A stretch of DNA of 64,000 nucleotides, taken from Terrimicrobiaceae bacterium. GTDB lineage: Bacteria; Verrucomicrobiota; Verrucomicrobiia; Chthoniobacterales; Terrimicrobiaceae. Shown here one piece after another: positions 1 through 64,000 of this stretch. The notes beneath the pieces were generated by a model. The model worked only from the letters and a program-made list of their open reading frames with translations. It searched no databases and was not told the DNA's origin. Position 1 is the first letter of the stretch, and the number at the start of each line of letters is the position of its first letter. The stretch lies in contig JAGYIV010000008.1 in assembly GCA_018402345.1 (NCBI GenBank), positions 62,001 through 126,000 of the forward strand, read 5' to 3'. A program made the position numbers and the translations under genes.

Positions 1-457
1 TCTCACCCACAGGTGGCACCGAGCGCATGTCATAGACCGTGTCACTGACGATCCGACCGACATTGATGTCGTAGATCATGACCTGCGCCTTGCCTTGGGC
101 GCGGGTGTCCTCCGTGCGCACGGCGATGTAGCGCGTCGAGCGCTTGGAGAATTCGCCGGTGCGCGCGACATACTCCCTCGCCCGGTCCTCTGCCACTTGA
201 CGCTGCCGCGCGCTCGCCTGTTTTTTGGCGATCAAATACGTCCCACCACCGGCAAGAACGGCAGCCCCTGCAGTCACCGGGATCGTCACCGCCGGATTCA
301 CCCCAGTCAGCGCCAGAGGCAAGCCGACAGCCAACCCAGTCGCCGCACCCGCGATCGCCGCATTCTCACCCGGAGTCAGATTCGAGCAACCGGACAAAAC
401 AAACGAAGCCGCCACGGGAACCATGGCGATCCGAACAAACTTGGTGGATTTCATCAT
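1..457 (-). CDS. Putative lipoprotein, 3' end outside the window
   Basis: Reading the minus strand from the ATG at 457 gives an uninterrupted frame to the window edge, so only about 152 residues are seen. It starts with a basic n-region, a hydrophobic stretch and a lipobox (VLSGC), so it should be exported and lipid-anchored. Next comes an Ala/Gly/Val-rich hydrophobic segment (about residues 35-65) that could be a glycine-zipper-type membrane segment. A more polar part with Arg/Glu-rich helix and the strand-like VMIYDINVGRIVSDTVYDM follows. A second ATG lies at 454. No family is recognised; glycine-zipper lipoproteins are the nearest analogy. The frame-plus-lipobox evidence is direct, the membrane role is inferred. 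Confidence 0.75.
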   Translation of the reverse strand, partial: MMKSTKFVRIAMVPVAASFVLSGCSNLTPGENAAIAGAATGLAVGLPLALTGVNPAVTIPVTAGAAVLAGGGTYLIAKKQASARQRQVAEDRAREYVARTGEFSKRSTRYIAVRTEDTRAQGKAQVMIYDINVGRIVSDTVYDMRSVPPVGE

Positions 458-589
458 AGCGATAGAAACCATATCCGCATTCGGCATCGAAACAAGCCCC
501 CCCCTGCTGGCTCGCTTGATTTGAAAAATTAAAAAAAACGCCATTGACTCCAACCCCAATTTCCCCTTTATTACGCGTCCCTTTTCAAA

Positions 590-663
590 GCAGCCGTAGC
601 TCAATTGGATAGAGCATCTGACTACGGATCAGAAGGTTAAAGGTTCAAGTCCTTTCGGCTGCA
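590..663 (+). tRNA. tRNA-Arg (ACG)
   Basis: A complete cloverleaf can be drawn. The acceptor arms are gcagccg and cggctgc with discriminator A, the D stem is gctc/gagc, and the anticodon stem is tctga/tcaga around the loop ctacgga. The T stem is aaagg/ccttt. The anticodon ACG reads CGU arginine codons. CCA is not encoded. Accessory genes follow immediately downstream, so this tRNA could be an integration site, but no repeated 3' tRNA fragment was found at the far side. Confidence 0.96.
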
Positions 664-780
664 CTTCTCTTAAGAATCAACATCTTAAGCCCTCCAAAAA
701 GTCCAAACAATCGTGTCGAAAAACGGGCTTGTGACAAATGAGTGACAAATAAAACCAGCTCTGCCTTCTCTGCGTGGAGC

Positions 781-1161
781 TCATTCCCGCTGCGGGCGGT
801 GGGAAAAATGGGCGTTGTAGAGCAGCGTCCAAAATTCCTCGTAGGGCTCTAGCTTCGCCTTTTGATGGGGCGTCGCCTTGATCATGTCCTTGAAGTTATC
901 GTAGTCGATCAGGGCCGCGAGCTTCGCCATCACGACATCCATCTCCTCCTGCGTGTTGAGATACACCCGATACGGATTGTCGCTTCGAGTGTATTCATGC
1001 ACCACAGGACGCTTCGCCAGATCCGGAGAAACGAGTTCCGCGAATCGCTTGAGGTCGTCCTTGTCGCGGCCAAGAATGTTGAAAAACTCTGGTCCATCAG
1101 GGTTGAGATGCGAGGGTTTTTTGGTGATCGAGTAGAAGCCGATTTTGGCGAGAATCCACAT
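781..1161 (-). CDS. Conserved small hypothetical protein (MWxxxKxGFYS type)
   Basis: This 126-residue protein starts MWILAKIGFYSITKK and carries a YRVYLNTQEEMDVVMAKLA segment followed by IDYDNFKD and a tyrosine/tryptophan-rich C-terminus. From memory this matches a widespread small bacterial family of unknown function with an MW-(T)K-GFYS start and a DYDNFK motif. It has no signal peptide or membrane segment, so it is probably cytoplasmic. It lies alone between tRNA-Arg and the first AbiE module. The plus-strand frame over the same bases lacks such conserved motifs. Function unknown. Confidence 0.7.
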   Translation of the reverse strand: MWILAKIGFYSITKKPSHLNPDGPEFFNILGRDKDDLKRFAELVSPDLAKRPVVHEYTRSDNPYRVYLNTQEEMDVVMAKLAALIDYDNFKDMIKATPHQKAKLEPYEEFWTLLYNAHFSHRPQRE

Positions 1162-1419
1162 GCAGAAAATCTACCACCCCACGCAAGAATAGAAAGCCCT
1201 TTGAGGCCCATCCCACCTAGCTTTCCCATCGTTTTCAGGAGATAAATCAAGCCCTCATTCTGCCTTTCAAAAAAGCACTCGCTTTTTTCATAGTTCACAC
1301 CTGTTTTTGGATAACTTTCCCACGTGAACAAACTGCCTCCCCTGACAACCCGGCGATCTCCAACGACGCCTCTTTCAAATCTCCGAAGCGCTCTCGCTTG
1401 AAGAGCGCAATCCAGTGCC

Positions 1420-2217
1420 TCACGTCCTTCTCATCGCCCAGAACCGGTCCAAGAAAGTCGGCCAACCGCTGGACCACTGCGTGAGCTTGCCCGGATCGCT
1501 TGCAAATTCTGGCGTGAGCGCCACTGGCATTCTCTTCGGCATCGTCGTGCCCCGCCGCGCAAAGGTATTTCGGACGGCCTCGCGCAGAATCGCGAGATCG
1601 AACTCCCTGTGGCGGCACAGCCAATCCAGATCGAAGAAATCTTTCATACGGCTGTTGGCCAGGCCAAGCACTGTGGCGGCTTCCAGTTTCTCGGCGATCA
1701 CCGTCTCCGGGGGATAGGCCAAAAGCCGCGCCTCGGGAAAACCAAGCAACTCCCGCCACTCCACCTCGATCGCCCCCGGGGTAATGGCATCTCCAAATCC
1801 CACATCGATCTGCACCCGCACCACCGCCCCTGCAAGCGTGGCATGCGTAACCACTCTCACGCCCTGATATTGCTGGTCTTCACGGATTGGAGCAGCTTCC
1901 ACCTTCCCCCAGATCAACCCATCCTCCGGCTCCACTGGGGTATCCAGAAGCATCTCAAAAAGCACCTTCAAGCTCTCCGGCGAAGCCTCCCCCGTTCCCA
2001 ATAAATCCACATCCCGCGTGGGACGGTGCGGCGCCTCCGCCCAAAGCGTAAACAACTGCGCACCCTTTAAAACAAAACGATCCGCCGAATCGCTCCGACT
2101 CAACCTCCAAAGCAAACGCCCCAGCGCGAAACGCTCCATCAACGCCGCTAGGGGAACTCCCGTTTCCCTCGCCAGATTCGACAACCGCGCCCGCACGGAG
2201 GCTGCCACATTTTTCAT
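1420..2217 (-). CDS. abiEii: AbiEii-type nucleotidyltransferase toxin (type IV TA), copy 1
   Basis: The 265-residue protein has the layout of AbiEii/AbiGii nucleotidyltransferase toxins. It has an N-terminal helix, FVLKGAQLF, then the GT-like acidic motif TRDVDLLG (DxD, metal binding) near residue 69, a VQIDVGFGD strand with another acidic residue, and the ETVIAEKLEAATVLG and SRMKDFFDL motifs. AbiE toxins arrest growth or abort phage infection by modifying RNA. It overlaps the upstream antitoxin gene by 4 bp (ATGA), the usual translational coupling. The end is slightly short for the family. An adjacent minus-strand frame downstream of 1420 encodes a Trp/Leu-rich stretch, so a C-terminal frameshift losing some 20-30 residues is possible but unproven. 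Confidence 0.88.
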   Translation of the reverse strand: MKNVAASVRARLSNLARETGVPLAALMERFALGRLLWRLSRSDSADRFVLKGAQLFTLWAEAPHRPTRDVDLLGTGEASPESLKVLFEMLLDTPVEPEDGLIWGKVEAAPIREDQQYQGVRVVTHATLAGAVVRVQIDVGFGDAITPGAIEVEWRELLGFPEARLLAYPPETVIAEKLEAATVLGLANSRMKDFFDLDWLCRHREFDLAILREAVRNTFARRGTTMPKRMPVALTPEFASDPGKLTQWSSGWPTFLDRFWAMRRT

Positions 2218-2822
2218 GCCAGCGCCTCCAGATACGGCTTCATCACTCGCCAGGCTCCCAGCTTGCGGGCGTAATTTTCAATGGCCGGCAGGCTTTGCCG
2301 CCGATTGCGCAGCCTCTCGCGCAGAGCCTCCAGACACACTTCCAGCGTCACCGTTCCCCGGTGGCGGAAGCAATCCACAATCGTGCGGTCCGGGTCTGTG
2401 ATCCGCACCGCGTGGCCGGCGATCCGATGCGTCTCCACGCCCAGCGTGAACGCCTCCGGCTTGCGGCTGCGAATGATCCTCAATGGCGGATGCCCGATCC
2501 TTGGAGTCGGGTAGTTCGCCGGAAGTTGCATCCAGACTTGCCGCGCGGCTTGTGTTCCAATCCCATGGAAAACCAGCGCGCTCAGGAGCACCACCACGCC
2601 TTTGGTAACGCGCACCGCTGCCTCGACCAGGTCCGGATGATCATAGCTCTCGCCCTCCGCCAACCGGTAAAGTCCGCGCCCCACCCGCTCCACCACGCCA
2701 GACTCCGTCAGCCGCACAAGCGAAGTCCTCGGAATGCCCGCACGCACGGCATCAGATGCCCGCACCACCGGAGTGCGGCGGCTGAGGGCTTTCATTCTCT
2801 GAACTGGCGAAGCGAGAGGCAT
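2214..2822 (-). CDS. abiEi: AbiEi-type antitoxin/repressor, copy 1
   Basis: This 202-residue partner of the AbiEii toxin has an N-terminal winged-helix region (residues about 15-60, GIPRTSLVRLTESGVVERVGRGLYRL), typical of AbiEi DNA-binding antitoxins. A C-terminal domain with ITDPDRTIVDCFRHR follows, a motif common to the family. AbiEi proteins repress their own promoter and neutralise the toxin without a stable complex (type IV). It is the first gene of a two-gene operon, overlapping the toxin by 4 bp. The promoter region upstream is strikingly AT-rich compared with the coding DNA. Confidence 0.88.
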   Translation of the reverse strand: MPLASPVQRMKALSRRTPVVRASDAVRAGIPRTSLVRLTESGVVERVGRGLYRLAEGESYDHPDLVEAAVRVTKGVVVLLSALVFHGIGTQAARQVWMQLPANYPTPRIGHPPLRIIRSRKPEAFTLGVETHRIAGHAVRITDPDRTIVDCFRHRGTVTLEVCLEALRERLRNRRQSLPAIENYARKLGAWRVMKPYLEALA

Positions 2823-2849
2823 GGCTTGTATTTTAGGATATTTTAAAGA

Positions 2850-2867
2850 TTGTTATAGTATTTACAA
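2850..2867. promoter_or_regulatory. Possible AbiEi operator
   Basis: An 18-bp near-palindrome (ttgttatagtatttacaa) lies 28 bp upstream of the first antitoxin start, in an AT-rich patch. The outer arms match in 5 of 6 positions. AbiEi antitoxins autoregulate through inverted repeats, so this is a candidate site. The assignment is inference. Confidence 0.3.
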
Positions 2868-2995
2868 CTAAAGATTGGCCGCCCGACTCCAGGGGCAGAT
2901 TTTTTCTGGAAAAAAATTTGCGCGGCTCTATCGCACGCGAATTCCGCTCCCATCTACTCCCCTAAATGCCTGGCGAGTTCCGTGGACTGGCTTTT

Positions 2996-3910
2996 TTACT
3001 CGAGCACTTGTTCCGTCCTGCGGATTTGCTCGGCGAAGGCTATGGGTTGGCGCTCTTGAAATTTCCTCAGATTGATCAACCTCCATTGAATGCCCGGCAA
3101 TTCCGAGGCATGGGGACAGCGAAGCAGGCTCCAATCGGGCTCGGCGCGGAGCAGGCTCAAAAGAAATTCTTTATGGTCGGTGGTAAGCCGATTCATCAAT
3201 TCGTGTCGAAGGCGGGAACGGGTTTCTATCAATTGCTCCAAGGGCACGGGAACCGCTGCCATCCCGGCGAACTGCCCTGCGTAGATCCCCGAGATGTCCT
3301 TGTCGCGGGCGTCCAGAACCTCGTAGGGCGGCCGATCATGTCCGGAAAGGTAAACGATGAAGCATTCGACCATATCGTCCGTGAGTCCCTCGGATCCGAA
3401 CAAGCAATGGACATCAAAGAGGTCCCTCGGGTGCTGTCGGTCGAGAGCAGCCACTAGTTTGCCTCCGTATAATTCGGCTTCTGAAAGCACGGGGACGGAC
3501 AATTCAGCCATGAAGTGCTTGGCGGCAGTTTCAACGAGCGGGCGGTTTTTAACAGGATGAACGGTGCCGCGAAGCACAGTGTTGACCTCGATTTTGACCA
3601 TCGTGGAACCCTCATCGATCAGCAGCTTGGTATCGCCCATTTCCTTGTTGCCCACTTTGCGGGTGGATAGCCCTGTTTTTTCAAGACGATGGGCAATTGC
3701 TTGAAGGCTTGCCGTAATTTCTTCCAAAGCCTTTTGCCTCGGTGTTGCGCGGTTCACATAAACGAGATCGAGATCCACAGAGAGACGCGGCATTTCTCGG
3801 ACGAAAAGGTTGATGGCCGTGCCTCCCTTGAGCGCGAATGGGGTGCCTTCAAATACATCCGGAGCGATGCGAAGCATCAACTTCACGGCTTCGATGTAGG
3901 TCTTATCCAT
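2996..3910 (-). CDS. abiEii: AbiEii-type nucleotidyltransferase toxin, copy 2
   Basis: This 304-residue protein belongs to a different branch of AbiEii-like nucleotidyltransferases from its neighbour. It shows FALKGGTAINLFVREMPRLSVDLDL, that is the GG-T segment followed by the DLDLVY acidic pair that binds metal, then VKIEVN, and the conserved LSEAELYGGKLVAALDRQHPRDLFDVH region. The K-x-x-A-x-x-x-R-x-x-R-D-x-x-D pattern of that last region is characteristic of the family. It overlaps the upstream antitoxin by 8 bp. It is dissimilar enough from copy 1 that independent acquisition is more likely than tandem duplication. Confidence 0.9.
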   Translation of the reverse strand: MDKTYIEAVKLMLRIAPDVFEGTPFALKGGTAINLFVREMPRLSVDLDLVYVNRATPRQKALEEITASLQAIAHRLEKTGLSTRKVGNKEMGDTKLLIDEGSTMVKIEVNTVLRGTVHPVKNRPLVETAAKHFMAELSVPVLSEAELYGGKLVAALDRQHPRDLFDVHCLFGSEGLTDDMVECFIVYLSGHDRPPYEVLDARDKDISGIYAGQFAGMAAVPVPLEQLIETRSRLRHELMNRLTTDHKEFLLSLLRAEPDWSLLRCPHASELPGIQWRLINLRKFQERQPIAFAEQIRRTEQVLE

Positions 3911-4658
3911 TCTTGAGAGTCAGCAGGGTGCCGTCCTTCAGTCGGGTGATCCAGCGGCTTTTGCTGCCGGTCTTTATTTTGTGGTCCTTGAGAAGTTGAT
4001 CGACATCTACAACAGCGGTTTCGCGTGCCCATGTGAGAAATAGACGAACTGTCTTCACGCTGGTGCAGGAGGCTAGGAGGTGACCCAAAAGTTCAGTGCG
4101 GAGGTTGCGCAGACCATCGAACAAATTGCGGGCTTCTTCCAAATCCTGATGAATGCCGACATCCGATAGAAGCTCCAGAACAGCCCTTTCAGGCACAGAC
4201 ACCTTCAGGTTTTCCAAAGCTCCAGCTGGAGTCGAAATGGTCTCGTCATTCAACGAGGAAGGCTTCCAATCAAAAAGCTGGGTGTGGACAAATCGTGCGC
4301 CGAAACGGGATGTGAACCACTCAGGCAGGAGGAATCGGCTCTCACCCCAGAGAATCCAGTTTTGACGGAATGCGAGGTTGTGACGAACCCCATGCAAATC
4401 GAGCGCGCTTTTGCCGCCCACATGCAGTCCGGGGGATTTTGTTTGGAGGAGGCGAATGCAGCTCGGTGTGTCCAGCGAGTCAGAGGGATAGGCATAGACT
4501 CCCTGACCCAACCTGACGAGCCAACCGCTTTTCACATATTGGGCGGCCTGCTTGGCGGAAATCCTCTGAGTAGCCAGCGCCTCCAAATCGAAAGGAGCAC
4601 CGTGGGGTATGGCCGCATAGAGGTTTTTGATTAGAGAATGCCTTTCAGTTCTCTTCAT
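3903..4658 (-). CDS. abiEi: AbiEi-type antitoxin, copy 2
   Basis: The protein has an N-terminal winged-helix segment (AKQAAQYVKSGWLVRLGQGVYAYP) as in AbiEi_3/DUF6088-like antitoxins, a middle part with SALDLHGVRHNLAF, and a C-terminal segment with VSVPERAVLELLSDVG. It is the expected antitoxin and autorepressor for the overlapping toxin gene. I chose the ATG at 4658 (MKRTERHSL). A further in-frame ATG at 4676 (MHYYLL) would add six residues. Base composition is clearly lower in GC than the housekeeping part of the window, consistent with horizontal transfer. Confidence 0.87.
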   Translation of the reverse strand: MKRTERHSLIKNLYAAIPHGAPFDLEALATQRISAKQAAQYVKSGWLVRLGQGVYAYPSDSLDTPSCIRLLQTKSPGLHVGGKSALDLHGVRHNLAFRQNWILWGESRFLLPEWFTSRFGARFVHTQLFDWKPSSLNDETISTPAGALENLKVSVPERAVLELLSDVGIHQDLEEARNLFDGLRNLRTELLGHLLASCTSVKTVRLFLTWARETAVVDVDQLLKDHKIKTGSKSRWITRLKDGTLLTLKNG

Positions 4659-4800
4659 GAGCAAATAATAATGCATTTTCTAAACAATCCGTCAATGCAT
4701 GTTTAGGTTTAGATTCAAAATTCTATTATGAGGGAATTCTGAAATATATTTTTCAAACAACAAATGGCCTTGGCATCGGTATTGAAAAATACTACTCCAG

Positions 4801-4840
4801 TAGCTAAAAAAAACGCCCTCAAGAGCAGGACGGTTTTTAC
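4801..4840. repeat. Left imperfect repeat with hairpin before the ATPase
   Basis: The stretch begins tagctaaaaa, has a hairpin (cgccct at 4814-4819 with aggacg at 4827-4832) and ends in a T run. A related sequence occurs at 6335-6375, right after the ATPase gene, with the same beginning and the same ending (gacggttttt). On the minus strand the hairpin pairs with one G-U. It resembles an intrinsic terminator, but no gene on either strand obviously needs one here. Confidence 0.55.
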
Positions 4841-4945
4841 TTGGAGGTCTGCCTTCAGCGCCAAGTGTCCCCAGTTTGCTGGATAGTAAAAAATAACTTG
4901 CCGATAAAAGAGCGTTTGGTTAATAAACACACCCGTCTTTTGTAT

Positions 4946-6334
4946 ATGATCAATCGTAATGCCGCCCTTTGTTTGCATGATTGGCTCAAAAAATCACGCC
5001 GCAAGCCTTTGATTTTACGCGGAGCCAGGCAGGTGGGCAAGTCGACCTTGGTTCGTGAATTCGCCAAGTCGGCTGGACTCGAGCTTTTGGAAATCAATTT
5101 GGAAAGACACCCCGTTTTGGACACGGTTTTCCGAAGCCTTGATGTGGTGCGAATCTGTCGGGAGATCGAGGGGTTACTGGGTCGACGGATCGAGGCGGCG
5201 AATTCGCTTCTGTTTCTGGACGAAATCCAAGCCACGCCCCATGCACTGGCGGCCCTCCGTTATTTTTATGAGGAGATGCCAGAGTTACCGGTGGTGGCGG
5301 CGGGGTCGCTTTTAGAGTTCACCTTGGCGGATCATGAATTCTCGATGCCGGTCGGGAGAGTCGAATATCTCCATCTCGGACCTCTGGGATTTTCGGAGTT
5401 TCTTGCTGCGGTGGATACGGGGCTGGTTTCCTATTTGGAGGCTGCGGGGAGATTCGAGGAGATTCCCGATACGGCTCACGCGAGACTTGTGGAGCATCTC
5501 AGGGAATTTCTCTTTGTAGGAGGGATGCCCGAAGCAGTGTGTGAATTTCTGGAAACCGGTTCACTGACCGGGGTGCGGGAGGTCCAGCGCTCGATCGTAG
5601 AGACTTATCAGGATGACTTCGCCAAGTATGCGCGGAGGGCGGACTTAGCGAGATTGCACGGCGTCTTCCAACGGATTCCGGTGAACATTGGCCGCAAGAT
5701 CAAATATGTGAACCTGTCCCGTGAGGATCTGGCGCGCGACACGAAAGGTTGTGTGGATCTTTTGATTCGTGCACAGGTTTGTCACCGGGTGTCGGCATCC
5801 CATTGCTCGGGCTTGCCACTTGCTGCGGGTGAGAACCAAAGGGCCTTCAAACTCATTTCCATGGATGTGGGTATCGTGAATTTTCTGTGCGGAGGGCGAT
5901 GGGAAAGCCTCTCTCAAGCCACATCGCAAACTCTCGTGAACGAGGGAGCCTTGGCGGAACAATTCATCGGGCAGCATTTGGCATTTCTCGATCCGGGCAA
6001 GCCATCGCTCCACTACTGGCTTCGCGAGGGAAAATCCGAAAACGCGGAAGTGGACTATGTGGTCGCGCAGACTGGAAAAATCCTGCCAATCGAGGTGAAA
6101 GCGGGAGCGGCTGGCTCGCTCAAGTCGATCCATCAATTCTGCCACGAAAAAAAATGCGTGATGGCTCTGCGATTCGACCTGAACAAGCCCAGCCGTTTTC
6201 AAGTCGCCTTCAAGACTCGCGAGGCATCCACAACAGCGGCGGTCCATTTCGAACTTCTGTCCCTTCCTCTCTACGCCGTGGAAGCTGTCGGCAGGCACTC
6301 CCTCTTTTCCTCGATTACGAAAACCCACGACTGA
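4946..6334 (+). CDS. AAA ATPase with DUF4143 C-terminus
   Basis: This is a member of the large AAA_14/DUF4143 family of archaeal and bacterial ATPases. The N-terminal domain has the Walker A motif GARQVGKST (about residues 25-33), a Walker B segment SLLFLDEIQ with the catalytic acid, and sensor-like VVAAGSLLEF. A central helical region is followed by the DUF4143 domain with its nuclease-like end (ENAEVDYVV and ILPIEVKAG). Cellular role is unproven; these genes are scattered and typical of accessory DNA. I start at 4946 (MINRNAALC) because the upstream 35 residues have no family-like content and the Walker A then lies at the usual distance. The gene is bracketed by imperfect direct repeats. 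Confidence 0.88.
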   Translation: MINRNAALCLHDWLKKSRRKPLILRGARQVGKSTLVREFAKSAGLELLEINLERHPVLDTVFRSLDVVRICREIEGLLGRRIEAANSLLFLDEIQATPHALAALRYFYEEMPELPVVAAGSLLEFTLADHEFSMPVGRVEYLHLGPLGFSEFLAAVDTGLVSYLEAAGRFEEIPDTAHARLVEHLREFLFVGGMPEAVCEFLETGSLTGVREVQRSIVETYQDDFAKYARRADLARLHGVFQRIPVNIGRKIKYVNLSREDLARDTKGCVDLLIRAQVCHRVSASHCSGLPLAAGENQRAFKLISMDVGIVNFLCGGRWESLSQATSQTLVNEGALAEQFIGQHLAFLDPGKPSLHYWLREGKSENAEVDYVVAQTGKILPIEVKAGAAGSLKSIHQFCHEKKCVMALRFDLNKPSRFQVAFKTREASTTAAVHFELLSLPLYAVEAVGRHSLFSSITKTHD

Positions 6335-6345
6335 TAGCTAAAAAG

Positions 6346-6372
6346 ACCGCCCCCGAGGGCATGACGGTTTTT
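6346..6372 (+). terminator. Probable intrinsic terminator after the ATPase
   Basis: A GC-rich hairpin (accg...cggt enclosing gccc/gggc) followed by five T residues lies 12 bp after the ATPase stop. It is part of the right copy of the repeat pair bracketing this gene. Confidence 0.5.
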
Positions 6373-6644
6373 CTTCAGCACCTTGGCGGTCGGTGCTGGT
6401 GGAAAATTTCCAGATCTAAGTGAGCAACTGTTTATCAGAGCAACCGGGGATCGAAAGAGAATGGCACTGGCTTGCGGATAATGATTTTTTGAAAATCCCG
6501 GTGTGCCGGGTTGAGGAGATAGTTTGATTCACTGGGAATGATGGCGCTGGGAAGTTCCAGCACTGCGGAGCGTCCCTCTCTGACCCCACTTGATCGCCTA
6601 ATCGCATCGTCGAGCCGGCAGGTGGTTCCTCAGTCCAATCCGGA

Positions 6645-7008
6645 GGCAAACCACACTCGCGGCAATACCTGGGCAGGGTGGCGACTTGTTATCTCCAAAC
6701 TGAATCTGCTGCGGGGACTGCACCATCTCGCCGAGCGACTGATTCATGAGGTTTCCGAGGCGGTATTGCGGATACACATAATGATCGCAGGAGTAGATGT
6801 CGCGGTCGTGCTCGATCGCCAGCGCCGAGCCACATTTTTCGGAGAACACGCAGAGGCCTGGTCCGGCGCCGACCCAATTGCCAAGAGCCACATCGAAAAT
6901 CTGCACGAAATGGCGACCCACATCCTGTCGCACCCATTCGTCAAAAATAGCGCAGAGGAACTCGCCATACTGCGCGGCTTGAACGCTCCAAGGGGTCACA
7001 GAGGATTG
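6645..7008 (-). pseudogene. Remnant of an anaerobic sulfatase maturase (radical SAM/SPASM)
   Basis: Minus-strand translation gives a C-terminal piece of an anaerobic sulfatase-maturating enzyme: QYGEFLCAIFDEWVRQDVG, VQIFDVALGNWVG, GLCVFSEKCG, EHDRDIYSCDHYVYP and YRLGNLM. The cysteines are those of the SPASM domain, which binds auxiliary iron-sulfur clusters. The frame is then shifted: after FGDNK the next family block, LPRYCREC, is found in another frame (about 6655-6677). The N-terminal radical SAM core with CxxxCxxC is absent. It is therefore a dead fragment. These enzymes convert a cysteine or serine of sulfatases to formylglycine. Confidence 0.8.
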
Positions 7009-7205
7009 ATGAAATCGGCCGGTGTCCCCGGCGTCTGTTCCCAGCGAATTTCCCGCACTCCGAAGCGCACGGAACGGGCGTCGAGCTGGCGACCGGTCGC
7101 AGAATCCTCCAGAACAACCTTCAGCTGATAGAGTGGTTGGTCGCCATGGCCGTTGGGCCACCACAAAGCGGGGTCTTCTAGCAGCAGTTCTGCCTCAATC
7201 ATGTT
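6996..7205 (-). pseudogene. Remnant of a family-2 glycoside hydrolase (beta-mannosidase-like)
   Basis: A short minus-strand frame holds LLLEDPALWWPNGHGDQPLY, then DARSVRFGVREIRWEQTPGTP and DFINP. This is the beta-sandwich segment of GH2 enzymes such as beta-mannosidases just before the catalytic barrel (the LWWPNGxGxQPLY and RFGxRxI blocks). It stops where the sulfatase-maturase remnant begins in another frame, so two unrelated gene pieces are joined here. The adjoining 100 bp upstream show no further GH2 sequence. Confidence 0.72.
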
Positions 7206-7244
7206 CATCCTCGCTTGGCGGTGCCGGCATGGCGGTTTCTGCAA

Positions 7245-7604
7245 AAACCAAACACCCGGGTGAGGCCATGGATTTTGCCTGCTTCACCGCATCCCCCGCA
7301 ATCCAGTTCAGCGGCCCCGAGTGCGAACACGACTCCTACGATTTGGTGGATCACGGCGGCATCCCAACCAATGGAATTGCTCCGATGTATTCAGGAGCGC
7401 ACCAACATGTGTATAGCCGCCGAAACTCCGCGCCATCAATATCTCCAAACGCTTTCATGTATTATGATGCAAGGCGATCTGGGGATGGGAAGCCCCCCCT
7501 CTCCGGTTGTGGTCAATTCTGTGGAATCCGGCAAAAAGCACGTCTCGAAATGCTCTCTCCTCCCGCGTTGACAGCGGCCTCTTCTTTCTTAGCCTTGTGA
7601 GCAC
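7245..7604. other. Intergenic stretch without a recognised gene
   Basis: Several short frames cross this 360-bp stretch on both strands, but none has family-like motifs, a convincing start or codon usage like the neighbours. It probably continues the decayed DNA to its left. A T-poor, GC-rich stretch precedes the L,D-transpeptidase start. Confidence 0.5.
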
Positions 7605-8312
7605 ATGCTTGACTCCGCCAAATCCCCCCCTGCGCCTCACCGCCGCCAGTCGCGCGAGGCGTGTGGCATCGTGCTGCGGCGATGCATTTGCCTCACCGTC
7701 GCAGTGCTGGCTCTCGCGCTCGCCTCCTGCGCCTCGCAAGGCGACACCCCCGCGTCGCGGATTTCGGTGTATTCCACCGCCTACCTCACCGAGGACAATC
7801 GCATCGCCTACACCACCCACGGCGGCACCCGCCCCGCGCCCGCCCCGAAACCCGCCGAGACCTGGACTTGGAACGGCGACGGCATCCTCGGCTCCCCTTC
7901 GATCGTCATCAATCTCGGGTCCCAAGAGGCTGTATTTTACAAGGGCGGACAGGAAGTCGGGCGTGCACCGGTGTCCACCGGCCGCGAAGGCTACAGCACC
8001 CCGACCGGCTCGTTCAAAGTCATCCAAAAAAACAAAAACCACGTCTCGAACCTCTACGGCGACTACGTGGATTCCGCGGGAACTGTCGTGAAAGCAAACA
8101 TCGGCGTCAAAACCCACAGACGCCCCTCAGGAACATCGTTCCGCGGCGCTCCCATGCCCTACTTCATGCGAATCCACGGCGGCATCGGCATGCACGCAGG
8201 CTACCTCCCGGGCTACCCGGCATCCCACGGCTGCATCCGCCTTCCCAAAGGCGCCGCCAAACGCTTCTTTGAAAACGCCCCGCTTGGAACCCCTGTGAAT
8301 GTCGTCCACTGA
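7605..8312 (+). CDS. L,D-transpeptidase (YkuD) lipoprotein
   Basis: The 235-residue protein has a basic N-terminus, a hydrophobic segment and a lipobox (ALASC, about residue 42-46), so it is exported and probably lipid-anchored. The C-terminal YkuD domain starts near residue 105 (SIVINLGSQEAVFYKGG) and has the STPTGSFKV block, the HGG motif (MRIHGG) and the catalytic SHGCIRLP motif with its nucleophilic cysteine. Such enzymes form 3-3 crosslinks in peptidoglycan or attach proteins to it. The last 40 codons and about 30 bp of 3' flank are duplicated at 9108-9280, with a PIN-toxin module between. Confidence 0.93.
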   Translation: MLDSAKSPPAPHRRQSREACGIVLRRCICLTVAVLALALASCASQGDTPASRISVYSTAYLTEDNRIAYTTHGGTRPAPAPKPAETWTWNGDGILGSPSIVINLGSQEAVFYKGGQEVGRAPVSTGREGYSTPTGSFKVIQKNKNHVSNLYGDYVDSAGTVVKANIGVKTHRRPSGTSFRGAPMPYFMRIHGGIGMHAGYLPGYPASHGCIRLPKGAAKRFFENAPLGTPVNVVH

Positions 8313-8391
8313 CGCTTCTTTCTGCTTGCACTCCGACACCTCCCGCCTAGGAGCAGTGCCATAAACGGCCGCCTACTCGACTACTCAATCA

Positions 8392-8886
8392 ATGATCGAA
8401 AAAGCCACCGTCTACCTAGAAACGACAATACCGAGTTACCTCACCGCGCGACCCTCGAACGACCTCATCACCGCCGGTGAGCAAGCCATCACGCGCGAAT
8501 GGTGGGAGCAACGCCGGACTGTATATCGATTGTTTATCTCGGAAGCGGTTGTGGAGGAAGTGAGCCGTGGAGACGCCGAGGCTTCCCGCCGGAGGCTTGA
8601 GGCGATCAATGGACTGGAAGCACTCGCGATCGACGAACCTTCGATCGAGCTTGCGGGGAAACTCCTTGAAAATGGTCTCATTCCCAAAAAAGCGGCCGCA
8701 GATGCCATCCATATCGCAGTTGCCGCAAGACATGGAGTGGATTACCTTTTGACATGGAACTGTCGGCATCTTGCGAACGCGGAAACCATCCGACAAGTCA
8801 GCCACATACTGGATCGCGAAGGATATTATGTTCCGATCATTTGCACCCCAAGAGAACTTTTCGGAAAACAAGATTATGAAGAATGA
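8392..8886 (+). CDS. PIN-domain toxin (VapC-like)
   Basis: The 164-residue protein is a PIN-fold ribonuclease-type toxin. It starts VYLETTIPSYLTARPS (first acidic residue as Glu), has FISEAVVEEVSRGD in the middle and the typical end block AADAIHIAVAARHGVDYLLTWNCRHL with the metal-binding Asp residues. The family cleaves RNA. The short downstream frame overlaps it by 11 bp and is the likely partner. The pair lies between the intact 3' end of the L,D-transpeptidase and a second, partial copy of that 3' end, which marks it as an insertion. Confidence 0.87.
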   Translation: MIEKATVYLETTIPSYLTARPSNDLITAGEQAITREWWEQRRTVYRLFISEAVVEEVSRGDAEASRRRLEAINGLEALAIDEPSIELAGKLLENGLIPKKAAADAIHIAVAARHGVDYLLTWNCRHLANAETIRQVSHILDREGYYVPIICTPRELFGKQDYEE

Positions 8887-9094
8887 AATTGTTGAGGAAG
8901 TGCGACTGCATCGAGCCGCCATCTTGGAGTCGTTCGGAGGAGACATCGGAAAAATGATGCGCGCCATGATGGCGAAGCAAGAAAGCCGCGGGCAAAAAGT
9001 CGTTACCCTTACAAATCGGGAACCCATTGTCCCAAACGCCTACCCACTCCGCAAATTCAGTTCTCCTCTGGAACAGACCACAACCGTGCGGTGA
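8876..9094 (+). CDS. Small partner protein of the PIN toxin (putative antitoxin)
   Basis: A 72-residue frame beginning MKNEIVEEVRLHRAAILESFGGDIGKMMRAMMAKQ overlaps the end of the PIN gene. Short proteins with an E(I/V)xxVRxxR...GGDxxxMxxxxxxKQ pattern commonly accompany this PIN subfamily, from memory. The last 25 residues (after VVTLTNREP) read through into what looks like junction DNA, so the natural C-terminus may have been altered when the module inserted. Antitoxin function is inferred from position only. Confidence 0.7.
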   Translation: MKNEIVEEVRLHRAAILESFGGDIGKMMRAMMAKQESRGQKVVTLTNREPIVPNAYPLRKFSSPLEQTTTVR

Positions 9095-9107
9095 CGGGAG
9101 ATAAGCC

Positions 9108-9248
9108 ATGAAAGCGAACATCGGCATGCACGCAGGCTACCTCCCGGGCTACCCGGCATCCCACGGCTGCATCCGCCTTCCCAAAGGCGCCGCCAAACGC
9201 TTCTTTGAAAACGCCCCGCTTGGAACACCCGTGAATGTCGTCCACTGA
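9108..9248 (+). pseudogene. Duplicated 3' fragment of the L,D-transpeptidase gene
   Basis: The fragment encodes 46 residues (MKANIGMHAGYLPGYPASH...) that match the end of the upstream L,D-transpeptidase, including the catalytic SHGCIRLP block. It is nearly identical at DNA level. Relative to the full gene it lacks 84 bp, with the join exactly at the 7-bp microhomology catcggc (8099-8105 and 8183-8189), and the deletion is in frame. Homology continues about 30 bp past the stop (cttgcactccg). Without signal and substrate-binding parts it cannot be an exported enzyme. Confidence 0.9.
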
Positions 9249-9296
9249 CGCCGCTTTCTTCTTGCACTCCGGGCACGCCTGCAAAACCTACACCGC

Positions 9297-10007
9297 ATGC
9301 CGCGTCTCCTTGCACTCCTGATTCCTGCGCTTCTCTCGATCCACCTCGCCGCCGCCGCCCAACCGCGCGAGGAATACATTCTGGTCAGCGGTGGCCCCTC
9401 CCTCGAGGAATGGGAAAAATACAAAGACGAACCCCATGATCGCTGGTGGGGCAATTTTATCCGAGCCGCCCGCGTCCGCATCCAGCAACTCCAAAAGGAA
9501 AAAGGCCCGCAGGTCCTCATCACCTGGCTCGTGCACAAGCCCAGCTACGCGCGCCGCGCCTCACGGCAGGACAAGACGGACCTCCTCGCCAACATCATTT
9601 CCGTCCGCGACAAATACAACATCCGGCTCGTCTGGTTCGACACCGGAGACGAACTTGTCGCCTACCTCAACAACGGCATGCCACGCGACAGCGTGAAGAT
9701 CGCGAACTTCGAATACTACGGCCACTCGAACCGCACATGCTGGATGTTCGACTACAGCAACGAAATCGACAGCGGCTCAAAAAGCTGGCTCCACGAATCG
9801 GAGCTGAAATCCATCCGCCGCGGGATTTTTGTCCGCAAGCCTTTCATCAAATCCTGGGGCTGCCACACCGCCGAAAGCATGAGCAAGGTGTGGAAGAAAG
9901 CCACCGGCACACGCATGATCGGAGCCATCGGCAAGACCGACTACGCCTATGGCCACCTGCGCGGCTGGATCCCCGCCCTCAGCAAGGGCGCCCGCTGGGG
10001 AGGTTGA
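9297..10007 (+). CDS. Secreted protein of unknown family with H...C motif pair
   Basis: This 236-residue protein has a clear signal peptide (MPRLLALLIPALLSIHLAAAAQ). The mature part has strand-helix alternation: QVLITWLVHKP, RLVWFDTGDELVAYLN, then KIANFEYYGHSN (about residue 140) and IKSWGCHTAESMS (about residue 190). A strand ending in G-H-S and a later strand ending in G-C-H about 50 residues on is the arrangement of the His-Cys dyad in clan CD cysteine peptidases (caspase/CHAT-like). I do not recognise the family, and that reading is inference. It directly follows the duplicated L,D-transpeptidase fragment. Confidence 0.7.
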   Translation: MPRLLALLIPALLSIHLAAAAQPREEYILVSGGPSLEEWEKYKDEPHDRWWGNFIRAARVRIQQLQKEKGPQVLITWLVHKPSYARRASRQDKTDLLANIISVRDKYNIRLVWFDTGDELVAYLNNGMPRDSVKIANFEYYGHSNRTCWMFDYSNEIDSGSKSWLHESELKSIRRGIFVRKPFIKSWGCHTAESMSKVWKKATGTRMIGAIGKTDYAYGHLRGWIPALSKGARWGG

Positions 10008-10046
10008 GAAAACACGATAACGATCGTTGAAAAAAAGTGGGGGAGC

Positions 10047-10128
10047 TACCGGCGGTCGGGGTCGAACCGACACTCCTTGCGGAACGCGATTTTGAGTCGC
10101 GCGCGTCTGCCAATTCCGCCACGCCGGC
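10047..10128 (-). tRNA. tRNA-Leu (CAA)
   Basis: On the minus strand the acceptor arm gccggcg pairs with cgccggt and the discriminator is A. The D arm tggcggaattggcaga is typical for leucine. The anticodon stem cgcga/tcgcg encloses ctcaaaa, giving anticodon CAA for UUG. A long variable arm (ttccgcaaggagt region) and T arm gtcggttcgaccccgac complete a class II tRNA. Confidence 0.95.
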
Positions 10129-10367
10129 TCGCAGAGAGATGTAATAAAATGGATGCCCCCCGGATTTGCAATCAGGAAAAAAACTGCTGCGCGCATTGCC
10201 CGCTTCAAAACACCAGCGCCTCGGTCGAGATGTTGCCGACATCGAAGAAGTCATCGACGGATTCGGCGATATGATTTGCTCGGCCACCGCACCATCGCTC
10301 CCGTGAAGGCGTCGATTGGCGGCCTGGCGTGTGCCTCTCATGGCCCAAGGCCGAAAAGGGGGCTTTG

Positions 10368-11135
10368 CTATCCTCGAAGAAACCCCAAGAGAGCCGCCGC
10401 ATCCTCTTTCATGGCGTCCAAGGAATCGTCACGAACAAATTCCAAATAGGCACACATTTTTTCACTGGCCGCTTCTCCTGCTGTGCGAAGGTAGTCTCGC
10501 CATTCCCCACCGGCTTCCACAAGCGGACGTCGCTCCACAGGCGATCCAATCCAGTGGAAAACATGAACGTGGCACAACTCGGGCAGAACCATTTCCAATC
10601 CCTCCACCCGGTGTTCAACACTCGTTTCCTCTCGCGGCTGCCAGTAGGTTTTGACCGCCGGGTGCTCCACCTCATCCAACAACCTCCGCGCCGCGGCATT
10701 CGAATCCATGGCCGTGTGGCGATGGTATTCCAACCCGATCAAGCAACCATGCTCGAGGGCCAGCGCGCCGATCCGTTGGATTTCACCAACCAACCGGTGA
10801 CGGTATCCAGCGTCCATCTCATCGCTCGGCCTGTTGCCGGCCCAAACCCGGATGGTGCTCGCGCCCAAGGTCAATGCGGAATCCAGCACTTCTCGAAAAT
10901 CAGGGACGCGGCATTCGGGATCCATCCGAAAATACGAACCGTAGCTGGGCGTTTCCAATCCGGCGTCCGCGCACATCTTGCGAAGCTCCTTGGCGGCAGC
11001 AAGATCCCCATGGGGACAATGAATATCGCCACCCCACTCGATTGCCTGCAGTCCCGAGGCAGCACAGGCGGAAACAATCTCAGACGCCGACAATCTCCTG
11101 AAGGTCACCGAACATAGGCCGGGAAGGATCGTCAT
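10368..11135 (-). CDS. Sugar phosphate isomerase/epimerase-like TIM-barrel protein
   Basis: The 255-residue protein belongs to the xylose isomerase-like TIM-barrel family (AP endonuclease 2 fold). Visible blocks are SEIVSACAASGLQAIEWGGDIHCPHGD near residues 18-45, STIRVWAGNRPSD near 95, LIGLEYHRHTAMDS near 134, and CHVHVFHW near 190. The conserved Glu and His residues in these strand ends normally bind a divalent metal. No signal peptide is seen. Substrate cannot be told from sequence; family members act on inositol, ketose or sugar-phosphate substrates. It is a single gene between tRNA-Leu and tRNA-Cys, both on the same strand. Confidence 0.85.
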   Translation of the reverse strand: MTILPGLCSVTFRRLSASEIVSACAASGLQAIEWGGDIHCPHGDLAAAKELRKMCADAGLETPSYGSYFRMDPECRVPDFREVLDSALTLGASTIRVWAGNRPSDEMDAGYRHRLVGEIQRIGALALEHGCLIGLEYHRHTAMDSNAAARRLLDEVEHPAVKTYWQPREETSVEHRVEGLEMVLPELCHVHVFHWIGSPVERRPLVEAGGEWRDYLRTAGEAASEKMCAYLEFVRDDSLDAMKEDAAALLGFLRG

Positions 11136-11159
11136 AAGGTGGCAACGCGAAAAAAAGTG

Positions 11160-11231
11160 AGGCGAGGGCCGGAATCGAACCGGCGAATGCAGCTTTTGCA
11201 GAGCCGTGCCTTACCACTTGGCTACCCCGCC
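11160..11231 (-). tRNA. tRNA-Cys (GCA)
   Basis: The minus strand folds with acceptor ggcgggg/cctcgcc (one G-U pair), D arm gccaagtggtaaggc, anticodon stem cggct/agctg around ctgcaaa, and T arm gccggttcgattccggc. Anticodon GCA and discriminator U are both cysteine identity features. CCA is not encoded. Confidence 0.95.
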
Positions 11232-11333
11232 GCCTTGAAAGCAAAACCTCTACACCCGGCCACGCGGAATGACAATCCCCCGATTCAAGAAATTTTCACG
11301 CGGCACGCTCTCGCACGAGCGCGGATGCTTTGC

Positions 11334-11362
11334 TTGACCCCGTCTGGAGCATCCGATAATTC
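11334..11362 (+). promoter_or_regulatory. Putative promoter of bamA
   Basis: TTGACC (11334-11339) and TAATTC (11357-11362) are separated by exactly 17 bp, a good vegetative promoter match 44 bp upstream of the bamA start. Transcription would begin at about 11368-11370. Confidence 0.5.
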
Positions 11363-11367
11363 CAACG

Positions 11368-11394
11368 CCGTCGTCGCCGTGCGGCGGTTTTTTT
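11368..11394 (+). promoter_or_regulatory. Hairpin with T run in the bamA leader
   Basis: The arms ccgtcg (11368-11373) and cggcgg (11382-11387) pair with one G-U and are followed by seven T residues. By itself it looks like an intrinsic terminator. It ends only 11 bp before the bamA ATG and begins about where the predicted transcript would start, so it may act as a 5'-end stability or attenuation element rather than as the terminator of an upstream gene. No plus-strand gene lies just upstream. Confidence 0.5.
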
Positions 11395-11405
11395 GTCCAC
11401 ATCCC

Positions 11406-13802
11406 ATGAGAATCCAACGAATGTTCTTCCGCCGCATGGCCCAGCTTCTGGCCGCTGCTTTCTTGGCCGCCACCTTGCCGCTTGAAGCCCAACTCCCCGA
11501 AGCCGAAGCCCCAATCGTCCGCGATATCGTGGTTGAAACTGTCGGCGCCCCGAGCATCTCCAAGGACCGTGTCCTCGCCAACCTCGCCACCAAGGTCGGC
11601 CAACCCTACAGCGAGCGCACCGCCGAGCAGGACGTGCGCGCCCTGTATTCCACAGGCGGCGTGTCGAACGTGCGCCTCTTCGCCGAACCTCTTGGCGACG
11701 GCGTGCGCGTCACCGTGCTCCTCCAAGGCCGCCCAGTCATCGAGGAGGTCATCATCGAAGGTGCCGCCCAGATTCCTCTGAACCGCGTCCGCAAGGAAAT
11801 CACCGTCAAACCGGGCGATGTCGTGGACGAGGAAAAAATCGAGGCCTCCCGCCAAAAAATCCTCACCCTCTACGAGGACCGCAACTACTCGGATGTCGAT
11901 GTCCAATACCGCGTTCAGGAAATCCCCGGCACCAACCGCTCCCGCGTTGTCATCGCCATTTCCGAGGGCCCGAAACTCATCGTCAAGCGCATCACCTTCG
12001 TTGGAAACGATTCGATCCTCGCCCGCGACCTGCGGAAAGCGATGAAAACAAAGCCGCTCGACATCCTCACCTTCTTCAACAAAAGCGGACGCCTCACCCC
12101 CACCCAACTCGAAGAGGACCGCGCCTCCCTCCGCTCGATCTACCAGAACCGCGGCTTCGCGGACGTCGAGATCCAAGACATCCAGACCGAACCCCTCGCC
12201 AAAGACGGCGTGGAACTCGTCGTCACTATCAAGGAAGGCACCCAATACCGCGTGAACCAAGTCATCCTCGATGGCGTGAACGTTGTGCCCGAGAGCGAGA
12301 TTTCCCGGTTCCTGAAAATGAATGCAGGCGAACTTTTCACGCCCACCGGCATGGGCGACGACATCAAGGCCGTTCGTGATTTTTACGGCACCCGCGGCTA
12401 CGTCGACACGCTCATCGTCCCCGAGGTCTTCCCCGCAGGCCCCGGCGCAGTGGACCTCTCCTACCGCATCGACGAAGGCGTCCAGTCCTACGTGAACCTC
12501 GTCAACATCCAAGGCAACACCCGCACGCAAGACCGCGTCATCCGCCGCGAACTCGCCGTCAAGCCCGGCGACGTCTACGACACCACCCTCGTCGATGTCA
12601 GCAAGAAGCGCTTGGAGAACCTCAACTACTTCTCCCGCGTGGACACCCAACCGACCGACACCATCGTGCCGGGCCGCAAGGACCTCAATGTGATCGTGGA
12701 GGAAAAACGCACCGGCTCGTTCAACTTCGGCGCGGGCTTCAGCACGATCGACAGCCTCATCGGCTTCGCGGAAATCCAACAGTCGAACTTCGACATCCTC
12801 AACTGGCCGAATCTCACCGGCGGCGGCCAGCGCTTCCGCATCCGCGCCCAATACGGCATCCTCCGCAGCGACTTTGTCGTCTCCCTCACCGAACCTTGGT
12901 TCCTCGGCTACAAACTCTCCGCTGGCGTCGAAGCCTACTACCGCAACGCGGACTTCCTCTCGGCGGTCTACGCCCAGGAAAACGCAGGCTTCGCCGTGCA
13001 AACCCGCCAACAAGTCTGGCGCGCCCTCTCCGCACGCACGGAATACCGCTTCGAGCGCGTGGTCATTTATGATGTGGGTGACGACGTCGATCCCCTTGGA
13101 AACACCGTCTTCGGCGGCTTCAGCGGCGACGGTCAAGTGGGCGATGTCATCAAGGATTCCGAGGGCACCTACTACAAGAGCGCCGTCACCGGCTCGCTCA
13201 TCTGGGACACCCGCGACAGCCTCTTCCTCACCCGCAGGGGCGAACTCCTCGAACTCACCGGCTTCGTGGGCGGAGGCTTCCTCGGCGGCGATGTCCAAGA
13301 CTACGGCGTCTCCCTCGAAGGCGCGAAATACTTCCCGCTCCCATGGGACCTCATCTTCCTCGTCAAAGGCCAACTCGCCGTGGTGGACGGCTGGGGCCCC
13401 GATCAATCCGGGGACGACGCCGGCTACGGAAATGGCGTGCCGATCTTCGACCGCCTCTACCTCGGTGGAGCGAACAACATGCGCGGCTTCAACTTCCGCG
13501 AAGTCGGCCCCGTGGATGAATTCGACAACCCCATCGGCGGCAACTCGCTCGCCTACCTCACGCTCGAGGTCACCTTCCCGATCGTCAGCCGCGTGCGCGG
13601 CGCGTTCTTCTCGGACGCCGGCTTCGTCAATGCCGACGCCTACGACTTCGGCACCTCGGGCTACAATGTGGATATCGGATTCGGTCTCCGCCTCGACCTC
13701 CCCATCGGCCCCATTCGCGTCGATTACGGTATTCCCGTTGTCTACGACACTTGGAACGGCCCCCCCGGCAAGTTCAACTTCAACATCGGCTATCAATTCT
13801 AA
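11406..13802 (+). CDS. bamA: Outer membrane protein assembly factor BamA
   Basis: The 798-residue protein has a signal peptide (FRRMAQLLAAAFLAATLPLEAQ), a series of about five POTRA domains up to roughly residue 440 (recurring strand-helix units such as IEEVIIEGAAQIP and VKRITFVGNDSI) and a C-terminal 16-strand barrel of the Omp85 type. Barrel landmarks are FDRLYLGGANNMRGFNFREVGP (the conserved VRG/F lid-loop region) and RVDYGIPV. It ends in phenylalanine as barrel proteins do. BamA inserts beta-barrel proteins into the outer membrane. I start at 11406; an in-frame ATG at 11421 is also possible, and the longer upstream frame overlaps tRNA-Cys. ompH and lpxD follow, the classic gene order. Confidence 0.96.
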   Translation: MRIQRMFFRRMAQLLAAAFLAATLPLEAQLPEAEAPIVRDIVVETVGAPSISKDRVLANLATKVGQPYSERTAEQDVRALYSTGGVSNVRLFAEPLGDGVRVTVLLQGRPVIEEVIIEGAAQIPLNRVRKEITVKPGDVVDEEKIEASRQKILTLYEDRNYSDVDVQYRVQEIPGTNRSRVVIAISEGPKLIVKRITFVGNDSILARDLRKAMKTKPLDILTFFNKSGRLTPTQLEEDRASLRSIYQNRGFADVEIQDIQTEPLAKDGVELVVTIKEGTQYRVNQVILDGVNVVPESEISRFLKMNAGELFTPTGMGDDIKAVRDFYGTRGYVDTLIVPEVFPAGPGAVDLSYRIDEGVQSYVNLVNIQGNTRTQDRVIRRELAVKPGDVYDTTLVDVSKKRLENLNYFSRVDTQPTDTIVPGRKDLNVIVEEKRTGSFNFGAGFSTIDSLIGFAEIQQSNFDILNWPNLTGGGQRFRIRAQYGILRSDFVVSLTEPWFLGYKLSAGVEAYYRNADFLSAVYAQENAGFAVQTRQQVWRALSARTEYRFERVVIYDVGDDVDPLGNTVFGGFSGDGQVGDVIKDSEGTYYKSAVTGSLIWDTRDSLFLTRRGELLELTGFVGGGFLGGDVQDYGVSLEGAKYFPLPWDLIFLVKGQLAVVDGWGPDQSGDDAGYGNGVPIFDRLYLGGANNMRGFNFREVGPVDEFDNPIGGNSLAYLTLEVTFPIVSRVRGAFFSDAGFVNADAYDFGTSGYNVDIGFGLRLDLPIGPIRVDYGIPVVYDTWNGPPGKFNFNIGYQF

Positions 13803-13845
13803 TGCCTCCCCGCCAATTCAAGCCCCGCGCTTGACCAAGGAGGCA
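13803..13845 (+). promoter_or_regulatory. Nested inverted repeat between bamA and ompH
   Basis: An outer stem (tgcctcc with ggaggca) encloses an inner stem (tcaagc with gcttga) in the 96-bp gap between the two genes. No T run follows, so it is not a normal terminator. It could adjust mRNA stability or differential expression between bamA and ompH. The palindromes are seen directly; the role is inferred. Confidence 0.45.
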
Positions 13846-13898
13846 CCCGCCGACTACACCAACATTCCGCAACTCCACTTCCCTACAGCAAAATTCAC

Positions 13899-14501
13899 AT
13901 GATCAAATCCACACTCACCATCGCAGCCATCGCCCTCAGCACCCTCGCCACCGCCCCCTTGGCCCAAGCCCAGTCCAAGATCGGCATCCTCGACATGAAC
14001 GGCATCTTCACCCAATACCACCGCACGAAGGATGCCGAGGCGAAGCTCAACGACGCCCGCGCCGCCGCCAAGACCGAACTCGACACCCGCCTCGAGACGC
14101 TCAAGAAATCGATGGACGAAATCAACAAGCTCAATGCCGATTTCGAGAAGCCCGAACTCAGCAAGGACGCCAAGGAAAAAGCCGCCCGCGCCCGCGACGA
14201 GAAGGTCGTCGAGGCCCGCAACCTTGACCGCGAGATTGCCGAATTCCGCGGCACCCGCGAACGCCAACTCCAAGAGCAATTCATTCGCATGCGCAAAGAC
14301 CTCATCGACGACATCATGAAAATCGTCACCGAGAAGGTCAAAGCCGGCGGCTACGATCTCGTCCTCGACAAGTCCGGCATGAGCATGGGCCAAGTGCCCG
14401 TGGTCCTCTACTCGAAAGAAGGCATGGATTTTACCAGCGAGATCATCGAACTCCTCAACAAGGATGCCGCGAAGACCGCAGCCCCCGCGAAGAAACAATG
14501 A
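13899..14501 (+). CDS. ompH: OmpH/Skp family periplasmic chaperone
   Basis: The 200-residue protein has a signal peptide (MIKSTLTIAAIALSTLATAPLAQAQ), then KIGILDMNGIFTQYHRTKDAE, the usual OmpH start. A long charged coiled-coil region rich in Lys/Glu/Ala/Arg (about residues 45-150) and a short strand end (YDLVLDKSGMSMGQVPVVLYS) follow. Skp-type trimers carry unfolded outer membrane proteins through the periplasm to BamA. It is slightly longer than E. coli Skp. It lies between bamA and lpxD, overlapping lpxD by 4 bp. Confidence 0.93.
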   Translation: MIKSTLTIAAIALSTLATAPLAQAQSKIGILDMNGIFTQYHRTKDAEAKLNDARAAAKTELDTRLETLKKSMDEINKLNADFEKPELSKDAKEKAARARDEKVVEARNLDREIAEFRGTRERQLQEQFIRMRKDLIDDIMKIVTEKVKAGGYDLVLDKSGMSMGQVPVVLYSKEGMDFTSEIIELLNKDAAKTAAPAKKQ

Positions 14502-15508
14502 GGCTCCGCGACCTCGCCGCGAAGGTGGGTGCGACCATCGCACCCGAAGCGGGGGACATTGAGATTTCAGGCGTCGCCTCGCTTGCCGACGCCAACCCCG
14601 GCGACCTCTCGTTTTTCGGAAATCCGAAATACATCGGTGCCCTGCGCAAATCACGTGCGAGCGCCATTTTGGTCCCTGCAGCGCTCCAAGAGCCACTCAC
14701 CCCCGTGCTCCTTACCGTCGCCGACCCGGCGGCGGCCTTTGCCGAAATCCTCCCCCTCTTCAGGCCCGCTCCCATCGAGCACCCACCAGGCATTCACCCC
14801 TCCGCCGTCGTTTCTCCCGAAGCCACCCTCGGCCCGGATTGCTCCATCGGTGCCTTCGCCGTCATCGAGGCAGGCACTCGCCTCGGCGCGCGTTGCGTTC
14901 TCGAAGCCCACACCCATGTGGGCCGCGAAACCACCCTCGGCGACGATTGCCACCTCTTTCCCCACGCCTCCGTGCGCGAACGCTGCACCATCGGCAACCG
15001 GGTCATTCTCCACAACGGCGTCGTCGTAGGCTCCGATGGCTTCGGCTATGAATTCCGCGAAGGCCGCCAGCAGAAAATCCCGCAAACCGGCACAGTTCAA
15101 ATCGACGACGATGTCGAGATCGGCGCGAATTCCGCCATCGACCGCGCCCGCTTCGGCCGCACCTGGATCCAGTGCGGCACCAAAATCGACAACCTTGTCC
15201 AGATCGGCCACAACGTTACCATCGGCAAACACTGCATCCTCTGCGCCCAAGTGGGCATCTCCGGCAGCACCCGCATCGGCGACTATGTCACCCTCGCCGG
15301 CAAAGTCGGCCTCAGCGGCCACATCGAGATCGGCGACCGCGTCATGATCGGCGCCATGTCGGGCCTCGCCAAAAACGTGCCCCCCGATACCATCATGTTC
15401 GGCGCCCCCGCCCAACCCATCCGCGAATACAAGGAAAACTACGCCCTCCTGAAAAACATCAGGAAGCTCTACACCCGCGTCAAGGAACTCGAGAAAAAGT
15501 CGACCTGA
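14498..15508 (+). CDS. lpxD: UDP-3-O-acyl-glucosamine N-acyltransferase LpxD
   Basis: The 336-residue protein has the N-terminal LpxD domain (residues 1-100; SGVASLADANPGDLSFFGNPKY) that binds the uridine nucleotide. A left-handed beta-helix of hexapeptide repeats and a C-terminal helical extension (ENYALLKNIRKLYTRVKELEKK) follow. The catalytic histidine region IDNLVQIGHNVTIG is present. It catalyses the third step of lipid A synthesis in the cytoplasm. The start ATG overlaps the ompH stop (ATGA). fabZ and lpxA, often next in other diderms, are not here; lpxA is found at 32.8 kb. Confidence 0.95.
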   Translation: MRLRDLAAKVGATIAPEAGDIEISGVASLADANPGDLSFFGNPKYIGALRKSRASAILVPAALQEPLTPVLLTVADPAAAFAEILPLFRPAPIEHPPGIHPSAVVSPEATLGPDCSIGAFAVIEAGTRLGARCVLEAHTHVGRETTLGDDCHLFPHASVRERCTIGNRVILHNGVVVGSDGFGYEFREGRQQKIPQTGTVQIDDDVEIGANSAIDRARFGRTWIQCGTKIDNLVQIGHNVTIGKHCILCAQVGISGSTRIGDYVTLAGKVGLSGHIEIGDRVMIGAMSGLAKNVPPDTIMFGAPAQPIREYKENYALLKNIRKLYTRVKELEKKST

Positions 15509-15568
15509 TCCCCTCCCTCCGGCATTTTTCATCCCCTCCAAAGCCGGACCGCCTCTGCGACAAGACCC

Positions 15569-15748
15569 CTACTTCTTTTTTGCTCTCTTCGAGCCCGAAG
15601 ACTTTTGGGACTTCTTCGAAGTAGACTTTTTAGAGCCTTTTGAAGTTGATTTTTTAGAAGTCTTCGCGGTGGATTTTTTGGATTTTTTAATTGTTTCAGG
15701 CTGGCTCCCTCCTCCGCTGGAACGCTGCGACACCCACAAATCTGCCAT
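15569..15748 (-). CDS. Small Lys/Ser-rich protein (histone H1-like tail)
   Basis: From the ATG at 15748 a 59-residue protein is read: about 20 ordinary residues (MADLWVSQRSSGGGSQPETI) followed by about 40 residues made almost only of Lys, Ser, Thr and Gly (KKSKKST, SKGSKKST and SKKSQKS blocks) ending in AKKK. A longer frame extends upstream but overlaps the coding region of the divergent TerB-domain gene and is unlikely. The composition is like histone H1-type nucleoid proteins, but also like the C-terminal tails of three secreted proteins further on (17.5, 24.5 and 26.2 kb), so it may instead be the remaining end of such a protein. No signal peptide is visible. Confidence 0.6.
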   Translation of the reverse strand: MADLWVSQRSSGGGSQPETIKKSKKSTAKTSKKSTSKGSKKSTSKKSQKSSGSKRAKKK

Positions 15749-15838
15749 GGGCGGATGTGGACCAAACGACCTGTCGGGCCGAAAGCGGTTGACTGCCGAT
15801 GATCGTTGAATAACTGATGCTACAGACTTCTGCCTGTC

Positions 15839-16777
15839 ATGAAAATCGACGACCAACTCCCACCCGAAACCAGCGATGCCCTGTTGGCCGTGTGCCTGAT
15901 GGCCGCGATGTGCGATGGTGAGAAATCGGAACTCGAACGCTCGGAGGTGCGCCGCATCGCAACCGAACTCGGCTCGGGTGATCCTGCAGCCCTCTCGCGC
16001 AAAATTCTTTTGGGCCGATTGTCCCTTAATGAGGTGGCCGCCCACATCGTCTCCCCCTCGCATCGCCTGCTTGCCTATGAAATGGCACTCGGCGTCTGCG
16101 AGGCCGATGGAGCGGTCTCCGAGAGTGAAGGGCGTTTTCTTGAAGAGCTTCGTTCCTTGCTTGGCTTGCATGTGGAGGAAACACAGGAGGCTGCCAAAGA
16201 GGTCGACTCCATCCTTCTCGCCCCGGCTTCAATCCCACTCGATTCGCCTGCCGCCTCCTCTGCAGCGACCGACAACAGCGGCATGATTTTGAACTACGCG
16301 ATCCTCAACGGTGCCCTTGAGTTGCTGCCCGAATCCCTCGCAACCATGGCGATTTTGCCCCTCCAGATGAAGATGGTTTACCGTATCGGCAAGTTCCATG
16401 GAGTGGACATGGACAAGTCCCGAATCAAAGAGTTCCTCGCGGTCGCAGGCGTGGGAATCGGCTCCCAAATGCTCGAGGGATTTGCCCGGAAATTTCTGGG
16501 GGGTCTCGGAAAAAAACTCGGCGGCAAACTCGCCGGGAAGGCAGCCAATCAGATCACCGGATCCGCTTTTTCATTCTGCACGACCTACGCCCTCGGCCAT
16601 CTCGCCGAGCAATACCACAAGGGAGGCCAGCGCTTGGATGCGAATTCGGCCCGAACTCTTTTTGAGGCGCTCAAGACGAAAGCCTCCGAATTGCACTCGC
16701 GCCACCTGCCTGAGATCCAGTCCAAAGCCAAATCGATCACCCCCTCCTCGATCCTGCAAATGGTCTCCGGCCAGTAA
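15839..16777 (+). CDS. TerB-like plus DUF697-like protein
   Basis: This 312-residue protein appears to have two domains. Residues about 10-125 are helical with acidic motifs (MAAMCDGEKSELERSEVRRIA and CEADGAVSESEGRFLEEL), the twin metal-binding signature of TerB-like tellurite-resistance domains. After a Pro/Ala/Ser linker, residues 145-260 hold hydrophobic helices (LNYAILNGALELLPESLATMAILPLQMKMVYRIG) like DUF697/YcjF family membrane-associated domains. A Gly-rich segment and a final helix complete it. Function is unknown; TerB domains are linked to membrane stress and metal sensing. It stands alone, divergent from the basic small protein. Confidence 0.75.
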   Translation: MKIDDQLPPETSDALLAVCLMAAMCDGEKSELERSEVRRIATELGSGDPAALSRKILLGRLSLNEVAAHIVSPSHRLLAYEMALGVCEADGAVSESEGRFLEELRSLLGLHVEETQEAAKEVDSILLAPASIPLDSPAASSAATDNSGMILNYAILNGALELLPESLATMAILPLQMKMVYRIGKFHGVDMDKSRIKEFLAVAGVGIGSQMLEGFARKFLGGLGKKLGGKLAGKAANQITGSAFSFCTTYALGHLAEQYHKGGQRLDANSARTLFEALKTKASELHSRHLPEIQSKAKSITPSSILQMVSGQ

Positions 16778-16855
16778 TTCAACCGCCAAAGGCGGCAGCC
16801 GCCATGGAAGCGTGATCCAGCTTGGTTCAGCAGGAGGATTGGGCGGTTTGCCGTG

Positions 16856-16915
16856 GCGAAGTCATTGCCCCGCCGAGCTGCCCTGCATATAACGAAAACC
16901 CTCCAATGGACTTCC
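16856..16915. repeat. Repeat copy 1, shared with the FKP upstream region
   Basis: About 60 bp here match 27299-27360 with only a few substitutions, beginning gcgaagtcattgccccgccg and ending with a start codon context (ccaatggac). In the second copy this ATG is the natural start of the FKP gene. Here it became the start of a VapC-like frame that has lost its normal N-terminus. Confidence 0.85.
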
Positions 16916-17331
16916 AGAGTCCGACCATGGTCGCTCTGGTTGCCGAACTCGGCGGCATCAGCAAACTCATGCGCCCCCAAGCGCAGCCAAGTGTGCGGCG
17001 CTGGGTCGAAGCCCAAGAGGCCATCCTCCCCAGCGTGCTCTCTTTGGAAGAACTCCATTTCGGTCTGCTGCGCAGGGCCCCCCGCCAGAAACGCGACTGG
17101 CTGAATCGCTTCGTAGCCACACGCTGCGAGTGCCTGCCAATCGATGTCACCATCCGCGCGGGGGAAATGCACGACGATCTCACCAAACAATGCCAGACCC
17201 GCTCCCAAGCAGACCCTCTGATCGCAGCAACCGCCGCCACGCACCAAGACATCCTCTCCACCAGCAACACCCGCGACTTTCAGAATCTCAACCTCCCGAT
17301 CTTCAATCCCTTCACCACCCGCAGCCCGTAA
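16906..17331 (+). pseudogene. VapC-like PIN toxin with replaced N-terminus
   Basis: From residue 18 on the protein reads like a standard VapC (SKLMRPQAQPSVRRWVEAQ, PSVLSLEELHFGL, QADPLIAATAATHQDILSTSN and TRDFQNL) with the later acidic residues. The usual first strand, xxLDTNVxS, with the first catalytic aspartate is missing; its place is taken by MDFQSPTMVALVAELGGI. The new start lies in a 60-bp sequence also found upstream of FKP. No antitoxin gene is visible upstream. Loss of the first Asp predicts an inactive nuclease, so I list it as a broken gene. Confidence 0.7.
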
Positions 17332-17350
17332 CCGATCCCCATTCACAGGC

Positions 17351-17385
17351 AAAACGCCCTCGCCCGTTCATCCATGAGGGCGTTT
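17351..17385 (+). terminator. Hairpin after the VapC-like frame
   Basis: A strong perfect stem (aaacgccctc with gagggcgttt) with a 14-base loop lies 20 bp after the stop. The following T run is short (ttt), so it may work poorly as a terminator, or in both directions. Confidence 0.55.
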
Positions 17386-17456
17386 CACGGGAGATCAAGG
17401 CTGACTCAGTGGCACCAAGCCTTGGATCATAGCGGTGGTCTTCTTGCTTCGAAAAC

Positions 17457-17530
17457 TCCTCCTACAACTTCCTGCCATCCTGTCTAAAAAACTCTTTTCG
17501 TGTAAACTCTGTCCGGCATCACTTCTTTTT
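17457..17530. repeat. 3'-flank repeat of basic-tail gene, copy A
   Basis: The stretch reads cctcctacaacttcctgcc, then atcctgtctaaaa, then tgtaaactctgtc and runs into the tail-coding DNA. The same ordered blocks occur at 24347-24500, where extra sequence (gcggtcatagacgcgccgct) lies between them, and partly at 26137-26225 and 48185-48224. Confidence 0.6.
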
Positions 17531-18364
17531 CCCTCCGGATTTTTTCTTTTCGCCACCAGAGGATTTTTTGGCGCTCGACTTCGATCCGCCGTTCTTTTTC
17601 CCTCCGGATTTTTTCTTTTCGCCACCAGAGGATTTTTTGGCGCTCGACTTCGATCCGCCGTTGGATTTTTTGCCGCCGGAGGACTTGGACGCGGATGTCT
17701 TTTTTGAGCCTTTTATGGATTTGGAATTTGACTTGGCTTTCGCCGACTTTGAGGCCGAGGATTTTTTCGAGCCCTTGCCTTTTTCCTCTACTTTTTGAGG
17801 CGGAGTATCGGCGCTCTTAAGCGGAGTTACACTTGGAGAGGATATGACTGTGCCTTCTGCGGTTGGAGTGCCTACTGCCACTAAGCTGTCCACGGCACCG
17901 TCTTCCGGTATTTCGAAGGCATTCGTGCCACGCTCACTCTCGATTTGATTCGAAGTGTAGTAAGAATAAGGTTTCCCCCCGCCGCTTGAGCCTTCCGGAA
18001 ACCAGACCATGGCCAGCTTGTCGCCGCTTTTCCAACTGGTGGATTCCAGATTCCGAGGTGTAACATTGAATCCTCGGCCCACACCTGGAAACTCCACTGT
18101 TCGGAGTCCAGCCATGACCACGGTGTCGTCATCCCCCCACTTGGAGCCGACTACCGATTCGCTTTTGTTTTCCAAGATCGTTGGGGACTTGGCAAAGTCG
18201 AAACCATCACCTGCCGTATCGACGATGAGGAATCCCTTCGAGCCCTCGGGAAATTCCGCAGGGCTTCCACCTATGGCGACTTCGAGTTTTGATGTGGAGG
18301 ATTCAGCGATTCCCGTGACGCCAAGAATCGATGCAATAAGGGAAAAAAGAGTTTTTTTTGACAT
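17519..18364 (-). CDS. Secreted protein with long Lys/Ser/Gly tail (tail protein 1)
   Basis: The 281-residue protein has a signal peptide (MSKKTLFSLIASILGVTGIAESS). A mature domain of about 150 residues (LEVAIGGSPAEFPEGSKGFLIVDTAGDGFDF through NAFEIPEDGAVDSLVAVGTP) follows, reminiscent of the TIGR02597-type neighbour in its property-value-like segments. From residue about 190 a low-complexity tail of about 90 residues rich in Lys, Ser, Gly and Ala runs to the end. The tail begins TPPQKVEEKGKGSKKSSASKS, which closely matches the tail start of the 24.5-kb protein. Part of the tail is a 23-residue unit repeated in tandem. No hydrophobic anchor or PEP-CTERM motif is present. Function unknown. Confidence 0.75.
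   Translation of the reverse strand: MSKKTLFSLIASILGVTGIAESSTSKLEVAIGGSPAEFPEGSKGFLIVDTAGDGFDFAKSPTILENKSESVVGSKWGDDDTVVMAGLRTVEFPGVGRGFNVTPRNLESTSWKSGDKLAMVWFPEGSSGGGKPYSYYTSNQIESERGTNAFEIPEDGAVDSLVAVGTPTAEGTVISSPSVTPLKSADTPPQKVEEKGKGSKKSSASKSAKAKSNSKSIKGSKKTSASKSSGGKKSNGGSKSSAKKSSGGEKKKSGGKKNGGSKSSAKKSSGGEKKKSGGKKK
17524..17661 (-). repeat. Tandem 69-bp repeat coding the basic tail
   Basis: Two almost identical 69-bp units (start offset 69 bp, 17523/17592) encode the 23-residue unit with GGSKSSAKKSSGGEKKKSGG, and a third partial unit follows. Unit length is a multiple of three, so copy-number change would keep the frame. Confidence 0.9.
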
Positions 18365-18373
18365 ACCAGTGGA

Positions 18374-19495
18374 TCAGTAGTTGGGTTGATTGTTCCAGAA
18401 CGTGGTTGAGCTGTTGCCTTGGGATTTTCTGATGATTAGGGAGCCAGATGCTGAGAGTGAAAATGTTGCAGCGGCAGAATTGGCCCCGGCTTTCCCCTCA
18501 TCGAGAAACCATGTTTGGGAATTTTTGTAAAAAACAGCTGAAGGGCTTTTGTTGAACCTCGCCAAGCTGTTATCGAAGACCAGCAACTCGTCCTTGCGCG
18601 CCCCGGATTCATGGGAGGCACTGGAGGCGAAGGCTGTTTCGTCCAAGCCTGCATTCGACAATGGCACTTCCACTGGCCGAAACAAGGCAACCGAATTGTC
18701 TTGGCGATTGGCAGGGTCTTGAGTGAGCGCCACTGAGTCTGCCGAGCGAAGCACCCGGCCGACGGGTTCAAAATTCGTGGCGACGACTCCGGCGGGGTGG
18801 CGAATGATGAATGGCAGACCGGGCGGAAGAATTGTGCTTCCCGCATCTGGGTAACCGGGCTCTGACAATTTCCAACCTTCCTCTAATTTTTTCCAAACCC
18901 CTTCGGATTCTTCCCAGCGCTCCGCTGCCAGAAAATAAATATTCTTTGCCGGCAGGTTGATTCCCACAGACTCAACATTCGGGATAAGCAGCTTGGATTT
19001 CTGCTGATACACCAGATTACCGGTGGATTTATGAAAGGTTGTCTGGCTGCCGGGAGGGAACAAGGTGTCGAGTGTCCAGAATTCCACAACCATGAAGGCA
19101 TCGCCTGCCGCGAAAGCCGAGCCAGCTTCTCCATTCAAATCAATTGTGAGACCACTGGCGGTATTTCCCACAATTTCATACCACCGACCAGCCAAGGCTC
19201 CTGTGGTGAAACGAGCATAATGGGTGTTTTGCAATTCATTGGGAGCCCATTCTGTGGCCTCAGCAGGCGTCAAGGCGGCTTGCCCCTTTGCGAGCGTCGG
19301 TGCTGACGCCAGCGTTTTGCTCGCCTTTATAGGCAGCTTCATGAGAGGGACCGAAACAAGGGTATCGGATTTCGCGGGGCACTTCACACGGTTGAATCCC
19401 ACGATAGGGTTTTCAGCCGAAGCCAATGGCAACCCAGACAAAGCCAAGGCGACAGAAGTTGCCAGCAAATAATGGTAAAAGACCGGTATTTTCAT
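18374..19495 (-). CDS. TIGR02597-type secreted protein
   Basis: This 373-residue protein has a signal peptide (MKIPVFYHYLLATSVALALSGLPLASA) and then GFNRVKCPAKSDTLVSVPLMK, the usual start of the verrucomicrobial TIGR02597 family (GSDTLVSVP). The middle holds beta-rich repeats (YYARFTTGALAGRWYEIVGN-like and FMVVEFWTLDTLFPPG) and the protein ends in STTFWNNQPNY, like the family's (D/T)(F/W)W-N-PNY end. The family is known essentially from Verrucomicrobiota; function is unknown, presumed extracellular. It ends 10 bp before the start of tail protein 1, which is transcribed in the same direction, so the two may form an operon. Confidence 0.85.
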   Translation of the reverse strand: MKIPVFYHYLLATSVALALSGLPLASAENPIVGFNRVKCPAKSDTLVSVPLMKLPIKASKTLASAPTLAKGQAALTPAEATEWAPNELQNTHYARFTTGALAGRWYEIVGNTASGLTIDLNGEAGSAFAAGDAFMVVEFWTLDTLFPPGSQTTFHKSTGNLVYQQKSKLLIPNVESVGINLPAKNIYFLAAERWEESEGVWKKLEEGWKLSEPGYPDAGSTILPPGLPFIIRHPAGVVATNFEPVGRVLRSADSVALTQDPANRQDNSVALFRPVEVPLSNAGLDETAFASSASHESGARKDELLVFDNSLARFNKSPSAVFYKNSQTWFLDEGKAGANSAAATFSLSASGSLIIRKSQGNSSTTFWNNQPNY

Positions 19496-19650
19496 AATAT
19501 GTAATTTTTCGAGTTAATTGGTTGGATTATATTTTGGGATTCCGGAAGTTGCTGGACCAAGTCTGCGGCGCCAGCCATCGAAAACAGCGCCTTAGAGTCT
19601 ATCCAAAATTATCATTTAAATTTTCATTTTGAGCGATTTATATCGAATAG

Positions 19651-22600
19651 TTAATCCAACGGTATATCAATCCAAAATCCCCACTCGGGTCCTTCTGTTT
19701 TAATTATAGACACGTCTCCATCGAAGCCCTCGACTAAATCAGAGGCGAATGCGAATTCATCTTCGTCGAGTAAGTAAAAAGGATCCACAGCGATGCGTTC
19801 AGTCAAGCCACCCTCGAAATCGGCTCCAGCATCGGCTCCAGCATCGGCTCCAGCATCGGCTCCAGCTTCGGCGACTGCCTCTCCTCCAGCATCTACAGCA
19901 ACGTCAGTTACATCTGCGGCAAGCGCGATATCCCCCACTCCCCCCGTGGCGACGGTTAAGATCGCCACACCAACGATTTCGCCGACGATCTCCTCGGTAA
20001 CCACAGCCCATGGGGGCTGAAACTTGATTTCGTTCGCCGTCTCGAGCTGAAAGTGGGCGCCCGCCGGTGTGCCACCGCTGGCGTCCGGAAGGCTTTGCCC
20101 GCTCGGGGAATCGAGATAGCCATAGTATCCCAAGCCCGCGTTCTGGATCGTCATCGTCCAGTGCTGGCCGGGCTTCATCTGGGAGTTGAGCGACGGGGAG
20201 ATGTTTGCGGCCCATTTCCCGCTCGAGCCCGAGCCATTGTTCCAGTTTGTGAGGTAGGTGCTGCAATTGGGCCCTACGCAGGTGCCGTCGGCCTTCTGGA
20301 CAAAAAAGGTCATCTGGCTCGTGCTGTCCGGCGCGACATAGGCGATCAATGTTTGCTGCCCCATCGGCACCGTCACCTGCTTCGTCGTGTAGGTCGGGGG
20401 CGTAATCTGGATGTCGAGCAGGCGGACGTCCGAGTTCGTCGGCAGCGTGATGCTCTTCAGCGTCTTGCCAGAGGGGATCGTGTAGCTGTATTGGTAGATA
20501 TGGTTCGTGGTCTGATTCGTGTCGCCGGAGGCGTTGTCACGGTATGACGCCGTGGCGATGATCGACTCGTTCGTGTAGTCCTCCGGGTTGCACCAGTCGC
20601 TGAACGACTGCGTCCAGACCGCCGTCGAGTTGTCGGTGAAGGTCAGCGTGAGCGGCTGGTTCTCCTGGCCGCCGTTGACGGCGGCCCCGGCCAGGTTCAG
20701 CGTTGTGTAGCTGCTGCCCTGCGGCACCTGAATCGTCTGGCCGTTGGCGACCACGAAGTTGGGCTGCCCGGGGAGGCCCAGTGTGAAGTTGACGCTCGTC
20801 CCGCGGAGGATCTTCGACGATCCGAGGGCCTCCCACGAGTAGGCGTTGCCATCGCCGTCGAAGCCGCCCCCGCTAAAAGACTGGCCGTCTCTGCTGATGC
20901 CGCCGATGGAGGCGATGCTGCTGAGCGCGACGGACGTCGTCGATCCCTTCACCGGCTGGTCGGCGAAGAAGAACGTGAGCGGCCCGCCACCGGCCCCGAT
21001 GTTCGACTCATTCGCGATGGTCAACGCCATCAGGTCGATGCCCGTCAAGTTGGTGGTGGCGAGCACAAGCGATGCGAAACCCTCGTCCAGGGCGATCACT
21101 GGGGCCTTGGACACGACGGCACTGAGGATGCCCACATTCTCGTTGTTCGGCAGAGTGAAGCTCGCCAGTTGCTTGCCGCGCAGGTTGCGGACATAGGCGA
21201 AGATATGAGCTGGAGTGGTGACCAGATTGCCCTGCTGGTTGATCCGCTCGGGCTGGGTCTTCAGGAGCAACTCCCCACTAAAAGGGCGGGGTGCCGGACC
21301 GGAGTTGCCATCCGCACTCGCTCCCTGCTGCGGTGGGCCGTCGCTCGCCCAGTCGTGGAATGATTGATACCATGTCTCCGTGGTTCCGTCGGTGAAATTG
21401 AGCATGATCGACTGCGACATTTGGTTGCCGTTGGATGCCGCTCCGGCGAGGTAGAGGTAGTCGGACTTGTCGGCGTCCACGCTGACCGTGATCGTCTGCC
21501 CCTTGGCCTGGACAAAGTTCTGCGGGCCTTTGCTTCCACCCACCTGGGAGTTGCTCGTGGGAATCGGGCCGATCGGGAACTCGATACCGGCATAGGTGAT
21601 GGGCGTGCCGGGGACGGGATCCTTTGTGCTTCCGCCGGTGTAGTCGGAGTTGTAATAATTGCCGTTTCGATCGAAGCCTTGGTGGTTGGCCACCTGCCAC
21701 GGGCTCGTCGTGATGCCGAACGCGTTGAAGTAGCTCGACAAGTCGATCGGCGTCGAGACCGGGGCCGGCGCGCTCGCGCCCAAAGTCGCCGGGCTTGCGG
21801 ACCGGGAGAGGGTTGGGGCCATCGCCGTGGAATACTCGAGACGCTTGCGCAAACTGATCATACCGTATGGCACAGTATAGTCGTGCGAGAAGCCCCCGTC
21901 CGAACCCACTGGGATTCTGGCCTCTTCCAGCCACGGGCCGTATGAGCCATCACCAAGGATTTGAGCTGATTCCACCACGATCGTGGCCCCGGCTCGGACG
22001 CTCGCATCCACATTCCCGGCGAACCGGAGCGTCTCCCCGGCCTGGAAGTGGACCCGCGTCTGATCGGGCTGCACCTCGCCATTCACGGTGCCGGGAAAGA
22101 GATGGCTGGCGAAGATCGGATTGTCTTTGAGTATGACGTTTTGGGCAGGCGTCAACTTGTTGGAGTCTGATGAGATGATCATCGGGGTCTCCGCCGGCAA
22201 GCCCCGTGCGGCTTCGGTGGCGTCCGGGAGAGCCTGCACTTCCAGATACGCGAACTGCGCGTGGCTGCCGCCGAGCGGATGGTTTGTCGTAAACTTTGTC
22301 GCAGTGGGGCTGTTATCAAGCTGCGCCCGCGCTTTGATGCCAAACCCTACGAACGAGGCGCTGCTGGTGACGGTGTAATTCAACCACCTCACGGCTCTTT
22401 CAGTTGCAACGGCTTGGTAAGGGTGAGCCTTGCCGGCACCGGTCTTGGTCGCACCCCATACCTTGGCCTTCATCACCGCACCTCCTTCCACGATCGAAAG
22501 TGCGTTGACGCTGTAGGGCAGGTTGTAGAGCAAAGTCTGTCCATCTTCGCGGGTCGCTTCGATCGAGTATCGGGTGCTCGGGCAGCCGCAACCATCGATG

Positions 22601-23955
22601 GGTTTGCTCCAAGTGATGGTGTTTCCAACACCGTCCTGCGATTGAATGCGGGCGTTCACGACATTGCCCGGCACCGTCCCAACCGCCGGGACCGGCTGCG
22701 TGGCACCACCCACCCTGTCCAAGGGGATCACATCAAATGCAGCTCCCATGCCCCTGGCACTTGCGGCAGGCGTCCATCTCACCGTATCGGTGTATGCGAT
22801 GGTGCGGATGGCAGGAGCGTTTTCCAAAGTGGTCGGGTCTGTTCCCAAGGCTTCCGCTGGAATCTGCACCCATGCGTTGTCAGCAGCCACCCACTTCTGG
22901 AGTGTGCCGCCGTGCACCTTGGTCACGATGAACCCTTGGGACTGGCCGCCGAGAATATGCGAGGGCGTGAGTTCGACAGTCCACCCGCTCGAGGCATCGA
23001 GCATCACTGTCCGAGGCCCGATGACAACAACTGTGAAATTCGCCGGGGCGCTTTCGAGTCCGGCTTCGCCAGTGGCCACCGCCAAAACTTCATGGGAGCC
23101 ATTTGCAAGGCGCGGCGACTGGAACGACCATATACCCGTTTGGGCATCAGCCTGCGCCTGACCCGCCACCACCCCGTTGATAGTCACTTTCACCTGACTG
23201 CCAAGTGGAGCAGTTCCGCTGAAGAGGGGTTCGCTCTCGGTCGTCCGCCCATCGCCCTTTGCGCCAGTATCCGATGCATCTCCAAGCGCAAGCGTCGGAG
23301 CCGCAGGCGGAGTCGTTTGGATAGTGACAAACAGGGGCGAGGAGAGTTCACCGGCTTCCTCCGAGGCATCCACCGGAGTGACGGCGATCGTGTGGACGCC
23401 AGCAGAGAGTGGCGCCTCGGCAGGCACCGTGTATGTCCACACGCCATTTTCCACCGGGACCAGTTCGCCGGGTTGCCCGTTGATAGAGATCCGCACATGG
23501 CTCGCTGCGCCCAGCACGCTGCCGCGAAGGGTGGGTGTGCGGTCGTATGTCACACCATCGACAGCGGAAGACCCAGTGTCGCTGGAAGAGGCGAGGCTGG
23601 GGGATTGTGCAAACAGGCCTAGGACCTGCAGGCGGTAGAAACCACCCGTGGAATTTCCCACCGCGTGTAGAAAGGAGCCTGTGGTATTGTTCGAGGAAAG
23701 TGTTTCCCAGCTCAGGAGATTCAAACTGTGCTCGAGATTTGCCGAGCCGCTTGCCGTGGCGTTCCAAGAGACCGAGGCGTTGCCGCCATCGAGCAGAATA
23801 GTGAGGCCCGGATCGGCTTGGGCGGGGGGGAGCGCGAGGTTGGCGAACAAATTCGCCGTGAGGAGGCAGGGAGTGAGGCGTCCGGAGAAAAGTTTTTTTA
23901 GTCCAGCCGCAGCGGCTGAGGATTTTGGGTGATTATTTTTCATAGTGTGATGCAT
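19651..23955 (-). CDS. Large secreted multidomain protein with Ig-like domains
   Basis: This 1434-residue protein has a signal peptide ending near LPPAQA (residue 47). It has a fibronectin-like first segment (LTILLDGGNASVSWNAT), then two bacterial Ig-like domains (about residues 115-315; each with VKVTINGVV or VRISINGQP and W(T/S)Y or WSF strands). A TIGR02597-like stretch, a further Fn3-like domain (NTITWSKPIDGCGCPSTRYSIEA) and two related beta-sandwich domains with YLYLAGAASNGNQ...MLNFTDGTTETW and TLNLAGAAVNGGQ...TLTFTDNSTAVW follow. The C-terminus has a short hydrophobic segment, an AGAD repeat and an acidic end. ATGs lie at 23955 and 23943. Likely an exported adhesin or surface-matrix protein; activity is unknown. 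Confidence 0.85.
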   Translation of the reverse strand: MHHTMKNNHPKSSAAAAGLKKLFSGRLTPCLLTANLFANLALPPAQADPGLTILLDGGNASVSWNATASGSANLEHSLNLLSWETLSSNNTTGSFLHAVGNSTGGFYRLQVLGLFAQSPSLASSSDTGSSAVDGVTYDRTPTLRGSVLGAASHVRISINGQPGELVPVENGVWTYTVPAEAPLSAGVHTIAVTPVDASEEAGELSSPLFVTIQTTPPAAPTLALGDASDTGAKGDGRTTESEPLFSGTAPLGSQVKVTINGVVAGQAQADAQTGIWSFQSPRLANGSHEVLAVATGEAGLESAPANFTVVVIGPRTVMLDASSGWTVELTPSHILGGQSQGFIVTKVHGGTLQKWVAADNAWVQIPAEALGTDPTTLENAPAIRTIAYTDTVRWTPAASARGMGAAFDVIPLDRVGGATQPVPAVGTVPGNVVNARIQSQDGVGNTITWSKPIDGCGCPSTRYSIEATREDGQTLLYNLPYSVNALSIVEGGAVMKAKVWGATKTGAGKAHPYQAVATERAVRWLNYTVTSSASFVGFGIKARAQLDNSPTATKFTTNHPLGGSHAQFAYLEVQALPDATEAARGLPAETPMIISSDSNKLTPAQNVILKDNPIFASHLFPGTVNGEVQPDQTRVHFQAGETLRFAGNVDASVRAGATIVVESAQILGDGSYGPWLEEARIPVGSDGGFSHDYTVPYGMISLRKRLEYSTAMAPTLSRSASPATLGASAPAPVSTPIDLSSYFNAFGITTSPWQVANHQGFDRNGNYYNSDYTGGSTKDPVPGTPITYAGIEFPIGPIPTSNSQVGGSKGPQNFVQAKGQTITVSVDADKSDYLYLAGAASNGNQMSQSIMLNFTDGTTETWYQSFHDWASDGPPQQGASADGNSGPAPRPFSGELLLKTQPERINQQGNLVTTPAHIFAYVRNLRGKQLASFTLPNNENVGILSAVVSKAPVIALDEGFASLVLATTNLTGIDLMALTIANESNIGAGGGPLTFFFADQPVKGSTTSVALSSIASIGGISRDGQSFSGGGFDGDGNAYSWEALGSSKILRGTSVNFTLGLPGQPNFVVANGQTIQVPQGSSYTTLNLAGAAVNGGQENQPLTLTFTDNSTAVWTQSFSDWCNPEDYTNESIIATASYRDNASGDTNQTTNHIYQYSYTIPSGKTLKSITLPTNSDVRLLDIQITPPTYTTKQVTVPMGQQTLIAYVAPDSTSQMTFFVQKADGTCVGPNCSTYLTNWNNGSGSSGKWAANISPSLNSQMKPGQHWTMTIQNAGLGYYGYLDSPSGQSLPDASGGTPAGAHFQLETANEIKFQPPWAVVTEEIVGEIVGVAILTVATGGVGDIALAADVTDVAVDAGGEAVAEAGADAGADAGADAGADFEGGLTERIAVDPFYLLDEDEFAFASDLVEGFDGDVSIIKTEGPEWGFWIDIPLD
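19819..19866 (-). repeat. 12-bp minisatellite in the large secreted protein
   Basis: Four tandem units of atcggctccagc encode the (AGAD)n stretch near the C-terminus of the 1434-residue protein. Unit length divisible by three keeps the frame when copy number varies. Confidence 0.95.
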
Positions 23956-24473
23956 TTTTTCTTCTGTGCGCGATAACCAAAAAAGTGAGCGGCAATCCCA
24001 TCAGGCCCGGCCAAGAGAGCAGGGATGTGAATGTAAAAATGTGAGGTTTCTGGATGGGTTGTAAAAACAAGGAGTGTCTTTAGTTCATTTCACCTCATGA
24101 GCGCAACAGGCTCATCGGGGTATTTTCGGGGTATTGGCGCCGGTATGCGGGTGCGGCGGGACGACCAACCGGCGGAGGGAAAATGCAAGCGGTCTGGACG
24201 CCCATTGCCGCTACAGGGATTCTTCCTTGTGCGCGAATACCGGTTCGTGTTCATAGTCGGGGAATGGATCGTCGAGCCGGGTTCCGACTGCCCGCCGTAG
24301 CGGAAAGGCGAACAAAGGATAAACGGCTCGCCGCGTTTTCGGGTATCCCTCCTGCACTTCCTGTTCCTCCTGTCATCTTGTCTAAAATCCCATTCCCCGA
24401 AATTCTCTTTATTTTGTAAATTCTGTCTGAAGAACCAACGGCGGTCATAGACGCGCCGCTACAGCAGGAGGCA
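23956..24473. other. 518-bp intergenic region holding 3'-flank repeat copy B
   Basis: No convincing gene is seen; a 67-codon plus-strand frame at 24097 lacks family motifs. The left part is probably the promoter and leader of the large secreted protein. From 24347 the region carries the blocks cctcctgcacttcctg, catcttgtctaaaa, tttgtaaattctgtctga and gcggtcatagacgcgccgct, which form the 3' flank of the next basic-tail gene and recur at 17.5 and 26.1 kb. Confidence 0.6.
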
Positions 24474-26087
24474 TCATGCCTTCTTCTTCTTTTTCAGTTT
24501 TTTAGTGCCAGATTTTTTTGCTGAGCTGCCAGTGGTGGATTTTGATTTGGCCCTCGCCGATTTCAAAGCGGAGGATTTTTTGGCGCCTTTGCCTTTTTTG
24601 GCGCCTTTGCCTTTTTTGGCCTTTTGAGGCGGAGTTCCATTAGACTCCTTGAGCAAGACAGCCAAGCCGGGATCGGTTGTTGTAGGCGCCTGGGCCTCCA
24701 CCCGCATGAGGCCGAGCTCCGTTCCCTGATAAAGCACCCCATCAGGACTGATCATGCCGACCATCTGCAGCGGGTTGTCTTCGGTTGAGGATCCGTAGGG
24801 AGCGCTGCTGAGCAATCGACCGGTATCCGGATCAATCGTGATGATGCTGTAAACTCCGGTGCTGGTGTCGAGTCCAACGGTGTAGATAAGGTTGTCGGCA
24901 ACCGACAGGCGCGGCTCTGCGGCAGAGGCGATCGAGTTATTCGACCAGACGGTCCGGAGGGAGCCGTCGAGCACATCCACCCGCTGCATACCCCCCACGA
25001 ACGGGGCGGATACCGGAACGCTTTCTTCGGGGTTTTCGGCCGATTTTGGATATGGGTAGCCATAGGTGCTCGGGTAATAAATGCTGTGCCCCACGGCAAT
25101 CGCCGCATCCTCGTTGCCGCTGTTGACGCCGGCAGTGAGTAAGGGGACCGAGCCCACCAGATTGCCGGAGAGGGTTTCGTAAACCAAGATGTTCTCTTGC
25201 GGGGCGGCATTGTCGGTGATCGTAAGGTATTCGTAGCCGGTTTCGGGCCCGAAAAAAGCCGGCGTGGCACCCGTGCCCCAACTCAACTGCCCCGGCTTGC
25301 GGCCTGGACCTGCGTCATAGGTGTTCCGCCATAGCTGCTGGGGTCCGCTGGTGCCCGCAGTGAACAAATAGAGCGCTGCTGTGGAAGCAACAGCCACACC
25401 GTCGGGTGAGGACGAGATGCTATTGGCAACCTGCTCGCCGGCTGGTAGTGCAAACACCGCAGTGACCGAAGTGATGGGGTCGTAGTAGCCAATCACCGCT
25501 CCCGAGGCGGAGGATGTCCCTTGGGCGGTGGCAAACCAGACATTGCCCTGGTAGTCGGGGACAAGACCAACAACGTCTGGATAACCAATTTGCACCGAGG
25601 AGTCGACATTGAGAGTCCACGAACTGTTACCACTTTGGGTGTGGGAAATCCTCTGGAGATAGCCTTCGGCGTTGACGAGAACCAAGTTGTCGTTGTTGTC
25701 CAAGTAAGAGTAAATTCCACCCGCAAGGTCGCTCGTCGTGGACTTGACGAGTTGCATCGGCGCCGCAAGCGTCTTGAGCGTGGTCGGGTCGAGGAGGAAA
25801 ACAGTGGGTGTTCTGTCGGTCACCTTGGTGGCGACCGCTACGATCAAACCGTCAGACCCCATAAGGATGGTTGGAAAAACGGCACCGAGATTCGTGCCAA
25901 TAATCGAGAGATCTCCAGATCCCGGCCCAGGGTTCGTGGTGGCGCCGGTAGACGCTGCGTTGGCATGCATTGTAGCGGTGCCGGGCTCGCCCATGAAAGG
26001 ATTCGCCGGAGGAAAAGTTTGTGCTGAGACAGCGATCGCAAGAAAGAAGAAACAACCCCCGATACACAACCTCAGAATAAGAGCCAT
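24474..26087 (-). CDS. Secreted beta-propeller-like protein with basic tail (tail protein 2)
   Basis: The 537-residue protein has a signal peptide (MALILRLCIGGCFFFLAIAVSAQ). A body of about 450 residues with repeated strand blocks follows (NNDNLVLVNAEGYLQRI, GNVWFATAQGT, DGVAVASTAALYLF, DNLIYTVGLDTSTGVYSIITIDPDTGRLL, DGVLYQGTELGLMRVE), as in PQQ-like or YVTN-like propellers. It ends in about 65 Lys-rich residues that start TPPQKAKKGKGAKKGKGAKKSS, almost the same as the tail start of tail protein 1, and finish KKLKKKKKA. It is presumably exported; the tail could bind polyanions such as LPS, exopolysaccharide or DNA. The role is unproven. Confidence 0.78.
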   Translation of the reverse strand: MALILRLCIGGCFFFLAIAVSAQTFPPANPFMGEPGTATMHANAASTGATTNPGPGSGDLSIIGTNLGAVFPTILMGSDGLIVAVATKVTDRTPTVFLLDPTTLKTLAAPMQLVKSTTSDLAGGIYSYLDNNDNLVLVNAEGYLQRISHTQSGNSSWTLNVDSSVQIGYPDVVGLVPDYQGNVWFATAQGTSSASGAVIGYYDPITSVTAVFALPAGEQVANSISSSPDGVAVASTAALYLFTAGTSGPQQLWRNTYDAGPGRKPGQLSWGTGATPAFFGPETGYEYLTITDNAAPQENILVYETLSGNLVGSVPLLTAGVNSGNEDAAIAVGHSIYYPSTYGYPYPKSAENPEESVPVSAPFVGGMQRVDVLDGSLRTVWSNNSIASAAEPRLSVADNLIYTVGLDTSTGVYSIITIDPDTGRLLSSAPYGSSTEDNPLQMVGMISPDGVLYQGTELGLMRVEAQAPTTTDPGLAVLLKESNGTPPQKAKKGKGAKKGKGAKKSSALKSARAKSKSTTGSSAKKSGTKKLKKKKKA

Positions 26088-26136
26088 TGAATGACTCTCG
26101 CTTCGCCCACCAGAAATTCAATGATGAAATCGAGGG

Positions 26137-26225
26137 TAAATTCTTTCTGAAAAACCAAAGGCGGTCATAGACGCGCCGCTACAGAGGAAGGCAGCATGCC
26201 TATTTCTTCTTTTTCGATTTTTTAG
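26137..26225. repeat. 3'-flank repeat of basic-tail gene, copy C
   Basis: About 88 bp including ggtaaattctttctga, the exact block gcggtcatagacgcgccgct and the adjoining tail-coding DNA align with 24416-24505 at high identity. The alignment covers the non-coding 3' flank and the last codons of two otherwise different genes. Confidence 0.75.
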
Positions 26226-27124
26226 CGGTGGATTTTTTCTTTCCGCCGCCACTCGACTTTTTCGCCGAGGACTTTTGGGATCCAGCAGATTTCTTGGCCT
26301 TGGATTTCTTAGCAGAGGAGGATTTGCCACCGCTTTTTTTGGATTGCTGGACTTGCGAGGAGCCCCCGCCTCCACTTGGCGCACCTCCGCCTCCGGTGCC
26401 CCCACTTGCTGGAGTTGCTGGAGTTACTGCAACTCCTGTCACAGTCAGCTCCTGCGTGACACTGGGTGCCGCATTGTAGTTGGCATCCCCCCCCTGGCTG
26501 ACCGTCAGCGTCGCGGTCCCGGCGCCAACCACGCTCACCGTGCCATTGGCCGCCACTGTCGCCACGCTCTCGTTTGAACTCGCGTAGCCGAGCGTGAGAT
26601 TCGAGCTCGCCGTGGCATTCAAGGAATACGCCGCAGACGCCACCTCCTTGGACAGCGTCGCGGCAACTCCGCTGATCGTCTGGCTGCCTTTGGCGATGGT
26701 CAGCGTGACCGATCGATTCACTGTGTTGTAGTTTGTTGTGTCAGCGGGCGTGAAGACGACGGCCAGCGTTTGATTTCCAGCCTCGGGGACGGTTCCAGTC
26801 ACCGGCGTGTAACTGAATGTTCCGTTGACGCTTGCGCTTGCGTTCAACTGCGCTCCACTCAGGGCCGATCCATAGGTGATCGACTCTGCTGTTGCTCGTA
26901 TCAATGCTGAGGCACAATGACTCCGTCGCCGCATCGAGAAGAATCACATGCTTCAAATTTGCAATAGATGAAACCGCCGTGGCATTGCCCGCAGTCCAAT
27001 CTGTGGAAAAGCAAGAGGTGAGGATTTCGTCAAATGGCTTGGGACCGCTAACCGAGACGGCGCAATCTGCATTGCAGAGGAAAAGGAACAAAAAGCAAAA
27101 AGCGGAAGAGACGAAGCGTTTCAT
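26200..27124 (-). pseudogene. Secreted MBG/Big-domain protein with basic tail, frameshifted (tail protein 3)
   Basis: Two minus-strand frames join. The first (from the ATG at 27124) gives a signal peptide (MKRFVSSAFCFLFLFLCNADC) and about 55 residues including FDEILTSCFSTDW. It moves out of frame near 26890-26905. The second frame continues with ATAESITYGSALSGAQLNA and a full MBG-like domain, a Big_2-like domain (YASSNESVATVAANGTVSVV), a Gly/Pro-rich linker and a Lys/Ser/Ala tail ending AKKSKKKK. A single base change in length would restore one gene of about 305 residues. It is either a real frameshift mutation or a sequencing error. Confidence 0.72.
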
Positions 27125-27298
27125 TTGATTTTTAAGTGCAATGATAAATTTATAGTTTTGAGAGATTTGAAGAAAAATCCATCTAGTCGACCTTTCTATC
27201 CGTCGAACTACAAATGTAGCTCTGCATTTCTCCCAACCTGCACCTTGAGTAGCACTGGCGTCGCAACCCCAGATTATTAGATGTGGTCGCGGATTTCC

Positions 27299-27360
27299 GC
27301 GAAGTCATTGCCCCGCCGAGATGCCCTGCATATAACGAAAAACCTCCAATGGACATCCAG
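27299..27360. repeat. Repeat copy 2, at the FKP start
   Basis: This is the partner of 16856-16915. It ends with the ATG and first codons of FKP. Because the start of FKP fits its family (RLISLPPAM), this copy is probably the original and the 16.9-kb one the transplanted copy. Confidence 0.8.
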
Positions 27361-30231
27361 CGCCTGATTTCCCTCCCGCCCGCCATGACGGGGTATTTTC
27401 CAACCGCCGTGGAGGGCCGCGACTGGTTCGCCGCATGCGATCCGCCGGGGGGAAAACTTGGATCCGGCGGCGGCATCGCCCACCTGCTCGCCTCGGCATG
27501 GAGGTCTTCCAGTGGCGGCCTATCCTTCGAAGAATGGTGCGAGCGCGGGCTGAAACTCTCCCTCATGGCCGGGGGCCAAAGCCGCCGCCTGCCGGCCTAC
27601 GCGGCAACAGGAAAAATCCTCATGCCGTTTCCCGCCCTTCGCTGGGCGGATGGCCAACGCCTCGACCAGACGCTGCTCGACATCCAGTTGCCAGGCTTTC
27701 GCCATATTGCGGCGGCGGCTCCCGCTTCGAGCCGCGTCATGGTGGCGAGCGGCGATGTCCTGCTGCGATTCCCGCCGAAGCTTCCCGCGATGCCCGATGC
27801 CGATATCGTGGGCCTCGGCATGTGGGTCGATGCCCCCACCGCCTCACACTTCGGCGTGTTCTTCACCCGCCGCGAGACGCCCGAACAACCTGCTTTTTTT
27901 CTTCAAAAACCCGACCCTGCCGAGATTTTGCGCCTCGCCGCCGACCACTTGTTCCTCGTGGATACCGGGCTGTGGCTGCTGAGCGCGCGCGCGGTGTCGG
28001 TCTTGTTCAAAAAATGCGGCTGGGACCCGTCGCGGCAGGAATTCCCGAACGGCGTGCCCGGTTTTTACGAACTCTATGCCGGCATGGGGCCTTGCCTCGG
28101 CAGCGATCCCGCCGAGCATGACACAGACGTCTCCCCCCTCACCTGTGCAGTCGTCCCGCTGCCCGAAGCCGAATTTTACCACTTCGGAACAAGCCGCCAG
28201 ATGATCGAATCCGTCTCGGCCCTGCAAAACCGCACCCTCGACCAGCGCGCCCAATCCCCGCTGGTCCTCAAGCCGCATCCCGACATGTATGTGCTGAACT
28301 CGGACTTCGCCTTCAGCGCGCGATCCACCGAAAACAAGCCGGTCTGGGTCGAAAACTGCACCCTGCCCGATGACATGGCGCTTTCCTCGGCAAATGTGCT
28401 CACCAACATCCCGGCGGGCGTCGGCTTGTTTCAACTCCCGCCTGGCCTCTGCGTGGACACGCCGCCTGTCGGCACTTCGGGATTCGCCATTCGTGTCTAC
28501 GGCATGGACGATTCGTTCAAAGGCGCGATCGGGCAGGCGGACACAAACTTCCTCGGCAGGCCCGTTACCGAATGGTTCGCCCGGCGCGGATTGCAGCCCG
28601 ATCAATGCGGCATTCCCGACCCGGTGGATATCCAAAACGCGCGCCTGTTTCCGATCCTCGAACCCGGCGCCCCAATCGCTCGTCTCATCGAGTGGATGTC
28701 CCAACCCAATCCCCAGGCGAACCCCGAACTCGCCACGCTCTGGCGCGACAGCGAGCGCCTTTCCGCTCAGGAAATCACCGAGCGGTTTTCCCCGGAGCGC
28801 CTCCTTGAGGCCCGCCGCGCCAATATCACAGCGGCTGCGCCAAGAATCTTCGAGCATCGCCACCGAAACGCCTTCCAGCGCCTCGATCTCGACAATGCCG
28901 CCGCATTTTACGCTGGAAGCCCCGCCCCTTTGCCCCTCCTCGCCCCCGCCGACTCCCTCGACTCCGTCTCGGAATCGATGTTCTGCGCGGCCGTCGCCTC
29001 CCGCCGCGGCGACCCTTCAACCGCCGAATCCCTCGAAGCACACGCATTCAAGCGCCTGTCGGACATCCTTACCTCGGCGCACGCCTCCCGCACTGTCTCG
29101 CCGCGCTGCAATGCCGTGGAAGACCAGATCGTCTGGGGCAGAAGCCCGATCCGCATCGATCTTGCCGGCGGGTGGTCCGACACCCCTCCCTACTGCCTCA
29201 AGCACGGCGGCGCGGTGGTAAATGTCGCCCTCGAACTCAATGGCCAGCCTCCAGTCCAAGTGTTCGCCAGAGCCACAAAACAACGCCACCTCGTCATCCG
29301 CTCGATCGACCTTGGGGCGGAGACTCGCATTCGCTCGTTCGGCGACTTGGAGGACTTCACCACTGTCGGGGGCGAGTTCTCCCTCGCGAAGGCGGCTCTC
29401 GCACTCGCTGGATTCCATCCACTCTTCAGCGCCCACTCGACTGCACCATCCCTCGAGTCGCTCCTCGAAAGTTTCGGCGGCGGGCTTGAGATTTCCATGC
29501 TCGCCGCCACCCCGAAGGGATCCGGCCTCGGCACCAGCAGCATCCTCGCGGCGACACTCCTCGGGACACTCTCCGATGTCTGCGGCCTCGACTGGGACCG
29601 CGACGAACTCACCTCACGCACCCTCGTGCTCGAGCAACTCCTCACGACCGGCGGCGGATGGCAGGACCAAGCCGGCGGCATCCACCGAGGGCTCAAAATG
29701 ATCGAATCCCGCCCCGGCATCGTCCAACACACGCATCTCCGCTGGCTCCCCGAGCACATGCTCAACGAGGCGATCGCGAACGGCACAGCACTTCTCTACT
29801 ACACAGGCATCACCCGCATCGCGAAATCCATCCTCCAAGACATCGTGCGCGGCATGTTTCTCAACCGCTCCGGCACGCTCTCGCTCCTGCACGACATCCA
29901 ATCCCACGCGCGCGATTCCTTCGACAGCCTGCACCGCGACTCCTGGGAATCCCTCTGCGCGATCGTCCGCCGCAGCTGGGACCTGAATCGCGCCCTCGAC
30001 TCCGGCACCAACCCGCCAGCCGTGCAGGAAATCCTCGCGCGCATCTCCGATTGGACAGCCGCCGCGAAACTCCCCGGCGCGGGTGGCGGGGGCTATATCC
30101 TGCTTCTGGCAAAAGACCCCGATGCCGCCTCCAGAATCCGCCACGAACTCACAACACGCCCGCCAAACGCCCTCGCCCGCTTCGTGCGCATCTCGGTCTC
30201 ACCAACCGGCCTGCAGGTCACCCGCAGTTGA
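27349..30231 (+). CDS. fkp: Bifunctional L-fucokinase/GDP-L-fucose pyrophosphorylase
   Basis: This 960-residue enzyme is the Bacteroides FKP type. The N-terminal half is the pyrophosphorylase (PPGGKLGSGGGIAHLL near residue 30, SLMAGGQSRRLPAYAATGKI near residue 70, a nucleotide-binding loop) followed by a beta-helix segment. The C-terminal half is a GHMP kinase with IRIDLAGGWSDTPPY (about residue 605), the ATP loop TPKGSGLGTSSI and a GAGGGGYILL end motif. It turns free L-fucose into L-fucose-1-phosphate and then GDP-fucose for surface glycan fucosylation. The ATG at 27349 matches the family start. No fucose transporter or fucosyltransferase is adjacent. Confidence 0.95.
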   Translation: MDIQRLISLPPAMTGYFPTAVEGRDWFAACDPPGGKLGSGGGIAHLLASAWRSSSGGLSFEEWCERGLKLSLMAGGQSRRLPAYAATGKILMPFPALRWADGQRLDQTLLDIQLPGFRHIAAAAPASSRVMVASGDVLLRFPPKLPAMPDADIVGLGMWVDAPTASHFGVFFTRRETPEQPAFFLQKPDPAEILRLAADHLFLVDTGLWLLSARAVSVLFKKCGWDPSRQEFPNGVPGFYELYAGMGPCLGSDPAEHDTDVSPLTCAVVPLPEAEFYHFGTSRQMIESVSALQNRTLDQRAQSPLVLKPHPDMYVLNSDFAFSARSTENKPVWVENCTLPDDMALSSANVLTNIPAGVGLFQLPPGLCVDTPPVGTSGFAIRVYGMDDSFKGAIGQADTNFLGRPVTEWFARRGLQPDQCGIPDPVDIQNARLFPILEPGAPIARLIEWMSQPNPQANPELATLWRDSERLSAQEITERFSPERLLEARRANITAAAPRIFEHRHRNAFQRLDLDNAAAFYAGSPAPLPLLAPADSLDSVSESMFCAAVASRRGDPSTAESLEAHAFKRLSDILTSAHASRTVSPRCNAVEDQIVWGRSPIRIDLAGGWSDTPPYCLKHGGAVVNVALELNGQPPVQVFARATKQRHLVIRSIDLGAETRIRSFGDLEDFTTVGGEFSLAKAALALAGFHPLFSAHSTAPSLESLLESFGGGLEISMLAATPKGSGLGTSSILAATLLGTLSDVCGLDWDRDELTSRTLVLEQLLTTGGGWQDQAGGIHRGLKMIESRPGIVQHTHLRWLPEHMLNEAIANGTALLYYTGITRIAKSILQDIVRGMFLNRSGTLSLLHDIQSHARDSFDSLHRDSWESLCAIVRRSWDLNRALDSGTNPPAVQEILARISDWTAAAKLPGAGGGGYILLLAKDPDAASRIRHELTTRPPNALARFVRISVSPTGLQVTRS

Positions 30232-30246
30232 TCGGGCCGCGCCGCC

Positions 30247-30687
30247 TCAATGGTAGTAGGGAAACGGCCCCTCGGGCATCATGAGCCGGTAGCGGGGTTG
30301 TAAAAATGCCACCAGATCGATCATTTGCCGCACCGTCATGCGGGCGGTGAAATCGGGCATGGGAGAAAGTTTCCCCTCCTTTATCTCCTGCTTGTATCTG
30401 CTGCTCACGACGTGTGAGGGGTTGATCACCGACGTCACCAACTCCCCATAGGTCTTGATGCGTGGAGACTCACCTCCGAGGTGGATATTGAACTCGACCG
30501 GCGCGGGGAGATCCACACCCTCGACCGAGTGGCAGGTATTGCACTGGAGCGACAGAAACGCCTGCTTGCCGGCGATCACATCCCCGTCGGGCAACCGAAA
30601 CCCACGCGCGGATTTCGGATTGTCACAAGCGGAAAGCATGAGAAGGGCAAGACCGGCAACCAGCGGAATGTGGAGTGGAGTTTTCAT
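30247..30687 (-). CDS. Cytochrome c lipoprotein
   Basis: The 146-residue protein has a signal sequence with lipobox LSAC (Cys21), so it is exported and lipid-anchored. The mature part has one heme-attachment motif CNTCH (residues 49-53) and a likely methionine axial ligand in KLSPMPDF, typical of a small class I cytochrome c. It could pass electrons in the periplasm. A further in-frame ATG nine codons upstream (30714) would precede the signal peptide with an unusual n-region, so I prefer 30687. It is convergent with fkp, with 15 bp between the stops. Confidence 0.88.
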   Translation of the reverse strand: MKTPLHIPLVAGLALLMLSACDNPKSARGFRLPDGDVIAGKQAFLSLQCNTCHSVEGVDLPAPVEFNIHLGGESPRIKTYGELVTSVINPSHVVSSRYKQEIKEGKLSPMPDFTARMTVRQMIDLVAFLQPRYRLMMPEGPFPYYH

Positions 30688-30753
30688 CGGGTGTCGCCCA
30701 AATCGATGCCACACACCTCATTCATAAAAAATGGGGGGTTCACCCCTCTCCAC

Positions 30754-30782
30754 CCCCACCCCTTCGCGCTAGGCGGCGTTTG
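30754..30782. repeat. 29-bp direct repeat, left copy
   Basis: The 29-bp block (core ccttcgcgctaggcggcg) is identical to 31736-31764. The two copies bracket the 282-codon ORF between them with an offset of 982 bp. Confidence 0.95.
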
Positions 30783-30814
30783 CTGGCTGTATGTTGACAC
30801 AGCAACTCCCGCCT
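30771..30814. other. Imperfect hairpin overlapping the left repeat
   Basis: aggcgg at 30771-30776 pairs with ccgcct at 30809-30814, and gtttgctggctgt nearly pairs with acagcaac, leaving unpaired bases. The shape is like a folded recombination site, but it matches no consensus I can verify. The right repeat copy does not have the same hairpin partner. Confidence 0.4.
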
Positions 30815-30828
30815 GACGTGATCATTGC

Positions 30829-31677
30829 ATGGCCGATTCAAAGAACTCGCAGGAGAACCGCCGGATTCAAGACACCCTCGAGTCTGGCACGCTGCCAACA
30901 AGGCTTGACGCGACCACCACTCAAGGTGAATTTCAAAAAATCAATGAAAACGACGATCCCTCATGTGATTCTCGGCCCGGAGACGAAGCGAATTCTTCGA
31001 GAGATTTCCTCACTGCCGCGTCCGAAATCAACGGCGGAGGAAGCGAAACGGCAGACCGAGAGACATCTCGAATCAGCCAAACGGAATCTCTTGAGACCTG
31101 GGCGCGATCCAATGCCCGCTTGATTGAATCATGGTTGATCGACTCCCTCCCGATCGTTTCCAATTCCACCAGCGAGCACGAGGTCCATTACAGGGAATCT
31201 GACAATCGTGCAGTCAAGCGCACCTGGCCCGGCGTCTATGGGCAAATTCCGATCCCAAACCACGGCAAACTTGATCGCGCGAATGCGACCCCATCGGAGT
31301 ATCTTGTCCGCCAAGCTCTGCAAATCGCGGTCTTTGGAAGCGATATTCGTCTCGAGGGTGTTTCCGTCTCCGATAAACCCAGCATGGTTCTTTTCGAACC
31401 TCCCGGGCAACCCTCATTTGTCATCTCCCAGGAGTGGTTCGAGAAAAACGACGCTCCAACACTCGATGAGATTTCCGACCGTTTGATTCGCGATGGGTTC
31501 ATTCAAGTCCATGGATCTTACTTTGGTTGGTTTCGACCGGGTGATCGCGTTGTCATCGTTGACGCTAAAACCGACAACTTTGTGAAAACCGGGGTGGGCA
31601 TCATTCCGATTGATCTCCAGATGTCTGTATTTTCAGAGACTCAGGTTGCGGAAGCCGGCCTCGAATCGCTGAAATAA
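30829..31677 (+). CDS. Hypothetical protein in a cassette-like unit
   Basis: This 282-residue protein has a polar, disordered first third (Asn/Ser/Glu/Asp-rich) and a conserved-looking C-terminal half. That half shows VYGQIPIPNHGKLDRAN, SEYLVRQALQIAVFGSDIRLEGV, QPSFVISQEWFEKNDAPTLDEI, SYFGWFRPGDRVVIVDAK and TDNFVKTGVGIIPIDLQ. The last block (D-x-K-x-D-N ... P-I-D) recalls the catalytic loop and D-x-G-like end of kinase-fold proteins and of large phage-type polyvalent proteins, but no family is certain. Its GC content is visibly lower than that of fkp and radC. Perfect 29-bp direct repeats flank it, so it was probably inserted. Confidence 0.7.
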   Translation: MADSKNSQENRRIQDTLESGTLPTRLDATTTQGEFQKINENDDPSCDSRPGDEANSSRDFLTAASEINGGGSETADRETSRISQTESLETWARSNARLIESWLIDSLPIVSNSTSEHEVHYRESDNRAVKRTWPGVYGQIPIPNHGKLDRANATPSEYLVRQALQIAVFGSDIRLEGVSVSDKPSMVLFEPPGQPSFVISQEWFEKNDAPTLDEISDRLIRDGFIQVHGSYFGWFRPGDRVVIVDAKTDNFVKTGVGIIPIDLQMSVFSETQVAEAGLESLK

Positions 31678-31724
31678 CACGACACGCAGGAGGCGCTGCA
31701 TAAGCGTGTCCCACACCTCCATCC

Positions 31725-32063
31725 TCACGGCTCTGCCCCACCCCTTCGCGCTAGGCGGCGTTTGATTCGCTCGCGGCGTTTTTTTCCGTTCGTTGTTTTT
31801 TTGGCCCATTGGAGCTTGGAGGAGGCGCTGCTTTCCACGAATCCGCGGGGAACCGCCTGATCACTGGTTTCCTCCATCCGCGCTTCCTCGCAGCGTCTCC
31901 AGGCAAGAAACGGCTTCCAGATTTCGCCATCCGCTAGCACGTGCTTCTCCTCGCCGAAGGGCAGGACAGGAATCTGGCAATGGTTCGGAACCTCGTATTC
32001 GACAGTGGATGTGGCGCGCAGGGTCTTCATGGGCGAAACAAACACCCCGCCCGATGGTGAATC
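31725..32063 (-). CDS. Possible small hypothetical protein
   Basis: A minus-strand frame starting at MDSPSGGVFVSPMKTL contains EYEVPNHCQIPVLPFGEEKHVLADGEIWKPFLAWRR and an Arg/Lys-rich end (KKRRERIKRRLARRGG). The middle looks protein-like rather than like random shadow. Its last codons are encoded by the right 29-bp repeat. It has no recognised family and the exact start is uncertain (31725-32117 in the longest form). Confidence 0.4.
   Translation of the reverse strand, partial: DSPSGGVFVSPMKTLRATSTVEYEVPNHCQIPVLPFGEEKHVLADGEIWKPFLAWRRCEEARMEETSDQAVPRGFVESSASSKLQWAKKTTNGKKRRERIKRRLARRGGAEP
31736..31764. repeat. 29-bp direct repeat, right copy
   Basis: Perfect copy of 30754-30782, lying 58 bp after the stop of the 282-codon ORF. 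It overlaps the end of a weak minus-strand frame. Confidence 0.95.
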
Positions 32064-32142
32064 CATGGGGTCTTGTCCTTCCGCGTGCGCCGCATGCCGT
32101 TTCGACTGGATCGCCATCTCGAATCGCCGCTACCCTCCGCCG

Positions 32143-32841
32143 GTGGACACAACTCGCATCAGGGAAATGCCGCATGACGAGCGGCCACGCGAAAAGGCGG
32201 AGAGCCATGGCATCGAGGTCCTTTCCGATGCCGAGCTTCTCGCGATCTTCATCCGCACCGGACTCCCGGGCAAAAACGCCCTCGATGTGGCGCGCGACCT
32301 CTTGAATTCCTGCGGTGGCTTCGAGGCGATCGCTCGCTGCGCCCCGAAGGAAATCCGCCGCCACGCGAAAGGCATCGGCGCCGCGAAATCGATCGAACTC
32401 GCAGCCGCCTTCGAGATCGGCAAGCGGCTCGCCCGCGGCAAGGCGCTCGCCCCGCTCATGGATACCCCAGCCCGCATCTTCGACGCTTTCGGCAGCGAAA
32501 TGATGGCCCTCCGGCAGGAATCCCTCCGCGTGTTGCTCCTCGACTCGAAACTCCGCCTCATCCGCGCGGAGGAAATCTCCCGAGGCTCGGTGAACGAATG
32601 CCTCGCCCACCCGCGCGAGATTTTCCGACAGGCATACATCCACAGCGCCTACGGCATCGTCATCGTGCACAACCACCCCAGCGGCGACCCGACCCCCAGC
32701 ACGGCCGACCACCGCATCACCAGAAGCCTCTCGGAGGCCGCCAAGCTTCTCCAGATCACCCTTCTCGACCACGTCATCCTTGGCTCGCCGGATGGCGGCC
32801 GCGTCCCGTATTACAGCTTCCGCGAAGCAGGCATCCTATGA
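32143..32841 (+). CDS. radC: RadC-family JAB/MPN domain protein
   Basis: The protein has a helix-hairpin-helix-like start (LSDAELLAIFIRTGLPGKNALDVARDLL and HAKGIGAAKSIELAAAFEIG). The JAB1/MPN metalloprotease-like domain that follows carries the motif HNHPSGDPTPSTAD, that is the zinc-binding H-x-H...D set. RadC is now regarded as a DNA-processing or recombination-related protein of uncertain role, not a classical repair enzyme. The GTG at 32143 (VDTTRIREMPHDERPREK) gives the usual IRExPxxERPRE start; an ATG at 32167 is alternative. It overlaps lpxA by 4 bp (ATGA), so the two are probably cotranscribed. Confidence 0.92.
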   Translation: MDTTRIREMPHDERPREKAESHGIEVLSDAELLAIFIRTGLPGKNALDVARDLLNSCGGFEAIARCAPKEIRRHAKGIGAAKSIELAAAFEIGKRLARGKALAPLMDTPARIFDAFGSEMMALRQESLRVLLLDSKLRLIRAEEISRGSVNECLAHPREIFRQAYIHSAYGIVIVHNHPSGDPTPSTADHRITRSLSEAAKLLQITLLDHVILGSPDGGRVPYYSFREAGIL

Positions 32842-33629
32842 ATATCCACCCTACCGCCATCGTCTCACCCTCCGCCCGCCTCGGCGAAAATGTCGAGATC
32901 GGCCCCGGCGCTGTCATTGAAGACGGAGCGGAGATCGGCGCCGGATGCGTGATCCAGGCCCACGCCGTCATCGAGGGCTCGGCCACGCTCGGAGAGGGAA
33001 ACCTCGTCGGCTACGGCTCGATCATCGGCAGCGCACCGCAGGACCTCTCGCACACCCCCGACATCTCCAGCCGCGTTGTCATTGGAAACAACAACCGCAT
33101 CCGCGAATACGTCACCATCCACCGCGGCTCGAAGGAGGGGAACACCACCCGCGTGGGCGACAATTGCTTTCTCATGACCGGCTGCCACCTCGCCCACGAC
33201 GTGCAGGTCGGCAACCACGCCATCATCACCAACAACGTCCTTCTCGCCGGCCATGTCCAAATCGGAGACCGCGCCGTGCTGGGCGGCGGCTCGGTGTTCC
33301 ACCAGTTCATCCGCGTCGGTAGAAACGCCATGATCTCCGGCGGCCTTGGCTTCCGGCAGGACATACCGCCATTCACGATCGGTGGACACGACAACACCAT
33401 TGTGGGCCTGAACACGGTCGGCCTCCGGCGCGCCGGGTTCGATGCTGCAACCAGAAATGCCCTGCACGACGCATATCGCCGCGTGTTTCTGGGAACACTT
33501 CCGCGCAGAGAGGCGATCAACGAACTGCTCGCCGAAGACCAGATTCCCGAGGTGCGCGAGTTTCTCGAGTTCATCGCCTCCTCGAAGCGCGGCTGTTGCA
33601 CGGCCCGCCAGCGCGACCGCGAGGGCTGA
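32838..33629 (+). CDS. lpxA: Acyl-ACP--UDP-N-acetylglucosamine O-acyltransferase LpxA
   Basis: This 263-residue protein is nearly all left-handed beta-helix (hexapeptide repeats from MNIHPTAIVSPSARLGENVEIGPGAVI), ending in a helical C-terminal domain. The active-site segment CHLAHDVQVGNH with the catalytic His, the GGSVFHQFIRVG segment and the LpxA signature GLNTVGLRRAGF are present. It performs the first committed step of lipid A synthesis in the cytoplasm. Being cotranscribed with radC and separate from lpxD is unusual but not unique. Confidence 0.94.
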   Translation: MNIHPTAIVSPSARLGENVEIGPGAVIEDGAEIGAGCVIQAHAVIEGSATLGEGNLVGYGSIIGSAPQDLSHTPDISSRVVIGNNNRIREYVTIHRGSKEGNTTRVGDNCFLMTGCHLAHDVQVGNHAIITNNVLLAGHVQIGDRAVLGGGSVFHQFIRVGRNAMISGGLGFRQDIPPFTIGGHDNTIVGLNTVGLRRAGFDAATRNALHDAYRRVFLGTLPRREAINELLAEDQIPEVREFLEFIASSKRGCCTARQRDREG

Positions 33630-33678
33630 ACTCCCGCGCCATTGACACTCCGGCCCTGCGGCCCCACTGTCCCGCCCT

Positions 33679-34890
33679 ATGCCATTTTCCAAGCTTGGGC
33701 TCGCCAAGCACATTCTCCAAGGCGTCGAAGCCATGGGCTACGGGGATCCCACACCGATCCAACTCCGCGCCATCCCGCCCGCACTCGAGGGGCGCGATGT
33801 CATCGCCTCGGCCCAGACCGGCACAGGCAAGACCGCTGCATTTGCCCTGCCAACGCTCCAAAAACTCGCCTCCCGCGGCGCGAAATGCCGCTGCCTCGTG
33901 CTCGAACCCACCCGCGAACTCGCCATGCAAGTGGAAACCGCCATGCGCGACTTTGCCCGCTTCACAAACCTCCGCATCGCCTCGGTCTACGGCGGCGTCG
34001 GCTACGGAGCGCAACGCACCGCCTTGAAGGAAGGGGTCGATGTGCTGGTCGCCACGCCGGGACGCCTCGAGGACCACTTGCAACAAGGCACCGTGAAACT
34101 CGACGGCATCGAAGTGCTCATCCTCGACGAGGTCGATCGCATGCTGGACGTGGGCTTCCTCCCGCCCATGAAGCGCATCATCTCGAAAATCCCGAAAGCC
34201 CGCCAAACCCTCTTTTTCTCGGCCACTCTCCCGCCGGAGATCGCCGACCTCGCCGGCTGGGCCTTGCGCGATCCCGTGCGCATCGAGATCGGCGCGGCGC
34301 GCTCGGTGGCCTCGATCGTCAAACACGGCGTCTACGAGGTGCACACCAGCATGAAGTTCGACCACCTCGCCGCACTGCTGGACTCGCTCGATTACCAGAG
34401 CGTCATCGTCTTCTCCCGCACCAAGCACGGCGCGGACAAGATCGCCAAACGACTCCGCGCGGCGAATCACTCGGTCGCCGTCCTCCACGCGAACCGATCC
34501 CAAAACCAGCGCATCGAGGCGCTCAACGGCTTCAAATCGGGCAAATACGAAGTCATGGTCGCCACGGACATCGCCGCCCGCGGCATCGATGTCGCAGGCG
34601 TCAGCCACGTTGTGAACTACGACATCCCCCAACACCCGGAGGATTATGTCCACCGCATCGGTCGCACCGGACGCGCCGAGCAACCCGGCGACGCCTTCAC
34701 CCTCGTGGCACCCGATGATTTCAAAAAACTCGCGGCGATCGAGCGTTTCATCGGCCAGAAAATCCCCCGCCTTGTCCTCGAGGGCTTCGCTCCGCCGCCG
34801 AGGGTCGAACCGCCTCAGCGCAAGATTCCCATCAACGAGGTGCGGGCGGACGGACGCCCCAAACGCTTCCGCCCCCGCGGCCGACGCTGA
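33679..34890 (+). CDS. DEAD-box-type RNA helicase (motif II is DEVD)
   Basis: The 403-residue helicase core shows the Q motif (GYGDPTPIQLRAIP), motif I AQTGTGKT, Ia PTRELA, II DEVD, III SAT, V ARGID and VI HRIGRTGR, in the order of RhlE-like proteins, with a short basic tail. The usual D-E-A-D of motif II is D-E-V-D here, a conservative change that retains the catalytic Asp-Glu pair. RhlE-type helicases unwind RNA in ribosome assembly and RNA decay. The gene is 49 bp after lpxA on the same strand. Confidence 0.95.
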   Translation: MPFSKLGLAKHILQGVEAMGYGDPTPIQLRAIPPALEGRDVIASAQTGTGKTAAFALPTLQKLASRGAKCRCLVLEPTRELAMQVETAMRDFARFTNLRIASVYGGVGYGAQRTALKEGVDVLVATPGRLEDHLQQGTVKLDGIEVLILDEVDRMLDVGFLPPMKRIISKIPKARQTLFFSATLPPEIADLAGWALRDPVRIEIGAARSVASIVKHGVYEVHTSMKFDHLAALLDSLDYQSVIVFSRTKHGADKIAKRLRAANHSVAVLHANRSQNQRIEALNGFKSGKYEVMVATDIAARGIDVAGVSHVVNYDIPQHPEDYVHRIGRTGRAEQPGDAFTLVAPDDFKKLAAIERFIGQKIPRLVLEGFAPPPRVEPPQRKIPINEVRADGRPKRFRPRGRR

Positions 34891-34956
34891 TGGATTGACA
34901 AAAATCACGGTTTTCAGGTTTGCCCCGCCGCACCGAACCAATTAAATCCCTCACCA

Positions 34957-35331
34957 ATGCTCGATTCCTACATACCGATTCTTATCCACATCGTCGTTGC
35001 GCTGGGGTTCGCCACCGCGGCGATGCTGGCCAACGTGATCCTCGGCCGCGCGGGCAAGAGAAATCCCACGAAGGACATGGTCTACGAGTGCGGCATGGTG
35101 CCTGAAAGCACTGTCCAGCCCCGCTTCAGCGTCAAATTCTACCTCGTGGCCATGCTTTTCATCCTCTTCGATATCGAAGTGGTCTTCATGTATCCATGGG
35201 CGGTGATCTTCCAGGACTTCGTTGCCGAGCACGGCCCGGGCATCCTCTGGAGCATGCTCAGTTTTGTGGTCATCCTCCTCTTCGGCTACATCTACGCCAT
35301 CAAGAAGGGCGCGCTGGATTGGTCGCGCTGA
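34957..35331 (+). CDS. nuoA: NADH-quinone oxidoreductase subunit A
   Basis: This 124-residue membrane protein has three transmembrane helices and the family blocks YECGMVPESTVQPRFSVKFYLVAMLFILFDIEVVFMYPWA, the signature loop of NuoA/ND3. It is a membrane-arm subunit of respiratory complex I. The other nuo genes are not next to it: an M48 protease follows. It is therefore an isolated nuoA, implying a split complex I locus or a second copy elsewhere. Confidence 0.95.
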   Translation: MLDSYIPILIHIVVALGFATAAMLANVILGRAGKRNPTKDMVYECGMVPESTVQPRFSVKFYLVAMLFILFDIEVVFMYPWAVIFQDFVAEHGPGILWSMLSFVVILLFGYIYAIKKGALDWSR

Positions 35332-35383
35332 GTTAGCCCACCCGCCGCTGCCGGTTGGCGGCAATACCACCTCCCGTCAGCGC

Positions 35384-37203
<1,820 letters not shown>

Positions 37204-37207
<4 letters not shown>

Positions 37208-38109
37208 GGCCCGACACATGGTGGCTCGATGCATCTGAAGCGGCATCGTTGATCAGTGGCGGCACCACCGCCTTCCGCATCGCCGCCGGATTTGGATTCT
37301 GGATCGAATACTTCGGCGGCGTGGCGCTTGTTTCGACCCGTGAAAACACGCCCGCAGACACATTTCTCAACGATCTCGACCGCTGGTCCCGCGACACCAC
37401 GCTCTCCCTCGACTGCGTCTATGTCCGCCGATTGGTGACCGGCCCAGGAGCACAGGACACGCCGCTGCCCGTCGCCGGAAATCCCGACTCCCCCAAGCGC
37501 ATCGTGAGCGAACTCTCGCTCCGCTACGAAGTCGACTTCAGCCTCGGCTACAACCCGGGCCTCTTCACCGACCAGCGCGCCAATAGAGCCCATCTCGCCA
37601 GCCTTGCCCCAAAGCGCCTGCTCAACACATTCGCCCACACCTGCGCGTTCTCCGTTGCGGCCGCAGCGCGAGGCGCGGAGACCGTGAGCGTCGATATCTC
37701 GAAATCCTCACTCGCACGGGGACGTCGGAATTTTGAACTCAACGCGCTCGACACCGCCAGCCACCGCTTTGTCGCGGAGGACGTGCCCACCTTCCTGCGT
37801 CGACTCTCCAAGCGGGGAGAGACCTTCGACGCGATCATCCTCGACCCGCCCACCTTCGGCCGCGGCGGCGGTGGAAAGACATTCCGCTTCGAGCGCGATT
37901 TCCCGCAACTGCTTGGCGACGCCCTCGCCGTCTCACGCGCTGGCGCATCCCTCCTCCTCTCGACCAATTGCTCGTCCTGGAACGATGCCCGCCTCGAGGC
38001 GCAGGCACGCCACATCCTCCCCGACGGCACCCGTTACGAATGCGCCCAAATTCAGGCTGACCACGCGACAGGATCACCCTCCTCCACCCTCTGGGCCATC
38101 CTCCCCTGA
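37204..38109 (+). CDS. Class I SAM-dependent methyltransferase (RlmI/RlmK-like)
   Basis: The 301-residue protein has a short N-terminal region and a SAM-binding Rossmann domain. It contains DFSLGYNPGLFTDQRANRAHL, then LLNTFAHTCAFSVAAAARGAETVSVDIS (motif I and the acidic residue for SAM ribose), ARGRRNFELNAL, FDAIILDPPTFGR (motif IV, DPPxF) and SLLLSTNCSSW. This order is that of 23S rRNA cytosine methyltransferase-like proteins (RlmI/RlmK C-terminal domain), without the PUA domain. The substrate is likely rRNA but unproven. It overlaps the protease gene by 4 bp. Confidence 0.88.
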
Positions 38110-38215
38110 CCCCTCTCGCCGCGCAAAAAAGCCCCACGCCCAACGCCCTCACCAAAAATTGACGGTTTTGGGCTGTTTTCCCCATTTTTGAGTTGGCCCG
38201 CATTATGCTTCAAAA

Positions 38216-38261
38216 CCACAATATGTAGTGGGTGTCGTTTTTTGACCACTACAGATTGTGG
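38216..38261 (+). promoter_or_regulatory. Pair of NrdR boxes upstream of nrdB
   Basis: Two 16-bp near-palindromes, ccacaatatgtagtgg (38216-38231) and ccactacagattgtgg (38246-38261), lie 14 bp apart (centre to centre 30 bp, about three helical turns), 125 bp upstream of nrdB. Their pattern fits the NrdR box (ACAcwaTATxTwGTGT type) and the usual tandem spacing. NrdR is the ATP/dATP-sensing repressor of ribonucleotide reductase operons. Its own gene is not in the window. Confidence 0.82.
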
Positions 38262-38386
38262 AATTTTTCTCTTGAATCCACGCGTTATCCTTCTAAAAAC
38301 CCACCCCACAACCTTGCTGATTCCCCCTTGGAACCAGCCTGCCGACCAGCCAAATTTCACCTCAACATCCACCACACCACCATCCC

Positions 38387-39481
38387 ATGTCCAAAACCAC
38401 CACCGTCACCCTCGGAGACCGCCAGTTCACACTCGACCGCGACAAGGCGGAAGCCGCCTTCGCCGCCAAGCGCGTCATCAACGGACGCCAAACCATGTTC
38501 TTCAACATCCTCCCCCTGAAATACACGTGGGCCTACGACCTCTACAAAAAGATGAAGGCCAACCACTGGGAACCCGAGGACATCCAGATGCAAAAAGACT
38601 GCGAGCACTGGCGCGACAAAAGCGGCTTCATCTCGGACGTCGACCGCTGGATCGTGAAGATGGGTATTGGCTACTTCTCGGCTGCAGAGGGCATCGTGGG
38701 CGACAACATCCTCCACGTCATCCGCGAGGCGGTCACCGCCCCTGAACTCAAGCTTGTTCTCGGCCGCCACGCCCAAGAGGAAAACATCCACGCCGACTCG
38801 CTCGTCTACATGATCAGCTCGCTGGGCATCAACCCCCACGAATGCGAAGCCATGTTCGAGGACGTGGACACCATCAAAAACAAAACCGATTTCGTCGTGA
38901 GCAACAGCCGCGCCCTGCGCCGTGACATGGATTTCACCCTTCCGGAAACCAAGGCCGCGCTGGCGAAAAACATCTTCCTCTTCGGCCAGTGCATGGAAGG
39001 CACCCAATTCTACGGCCTCTTCGGCATGATCCTCGCCCTTTACCGCCAAAACAAATTCCCGGGCATCGGGCAGATGTTCAGCTACACCCTGCGCGACGAG
39101 TCGAACCACATCGAACTCCTCCGCCAACTCTTCCAGGACCTCATCGACGAGAATCCCGAAATCTGGACCGACGAACTCCGCGAGGAACTCCGCTCGACCA
39201 TGCGCGAGGCGATCTCACTCGAAAAACAATTCATCCGCGATTGCCTCCCCGTCGCCGCCGTGGGCCTCACCGCCGACGAGTTCTGCCAATACATCGACTA
39301 CATCGGCGACCGCCGCCTCGTCGGTGTCGGCCTCGAACCGCTCCACAAGAACCTCTCCAACCCGCTCCCCTGGCTCTCCGAAATGATGGAGATCAAAAAG
39401 GAGACGAACTTCTTCGAGGGCCGCGTCACCGAATACCGCCGCGGCGTCGACCTCGCCGGCGTCAGCGACGACGATCTCTAA
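38387..39481 (+). CDS. nrdB: Ribonucleotide reductase small subunit, class Ic-like (no radical tyrosine)
   Basis: The 364-residue ferritin-fold subunit keeps the metal ligands E101, E132, H135, E204, E238 and H241 (EGIVGDN, EENIH, MEGTQFYG, RDESNHIE). The position of the radical tyrosine, four residues after H135, is Leu139 (HADSL). The first ligand is Glu instead of the Asp usual in class Ia. Both features are known from class Ic (Mn/Fe) subunits such as that of Chlamydia. The ligand assignment is by motif alignment in my head. It is the first gene of nrdB-nrdA, with two NrdR boxes upstream. The radical cofactor is inferred, not seen. Confidence 0.94.
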   Translation: MSKTTTVTLGDRQFTLDRDKAEAAFAAKRVINGRQTMFFNILPLKYTWAYDLYKKMKANHWEPEDIQMQKDCEHWRDKSGFISDVDRWIVKMGIGYFSAAEGIVGDNILHVIREAVTAPELKLVLGRHAQEENIHADSLVYMISSLGINPHECEAMFEDVDTIKNKTDFVVSNSRALRRDMDFTLPETKAALAKNIFLFGQCMEGTQFYGLFGMILALYRQNKFPGIGQMFSYTLRDESNHIELLRQLFQDLIDENPEIWTDELREELRSTMREAISLEKQFIRDCLPVAAVGLTADEFCQYIDYIGDRRLVGVGLEPLHKNLSNPLPWLSEMMEIKKETNFFEGRVTEYRRGVDLAGVSDDDL

Positions 39482-39524
39482 AAAAATTCCGCATTCCAAA
39501 ATCCACACCCACCGCCAAAAGACC

Positions 39525-42500
39525 ATGCCCCGTCCACTGACCCTCGACGAAGACCTCGCGCTCAAGCGCCTCGTCACCACCCCCCGCAGCCAGAAGCCTG
39601 ATTTCTCCTGGCGCGAGGCGATCACCACACACGCCCCGGCCCACCCGGGCATCACCGTCACCCGCAGCACCGGCGAGGAAAAAATCTTCAACCTCGAAGA
39701 AGTCGCCGACGAAATCGGGGAGGCCCTCACCGACCTCCTCCTCTCACGCGAAGAGAAAAACATCTTCAACGAGGAAAACCGCGGCTTCGTCGCCAATGTC
39801 GCCCACTCAGTCGCCACCAGCCTCGCCACCCAGGCGAAGGAAACCGGCGGCCTCAAACTCTCCGAGCACGACCTCTCGCTTCTCATCGAAAAGGCGCTCA
39901 TCGAAAACGACGCCCACGACGTCGCGAAAAGCCTCGTCTTCAAGCGCTCGGTCCGCGCCAAACACAACTCCATATCGGACATTGAGGCCCCGCCGCTCAA
40001 CGTCCGCCTCATCCGCCGCAACGGCACCGTCGTTCCCTGGATGGAATCCAAGATCGAATCCGCGTGCCGCCATGCGTTCCTCTCGATGAAGGAAAACCCG
40101 GAGTCGGCCATCGCCATCTCGCGCTGCGTCACCGAGAAAGTCCGCGAGCGCGACACCGCCTTCGTCCATATCGAGGACGTCCAGGATCTCGTCCAAGAGG
40201 AACTCATGCGCCAAGGCCACTACAAGGTCGCCGAGAGCTACATCCTCTACCGCGCCCAACGCGCCAAGCTCCGCTCGAGCTCGGAGGACACCGAGGCCGC
40301 CACCGATTCCGGCGACATGCAGGAATCCCTCATCATGGTCTCCCAGCGCGACGGCCAGAACATCCTCTGGGACGGCTCCGAACTCAGAAAACGCATCCAG
40401 TTCGCCATGATCGGGCTGGACCTCATCCTCGACGCCCAGCAGATCGAACGCGAACTCCGCCGCTCGCTCGCCACCGAGGTCACCGAGGACATCCTCAAGA
40501 GCACCATCATCCTCAACGCCCGCACCCTCATCGAGCGCGACGCCGACTTCGCGAAATTCGCAGCCCGCATCATGCTCTCCTACATCTACGAGGAGGTCCT
40601 CGACTGGAAAATCGCCCGCGACGGCATCGAGGGACTCCGCGAAGCCCACCGCGTCGCCTTCAAGAACTACCTCCGCACCGGCGTGGCCATCGAGCGCCTC
40701 ACCCCGAAACTTCTCAGCTACGACCTCGACGCCATCGCCGACGCCATCGATCCCACCGCAGACATGGACTTCGATTTCCTCGGCATCCAGACCCTCTACG
40801 ACCGCTACCTCATCGTCGACAAGACCCGCAAACCCGCGCGCCGCCTCGAGACCCCGCAGTTCTTCTGGATGCGTGTCGCCATGGGCCTCTTCATCGAGGA
40901 ACCCTCGAACAAGGAGGACTGGGCGATCCGCCTCTACAATCTCTACAAATCCCGCCGCTTCTGCTCGAGCACCCCGACCCTCTTCAACTCGGGCACCCTC
41001 CACAGCCAACTCTCGAGCTGCTACCTCTACAAAGTCGACGACTCGATCGAGTCGATCATGCAGCGCGGCATCGCCGAAAACGCCTACCTCTCGAAATGGG
41101 CGGGCGGCCTCGGCGGCTCCTGGACCTCCGTCCGCGGCACCGGCAGCTACATCAAGGGCACAAACGGCGAATCCCAAGGCGTCATCCCGTTCCTCAAACT
41201 CCACAACGACCAACTCGTCGCCGTCAACCAAGGCGGCAAACGCCGCGGCTCGGGCTGCGCCTACCTCGAGACCTGGCACAACGACCTCGAGGACTTCCTC
41301 GAACTCCGCCGCAACACAGGCGACGACCGCCGCCGCACCCACGACCTCAACACCGCAAACTGGGTGCCCGATCTCTTCATGAAGCGCATGGAGGCCCGCC
41401 AAGACTGGACCCTCTTCCGCGCGAACGAAGTCCCCGACCTCCACGAGACCTACGGACGCAAGTTCGAGGAGCGCTACGTCCACTACGAGGCGCTCGCCAA
41501 GGAGGGGAAAATCACCGGCACCGAAATCCCGGCGATCGAGATTTGGAAGCAGATGCTCAAGATGCTCCTTGAGACAGGCCACCCGTGGATCACCTTCAAG
41601 GACCCCTGCAACCTCCGCAGCCCGCAGGACCACACCGGCGTCATCCACTCCTCGAACCTCTGCACCGAGATCACCCTCAACACCAGCGAGGACGAGACCG
41701 CCGTGTGCAACCTCGGCTCCGTTGTTCTCGACACCCATATCAAACCCGACGGCTCGCTCGACCACGCCTTGCTCAAGGAGACCATTCAGATCGCCATCCG
41801 CGCCTTGGACAACGTCATCGACATCAACTTCTACCCAACCGATGCCGCCAAGCGCTCAAACAACCGCCACCGCCCGATCGGCCTCGGCGTCATGGGCCTC
41901 CAAAACGCCCTCTTCAAGCGCGGCCTGGGCTTCGCCAGTGCCGAAGCGGTCGACTTCAACGACGAGTTCATGGAAGCCATCGCCTACTACGCCTACTCGG
42001 CCTCCAGCGACCTCGCCGCCGAGCGCTCGCCCTACAGCAGCTACCGGGGCTCAAAGTGGGACCGCGGACTCCTCCCGCAAGACACCATCGACCTCCTCGA
42101 GCGCGAACGCGGCGTGAAGATCGACGTCCCGCGCGGCGGCCGCATGGACTGGTCACCCGTCCGCGAAAAAATCAAACGCCACGGCATGCGCAACTCAAAC
42201 GTGCTCGCCATCGCCCCCACCGCCACGATCTCGAACATCATGGGCACCACCCCGTGCATCGAGCCGAACTACAAAAACCTCTACGCAAAGGAAAACCTCG
42301 GCGGCAAATTCACCATCCTCAGCCCGGAACTCGTTCGCGACCTCAAGAAACTCAGCAAGTGGGACGCCACCATGCTCGAGCAGATCAAATACTTCGAAGG
42401 CGAACTCACCAACGTCGAGGACATCCCACAGCACCTCCGCGAAAAACACCGCACCGTCTTCACGATCGACCACGAATTCATCATCGACGCCGCCGCCCGC

Positions 42501-42788
42501 CGCCAGAAATGGATCGACCAGGCCCAGTCCGTGAACCTCTTCGTGGGCGAACCCGACATGCGCGTCGTCAGCAAGATGTATCGCCGCGCCTGGCACACGG
42601 GTCTCAAGACGACCTACTACCTCCGCACCCTCGGTGCCTCGAGCATCGAAGGCCCGACCACCAACGTGAAAAAGGAACTCCGCGGCGTCGTCGCAGGCGC
42701 CCCCAAGCCCGAAATCACCGAGGCCCAAAAACTCGCCTGCTCGATCGAAGCCATGCGCAACGGCGGCGAGTGCGAAGCCTGCCAGTAA
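39525..42788 (+). CDS. nrdA: Ribonucleotide reductase large subunit with three ATP-cones
   Basis: This 1087-residue catalytic subunit begins with three ATP-cone regulatory domains (starting about residues 44, 160 and 269: VTRSTGEEKIFN, VRLIRRNGTVVPW and IMVSQRDGQNILW). Next comes the ten-stranded barrel with LSSCYLYKV (disulfide Cys), NLCTEI (active-site N-x-C-x-E), AVCNLGSV (second Cys), the TTYYLRTLG tyrosine pair for radical transfer and a C-terminal GECEACQ redox tail. It reduces ribonucleotides to deoxyribonucleotides. Three stacked ATP-cones are more than in E. coli NrdA and recall the long chlamydial R1. It is 43 bp after nrdB and ends at a strong terminator. Confidence 0.96.
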   Translation: MPRPLTLDEDLALKRLVTTPRSQKPDFSWREAITTHAPAHPGITVTRSTGEEKIFNLEEVADEIGEALTDLLLSREEKNIFNEENRGFVANVAHSVATSLATQAKETGGLKLSEHDLSLLIEKALIENDAHDVAKSLVFKRSVRAKHNSISDIEAPPLNVRLIRRNGTVVPWMESKIESACRHAFLSMKENPESAIAISRCVTEKVRERDTAFVHIEDVQDLVQEELMRQGHYKVAESYILYRAQRAKLRSSSEDTEAATDSGDMQESLIMVSQRDGQNILWDGSELRKRIQFAMIGLDLILDAQQIERELRRSLATEVTEDILKSTIILNARTLIERDADFAKFAARIMLSYIYEEVLDWKIARDGIEGLREAHRVAFKNYLRTGVAIERLTPKLLSYDLDAIADAIDPTADMDFDFLGIQTLYDRYLIVDKTRKPARRLETPQFFWMRVAMGLFIEEPSNKEDWAIRLYNLYKSRRFCSSTPTLFNSGTLHSQLSSCYLYKVDDSIESIMQRGIAENAYLSKWAGGLGGSWTSVRGTGSYIKGTNGESQGVIPFLKLHNDQLVAVNQGGKRRGSGCAYLETWHNDLEDFLELRRNTGDDRRRTHDLNTANWVPDLFMKRMEARQDWTLFRANEVPDLHETYGRKFEERYVHYEALAKEGKITGTEIPAIEIWKQMLKMLLETGHPWITFKDPCNLRSPQDHTGVIHSSNLCTEITLNTSEDETAVCNLGSVVLDTHIKPDGSLDHALLKETIQIAIRALDNVIDINFYPTDAAKRSNNRHRPIGLGVMGLQNALFKRGLGFASAEAVDFNDEFMEAIAYYAYSASSDLAAERSPYSSYRGSKWDRGLLPQDTIDLLERERGVKIDVPRGGRMDWSPVREKIKRHGMRNSNVLAIAPTATISNIMGTTPCIEPNYKNLYAKENLGGKFTILSPELVRDLKKLSKWDATMLEQIKYFEGELTNVEDIPQHLREKHRTVFTIDHEFIIDAAARRQKWIDQAQSVNLFVGEPDMRVVSKMYRRAWHTGLKTTYYLRTLGASSIEGPTTNVKKELRGVVAGAPKPEITEAQKLACSIEAMRNGGECEACQ

Positions 42789-42832
42789 CCCACGCTTTCC
42801 CGCCCCCCCGCGAGGAAACCCAAAAAACAATC

Positions 42833-42874
42833 ACCGCCATGACGGGACCTCCCGTCGTGGCGGTTGCTTTTTTT
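42833..42874 (+). terminator. Intrinsic terminator of nrdB-nrdA
   Basis: A 14-bp stem (accgccatgacggg with cccgtcgtggcggt) with a 3-base loop is followed by a T-rich run of seven, 44 bp after the nrdA stop. Confidence 0.9.
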
Positions 42875-42924
42875 ACAAACCGGCGGCCGACCGAGCAGCG
42901 TCCACGCTCACAAACGAAAGATGC

Positions 42925-43509
42925 CTACTTTTTTTCCTGAAGCTTCTGCAACTTCGGCGCGATCACGGCCCGCACATACGGATGGTTCGGATGCGCCTTG
43001 GCGAAATCCTGATGGTAATTCTCGGCGGGATAAAATGTCTCCCCCTCGACGATCTCCGTGACGATCGGGTTCTTGAACTTCGATGCCGCGGCGGCCTTGG
43101 ATTTTTCGGCCTCGGCACGCTGGGCGGCATTTTGGGCGATGATGATCGAGCGGTATTGCGTGCCCACATCCGCCCCCTGGCGGTTCAGTGTGGTGGGATC
43201 ATGGGCGTCCCAGAAAAGATCGATGATGTCGCTGTAGCCGACCACGCTTGGATCGAACGTGATCTCGACCACCTCGGCATGCCCGCTGCGCCCCGAGCAG
43301 ACCTCCTCGTAGGTGGGGTTCGGCGACTCACCGGCCGCATACCCGCTCACCACCGACTTCACACCCGGCAGGTTCTCGTAAACAGCCTCGACGCACCAGA
43401 AGCACCCGCCGCCAATCACCGCTTTTTCATCGTTCATCTCCCCAGCGAAGCACAAACCGCCCGCACCCGCCAGCAATGCGATCGCCGCAATCACGCGTAG
43501 CACCCTCAT
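42925..43509 (-). CDS. msrA: Peptide-methionine (S)-S-oxide reductase, exported
   Basis: The 194-residue protein has a signal peptide (MRVLRVIAAIALLAGAGGLCFAG) and an MsrA domain with the GCFWC active-site motif at residues 35-39, then GVKSVVSGYAAGESPNPTYEEVCSGRSGHAEVVEI, AHDPTTLNRQGADVGTQYRS and the ENYHQDF end. It repairs oxidised methionine, here in the periplasm. The ATG at 43509 overlaps the stop of the upstream 122-codon gene (ATGA), so both are cotranscribed. Confidence 0.95.
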   Translation of the reverse strand: MRVLRVIAAIALLAGAGGLCFAGEMNDEKAVIGGGCFWCVEAVYENLPGVKSVVSGYAAGESPNPTYEEVCSGRSGHAEVVEITFDPSVVGYSDIIDLFWDAHDPTTLNRQGADVGTQYRSIIIAQNAAQRAEAEKSKAAAASKFKNPIVTEIVEGETFYPAENYHQDFAKAHPNHPYVRAVIAPKLQKLQEKK

Positions 43510-43874
43510 CCCCAATCCTCCGTCAACATCTGCAAATCCTCCAAAACCCCCTCGAGTTTTTTCAAATCCTTCCTTTTGCACTTGGCGGGGTTCACCTTGC
43601 TGCCGCGCAGCAGCGTGAGCATGTCGCGCGTGTCACGGCTCCTCCCCTCGGGAAATTTTTTTGACTTCGCAAGCTTGGCCACCCGCCCTTCGATCTCGTC
43701 AAAGCCCGCATCCATGCGGCGGCGCTGGGCATCGAGGAGCACGTGAACCGTGCGGCGCATCACCGCCAAATCCGACAAAATCGCGTCGGTCGGCAGGAGA
43801 TCGGAACCTTTGGATTTCACACAGTCCACTAAACACGGATTCGCTGCCGCGGCAAGGCGGGGTGGATTTCCCAT
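43506..43874 (-). CDS. Hypothetical protein coupled to msrA
   Basis: The 122-residue protein is rich in charged residues with a helical central part (LSDLAVMRRTVHVLLDAQRRRMDAGFDEIEGRVAKLA) and a Lys-rich C-terminus (KVNPAKCKRKDLKKLEGVLEDLQML). No family is recognised. Its stop overlaps the msrA start, which supports reality of the frame. Starts further inside (for example MRRTVHVLL) are possible. Confidence 0.55.
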   Translation of the reverse strand: MGNPPRLAAAANPCLVDCVKSKGSDLLPTDAILSDLAVMRRTVHVLLDAQRRRMDAGFDEIEGRVAKLAKSKKFPEGRSRDTRDMLTLLRGSKVNPAKCKRKDLKKLEGVLEDLQMLTEDWG

Positions 43875-43909
43875 GGACGAATCATTCGCGCGGATTCACG
43901 CTTCCAGTC

Positions 43910-44305
43910 ATGGATGACGTCGATCTCATCGAACTCGCCCGGCTGGCCCGCACCCATGCCCACGCTCCGTATTCCGGCTTCGCCGTGGGTGCTGCCATCG
44001 CGTGCGACGACGGTTCGACCTTCTCGGGGTGCAATGTTGAAAACCTCAGCTTCGGACTCACGATTTGCGCGGAGCGCGTGGCGATCGGTTCGGCCGTGGC
44101 CGCTGGAAAACGCGGCTTCCGCTGCATCGCCATCGTTGCCGATACAGACGCGCCTGTCAGCCCCTGCGGCGCGTGCCGTCAGGTCATGGCGGAGTTTTCG
44201 CCCGACTTGCGCATCCTGTCTTCCACACTGAAGGGGCAAACTCAGGAATTTCATTTGGGACACCTCCTCCCACGCGCGAGCACCGGCATCCTCAACAGGC
44301 CCTGA
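43910..44305 (+). CDS. cdd: Cytidine deaminase
   Basis: The 131-residue protein has [15 protein letters not shown], the zinc motif CAERVAI (C-A-E) and [12 protein letters not shown] (PCxxC), the standard set for tetrameric cytidine deaminases. It deaminates cytidine and deoxycytidine to uridine and deoxyuridine for pyrimidine salvage. The ATG at 43910 is chosen because the longer frame upstream is proline/arginine-rich shadow. The copper ATPase starts 8 bp after its stop. Confidence 0.94.
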
Positions 44306-44313
44306 GACAGGCC

Positions 44314-46460
44314 ATGGCTTGTTGCTCCTCGCATTCCGGCGACTCGCGCCACAGCGAAGCCCCGCCGCCGGGCGCTGCTTGGTTTTGCCCGATGTGCCCG
44401 GGCGTGTTCAGCGAGCACCCCGGAGCATGTCCAAAATGCGGCATGGAGCTGGAACCCCTCCCAGCTGCCCATTCCTCCAACACGGAACGCGACCCGCTAC
44501 TGCCGCGTCTTGTGCTCTCCCTCGTCCTCGGCATTCCACTCATGGCACTGGCGATGGCCCACATGCTGCCCGGCGGCACTACAGCCGCTTGGACCCAATC
44601 GCCCCCAGCACGCTGGCTGCAATTCCTCCTCGCGACTCCCGTTGTCTTTTTTTGCGGTTGGCCGTTTTTCGAGCGCGCCGCCCGCTCGATCTCCTCGGGC
44701 CACTTGAACATGTTCACGCTCGTCTCGATCGGCATCGGCGCGGCATGGGCATTCAGCACGGCGGCGCTATTGATTCCCTCGGCCTTTCCAGAGGCCCACC
44801 CGCCGCTTTACTTCGAGGCGGCAGCCGGCATCACCGCGCTCGTCCTGCTTGGACAGGTGCTCGAATCCCGCGCCCGGCGGCGCACTGGCGGCGCGATCAA
44901 GGCGTTGATGCAACTGGCACCCCCCGTCGCCAGACGTCTCACCGGCGACTCCGAGGAGGAAATTCCGATCGATCAAGTGCGCACCGGCGACCTCCTGCGG
45001 GTGCGGCCGGGCGATTCCATTCCGGTGGATGGCCAGGTCAAGGAAGGCCACTCCGCCGTGGATGAATCGCTCCTCAGCGGCGAGTCCCTTCCTGTCGAAA
45101 AATCCCCGGCGCGCAGGTCACCGCAGGCACTCGCAATCTGAACGGAGCCCTATTGATCACCACCACCAGAACCGGCGCGAACACCACCCTCGCGAAAATC
45201 ATCCATCTGGTCTCGGAGGCAAGCCGCTCCAGAGCCCCGGTGCAGGCGTTGGCCGATCGCGTGTCCGCCGTGTTTGTGCCTGTGGTGCTCGCCGCCTCGC
45301 TCATCACATTTTGTGTTTGGATGCTTCTTGGACCCGAACCTCGCCTCTCCTTCGCGCTCTCAAATGCCGTTTCCGTGCTGATCATCGCCTGCCCATGCGC
45401 CCTCGGATTGGCCACTCCGCTGAGCATCATGGTGGGCCTTGGCCAAGGCGCCCTCTCGGGCATTCTCATCCGCAACGCCCCCGCCATCGAGACTCTCTCC
45501 CGCATCGACACGCTCGCATTGGACAAAACAGGCACCCTCACCACCGGCAAGCCGAGCCTCGCCAGCACCATTCCCGCCGCCGGCATCACCGAGTCCGAAT
45601 TGCTCCAACGCGCGGCATCCCTCGAATCCGCAAGCGAACACCCCCTCGCCGGAGCCATCCTGAAGGCCGCAAAAAACGCATCGCTCCCGTTGCTTCCCAC
45701 CACATCATTTCAAGCCACACCCGGCGGCGGCATCACCGGCCTTGTCGATGGCGCGCCCACCGTCATCGGCACGGCGGCATTTTTGGAAACACATGGCTTG
45801 CCCGGCATCGCCACCCGCTTCCCGGCGGCACTGGAGGAACACGCGCGCGGCGGCACGCTTCTTTTTGTCGCATGGAACACCTCACCCGCAGGCTGCCTCG
45901 TGGTGCGCGACACCCTCAAACCAACCACCCCCGAAGCCATCGCGCGCCTCAAGCACCTCGGCATCCACCCAGTTATGCTGACCGGCGACTCAAGCCCCGC
46001 CGCCGCTGCCATCGCCGCCGCCTCGGGCATCACCGAATTCCACGCGGAACTCTCGCCCGAAGACAAACTCGCCCTCATTTCATCCCTGAAATCCCAAGGC
46101 CACACCGTTGCCATGGCGGGCGATGGCGTCAATGACGCCCCGGCACTCACCGGCGCGGATTTGGGCATCGCCATGGGCAACGGAAGCGATGTCGCCATCG
46201 AATCCGCCGACATCGCCCTCGTCCAAGGCGATCTGACCACCATCTCGAAGGCGATCCTCCTCGCCCGCTCAACCATGCGAAACATCCGCCAGAACCTGTT
46301 TTTCGCCTTCGCCTACAACGCACTGGGCATTCCACTTGCCGCTGGCGTGTTCTATCCCTTCACCGGCTTGCTCCTCGACCCCATGGCCGCCGGCCTGGCC
46401 ATGACCCTCAGCTCCCTATCCGTTGTAGGAAACGCCCTGCGCCTGGCCCGACGCCATTAA
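44314..46460 (+). pseudogene. copA: Copper-type P1B ATPase interrupted by a frameshift
   Basis: Two frames make one ATPase. Frame 1 (44314-45141) starts [11 protein letters not shown] and has a heavy-metal-binding domain (WFCPMCPG...[10 protein letters not shown]), four membrane helices and the actuator TGES ([11 protein letters not shown]). Frame 2 resumes as IPGAQVTAG and has CPC in helix 6 (ACPCALGLATP), the phosphorylation motif DKTGTLT, the HP motif SEHPL, GDGVNDAP, YN in helix 7 and MTLSS in helix 8, a Cu+ exporter signature. The break is at a run of five A near 45100 (gaaaaatcccc); one more A gives E-K-I-P-G in frame. It is a mutation, a sequencing error or, less likely, a -1 slip site. 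Confidence 0.88.
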
Positions 46461-46465
46461 AAACC

Positions 46466-46868
46466 ATGCCTTCTTTGATCATTCAGAGCCCTATCGCAGT
46501 GCTTCCGAAAGCCATGTCACGGACTGCGCTCGCCGCATGTAGGGCATGTGTCCCACTTGCCATCAAAACAAGTCCGGCCCTCGGCCGCATCCTTTCGAAT
46601 CCAACCCGCGAGGCGCGTATTGGTGCGCCCGAGGGCGGGCACGCTCCCCGAGGCCCTCACACGCGACACCCCAGCGTCCCACAAGAACTCGATTCCTGCT
46701 CCTTCGGGGTCTTGAAGGAGAGCAGCGGCTAGTCGGCGAGTTCGGCGGCTTCTTCGCTGATCTTTTTGCGGTTGGTGATGCTGCGCGCCTGAACGACGGC
46801 ATGGCCGTTCATCCGAAGCGTTACGATGCTGGCCAGATCGAATCGCGGTCCAGCCGCACACTGATCAC
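46466..46868. other. Region with decayed coding fragments
   Basis: No intact gene is seen. On the minus strand a frame reads DLASIVTLRMNGHAVVQARS then ITNRKKISEEAAELAD and a stop at 46731-46733. It looks like the end of a real protein but has no start after the ImmA stop except an ATG for 27 residues. Another minus frame ends GRTCFDGKWDTCPTCGERSP, a zinc-ribbon-like piece. I regard both as remnants of genes once belonging to the XRE/ImmA operon or an insertion there. Confidence 0.45.
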
Positions 46869-47423
46869 CTAGGCATTCACGCCAAAGCGCGCAGCCACCG
46901 TTTCTGAGAATTTGTCCCGCAAGGAGCCGCTTTGCACAAAATTGGGGATGAGTTTCTCCGCTTGGGGCGCAAACTCGTCGAAGCAGGCACTCAGCCGAGA
47001 CTCGGGCACCAGCAGCCGCCCGGCAAACTCATTGGCCTCTTGTTCCGCGCTATACTTCTTGCCTCCATAGTTGGCTGTCCAGTGCGCAAAATCCGGCAAC
47101 GTCGCAAAGTGCCCTGGCTGCGGGAGATCGCGGTGAAGGAAGTAATGCGCCAATTCATGCGCCACCGTGAAACGGAGCCGGTTGAGTTTCCAGTTCGGGC
47201 CTTTCTCCATCAGTGCGTATTGCTCGGCATCCAGATAAATGCCGGTGAAGTCCGCCTTGATCGCGGCCTCCACTCGATATTTGGCGGTCAGATTATCGAA
47301 GGGGATCGCGTCCAGCCCGAGATCCAGCTCGAAGAACGCGAACACATCAATAGGCGTCCGGTCCTCCTGCAAGAGCTCATACTGCGCGCGCAATTCCTCA
47401 ATTTTGTTCCAGACGTGTTCCAT
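46869..47423 (-). CDS. ImmA/IrrE-family metallopeptidase
   Basis: The 184-residue protein has the HELAH zinc motif (FTVAHELAHYFLHRD) and EQEANEFAGRLLVPES with the third ligand Glu, as in ImmA/IrrE proteases that cleave or inactivate XRE-type repressors, typically on DNA damage. It follows the XRE gene with 12 bp between, the usual pairing of a repressor and its anti-repressor protease, a type II toxin-antitoxin-like arrangement. Confidence 0.93.
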   Translation of the reverse strand: MEHVWNKIEELRAQYELLQEDRTPIDVFAFFELDLGLDAIPFDNLTAKYRVEAAIKADFTGIYLDAEQYALMEKGPNWKLNRLRFTVAHELAHYFLHRDLPQPGHFATLPDFAHWTANYGGKKYSAEQEANEFAGRLLVPESRLSACFDEFAPQAEKLIPNFVQSGSLRDKFSETVAARFGVNA

Positions 47424-47435
47424 GGTGGCGAATGC

Positions 47436-47807
47436 CTATTTGTGGTCGCGCGCATGCAGTTTGCGAATGTCCTCAGCCAGATTCGTCATTTCGGCTTCCG
47501 TCAGCTCGTGACCACGAGCCGCGCGAAAAAATGCCGGCAGCGCCTTTTGGAGCAGCACATGGTCCGCCACATCTGGCGGCAGCTCGCCGCGTTGCAGGGC
47601 CGCCTGGTCCATGAAGGCCAGCTTCTCTGCACCTGTGAGTCCAAAAAAGGTGGCTAGGCTTTCCAATACGCCGACATCGCCCGGCGGCGGATTGATGCCA
47701 CGTTCGACTTTGCTCCAGTTGCTGGGATCGAGACCTGCCTGATCACAAAAATCCCGCAGCGTGAGGCGTTTTTGAAGGCGAAGCGATTTAACGGTTTCGG
47801 AAAACAT
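47436..47807 (-). CDS. XRE-family transcriptional repressor
   Basis: The 123-residue protein starts MFSETVKSLRLQKRLTLRDFCDQAGLDPSNWSKVERGINPP, a typical Cro/C1-type helix-turn-helix (residues about 1-60). The rest is helical and ends ELTEAEMTNLAEDIRKLHARDHK. It should repress its own operon and be the target of the ImmA-like protease. The start at 47807 is chosen since upstream sequence includes a perfect dyad suited as operator, and the longer frame would begin with Cys-rich non-homologous residues. Confidence 0.92.
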   Translation of the reverse strand: MFSETVKSLRLQKRLTLRDFCDQAGLDPSNWSKVERGINPPPGDVGVLESLATFFGLTGAEKLAFMDQAALQRGELPPDVADHVLLQKALPAFFRAARGHELTEAEMTNLAEDIRKLHARDHK

Positions 47808-47824
47808 AATCGTAGTGGGTTGTT

Positions 47825-47844
47825 TGTGGTAGAATATTACCACA
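47825..47844. promoter_or_regulatory. Probable operator of the XRE/ImmA operon
   Basis: The perfect inverted repeat tgtggta-gaatat-taccaca lies 17 bp upstream of the XRE start codon. On the minus strand a TTGACA hexamer directly precedes it, so binding would cover the promoter. Autorepression is inferred. Confidence 0.65.
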
Positions 47845-48337
47845 CTTGTCAATCCCCCACATCCGCCGCAACAACATCTGGCTTTTCTTCGCCCCAGATG
47901 CGGACGAAGCCGGCCATGTTGCTCGGAAAGCTCGGCTTTGTCGGCAAACTCCGGCCAGCGTTTCACGGTTGCCGACACTCCAACCCCCTGTCGACCGTTC
48001 CCATAACTGCACCTCCGCGATCATGACGCGTCACCTCATGTCCATTCCCCCACGCTTGGCGGATACCGCTTTTTTTACGAAGACTTGCTTGCGTTCGTTC
48101 TGCTGATCGATCCGGGAGGGCCGCCGGATGTGGCTCTGGAAACGGGTTGAGGGAGTCTCGGGAGGGATTGCGCCTGGCAAAAAAGCCTCCTGTGAATCCA
48201 GTCATTCCTGTCCTCTTGTCTAAAAGTCCATCTTCGGGCTTAACATCCCAAACGCTTTCCGTTTAACCTCCCCAATACCGACTGGACGGCGAGTGTCCCC
48301 CCGCTCAAAAGCCAGTCCACGCGTCATTTTAGATTTT
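47845..48337. other. 493-bp intergenic region
   Basis: It separates the divergent XRE operon and gnd. The short frames here (for example 47846-48106) show no family content. It contains a further copy of the cctgtcctcttgtctaaaag block (48185-48224, repeat copy D) seen after basic-tail genes, and the leader of gnd. Confidence 0.5.
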
Positions 48338-49816
48338 ATGCAAGATACCACACCACAGGGAGACATCGGTCTCATTGGCTTGGCCGTTATGGGCCAGAAC
48401 CTCGTCCTTAACATGAACGACCACGGATACACCGTCGTCGTCTACAACCGCACCACCTCAAAAGTGGACGAGTTCCTGGCCAACGAAGCCAAAGGCACAA
48501 ACGTCCAAGGCGCCCACTCCATCGCGGAACTCGTCTCGAAACTCAAACGCCCCCGCCGCATCATGATGCTCGTCAAAGCCGGCCAACCAGTTGACGACTT
48601 TATCGCGCAGATCGTTCCCCATCTCGAACCCGGCGACATCATCATCGACGGCGGAAACTCGCTCTACACCGACTCGAACCGCCGCCAGCGCGAACTCGAG
48701 GCAAAAGGCCTCCTCTTCATCGGCACCGGCGTCTCCGGCGGCGAGGAAGGCGCCCGCCGCGGCCCGAGCATCATGCCCGGCGGCTCCAAGGAAGCCTGGC
48801 CCCACGTGAAGGACATTTTCCAATCCATCTCCGCAAAGGTCGAGGACGGCTCCCCCTGCTGCGACTGGGTCGGCCAGGAAGGCGCAGGCCATTACGTCAA
48901 GATGGTCCACAACGGCATCGAATACGGCGATATGCAGCTCATCTGCGAGGCCTACAACATCCTCAAAAACGGACTCGGCCTCAACGAGCAGGAACTCCAC
49001 GACACCTTCGCCGAGTGGAACAAGGGCGAACTCGACAGCTACCTCATCGAGATCACCCGCGATATTTTTGCCAAAAAAGACACCGACGGCACCCCGCTCG
49101 TGAACAACATCCTCGACACCGCAGGCCAGAAAGGCACCGGCAAGTGGACGGTCATCAACTCGCTCGACCTCGGCACACCCATCACCCTCATGGCCGAGGC
49201 CGTCTACGCCCGCTGCGTCTCGGCGCTCAAAGACGAGCGCGTCAAGGCATCCCGCAAACTCAAAGGCCCGAAAGCACTCATCCCCGCCGCCCGCGATCCC
49301 AAGAAACGCGCGGCCCTCGTCGAAGAAGTCCGCCAAGCCCTCTACGCCTCGAAGATCATCAGCTACGCCCAAGGCTACATGCTCATGCGCTCGGCCGCCG
49401 AGGAGTATGGCTGGAAGCTAAACTGGGGCGGCATCGCCCTCATGTGGCGCGGCGGCTGCATCATCCGCTCCCGCTTCCTCGGAAAAATCAAGGACGCCTT
49501 CGACAAGAAACCAAAGTTGACGAACCTCCTCCTCGACGACTACTTCCGCGGCGAGATCAAGAATTGCCAGAAAGGCTGGAGAAACACCGTTGCCGCCGCC
49601 GCGAAGCGGGGCATTCCCGTGCCGGCCTTCTCCACCGCCCTGTCGTTCTTCGACAGCTACCGCTCGGCGGTTCTTCCCGCGAACCTGCTCCAGGCCCAGC
49701 GCGACTTCTTTGGCGCGCACACCTACGAGCGCGTCGACAAGCCCCGCGGCGAGTTCTTCCACACCAACTGGACCGGCCACGGCGGCACCACCGCCTCGAG
49801 CACCTACACTGTGTAA
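48338..49816 (+). CDS. gnd: 6-phosphogluconate dehydrogenase, decarboxylating
   Basis: The 492-residue enzyme has the NADP-binding start GDIGLIGLAVMGQNLVLNMND, the substrate loop IDGGNSLYTDSNRR, GTGVSGGEEGARRGPSIMPGG, the catalytic lysine region GAGHYVKMVHNGIEYGDMQL and the C-terminal HTNWTGHGG. It oxidises 6-phosphogluconate to ribulose-5-phosphate in the pentose phosphate pathway. The start MQDTTPQG at 48338 is chosen because it puts the Rossmann strand at the normal place. The glycosyltransferase gene follows 6 bp later. Confidence 0.96.
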   Translation: MQDTTPQGDIGLIGLAVMGQNLVLNMNDHGYTVVVYNRTTSKVDEFLANEAKGTNVQGAHSIAELVSKLKRPRRIMMLVKAGQPVDDFIAQIVPHLEPGDIIIDGGNSLYTDSNRRQRELEAKGLLFIGTGVSGGEEGARRGPSIMPGGSKEAWPHVKDIFQSISAKVEDGSPCCDWVGQEGAGHYVKMVHNGIEYGDMQLICEAYNILKNGLGLNEQELHDTFAEWNKGELDSYLIEITRDIFAKKDTDGTPLVNNILDTAGQKGTGKWTVINSLDLGTPITLMAEAVYARCVSALKDERVKASRKLKGPKALIPAARDPKKRAALVEEVRQALYASKIISYAQGYMLMRSAAEEYGWKLNWGGIALMWRGGCIIRSRFLGKIKDAFDKKPKLTNLLLDDYFRGEIKNCQKGWRNTVAAAAKRGIPVPAFSTALSFFDSYRSAVLPANLLQAQRDFFGAHTYERVDKPRGEFFHTNWTGHGGTTASSTYTV

Positions 49817-49822
49817 CCGCGC

Positions 49823-50863
49823 TTGCGCGTTTTCGTTCTCAAACCCGACGCCATCGGCGATTTCATTCTGGCCACAGGATGTCTTCGCCTGCTGGCCCGG
49901 GAAATCGGCGAGGAGAACCTCCTCCTCGCCGTGAGGACGGATGTCGCCCCTCTGGCCCAAAGCCAGTTCCCCTCCGCAACCGTCCTTCCCATCACCCTCC
50001 GCACCAAGCGGCGGATTCTGAACATCACCACGGTGAATGTGATCCACAACCTACCGGTGTGGGCGCGCCTGCTCGCCACCCGCGTCGATGCCGCCATCTG
50101 CCTGCGCAGCATGCGCGCGTATCTTCACACCATCACGTTCTATCTCCCCCGCGCCAAACGCCGCATCGCCTGCGAAAACCTCCTCCTCGCCAACCCCCGC
50201 GTGCGCAGGCCGGCCGTGGAGCGTTTCGCCACGCGCGCGTTTCACCCCACCCTTCTCCCCTACCCGCCCGCAGGGACACTGCCCACCGACATCGAAGCCA
50301 ACCGCATCGTGATCGAGGCACTCCTCGGCCGCCCCATCTCCTCCGCCGAAGCCCTTCCGAGCCTCACCCCCTCTCGCCCCCTTTCCCCTCAAGGAAACTG
50401 GCTCCTCGCGCCCTTCAGCTCCAGCAAGGCAAAAGACTACCCCGCCGCCCTGTGGGCCGAAGTCCTGCGATCCACAGCCCCATTGCGCGGCGACGCCCCA
50501 CTCCACCTCGCCGCCGCTCCAAACCAATCGGACCGCCTCCGCGACTTCGCCGCCACTCTTCATGCCTCAGGCATCGACAACCTCTCGATCCTCGCTCCCC
50601 GACCACTCGAAGACTACATTCAAACCATCGCCGAGTCGGCCCTCGTTCTCACCGTGGACACCGCCGCCGCCCACATGGCCTGCGCCACCGGCACACCCGC
50701 CGTCATCGTCTCCGCCGGCCAGCACCCCGGCGTCTACGCCCCCTACTCGCCAAACGCCCGCCAACACTGGATTCTCCCGCCACCCAACCACCCGAAAAAA
50801 GAATGGCGCAGCGCCATCCCCCCGGCCCTCGTCGCCAACCACATCGCCCTGGCCACAGCCTGA
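49823..50863 (+). CDS. Glycosyltransferase family 9 (heptosyltransferase-like)
   Basis: The 346-residue protein starts with a TTG codon (LRVFVLKPDAIGDFILATGCLRLLA), the N-terminal block of ADP-heptose:LPS heptosyltransferases. It has the second half block GNWLLAPFSSSKAKDYPAALWAEVL and LVLTVDTAAAHMACATGTPAVIVSAG (nucleotide-sugar binding end domain). It likely transfers a sugar in LPS core or another surface glycan synthesis. TTG is the only start near the gnd stop that preserves the conserved N-terminus. Confidence 0.88.
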   Translation: MRVFVLKPDAIGDFILATGCLRLLAREIGEENLLLAVRTDVAPLAQSQFPSATVLPITLRTKRRILNITTVNVIHNLPVWARLLATRVDAAICLRSMRAYLHTITFYLPRAKRRIACENLLLANPRVRRPAVERFATRAFHPTLLPYPPAGTLPTDIEANRIVIEALLGRPISSAEALPSLTPSRPLSPQGNWLLAPFSSSKAKDYPAALWAEVLRSTAPLRGDAPLHLAAAPNQSDRLRDFAATLHASGIDNLSILAPRPLEDYIQTIAESALVLTVDTAAAHMACATGTPAVIVSAGQHPGVYAPYSPNARQHWILPPPNHPKKEWRSAIPPALVANHIALATA

Positions 50864-50933
50864 CCCGCGATTTTTTTTCGATTCGGGATTGCATCCCCAT
50901 CCAAAAAATCTAAATTCCGCAACTCTCTAATCT

Positions 50934-51005
50934 GGGTTGGTAGCTCAATGGTAGAGCAGTGCCCTTTTAAGGCATTGGTTGTGGGTTCGAGCCCCACCCA
51001 ACCCA
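50934..51005 (+). tRNA. tRNA-Lys (TTT)
   Basis: Acceptor gggttgg/ccaaccc with discriminator A, D arm gctcaatggtagagc, anticodon stem gtgcc/ggcat around cttttaa and T arm gtggg ttcgagc cccac form a complete cloverleaf. Anticodon UUU reads AAA/AAG. CCA is not encoded. Confidence 0.96.
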
Positions 51006-51024
51006 CTTCCTTAAAACAAAGGAA

Positions 51025-51057
51025 ACCCGCATGGATACCCGTTCTGCGGGCTTTTTT
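51025..51057 (+). terminator. Terminator after tRNA-Lys
   Basis: The stem cccgca/tgcggg with a 13-base loop is followed by c and six T residues, 20 bp after the tRNA. Confidence 0.8.
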
Positions 51058-51218
51058 GTGTCTTAATCCGATTACGAAGCGGACGGCTCGGAGATCCGTC
51101 CCTACCATCGGCGTGGGTTTCGCGGGAGTGGTAGGGCGATTTCTCCGAAAGCGCCGGGGCGGGTGGTGTGGCGGGCAGGGGGCGAGCGCAGTGGTTTTGA
51201 ACACTTGAAAAAAGTCCC

Positions 51219-51449
51219 ATGAAAACCATTCCCTATCGGCGTGATGAATCCCGGCACAAGGCGTTGCTCGCTGCAGCCAAGACCTCGGGAACAAGCGTGC
51301 AGAAACTATTTGATCAATTTGTGACCGAGGTTTTGACGGAGCGTCAAGTGGAAGCCCGGTTCGCTGCCCGGCAAGCGAGTGGAAATCCAGAGCGAGGTCG
51401 GCAATTGCTGGCCGAAGTTCATCAACGCCTTCTTGCAGCAGGGCAGTAA
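51219..51449 (+). CDS. Small RHH/RelB-like protein, probably an orphan antitoxin
   Basis: The 76-residue protein starts MKTIPYRRDESRHKALLAAAKTSGTSVQKLFDQFVTEVL, a short strand and two helices as in ribbon-helix-helix (DinJ/RelB-like) antitoxins, with a charged C-terminal half. No toxin frame follows in the same direction; the stretch 51450-51623 is empty. It may act on a toxin elsewhere or have lost its partner. Confidence 0.6.
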   Translation: MKTIPYRRDESRHKALLAAAKTSGTSVQKLFDQFVTEVLTERQVEARFAARQASGNPERGRQLLAEVHQRLLAAGQ

Positions 51450-51623
51450 GCCCCTGCGCGCCTTTTGACAGCGCTTCGTGTGAGGCTGCCTTCTGGCTTT
51501 GATTCGCAAGTCAGTATCTTTCACGGTCGGGACGACCGTCCCCCCCTCTCTTTTTCTCAGCGCCTCAGCGTCCCTGCGGGAGGCTTTTCGGAAGTTCGAA
51601 ATGCGCGGTGCGTGCTTCCAAGT

Positions 51624-52115
51624 TTACCTGCCGGTCCGCTTGGCGAGGTTTTGACGCAATGTTGCTGAAACATGGGAGCCAAGTCGAAATCCAACTTGAG
51701 ACAAGCGCTGCAGGGCATCGTCAAAATCAATCAGGTCGGTAGCAGCCGCTTCCATCAAAAGGCCCGCAGTGCCGGTGATTTTTAATCCAAGGGCGCTGGC
51801 CACCTTGCGTCCCCGTTTTTCATCCAAGATCAGAAGGCTGGCCGGGCGGTTTTGCCAAACCAAGGTGATCGCGGAGGCTTCGCCGGAATCAAGCGTAACA
51901 GTTTCTTCCAGATAGGGCGATGGGTCTGGAACCACTTCAAGCCAAGAAGGGATTGATGAAAACAACTCTCGCAATCCCTCAGGCGCATTCCGATGTCCGG
52001 CTTCCCTGCAGATCGTCTCCGTGACAGTGATTTTCCCGAAAAGTTTTGGGAGGAGATTCAACTCCCCGATTGCGGCCGATCCCGACAAAACGGAGGAGTC
52101 GCTGACGACAATCAT
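51624..52115 (-). CDS. DUF3368 PIN-like toxin
   Basis: The 163-residue protein has VVSDSSVLSGSAAIGEL (first acidic strand), a middle ETVTLDSGEASAITLVWQ and LLILDEKRGRKVASALGLKITGTAGLLMEA, the characteristic blocks of DUF3368 PIN-like nucleases. These are toxins of UPF0175/DUF3368 pairs. It overlaps the upstream small gene by 4 bp. Confidence 0.87.
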   Translation of the reverse strand: MIVVSDSSVLSGSAAIGELNLLPKLFGKITVTETICREAGHRNAPEGLRELFSSIPSWLEVVPDPSPYLEETVTLDSGEASAITLVWQNRPASLLILDEKRGRKVASALGLKITGTAGLLMEAAATDLIDFDDALQRLSQVGFRLGSHVSATLRQNLAKRTGR

Positions 52116-52384
52116 GAAGCAGCGTGCCGGAATTCCGCCAATGTGCGTGCATCCGAAAAAATCTCATCGGCTGAATGGCTGGGCCACGCACCATGCTTGG
52201 ATAAGATGGCTTCTGCATCCCATCGCGATTCCAGGTTCAACATTCTCCGGACCTGCTCGAGCGACAAAAGTTCTTTGGAATAGGCATCTGCAGCAAAGGC
52301 TTCCAAGGCTGCTTGGTTGAGATTCTGGAAGCCGACCTGCAAGTCATCCACCAAGTCGTCTGGTATCTCCATAGTGACAATCAT
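52112..52384 (-). CDS. UPF0175 family antitoxin
   Basis: The 90-residue protein (MIVTMEIPDDLVDDLQ...ALEAFAADAYSKELLSLEQVRRML) has the UPF0175 pattern of a short strand, helix and the A-x-x-x-Y-x-x-x-x-L-S-x-x-Q-x-x-x-x-L core. It is the usual DNA-binding partner of DUF3368 toxins. The ATG at 52384 or 52372 may be the start. Antitoxin assignment comes from family and overlap. Confidence 0.85.
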   Translation of the reverse strand: MIVTMEIPDDLVDDLQVGFQNLNQAALEAFAADAYSKELLSLEQVRRMLNLESRWDAEAILSKHGAWPSHSADEIFSDARTLAEFRHAAS

Positions 52385-52712
52385 TGTTTTAAAAAGTGAT
52401 TCAGCTCTTGAGATTTTGCAAATGCGAAAGCTTGGAGAAAGTGTGACGGCGCTTCGCACCTGAGGCTTGGGTCGGCAACGGCGTGCCGAGCCCTACCCTT
52501 GGTTTTCGATTTGAGGGTCCTGATCGATTCGCGCTCGTCGTGAAAAGCTTCGCCGACTTCGCTCTGAAAGGGGATGATTCACTGCGAGTCGGTGCAATTT
52601 CTCTGTTTGCTTCGACTCGCTCGCACCCACCCCTCTTCCGGTGCGCTTCTGGAAATCCCCCACGCAACACCGCCTTGCATTTTCCACTGGGTGAATCGAC
52701 CATCCCACCACC
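52385..52712. other. Intergenic stretch without a recognised gene
   Basis: The 328 bp between the antitoxin gene and the DUF4870 gene hold only short unconvincing frames on both strands. The left half is AT-richer and probably carries the antitoxin promoter. A GC-rich segment (gtcggcaacggcgtgccgag) resembles dispersed repeats but no second copy was found in the window. Confidence 0.4.
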
Positions 52713-53093
52713 ATGGACCAACCACCACCACCACTTCCCGCAGGCCCGACGCCGAACCAGTGGACCACCATCCTGCACCTCAGCGCGCTCGCTGGTATTT
52801 TTCTCGTTGGGTTCGGCCATATCCTCGGCCCGTTCATCATCTGGCTGCTCAAAAAACAAGACGTGCCGGGCATCGACACCGCCGGCAAGAACGTCCTGAA
52901 TTTCCAAATCTCGTGGACTCTCTGGGGCATCGTCGCCGCGGCCGTCGCGGCGTTTGGTTCCTGCCTGGTCTTCCCGCTCGCGATCCCGCTGGTTCTTTTC
53001 GCCTTCTGGCTTTTCTACGTGATCAAGGGCGCCATCGCCGCGAGCAACGGCGCCACCTACCTCTTCCCGCTCACCATCCGCTTCTTCTCTTGA
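52713..53093 (+). CDS. DUF4870 membrane protein
   Basis: The 126-residue protein has a Pro-rich start, then three to four hydrophobic segments (LHLSALAGIFLVGFGHILGPFIIWLLKK, ISWTLWGIVAAAVAAFGSCLVFPLAIPLVLFAFWLFYVI) with the GPFIIWLLKK and NFQISW blocks of DUF4870 (Tic20-like) proteins. Located in the inner membrane; function unknown. Monocistronic. Confidence 0.88.
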   Translation: MDQPPPPLPAGPTPNQWTTILHLSALAGIFLVGFGHILGPFIIWLLKKQDVPGIDTAGKNVLNFQISWTLWGIVAAAVAAFGSCLVFPLAIPLVLFAFWLFYVIKGAIAASNGATYLFPLTIRFFS

Positions 53094-53126
53094 TCCACGC
53101 CCGGCGCAAGCCGTGTGCCGATGCGG

Positions 53127-54236
53127 TCAGTCTCTATAGAAACGCTCCACACGCCGCCCGATGCCGGTGAGGATGTCCCATGCGATCGTGCCGGATTGCG
53201 CCGCCAACTCGGACACCGGAATCTCCGCATCCCCATCCTTCCCGAACAGCGTGACCTCATCCCCCTCGACCACGCCCTCGACTCCAGTGGCATCGACGAT
53301 GATCTGGTCCATCGTCACGCGGCCCAGCAACGAACAGCGCACACCTCGAACCAACACCCCCGCCCCATTTCCCGAGGCCTGACGGGGAAATCCGTCGGCA
53401 TACCCCACAGGCACCACCACCGTGCGCATCGGTTTTGTCGAAATAAACGTGCGCCCGTAACTGATGCCGGCCCCCGCAGGCATGTCGCGCACCAAAGCCA
53501 CCCGCGCCTTCCATGACATGACCGGCCGAAACACGCTCTGGAAGGCAGGCAGCGGGGAGACACCATACAGAATCAACCCAGGCCGCGCGATTTCCAGGCC
53601 GCCATCGCCATTGGTCAACACCCCCGCGCTGTTCACCGCATGGAATTTCGCACGCGGAAACACCCCCCGCAGCGCCTCCCGCAACACCACGAAGTCCCGA
53701 AGCTGCCGCGCCGTGAACCGATCGTCCTCATCCGCGCTGGGCAGATGCGTGGACACGCTGTGCACCTCCACGCCATCCAGCCGCGCCAAATCAGCCGCCT
53801 CGGATTCCGCCGTCCCGGCATCGCACCCCACGCGCCCCATGCCCGTATCGATTTTGAAATTCACCCGCACCCGCCCAAAGGCCGCGTAGGCCGCCGCCTC
53901 CGCCGCGCTCGAGACCGTGACGACATGACCACCCAGCACAGCCTCCCGCCGCTCGCCGGGCAGGCATGGACTCAGCAACATGATATCCCGCCCACCGGCC
54001 ACCGGAGCCAATTCCATGGCCTCGCGCAAATTCGCCACACCGAAAATCGCCGTGCCCTCGGCCAGCACCCCCGCCGCCCTCAACGCCCCATGCCCGTAAG
54101 CGTTCGCCTTCACCACAGAGAGGATCCCCACCCCCGGCCCGAGCCTTTCGCGGACACGACAAATGTTGTGCCTCAACGCCCCAAGATCGATCTCCGCCCA
54201 GGAACGCAGGTCTTCAGGAACAATTGGATTCGGCAT
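53127..54236 (-). CDS. alr: Alanine racemase
   Basis: The 369-residue PLP enzyme has the lysine motif SVVKANAYGHGA (Schiff-base lysine), FKIDTGMGRVG, VHSVSTHLPSADE, NSAGVLTNGDG, RPGLILYGVSP and the second-domain tyrosine segment GAGISYGRTF. It makes D-alanine for peptidoglycan. The start MPNPIVPEDLRSWAEIDLGAL at 54236 is chosen: the longer frame reads into tRNA-Ala. Confidence 0.95.
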   Translation of the reverse strand: MPNPIVPEDLRSWAEIDLGALRHNICRVRERLGPGVGILSVVKANAYGHGALRAAGVLAEGTAIFGVANLREAMELAPVAGGRDIMLLSPCLPGERREAVLGGHVVTVSSAAEAAAYAAFGRVRVNFKIDTGMGRVGCDAGTAESEAADLARLDGVEVHSVSTHLPSADEDDRFTARQLRDFVVLREALRGVFPRAKFHAVNSAGVLTNGDGGLEIARPGLILYGVSPLPAFQSVFRPVMSWKARVALVRDMPAGAGISYGRTFISTKPMRTVVVPVGYADGFPRQASGNGAGVLVRGVRCSLLGRVTMDQIIVDATGVEGVVEGDEVTLFGKDGDAEIPVSELAAQSGTIAWDILTGIGRRVERFYRD

Positions 54237-54247
54237 GGAGAGAGGTT

Positions 54248-54323
54248 TGGTGGAGGTAAGGGGATTCGAACCCCTGGCCTTCTCATTGCGAACGAGACGC
54301 TCTACCAACTGAGCTATACCCCC
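54248..54323 (-). tRNA. tRNA-Ala (CGC), CCA encoded
   Basis: The minus strand gives acceptor gggggta/tacctcc with the G3-U70 pair that marks alanine tRNAs, D arm gctcagttggtagagc, anticodon stem tctcg/tgaga around ttcgcaa (anticodon CGC for GCG), T arm agggg ttcgaat cccct and an encoded CCA. It is the only one of the five tRNAs here with genomic CCA. Confidence 0.93.
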
Positions 54324-54400
54324 GGGAAATTGGTGTTTGCAATGGCGGATCAGCGCCACGCGTTCAAAAAATCAACCACCCCGCCCCCGCACGCGCAAGC

Positions 54401-54742
54401 TCAATTCCGAATCACACCCCTATTAAAACAGGGACGGGTCGTCGGTGTGAACGGGATGCCCTTGTGGATGGAAACCTGACTCAGGAAAAGGTTGATCGCA
54501 TCCGCGACCGAAATCCCAAGCTTGGAAAAGATTTTTTCAGCGGCTTGAAACTTGTCGGCTTCAACTCTGGCTCGAAGAATTGCTGTTTTGCCCCAGCGGT
54601 GCGTGCGGGAGATGCCGCCGATGTGGGGCGAGGCTTCGAGGACGAGCGGAAGGAGGCCGGTCTTGGCGAGTTCGAATGCGGCGGTGAGTCATGCGGGGCC
54701 GGCTCCGATCACAAGGTGAGGCGTGTGGTCGGGAAGCAACAC
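54401..54742 (-). pseudogene. Fused remnants of an FAD oxidoreductase and a RelB/DinJ-like antitoxin
   Basis: Ten bases after the cheB stop a minus-strand frame starts with GTG at 54742 and gives LLPDHTPHLVIGAGPA, then a TGA stop where a glycine codon is expected, then LTAAFELAKTGLLPLVLEAS and HIGGISRTH. That is the dinucleotide-binding N-terminus of protoporphyrinogen-oxidase/amine-oxidase-like flavoproteins. At about 54594 the same frame passes without break into KTAILRARVEADKFQAAEKI, FSKLGISVADAINLFLSQV and HKGIPF, a RelB/DinJ-type antitoxin lacking its start codon, and stops at 54401. Both parts are incomplete, so nothing functional is expected. Confidence 0.78.
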
Positions 54743-54751
54743 CGCAGCGGC

Positions 54752-55810
54752 TCAGCGGGCGGAGGCGGCGGTGCCGGCGACGCATTTGACGATATGCGTT
54801 GCGATGTCGCCGAGGGCGACCTGGCGCTGCACGGCGCCGGCTTCGAAGGCTTTGCGGGGCATGCCGTAGACGACGCAGGTTTTTTCATCCTGCGCGAAGG
54901 TCTTCGATCCGGCGTTGCGCAAGGCCATGAGTCCCCTCGCCCCGTCTTCGCCCATGCCGGTGAGGATGCCCGCCACGGCTTTGTTGCCGACGAGTGGCGC
55001 GGCGGATTCGAAGAGGACATCGACCGAGGGGCGGCACTGGTGAACTTTCGGGCCATTTTTCAAGCGGACGGCGTAGCCGTCGTTCCCGCGCTTGAGAAGG
55101 ATCATGTGCATATCGCCGGGGGCGATCAGCACAGTGCCGCGAGCGGGCACGTCGCCATCCACCGCCTCGCGGACCTCGAGTTTTGACAGTTCGTTCAGGC
55201 GTTTTGCCAGTGCCGCGCTGAACCCAGCGGGGATATGCTGGACGATGCAGATGGGAGGAAGATTCGGCGGCAGCACGGGAATGATATCCTTGAGCGCCTC
55301 AGTGCCTCCGGTCGAGGAGCCGATGAGAATGATCTGGCCGGGGAGGGATTTGTTGATCGCCGAGTTGTAGGCGATCATGGAGGTTGGCGGCGCTGGGCGG
55401 GGGATGCGGGTGGAGCCCGCTGCGGCCTTGACCTTCGAGATCAATTCGCGCGCAAGGTCGTTTCCAAACACGCCGGAGGAGGGCTTGGCGAGCACGTCAA
55501 CCGCACCGGCCTCGAGGGCTTGGAGCGCGTATTGGGAACCGCGGGCGCTGAGCGAACTGAACACAACGGCCGGCAAGGGGTGTTGGGTGGAGAGGATTTT
55601 CAGGAATGTGATGCCATCCATCTTCGGCATCTCGATATCAAGAGTGAGGACGTCGGGCTTGAGGCTGAGGATCAAGTCTCGGGCCTCGTAGGGATCGGCG
55701 GCGGCACCCACGACCTCGAGGCCGGGATCGGCGGAGAGTGCGGACGAGAGAAAGCGCCGGAAAATGGCGGAGTCATCGACAATAAGGACCCGTTTTTTTC
55801 CAAAGGTCAT
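54752..55810 (-). CDS. cheB: Chemotaxis protein-glutamate methylesterase CheB (1)
   Basis: The 352-residue protein has an intact receiver domain (VLIVDDSAIFRR; phospho-acceptor in LTLDIEMPKMDG; FSSLSARGS; VLAKPSSG). The methylesterase domain carries the catalytic set S in IGSSTGGTEA, H in VQHIPAGFS and D in GMGEDGARG. CheB removes methyl groups from receptors after phosphorylation by CheA. It lies 48 bp after cheW on the same strand. A second CheB with a damaged receiver is encoded nearby. Confidence 0.96.
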   Translation of the reverse strand: MTFGKKRVLIVDDSAIFRRFLSSALSADPGLEVVGAAADPYEARDLILSLKPDVLTLDIEMPKMDGITFLKILSTQHPLPAVVFSSLSARGSQYALQALEAGAVDVLAKPSSGVFGNDLARELISKVKAAAGSTRIPRPAPPTSMIAYNSAINKSLPGQIILIGSSTGGTEALKDIIPVLPPNLPPICIVQHIPAGFSAALAKRLNELSKLEVREAVDGDVPARGTVLIAPGDMHMILLKRGNDGYAVRLKNGPKVHQCRPSVDVLFESAAPLVGNKAVAGILTGMGEDGARGLMALRNAGSKTFAQDEKTCVVYGMPRKAFEAGAVQRQVALGDIATHIVKCVAGTAASAR

Positions 55811-55858
55811 GGGAGAAACCGCCGGGCGCCCGGCGCGCAGGAAGACTTGAAAGCCATG

Positions 55859-56380
55859 TCAGGCGAGTTGCTCGGCGGGGAGCCTGACGACCTCGTCGGA
55901 AATGACTTTTTCGATGTCGAGGAGGCTCTTCACCACGCCCTTCACCTTGGCCATGCCAAGGAGGTATTCAACGCTCACGTGCCCACCGAAGTCCGGCGGG
56001 GGCTCGATATCTTCGGCGACAACGTTCGCCACCTCCTCAACGGCATCAACAATAAGCCCGATATTCCGGAGTTCTCCAGCCCGAGCGGGCAACTGGACAA
56101 CCACGATGCAATTGCCATCCGTGGCGGGCGGGTCGGGCATGCCGAGCTTGGTGCGGAGATCGATGACGGGAATGACCTTGCCTCGCAGATTGATGACGCC
56201 CTTCACGTGTTTGGGCATCTGGGGAACGGCGGTGATGGGGAGCATGGTGATAATCTCCCGGACCTTCAACACAGGCACTCCGTAGGCCTCTGTGGAGAGC
56301 GTGAAGGTGAGATACTTGCCGGCAAGCTTGGCGAGGGGGGGTGAGGACTGGGACAATGCGTGGTCGGCAGGGTTGGCCAT
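55859..56380 (-). CDS. cheW: Chemotaxis coupling protein CheW
   Basis: The 173-residue protein has KYLTFTLSTEAYGVPVLKVREIITMLPITAVPQMPKHVKGVINLRGKVIPVIDLR, the two SH3-like halves and NLRG motif of CheW, and ends SLLDIEKVISDEV. It couples the receptor to CheA. The ATG at 56380 is preferred; another at 56410 adds ten residues. It is divergent from cheR with about 125 bp between, which probably holds promoters for both. Confidence 0.93.
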   Translation of the reverse strand: MANPADHALSQSSPPLAKLAGKYLTFTLSTEAYGVPVLKVREIITMLPITAVPQMPKHVKGVINLRGKVIPVIDLRTKLGMPDPPATDGNCIVVVQLPARAGELRNIGLIVDAVEEVANVVAEDIEPPPDFGGHVSVEYLLGMAKVKGVVKSLLDIEKVISDEVVRLPAEQLA

Positions 56381-56506
56381 GGGGTTGAGATTAGAAATTT
56401 GACGGCCCATTTCGAGAGATTTTTTCCCGGCGGGATCGGACGCACCTGCTTGATCGCTTGGGCGGATTCGATACGATTGAGCCTTATTTTTCGCAGCCCG
56501 ACCTTG

Positions 56507-57343
56507 ATGCAAAGCCCGCCCCTGACAGATACCGACTACGCGCTGATCTCGAAGCTTGTTTACAAACATAGCCGCATCCACCTCGGCGACGGAAAGAGGG
56601 AGCTTGTGGCCTCGCGTCTTGGCAAGCGGCTGCGTGCGCTCGGATGCGCGAGTTACTCGGATTATTGCGGCATCCTCACGCGCTCCGGCGCCGAGGAGGA
56701 ACTGGCGCACCTGGTGGATTCGATCTCGACGAACCACACGTTTTTCTTCCGGGAAAAACAGCACTTTGAATTTCTCCAGAACACTGTGCTCATGAATTTC
56801 GCTACCGACCGCGCGTTCCGGCGCGATGGTTGCTTCAGGTGCTGGAGCGCGGCGTCGTCCACCGGCGAGGAACCGTATTCGATCGCATTGATGCTCGCTG
56901 CGCACGCCGACAAGACCCAGGGCTTCCGCTGGGAGATGGATTGTTCGGACATAAGCCGTCCGGCACTCGAGGCGGCACGCTCGGGCATTTACCCGGCGGT
57001 CAGGCTGCACGAGGTGCCGCTGGATTTGCGGCAGAAGTATTTCCAGCGGGGAATCGGAGCTCAAACAGGCCGCTACCGAGTGAAACAGGAGATTCGCAAC
57101 AAGATCATGTGGCATCAACTGAACCTGTTTCAGGACACCTACCCGTTTCAGAAAAAGTTCCACCTGATCTTTTGCCGGAATGTCATGATCTATTTCGACA
57201 GGCCGTCGCAGGAGGCGCTTGTGGAGCGCATGAGCGAGTTGCTTGTTCCCGGCGGCTACCTGAAGGTCGGGCACTCGGAGAGCCTCGCGGGCTTGTCCCA
57301 CCGGCTTGTCCAAGTGAAGCCGGCCGTGTATCGGAAGCAATAG
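56507..57343 (+). CDS. cheR: Chemotaxis methyltransferase CheR
   Basis: The 278-residue protein has the helical CheR N-terminal domain (LISKLVYKHSRIHLGDGKRELVASRLGKRLRAL). The SAM-binding domain has SISTNHTFFFRE, CWSAASSTGEEPYSIA (motif I; S-A-A-S-S-T-G-E-E-P is G/C-A-A-C/S-S-x-G-E-E-P in the family) and LIFCRNVMIYFD. It methylates receptor glutamates. The start MQSPPLTDTDYAL at 56507 fits the domain start. It forms a two-gene unit with the second cheB, inserted between cheW and cheA on the opposite strand. Confidence 0.93.
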   Translation: MQSPPLTDTDYALISKLVYKHSRIHLGDGKRELVASRLGKRLRALGCASYSDYCGILTRSGAEEELAHLVDSISTNHTFFFREKQHFEFLQNTVLMNFATDRAFRRDGCFRCWSAASSTGEEPYSIALMLAAHADKTQGFRWEMDCSDISRPALEAARSGIYPAVRLHEVPLDLRQKYFQRGIGAQTGRYRVKQEIRNKIMWHQLNLFQDTYPFQKKFHLIFCRNVMIYFDRPSQEALVERMSELLVPGGYLKVGHSESLAGLSHRLVQVKPAVYRKQ

Positions 57344-57345
57344 CC

Positions 57346-58398
57346 GTGAGCGATTCCCCTCACCCAGTCCGTGTTCTTTTCATCGAGCGGCCTGCCGCGC
57401 CGGGCTGCTCCGCCATGGAAATGGTGCAGGCCGACCCCGGCATCGAGGCGCTCCGTGGAACGCCCGAGCCGTTTGCGGCGCGGCAAGTGCTGGCGGAATC
57501 CAAGCCCGATGTGCTCGTGCTTGATCTGGAGATGGAGCGCATGGACGGCATGTTGTTTCTCCGGATTCTCATGGAACAGGCCCCGCTGCCGGTCGTTGTT
57601 CTGAGTTCGCTCACGCCGCAGGGGTCGTGCCTGGGACTCGATGCCTTGGAGTTGGGTGCGGTGGATGTCTTTGTTCGGGCCTCCTCGGCCCGCATCGCCT
57701 CGTGCCAGCAGCAGGATTTCGCAGCGAAATTGAAAGCCTCCGCGCGAACGACTTTCCGGCAGCCTTTGGCAAAGCCTGCGCAGCGCGGCGAGGAGCCAGC
57801 TCCCGGCGGCAAGACACTGATCCTTCTCGGGGCTTCCACCGGAGGGACCGAGGCGATCCGTGAAATCCTCGCGCAGCTGCCCCCCACTCTTCCGCCGATT
57901 TGCATCGTCCAGCATATTCCCTCGGATTTCAGCGGACTTTTTGCCGAGCGCCTGAACAGCTTTTGCCCGCTGTCGGTGAAGGAGGCGGCACACGGCGATG
58001 TGCTCAGGCACGGGTGCGCATTCGTGGCTCCGGGAAACAAGCACATGACGCTCGCTCACAATGCCGCTGGCAAGCTGATGCTCAAAATCCGCGATGGCGA
58101 AAAAATCATGCACCACCGCCCATCGATCGATCTCATGTTCGAATCCGCCGCGGCGGTGGCCGGCGCGCAGGCGGTGGCGGGCTTGCTCACCGGCATGGGA
58201 CGCGACGGCGCCTCGGGGTTGTTGAAACTCCGCCAGGCCGGCGCCAAGACGTTTGCTCAGGATGAAAAATCGAGCATCGTCTACGGCATGCCTCGCGCGG
58301 CGGCGGACATCGGGGCTGCCGCAAAGATTCTCCCCTTGAATGAAATGGCGGCCTATATCGTCCGGGCCTGCGGTTGCAGAAAGGCTCAGGAGGCCTGA
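57346..58398 (+). CDS. cheB: CheB-like methylesterase with degenerate receiver (2)
   Basis: A GTG start at 57346, 2 bp after the cheR stop, gives 350 residues. The esterase domain is complete (LGASTGGTEA, VQHIPSDFS, MGRDGASG). The receiver keeps the acceptor Asp60 (LVLDLEMERMDG), but the acidic pair is replaced by Glu14-Arg15 (LFIERP instead of IVDDS) and the conserved Lys is Arg111 (VFVRAS). It may be unable to bind Mg2+ for phosphorylation and so be constitutive or differently controlled. Its 3' end overlaps that of cheA tail to tail by 13 bp. Confidence 0.92.
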   Translation: MSDSPHPVRVLFIERPAAPGCSAMEMVQADPGIEALRGTPEPFAARQVLAESKPDVLVLDLEMERMDGMLFLRILMEQAPLPVVVLSSLTPQGSCLGLDALELGAVDVFVRASSARIASCQQQDFAAKLKASARTTFRQPLAKPAQRGEEPAPGGKTLILLGASTGGTEAIREILAQLPPTLPPICIVQHIPSDFSGLFAERLNSFCPLSVKEAAHGDVLRHGCAFVAPGNKHMTLAHNAAGKLMLKIRDGEKIMHHRPSIDLMFESAAAVAGAQAVAGLLTGMGRDGASGLLKLRQAGAKTFAQDEKSSIVYGMPRAAADIGAAAKILPLNEMAAYIVRACGCRKAQEA

Positions 58399-60800
58399 CT
58401 CGAGAGCGAGCCCGCTTGGACGAGTTCACGGGGATCGAGGATGAGACCCACAAGGCCGTCGCCGAGAATCGCCGCGCCGGCGATGCATTTGTTCGTCTTG
58501 AAGCGCTCGTCGAGGCTCTTGATGACGACCTCCTGTTTGCCGATGAGTTCGTCCACCATGATGCAGCGCCGCTGGCTGGCCGACTCCACGACGATGAGGA
58601 GGCCTTCGCAGGGATCGGTGGTGCGGGGGGTGATGTTGAAGTGGTTGTAGAGGCGCAAAATCGGGCACAAGCGGTCGCGCACTTTCACCACCTCGCCTTT
58701 GCCTTGCACCCGGGAGATCATGGAAGGCACTGGGCGGAAGGATTCGCAGACCGAGAGTGTCGGGAAAATATAGCGCTCCTCACCGACGCGGGCGATGAGT
58801 CCGTCGATGATCGCAAGAGTGAGCGGGAGGAAGATGCGGAAGGTGGTGCCGGCGCCGGGAACCGACTCGATCTCGATCTTCCCACGCATCTTCGCGATAT
58901 TCTGCTTCACGACATCCATCCCGACACCCCTGCCTGAAATACCGGTGATTTTCTCGGCGGTGGAAAAACCGGGGGCGAAGATGAGATCGAAGATTTCCTT
59001 GTCGGACAGCGAGGCGTCGGCCGAGACAATGCCGCGCTCGACGGCCTTGTCGAAAATGCGGGTGGTGTTGAGGCCTGCTCCGTCGTCGGCGATTTCAACG
59101 ATGATGCTGCCGCCTTGGTGGAACGCCGAGAGGCGCACGACTCCTTTTTCCGGCTTGCCTGCGGCGAGGCGTTTTTCGGGTGCCTCGATGCCGTGGTCCA
59201 CGGAATTGCGGATCATGTGCATGAGGGGATCGGCGAGCTCCTCGACCATGGTGCGGTCCATCTCGGTGTCCTCTCCGCGGATAACCAGATCGACATTTTT
59301 GCCAGTGCCCGCATTGAGGTCGCGCACGAGGCGGTTCATTTTTTGGAAGGTGCCCTTGATCGCGACCATGCGGAGCGACATGGCGATCTTCTGGAGCTCG
59401 AGCGCGACCTGGCTGAGCTGCGAAAGGTTTCTGGTGATAGGACTGCTGGCGAGGCTGATCAGGTCGGGATGCTGGGAAATCTGGGACTGGGCGATGACCA
59501 ACTCGCCCACCAACTCGACGAGGCTGTCGAACTTCCGCGTGTCGACCTTCATGACGGTCGAGACAGCCTTGAGCGAATCACCAGTGGCGATCGGCTTGAT
59601 TGGTGAAGCCTCCCCTCCCCCGGCGGTTGCCGCGGCGGGAGAAGCGACCACTGGCGGGGCGGTTGGGTTCTCGATCACCAACCGCACGCGCACGACGAGG
59701 TCGTTCACCGGCACATGGATCGGCTCGACAGGCTTTTCACCAGAGAGTTGAAGCTGAAGCTCGTTGGTGAAATTTTTCAAGACATCGCGCCCCTCGAGGA
59801 TGAGGTCGATCACGGCGGGATTCAGGACGAGCTTCCCCGAGCGGGCGAGATCGAGCAGGTTCTCAAGCTCGTGGGAGAGCCGGTTCACCGGCATGAGGCG
59901 CAGAAACCCCGAGGCGCCCTTGAAGGTGTGAAACGCCCGGAAGATCGAGCTGAGCGTGGCGGCATCGTCAGGTTGGTCCTCGAGCACAAGCACTCCTTGC
60001 TCGATGTTGTCGAGATGCTCGCGGGCCTCGTTGGAGAACTCGTGCAGGATATCGCCGTCCGCCTCGATATTGATGGATGTCGTCTCGTCCTCATCGGCCG
60101 GGGGAGTGGACTGAATGGCGGGCTGTGCCGTGGAGCCGGCGGCAGCGGGGGCGATGGGCGGGACGAATACCGGTTTGTCGCCTGAGCGGAGCTCCTCGAG
60201 TTGCGCGGCGAGCGCGCCGAGGACATCAAGTTGGTCGGCGGAGTAGGGCTTGCCGGAGAAAAGAATCTCCTCTACCAGCGCGTTGGTGTGGACCGCGCCT
60301 TTGTGGAACTCCTCCAGCCCGACGATGGCGGCGGACTTTTCGGCGATGTTTGAAAACAGATCGCGCAGCGGAAACTGGCTGCGGTCGGTGCCTGGCTCGG
60401 AGAGGAGAATCTCGCGGGAGGCCTGGTTGAGCCACAGGTCGATCTTTTCAAGTTGTTCGTTGACTGCCGAATCTGGAGCAGAAGCGGCCGGCGGCTCGAA
60501 CACAAAGGCGTCTCCCGAGCGCAAGTCGGCAAGTTGCGCAGCCAGTCCGCGGAGGGTGTCAAGCTGGAGGGCGGTGTAGCAATGCCCTGAAAAAAGGATT
60601 TCCTCGACGAGGGTGCCTGTGTGAGCCGCGCACTTGTGGAACTCCTCCAGACCGACGATGGCGGCGGACTTTTCGGCAATGTTCGAAAACAGGTCGCGGA
60701 GGGGAAACTGGCTTCGATCAGTTCCTGGCTCGGAGAGCTCCACCTCACGCGTGGCCTGAACGACCCACAGATCGATTTTCTGGAGTATTTCTTGCGACAT
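58386..60800 (-). CDS. cheA: Chemotaxis histidine kinase CheA with duplicated N-terminal domain
   Basis: This 804-residue kinase begins with two nearly identical units (residues about 9-72 and 120-183: LSEPGTDRSQFPLRDLFSNI and GLEEFHK in both), offset 111 residues. I do not recognise the domain. Then come the HPt domain with phospho-accepting His291 (FHTFKGASGFL), the dimerisation domain (KFDSLVELVGELVIAQSQ), the ATPase domain (N box LMHMIRNSVDHGIE, DDGAGL, GRGVGMDVVK) and the CheW-like regulatory domain. A separate P2 domain is not obvious. It phosphorylates CheB and response regulators under receptor control. Confidence 0.95.
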   Translation of the reverse strand: MSQEILQKIDLWVVQATREVELSEPGTDRSQFPLRDLFSNIAEKSAAIVGLEEFHKCAAHTGTLVEEILFSGHCYTALQLDTLRGLAAQLADLRSGDAFVFEPPAASAPDSAVNEQLEKIDLWLNQASREILLSEPGTDRSQFPLRDLFSNIAEKSAAIVGLEEFHKGAVHTNALVEEILFSGKPYSADQLDVLGALAAQLEELRSGDKPVFVPPIAPAAAGSTAQPAIQSTPPADEDETTSINIEADGDILHEFSNEAREHLDNIEQGVLVLEDQPDDAATLSSIFRAFHTFKGASGFLRLMPVNRLSHELENLLDLARSGKLVLNPAVIDLILEGRDVLKNFTNELQLQLSGEKPVEPIHVPVNDLVVRVRLVIENPTAPPVVASPAAATAGGGEASPIKPIATGDSLKAVSTVMKVDTRKFDSLVELVGELVIAQSQISQHPDLISLASSPITRNLSQLSQVALELQKIAMSLRMVAIKGTFQKMNRLVRDLNAGTGKNVDLVIRGEDTEMDRTMVEELADPLMHMIRNSVDHGIEAPEKRLAAGKPEKGVVRLSAFHQGGSIIVEIADDGAGLNTTRIFDKAVERGIVSADASLSDKEIFDLIFAPGFSTAEKITGISGRGVGMDVVKQNIAKMRGKIEIESVPGAGTTFRIFLPLTLAIIDGLIARVGEERYIFPTLSVCESFRPVPSMISRVQGKGEVVKVRDRLCPILRLYNHFNITPRTTDPCEGLLIVVESASQRRCIMVDELIGKQEVVIKSLDERFKTNKCIAGAAILGDGLVGLILDPRELVQAGSLSSQAS

Positions 60801-60851
60801 GCGGTCGGGGATGGCGCGGTCCGCGGGGTGCCACGGACCGCTGGGCCGGAA

Positions 60852-62585
60852 TCAGACCTCGTCCACGAAATCGTCGTCGGAAGCGGGCTTGGACCCGCCT
60901 TTTTTCGGAGGCGAGAGCGGGAGCCTGCTGGCGGACCCCAGCGACGCGTGCTTCTTGGACTCCTTCGAGTGTCCTTTCGAGGCGGGTGAGGCTTCGAAGA
61001 AGAAGGTGTCATGGGACATGGAGGAGGCTTGGATGGACTTGATGGACTCCCCGGTGACCATGGCGCGCATGTCGGCGACCATGTCGTGCAGGAGTGCGGC
61101 ATGGGAACGGAGTTGCTCGGCGGCGCTGGCGCTTTCCTCGGCGGCGGCGGCATTCCCTTGGGTGACATTGTCAAGCTGGCTGATCGACGTGTTGATCAAC
61201 CCGACGCCCTGACTCTGCTCTTGCGAAGCGAGCGAGATCTGGCCGACGAGGTCGTCCACCTCGCGGGCTTTGGAGACGATGGCGGTGAGACCCGCTGCCA
61301 CTTGCTGGCTGATCTCGCTGCCCGCGCGGCTTTTGACAATGGATTCCTCGATGATTTCGGTGGTTTCCTTGGCGGCTTCCGCGCTGCGGCGTGCGAGGTT
61401 GCGCACCTCGTCGGCCACCACCGCGAAGCCCAAACCGGCCTCACCGGCGCGAGCGGCTTCAACAGCGGCGTTCAGCGCGAGGATGTTTGTCTGGAAGGCG
61501 ATCTCGTCGATCGTGCGGATGATTTTTGCGATTTTGTCGCCGGATTTTTGAATCTCGCTCATCGCAGTGATCATATTTTCCATGTCGGAGAGCCCGCTTT
61601 CGGCAGCGGCACGGGCGAGGTGCGAGGATTCCTTCGCTTGGTGGGCGCTTTCGGCGTTGAGACGGGTGACGGTGGAGATTTCCTCCAACGAGGAACTGGT
61701 TTCCTCAAGCGAAGCGGCCTGCTCGCTGGCGCCGTCGGCGAGGCGCTGACTGGCGGAGGAGACTTGGCCCGAGGCGGCGGCGAGTTGCTGGGAGCCGTTT
61801 TCCAGTTGGTCGGTGGTGAGAAGGAGTCGCTTGTTGATGCGCATGACGACGCCGATGGAAATGCCAAGAATAGCGAGTGCTGCCGGAACGCTGTAGGTCA
61901 GCGCCTCGACCATGGACTCGCGGCGGGGACCATCGATCTCGCTCACGGGAGCGCTAAGAATGTATGCCCCACGGCGGTCGCCGGGGCTCCAGTTCTCCAT
62001 CTGGAAGCCGAGCAGGTCTTTGCCATCGCCGGTCGGGCTTTTGGAAGGATTGCCATGGCAGGCCATGCAGCTTTTCGACATGATCACCGGGCGGGCGTAG
62101 GCGATGACCCCGGCTTCGCGGTCAACAACAAAGACTTCCGGCTTGCCGTCTTTTTCCACGGCGTTCAGCAACTCGCGGTCGAGGTTGCTTTTGGGCGAAT
62201 TCTCCTTGTTGCGTGGATTGTCGCGGACGATGCGGAACTCGGTGGAGGTTCCCTCGATGGATTTGCGGACGGCGGCCCAAGCGGCAACGACCGGAACGGT
62301 TTTGTAGAAGGTGGTCTCGCGGTAGTTTTCCTTGCCCTTGTATTGGAGTTCGTTTGAAAGCTGCGCGTAGTTGAACGCTCCTGCTTCCGCAAGATCGCCG
62401 ATCGAGTCGGTGGTGCTCTCCGCTTGGATGAGCGTGGCACGCATATTGGACTCAATGTCGTGATAGATGATGGTGGTAACCCTGTCGTAGATGACGTAAA
62501 GGGACGCGCCGAGGGTCAGGATAATCCCAAGAGCGACAATCAGAAGGATGCGCCCACCAAGTGAGCTGAAAGGGTTTTTAAACAT
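60852..62585 (-). CDS. Methyl-accepting chemotaxis receptor with heme-binding DUF3365-like sensor
   Basis: The 577-residue receptor has a first membrane helix (about 13-33) and a periplasmic domain of about 200 residues with the c-type heme motif CMACH (173-177) in a Tll0287/DUF3365-like context ([13 protein letters not shown] and [15 protein letters not shown]). A second membrane helix (about 232-250) and a signalling domain with the conserved hairpin [40 protein letters not shown] follow. A heme suggests sensing of redox state, oxygen or nitric oxide. The C-terminus is Lys/Ser-rich, ending SDDDFVDEV, without a CheR-tethering pentapeptide. No typical HAMP was seen. It is 51 bp upstream of cheA. 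Confidence 0.93.
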
Positions 62586-62641
62586 GGTGGAGAGTATTTA
62601 AGGAGTTCGCCGCTTTTGGAGGAAGCGAAATGTGCCGGGGG

Positions 62642-63883
62642 TTAGAATGACGCGCTGGCTGCCGCGCGCGTCGGGTGGATATCGATGGTGTTTTTGCCCT
62701 TGAAAGGATTCGGGAGGCTCTTGAGCGAGGCGATCTTGAGGTTCGTCTCGACGATGGTCGGGAGGTTCGGGAGGTTGTCCAGGTCACTGCCGACGATGCG
62801 CCATTGGAGGCCGACATTTTCGCATTCCTGCACGATCGAAGTGACCGCGCGGATGATCGGGACTTTGACATCCGAGACGCCGGTGAGATCGATGATGAGC
62901 TTGGAGTGCCCGGCATTCACGAAATCGGGGACCTTCGTGCGGGATTGGCGCGCAAGGTCGATCGAACCGACCTCGGAGAGATCAGGAGGAATCGTGACCA
63001 TTTGAACATCCCCTTCGGCGCTGTAAAACACTGGGGTGATATCGAGATCCATGGCGCGGGCGATACGATCGGCGATCTCCGAGGCGTCAAGCGGCTTGGT
63101 GAGCACGCCGGCGAAACCGACATCCTTGGCGTCGTTTTGCTCGAAGGTGGCAGTTTTGACGCACAGCCCGAGGAATGGAATGTTCTTCAGCGCGGGATGC
63201 GAGCGGGCGATGGCGAAAAACTTGAGCGCCGCCTTGTTCGGATAAGCAAGGCTGATCATGACAATGTCGGGCGTCTCCTCGGCGGGAACGTTGCCTGCCA
63301 CCTGTGCCTGCGCAGCCTCGGGACTCGGACAGGAGACGACCTTCCATCCGCGCTTGTCGATTGCCTTCTGGATCGACTCGATAATCGCGGGATGCTCGTC
63401 GACCACGAGCACTTTCAGGGCATCGGTGACCACTCGGGCTTTCTTGTTGGCTGTGGCAACGGGGGCGACCGGTGCCGCCGCGGGCGCTGCGGGAGCGGCT
63501 CCGGACTTCGGCTTGAGGTCGACGATGCGACTCACACGGTCGATCACCGCGGCCTCGGAGAAGGGCTTCACGATATAGTCGCGCACTCCCATCTTGGCGA
63601 TTTTCAGGACGTTCTCCTTGCCGGCCTCGGCGGTGAGCATGATGACGGGGATGTCCTTCAAGGCGGCGTCGGCCTTGAGCTTCGACAGGCACTCCACGCC
63701 GTCCATGACAGGCATGGTCACATCGAGAAGAATGACATCGGGTTTTTCCCTGGCCGCGACCTCGAGACCCTCGGCGCCGTTGCTGGCGAAGACCATCTGG
63801 ACATCATAGGAGCTGAATCCTTTATTAATAAGGGTGTGGATCATGCGACTGTCGTCCACACTGAGAATTTTTGGTGCGCTCAT
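62642..63883 (-). CDS. Two-receiver response regulator with STAS-like C-terminus
   Basis: Receiver 1 (residues 5-120) is intact: D10, D11, phospho-Asp54 (ILLDVTMPVMDG), Thr in MLTAE, Lys in IVKPFS. After an Ala/Pro linker receiver 2 (157-275) keeps VVDEH and TKPL but has Ser211 (IVMISLAYP) where the phospho-Asp belongs, so it is a pseudo-receiver. The last 120 residues (VQMVTIPPDLSEVGSID and KLIIDLTGVSDVKVPIIRAV) look like a STAS-type domain, as in anti-sigma antagonists. It may carry the CheA output to a partner-switch. It precedes the receptor gene in the same direction. Confidence 0.85.
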   Translation of the reverse strand: MSAPKILSVDDSRMIHTLINKGFSSYDVQMVFASNGAEGLEVAAREKPDVILLDVTMPVMDGVECLSKLKADAALKDIPVIMLTAEAGKENVLKIAKMGVRDYIVKPFSEAAVIDRVSRIVDLKPKSGAAPAAPAAAPVAPVATANKKARVVTDALKVLVVDEHPAIIESIQKAIDKRGWKVVSCPSPEAAQAQVAGNVPAEETPDIVMISLAYPNKAALKFFAIARSHPALKNIPFLGLCVKTATFEQNDAKDVGFAGVLTKPLDASEIADRIARAMDLDITPVFYSAEGDVQMVTIPPDLSEVGSIDLARQSRTKVPDFVNAGHSKLIIDLTGVSDVKVPIIRAVTSIVQECENVGLQWRIVGSDLDNLPNLPTIVETNLKIASLKSLPNPFKGKNTIDIHPTRAAASASF

Positions 63884-63898
63884 GGTATTTGCTGCTGG

Positions 63899-64000
63899 TT
63901 ATTGAAGAACTGCGAAGACGTGAAGGATAAGGGGGTCCGGGTGGCCTTCCACGGCGAACGAGTTGTTGACACTGATGGTGGCGGACTTTGCGGAAATGGT
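63899..64000 (-). CDS. 3' end of a further gene of the chemosensory operon
   Basis: An open minus-strand frame enters from the right edge and stops at 63899. It gives TISAKSATISVNNSFAVEGH then PDPLILHVFAVLQ. It ends only 15 bp before the regulator start, so it is probably in the same operon. The family cannot be told from 33 residues. Confidence 0.5.
   Translation of the reverse strand, partial: TISAKSATISVNNSFAVEGHPDPLILHVFAVLQ

Follow-up and report, generated by a model that had tools for sequence, protein, structure and literature searches.

In diderm bacteria that have EPS genes, a variety of proteins with signal peptides carry a common end module, the PEP-CTERM signal of the exosortase (EpsH) system (PF07589, TIGR02595, PF09721), which includes a Pro-Glu-Pro motif and a single TM helix and labels its carriers for an exosortase-linked association with the surface or with EPS (PMC1569441). 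GlyGly-CTERM/rhombosortase (TIGR03501) combines a Gly-rich lead and a basic end with a TM helix, and there is precedent for C-terminal tags being exchanged within protein families, in this case including subtilases (PMC3237569). Lys-rich C-terminal repeats also occur on a mycobacterial surface protein, HbhA, whose Lys-rich domain binds sulfated glycans and DNA (PMC10665949); HbhA is, however, a single protein with K/A/P repeats and no signal peptide, and does not represent a module placed on unrelated exported proteins. Lys-rich low-complexity repeats are likewise a property of histone H1-like and HU proteins, which are cytoplasmic, DNA-binding and of K/A/P composition. The tails described here resemble each of these in part. 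Like PEP-CTERM they form the end of diverse signal-peptide proteins, and features of that system are present, among them signal peptides (on the genes at 17.5, 24.5, 136 and 137.7 kb) and an exosortase in the genome; yet the tails have neither the Pro-Glu-Pro motif nor the TM helix, being basic and disordered throughout, and the K/S/G tail itself is not an exosortase substrate under any known rule. Unlike GlyGly-CTERM they lack a TM helix, and their Gly-rich stretch is a long linker rather than a cleavage motif. The tailed proteins gave no Pfam match to HbhA, their bodies being beta-rich and their tails K/S/G, and they differ from the histone-like proteins in composition and in having signal peptides, one 15.6-kb open reading frame (ORF) excepted. 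The tail would act like a C-terminal localisation tag and belongs to no named family.

The window, that is, the whole stretch of 64,000 nucleotides that was analysed, corresponds to positions 62001-126000 of contig 2 in a 3.14-Mb genome (G000) of 17 contigs that is 96% complete and has close homologues in MAGs labelled Chthoniobacterales, Chthoniobacter and Verrucomicrobia, which probably places it within Chthoniobacterales or close by. A sequence-only reading had reported four minus-strand genes with low-complexity basic ends, and translation does give K/S/G ends at 15569-15748, 17519-18364, 24474-26087 and 26200-26934. These four tails are 40-91 aa long, with 34-43% Lys, 16-34% Ser, 0-2 hydrophobic residues each and a net charge of +18 to +30, and end in KKKKK, KKSKKKK or GGKKK; the hydrophobic anchor, PEP-CTERM and LPXTG signals that the same reading had reported absent were not found here either. 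In the intact tailed proteins, acidic bodies (-10 to -49) are joined to tails of +22 to +30. When C-termini were scored by their last 35 residues (at least 25 K/S/G/A/T and at least 8 Lys), eight were recovered from the 604 kb of this genome that was sampled by stretches, versus none in three Markov shuffles and none in the reversed sequence. A KKS-repeat DNA pattern matched nine times in this genome, versus zero for a reversed control pattern, and all nine matches lie within contig 2, 77.6-137.8 kb. Because the controls gave nothing and the KKS matches are confined to this region, the tails are neither products of chance nor a genome-wide trait.

The tails are related to one another (47-74% identity, with invariant KK, GG and KS positions) and can be divided into two subtypes. 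Three canonical tails in this genome are 64-74% identical and have the common lead GGGG..PSGGG..QV.KSKK.GGKSSSAKK; the lead GGGG..PSGGG..QVQKSKKGGGKSSSAKK of the canonical tails is also present on a subtilase of a second genome of the genus (G008). The tails at 17.5 and 24.5 kb make up the second subtype, which is led by TPPQK and similar at the DNA level; their nearly identical beginnings (TPPQK...KKSSA-KSA-AKS) had already been remarked upon and are present in both protein and DNA. The Gly-rich linker is confined to one subtype, and no sharp conserved motif is common to both. Tails of this kind have spread by recombination and by repeat copying. In the 17.5-kb tail, a perfect tandem duplication of 69 bp (17523-17662) records a recent expansion through repeat copying, and the tail of the 24.5-kb gene contains an 18-bp tandem repeat (24576-24620); a neutral origin of the tails is therefore possible, and is weighed further below. 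With a confidence slightly below even, the tails may be regarded as one lineage-specific, recombining C-terminal module, in which a Gly-rich linker or a TPPQK lead is followed by a disordered polycationic K/S/G repeat.

The window genes differ in how complete they are. At 15569-15748 (minus strand, ATG at 15748) a 59-aa basic ORF begins with SSGGGSQPETIKKSKK, which resembles a tail linker; it has no signal peptide and no homologue among the loci compared, and probably represents either an orphan fragment of a tail or a small basic protein in its own right. The gene at 17519-18364 (minus strand) encodes a 281-aa exported protein with a K/S/G tail of 91 aa and net charge +28 (17519-17794, minus strand); its body has no Pfam or NCBIfam match, and single-sequence structure prediction gave a mean pLDDT of 35. 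Next to it on the same strand lie the genes for a TIGR02597-family exported protein without a tail (18374-19495) and for a 1434-aa tail-free protein with Big_13 Ig-like domains (19651-23955). These three genes form a conserved unit that is also found in another genus member (G006, locus L142), where the TIGR02597 protein (92% identity) adjoins a tailed orthologue as it does here and the giant Ig-like protein is 87% identical. Within the giant gene, a 12-bp tandem repeat of about 4.5 copies (19819-19893) encodes an AGADAGAD run.

The gene at 24474-26087 (minus strand) encodes a 537-aa exported protein for which AlphaFold2 predicted a beta-propeller body and disorder from residue 478 to the end; the best solved structural match to the body is the propeller Rv3035, at 13% identity. 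Its K/S/G tail, from TPPQK on, occupies 24474-24638 (minus strand), with 49 aa after the Q and a net charge of +22. The most typical copy of the module lies at 26200-26934 (minus strand), where MBG/Big_2-like domains are followed by a Gly-rich linker (GGGGAPSGGGGSSQVQQ) and a K/S tail. Signal peptides had been claimed for the proteins at 17.5, 24.5 and 26.2 kb; the first two bear this out, whereas at 26.2 kb the signal peptide belongs to a separate ORF (26741-27124, minus strand) that overlaps the tail ORF on its 5′ side and is in another frame. A homologue of the N-terminus of this ORF in G012 (62-aa match, 82%) continues as a different, longer protein, and so the 26.2-kb locus looks broken or newly fused; it looks like an out-of-frame junction of two genes, or a sequencing frameshift. 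Signal peptides at 17.5, 24.5, 136 and 137.7 kb were judged by eye from the ORF starts. The window proteins had no match to a type IX secretion CTD in Pfam or NCBIfam, and tailed proteins outside the window were scanned against Pfam only.

The set had been placed within 12 kb; its four members are indeed there, but the set is wider, with more at contig 2, 136.0, 137.7 and 639 kb and on contig 3. A short way past the end of the window, at 135.9-137.6 kb of contig 2, there is a tailed RCC1 protein, and at 137.6-141.1 kb a tailed protein with NHL, Ig-like, TSP3 and RCC1 domains, both with signal-peptide-like starts. The body of the RCC1 gene at 136 kb has 40% GC versus 48% for its tail, as would be expected if the module had been attached to a gene that came from elsewhere; as the GC content of a tail is also set by its residues, this contrast is only suggestive. 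A subtilase at contig 2, 639.4 kb has a K/S tail, as does its G008 homologue, and on a second subtilase of G008 the module is of the canonical form (GGGGGGGGVPAPPSGGGSPAQVQKPKKGGAKSSAKKPSGG...KKKKK); the tailed subtilases include forms with and without a P-domain. At 85 kb of contig 3, an NHL/MBG frame of 1310 aa runs out in SSGG repeats, after which the tail is read in a different frame; this leaves a doubt between a broken frame and a sequencing frameshift, as is suspected at 26.2 kb. The tailed bodies are thus propeller, RCC1, NHL/Ig-like/TSP3 and subtilase proteins. The earlier proposal, that exported proteins whose bodies are unrelated share a movable, strongly basic module at the C-terminus, holds for the intact genes, and extends to the subtilases, the RCC1 and NHL/RCC1 proteins and two more species; it is not supported for the loci at 15.6 and 26.2 kb.

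Two further features of contig 2 lie close to the tailed subtilase. A match at 638.8 kb was discarded as a tail, being internal to another ORF. Adjoining the subtilase gene, at 633-648 kb (L088/L136), are very long ORFs in several frames with GGxGxDxLxGGxGNDTYFVD-like repeats, which we take to be of RTX type; their frameshifts suggest assembly indel errors or decay.

Distribution was assessed with tail profiles. Among 213 order-level genomes, matches were found only in this genome, in G008 and in one protein of a distant relative (G146), and among 388 phylum-level genomes, a set that was drawn evenly and may not include G008, only this genome matched; neither set yielded an exported tailed protein outside the genus. 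A broader profile adds G006 within the genus, so that tails are present in 3 of the 16 genus members sampled (this genome, G006 and G008). Literature searches turned up nothing specific on such tails in Verrucomicrobia or Planctomycetes. The occurrence of similar tails on cytoplasmic proteins had been named as evidence against an export-related role, and here the outcome is divided. The G146 protein (L072, 1000-1605), presumably DUF892-like, is K/S/G-tailed without an evident signal peptide, a probable case of convergence, and G008 encodes an 83-aa basic protein of AKKP repeats (L155, 6641-6892), also without a signal peptide and possibly histone-like. These two proteins show that a basic tail by itself need not go with export. 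In this genome, no tail was detected on an identified cytoplasmic protein. The same observations bear on whether the tails could belong to nucleoid proteins, as DNA-binding segments like those of histone H1, with export a mis-annotation. This would suit the 15.6-kb ORF, which has no signal peptide, and draws on the AKKP-rich protein of G008, but that protein is K/A/P where the tails are K/S/G, and the intact tailed proteins combine signal peptides with domains of extracellular type. For the genes at 17.5, 24.5, 136 and 137.7 kb the idea is largely refuted, and the 15.6-kb ORF is the one case to which it could apply; overall it is extremely improbable.

The position of the tail can be compared with that of a known tag in the propeller family. 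Homologues of the 24.5-kb body are 57-81% identical in Verrucomicrobia, Planctomycetes and one actinomycete MAG, and 41-46% identical in Streptomyces and Mycobacterium. Five PVC-labelled homologues (L004, L005, L007, L036 and L009/L037, the last pair being one genome; L008 and L010 were left out of this comparison of C-terminal tags) end in ..RVEAVPEPST..TM..RRRR, which is a PEP-CTERM signal. Another homologue (L006) has neither PEP-CTERM nor a K/S tail, and the actinobacterial ones mostly end at the VEA position. Alignment of the window protein with its homologues runs to VEA, after which it reads QAPTTTDPGLAVLLKESNGTPPQK and enters the K/S tail, which stands exactly where relatives have PEP-CTERM and resembles the tail of the 17.5-kb gene 6 kb away. 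Relatives with the same bodies but no tails had been expected to count against a secretion or anchoring role; propeller relatives are of this kind, but PEP-CTERM stands in the place of the tail, and the objection is not upheld. This shared position suggests a related job, with a PEP-CTERM relative found for one tailed family only, the propeller.

The window genome retains two exosortases (PF09721 matches), and so PEP-CTERM sorting has not been lost from it. PF07589 has one match in the whole genome, and the 604-kb sample contains one C-terminal tag of TM and basic type. As PF07589 misses some verrucomicrobial PEP-CTERM signals (PMC1569441), the count for this genome is a lower bound; low PF07589 counts are also seen in the tail-free genus members G003 and G015. 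That two exosortase homologues remain though PF07589 finds a single PEP-CTERM protein could be taken to mean that the tail is a signal for sorting or secretion that a dedicated partner recognises, such as an exosortase paralogue, an outer-membrane translocon or a modifying enzyme. GlyGly-CTERM was found in a like manner, from unrelated signal-peptide proteins that share only the C-terminus and have relatives with other tags (PMC3237569). Enzyme-linked tags are, however, tripartite (PMC3237569), whereas the K/S/G tails have no TM segment and no sharp motif across both subtypes, and are of low complexity with repeat turnover, and a dedicated partner is accordingly considered improbable.

Orthologues provide a view of how the tails are maintained. 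Between the 17.5-kb protein and its G006 orthologue, the body is 89% identical and the tail 64% identical in aligned positions; the orthologue's tail is shorter (54 versus 91 aa) and diverged, and is still K/S. From 18 to 20 Lys are kept between the two tails; an estimate over gapped positions speaks more strongly for retention than the ungapped one given next, but depends on the aligner. In an ungapped block of 43 aa, 11 Lys are common to G000 and G006, versus 7.0±1.6 kept when evolution without selection was simulated from the G006 sequence with the same number of base changes (P 0.009), and 8.2±1.6 when it was simulated from the G000 sequence (P 0.07). Retention is significant from one starting sequence only, and suggests that there may be selection on the Lys content of the tail. 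The subtilases of G000 and G008 are 64% identical over the tested 259-aa region, and both are K/S-tailed though the tail sequence has diverged.

These comparisons bear on the main rival explanation, in which the tails are near-neutral C-terminal extensions with little function, whose K/S/G repeats arose by slippage and were spread by recombination or gene conversion, export being incidental. The perfect 69-bp and 18-bp duplications are what slippage would leave, and the unequal tail lengths of the orthologues, the presence of tails in so few of the genus members sampled, the broken copy at 26.2 kb and the orphan at 15.6 kb all agree with it. It accounts less well for the persistence, in G006 as in the subtilase pair, of a tail that diverges faster than the body, for Lys retention above the neutral model from one starting sequence, or for the lack of any detected tail on an identified cytoplasmic protein of this genome. 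On balance this explanation is unlikely.

The reading preferred here, tentatively and with chances just short of even, is that the tail is a retention device: no membrane anchor would be needed to hold Sec-exported, surface-type proteins at the cell or close to it, and the tail would stand in for PEP-CTERM. The intact tailed genes encode signal peptides, and their products would be exported via Sec. A tail of +20 to +30 could then bind polyanions that belong to the cell itself, in its envelope or matrix, such as LPS phosphates and uronates or acidic exopolysaccharide, and the bound tail would stop the acidic bodies (propeller, Ig-like and subtilase) from leaving the cell or its vicinity. On the propeller, the tail would do what PEP-CTERM does on its homologues, and the module has moved between genes by recombination and grown by repeat expansion. 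The polyanions might instead be foreign ones (extracellular DNA, algal sulfated or uronic polysaccharide, particle surfaces), in which case the tailed proteins would be adhesive or substrate-docking. The Lys-rich C-terminal repeats of HbhA do bind DNA and sulfated glycoconjugates (PMC10665949), and the tailed bodies include proteases and Ig-like domains; but no substrate-specific genes adjoin the tails, and an exchange with a self-sorting tag fits self-retention better, which makes foreign targets quite unlikely. A broader reading, in which the K/S/G module is a genus-specific, exosortase-independent C-terminal localisation code, picked up by recombination, put in place of PEP-CTERM on homologous proteins and read by envelope polyanions or a dedicated partner, is doubtful.

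If retention by the tail is correct, the propeller family would offer a natural tag swap, one exported body bearing a membrane-processed sorting signal when it occurs in relatives and a polycationic tail that acts electrostatically in this genome, and a sorting tag could be replaced without a new enzyme. For an uncultured group, it would also provide a simple rule, open to testing, that predicts which secreted proteins remain cell-bound, and would explain why C-terminal homology searches for TM-bearing tags overlook such proteins.

Several sequences resembling the tails, or lying beside them, are of other kinds. Pattern matches in G009, G010 and G014 (L066, L067 and L068) were rejected as tails, the basic K/S/P stretch being an internal linker and not C-terminal. 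The proteins in question, from three tail-free genus members, are exported and have a long, variable K/S/P linker behind the signal peptide, followed by a domain that is presumably amidase-like. A match in G004 (L069) was likewise set aside, being an Ala/Lys protein, small and exported, whose K/D/E/S end does not match the module. The sequence that follows the stop codons at 24.5 and 26.2 kb (TGTAGCGGCG.GTCTATGACCGCC) is not part of the module, being a palindrome that is also present away from tails. This palindromic repeat, TGTAGCGGCGGTCTATGACCGCCG, is REP- or terminator-like and mostly intergenic, and occurs at 24440-24464 and 26160-26184 in the window and at 6838, 8432, 9880 and 17600 of L057. 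Another repeated element (TTATATGCAGGGCA.CTCGGCGGGGCAATGACTTCGC) has two copies, at about 16850-16920 and 27290-27350, directly 5′ of a PIN-domain gene and of a 982-aa gene, and the called starts of both of these ORFs probably fall inside the element.
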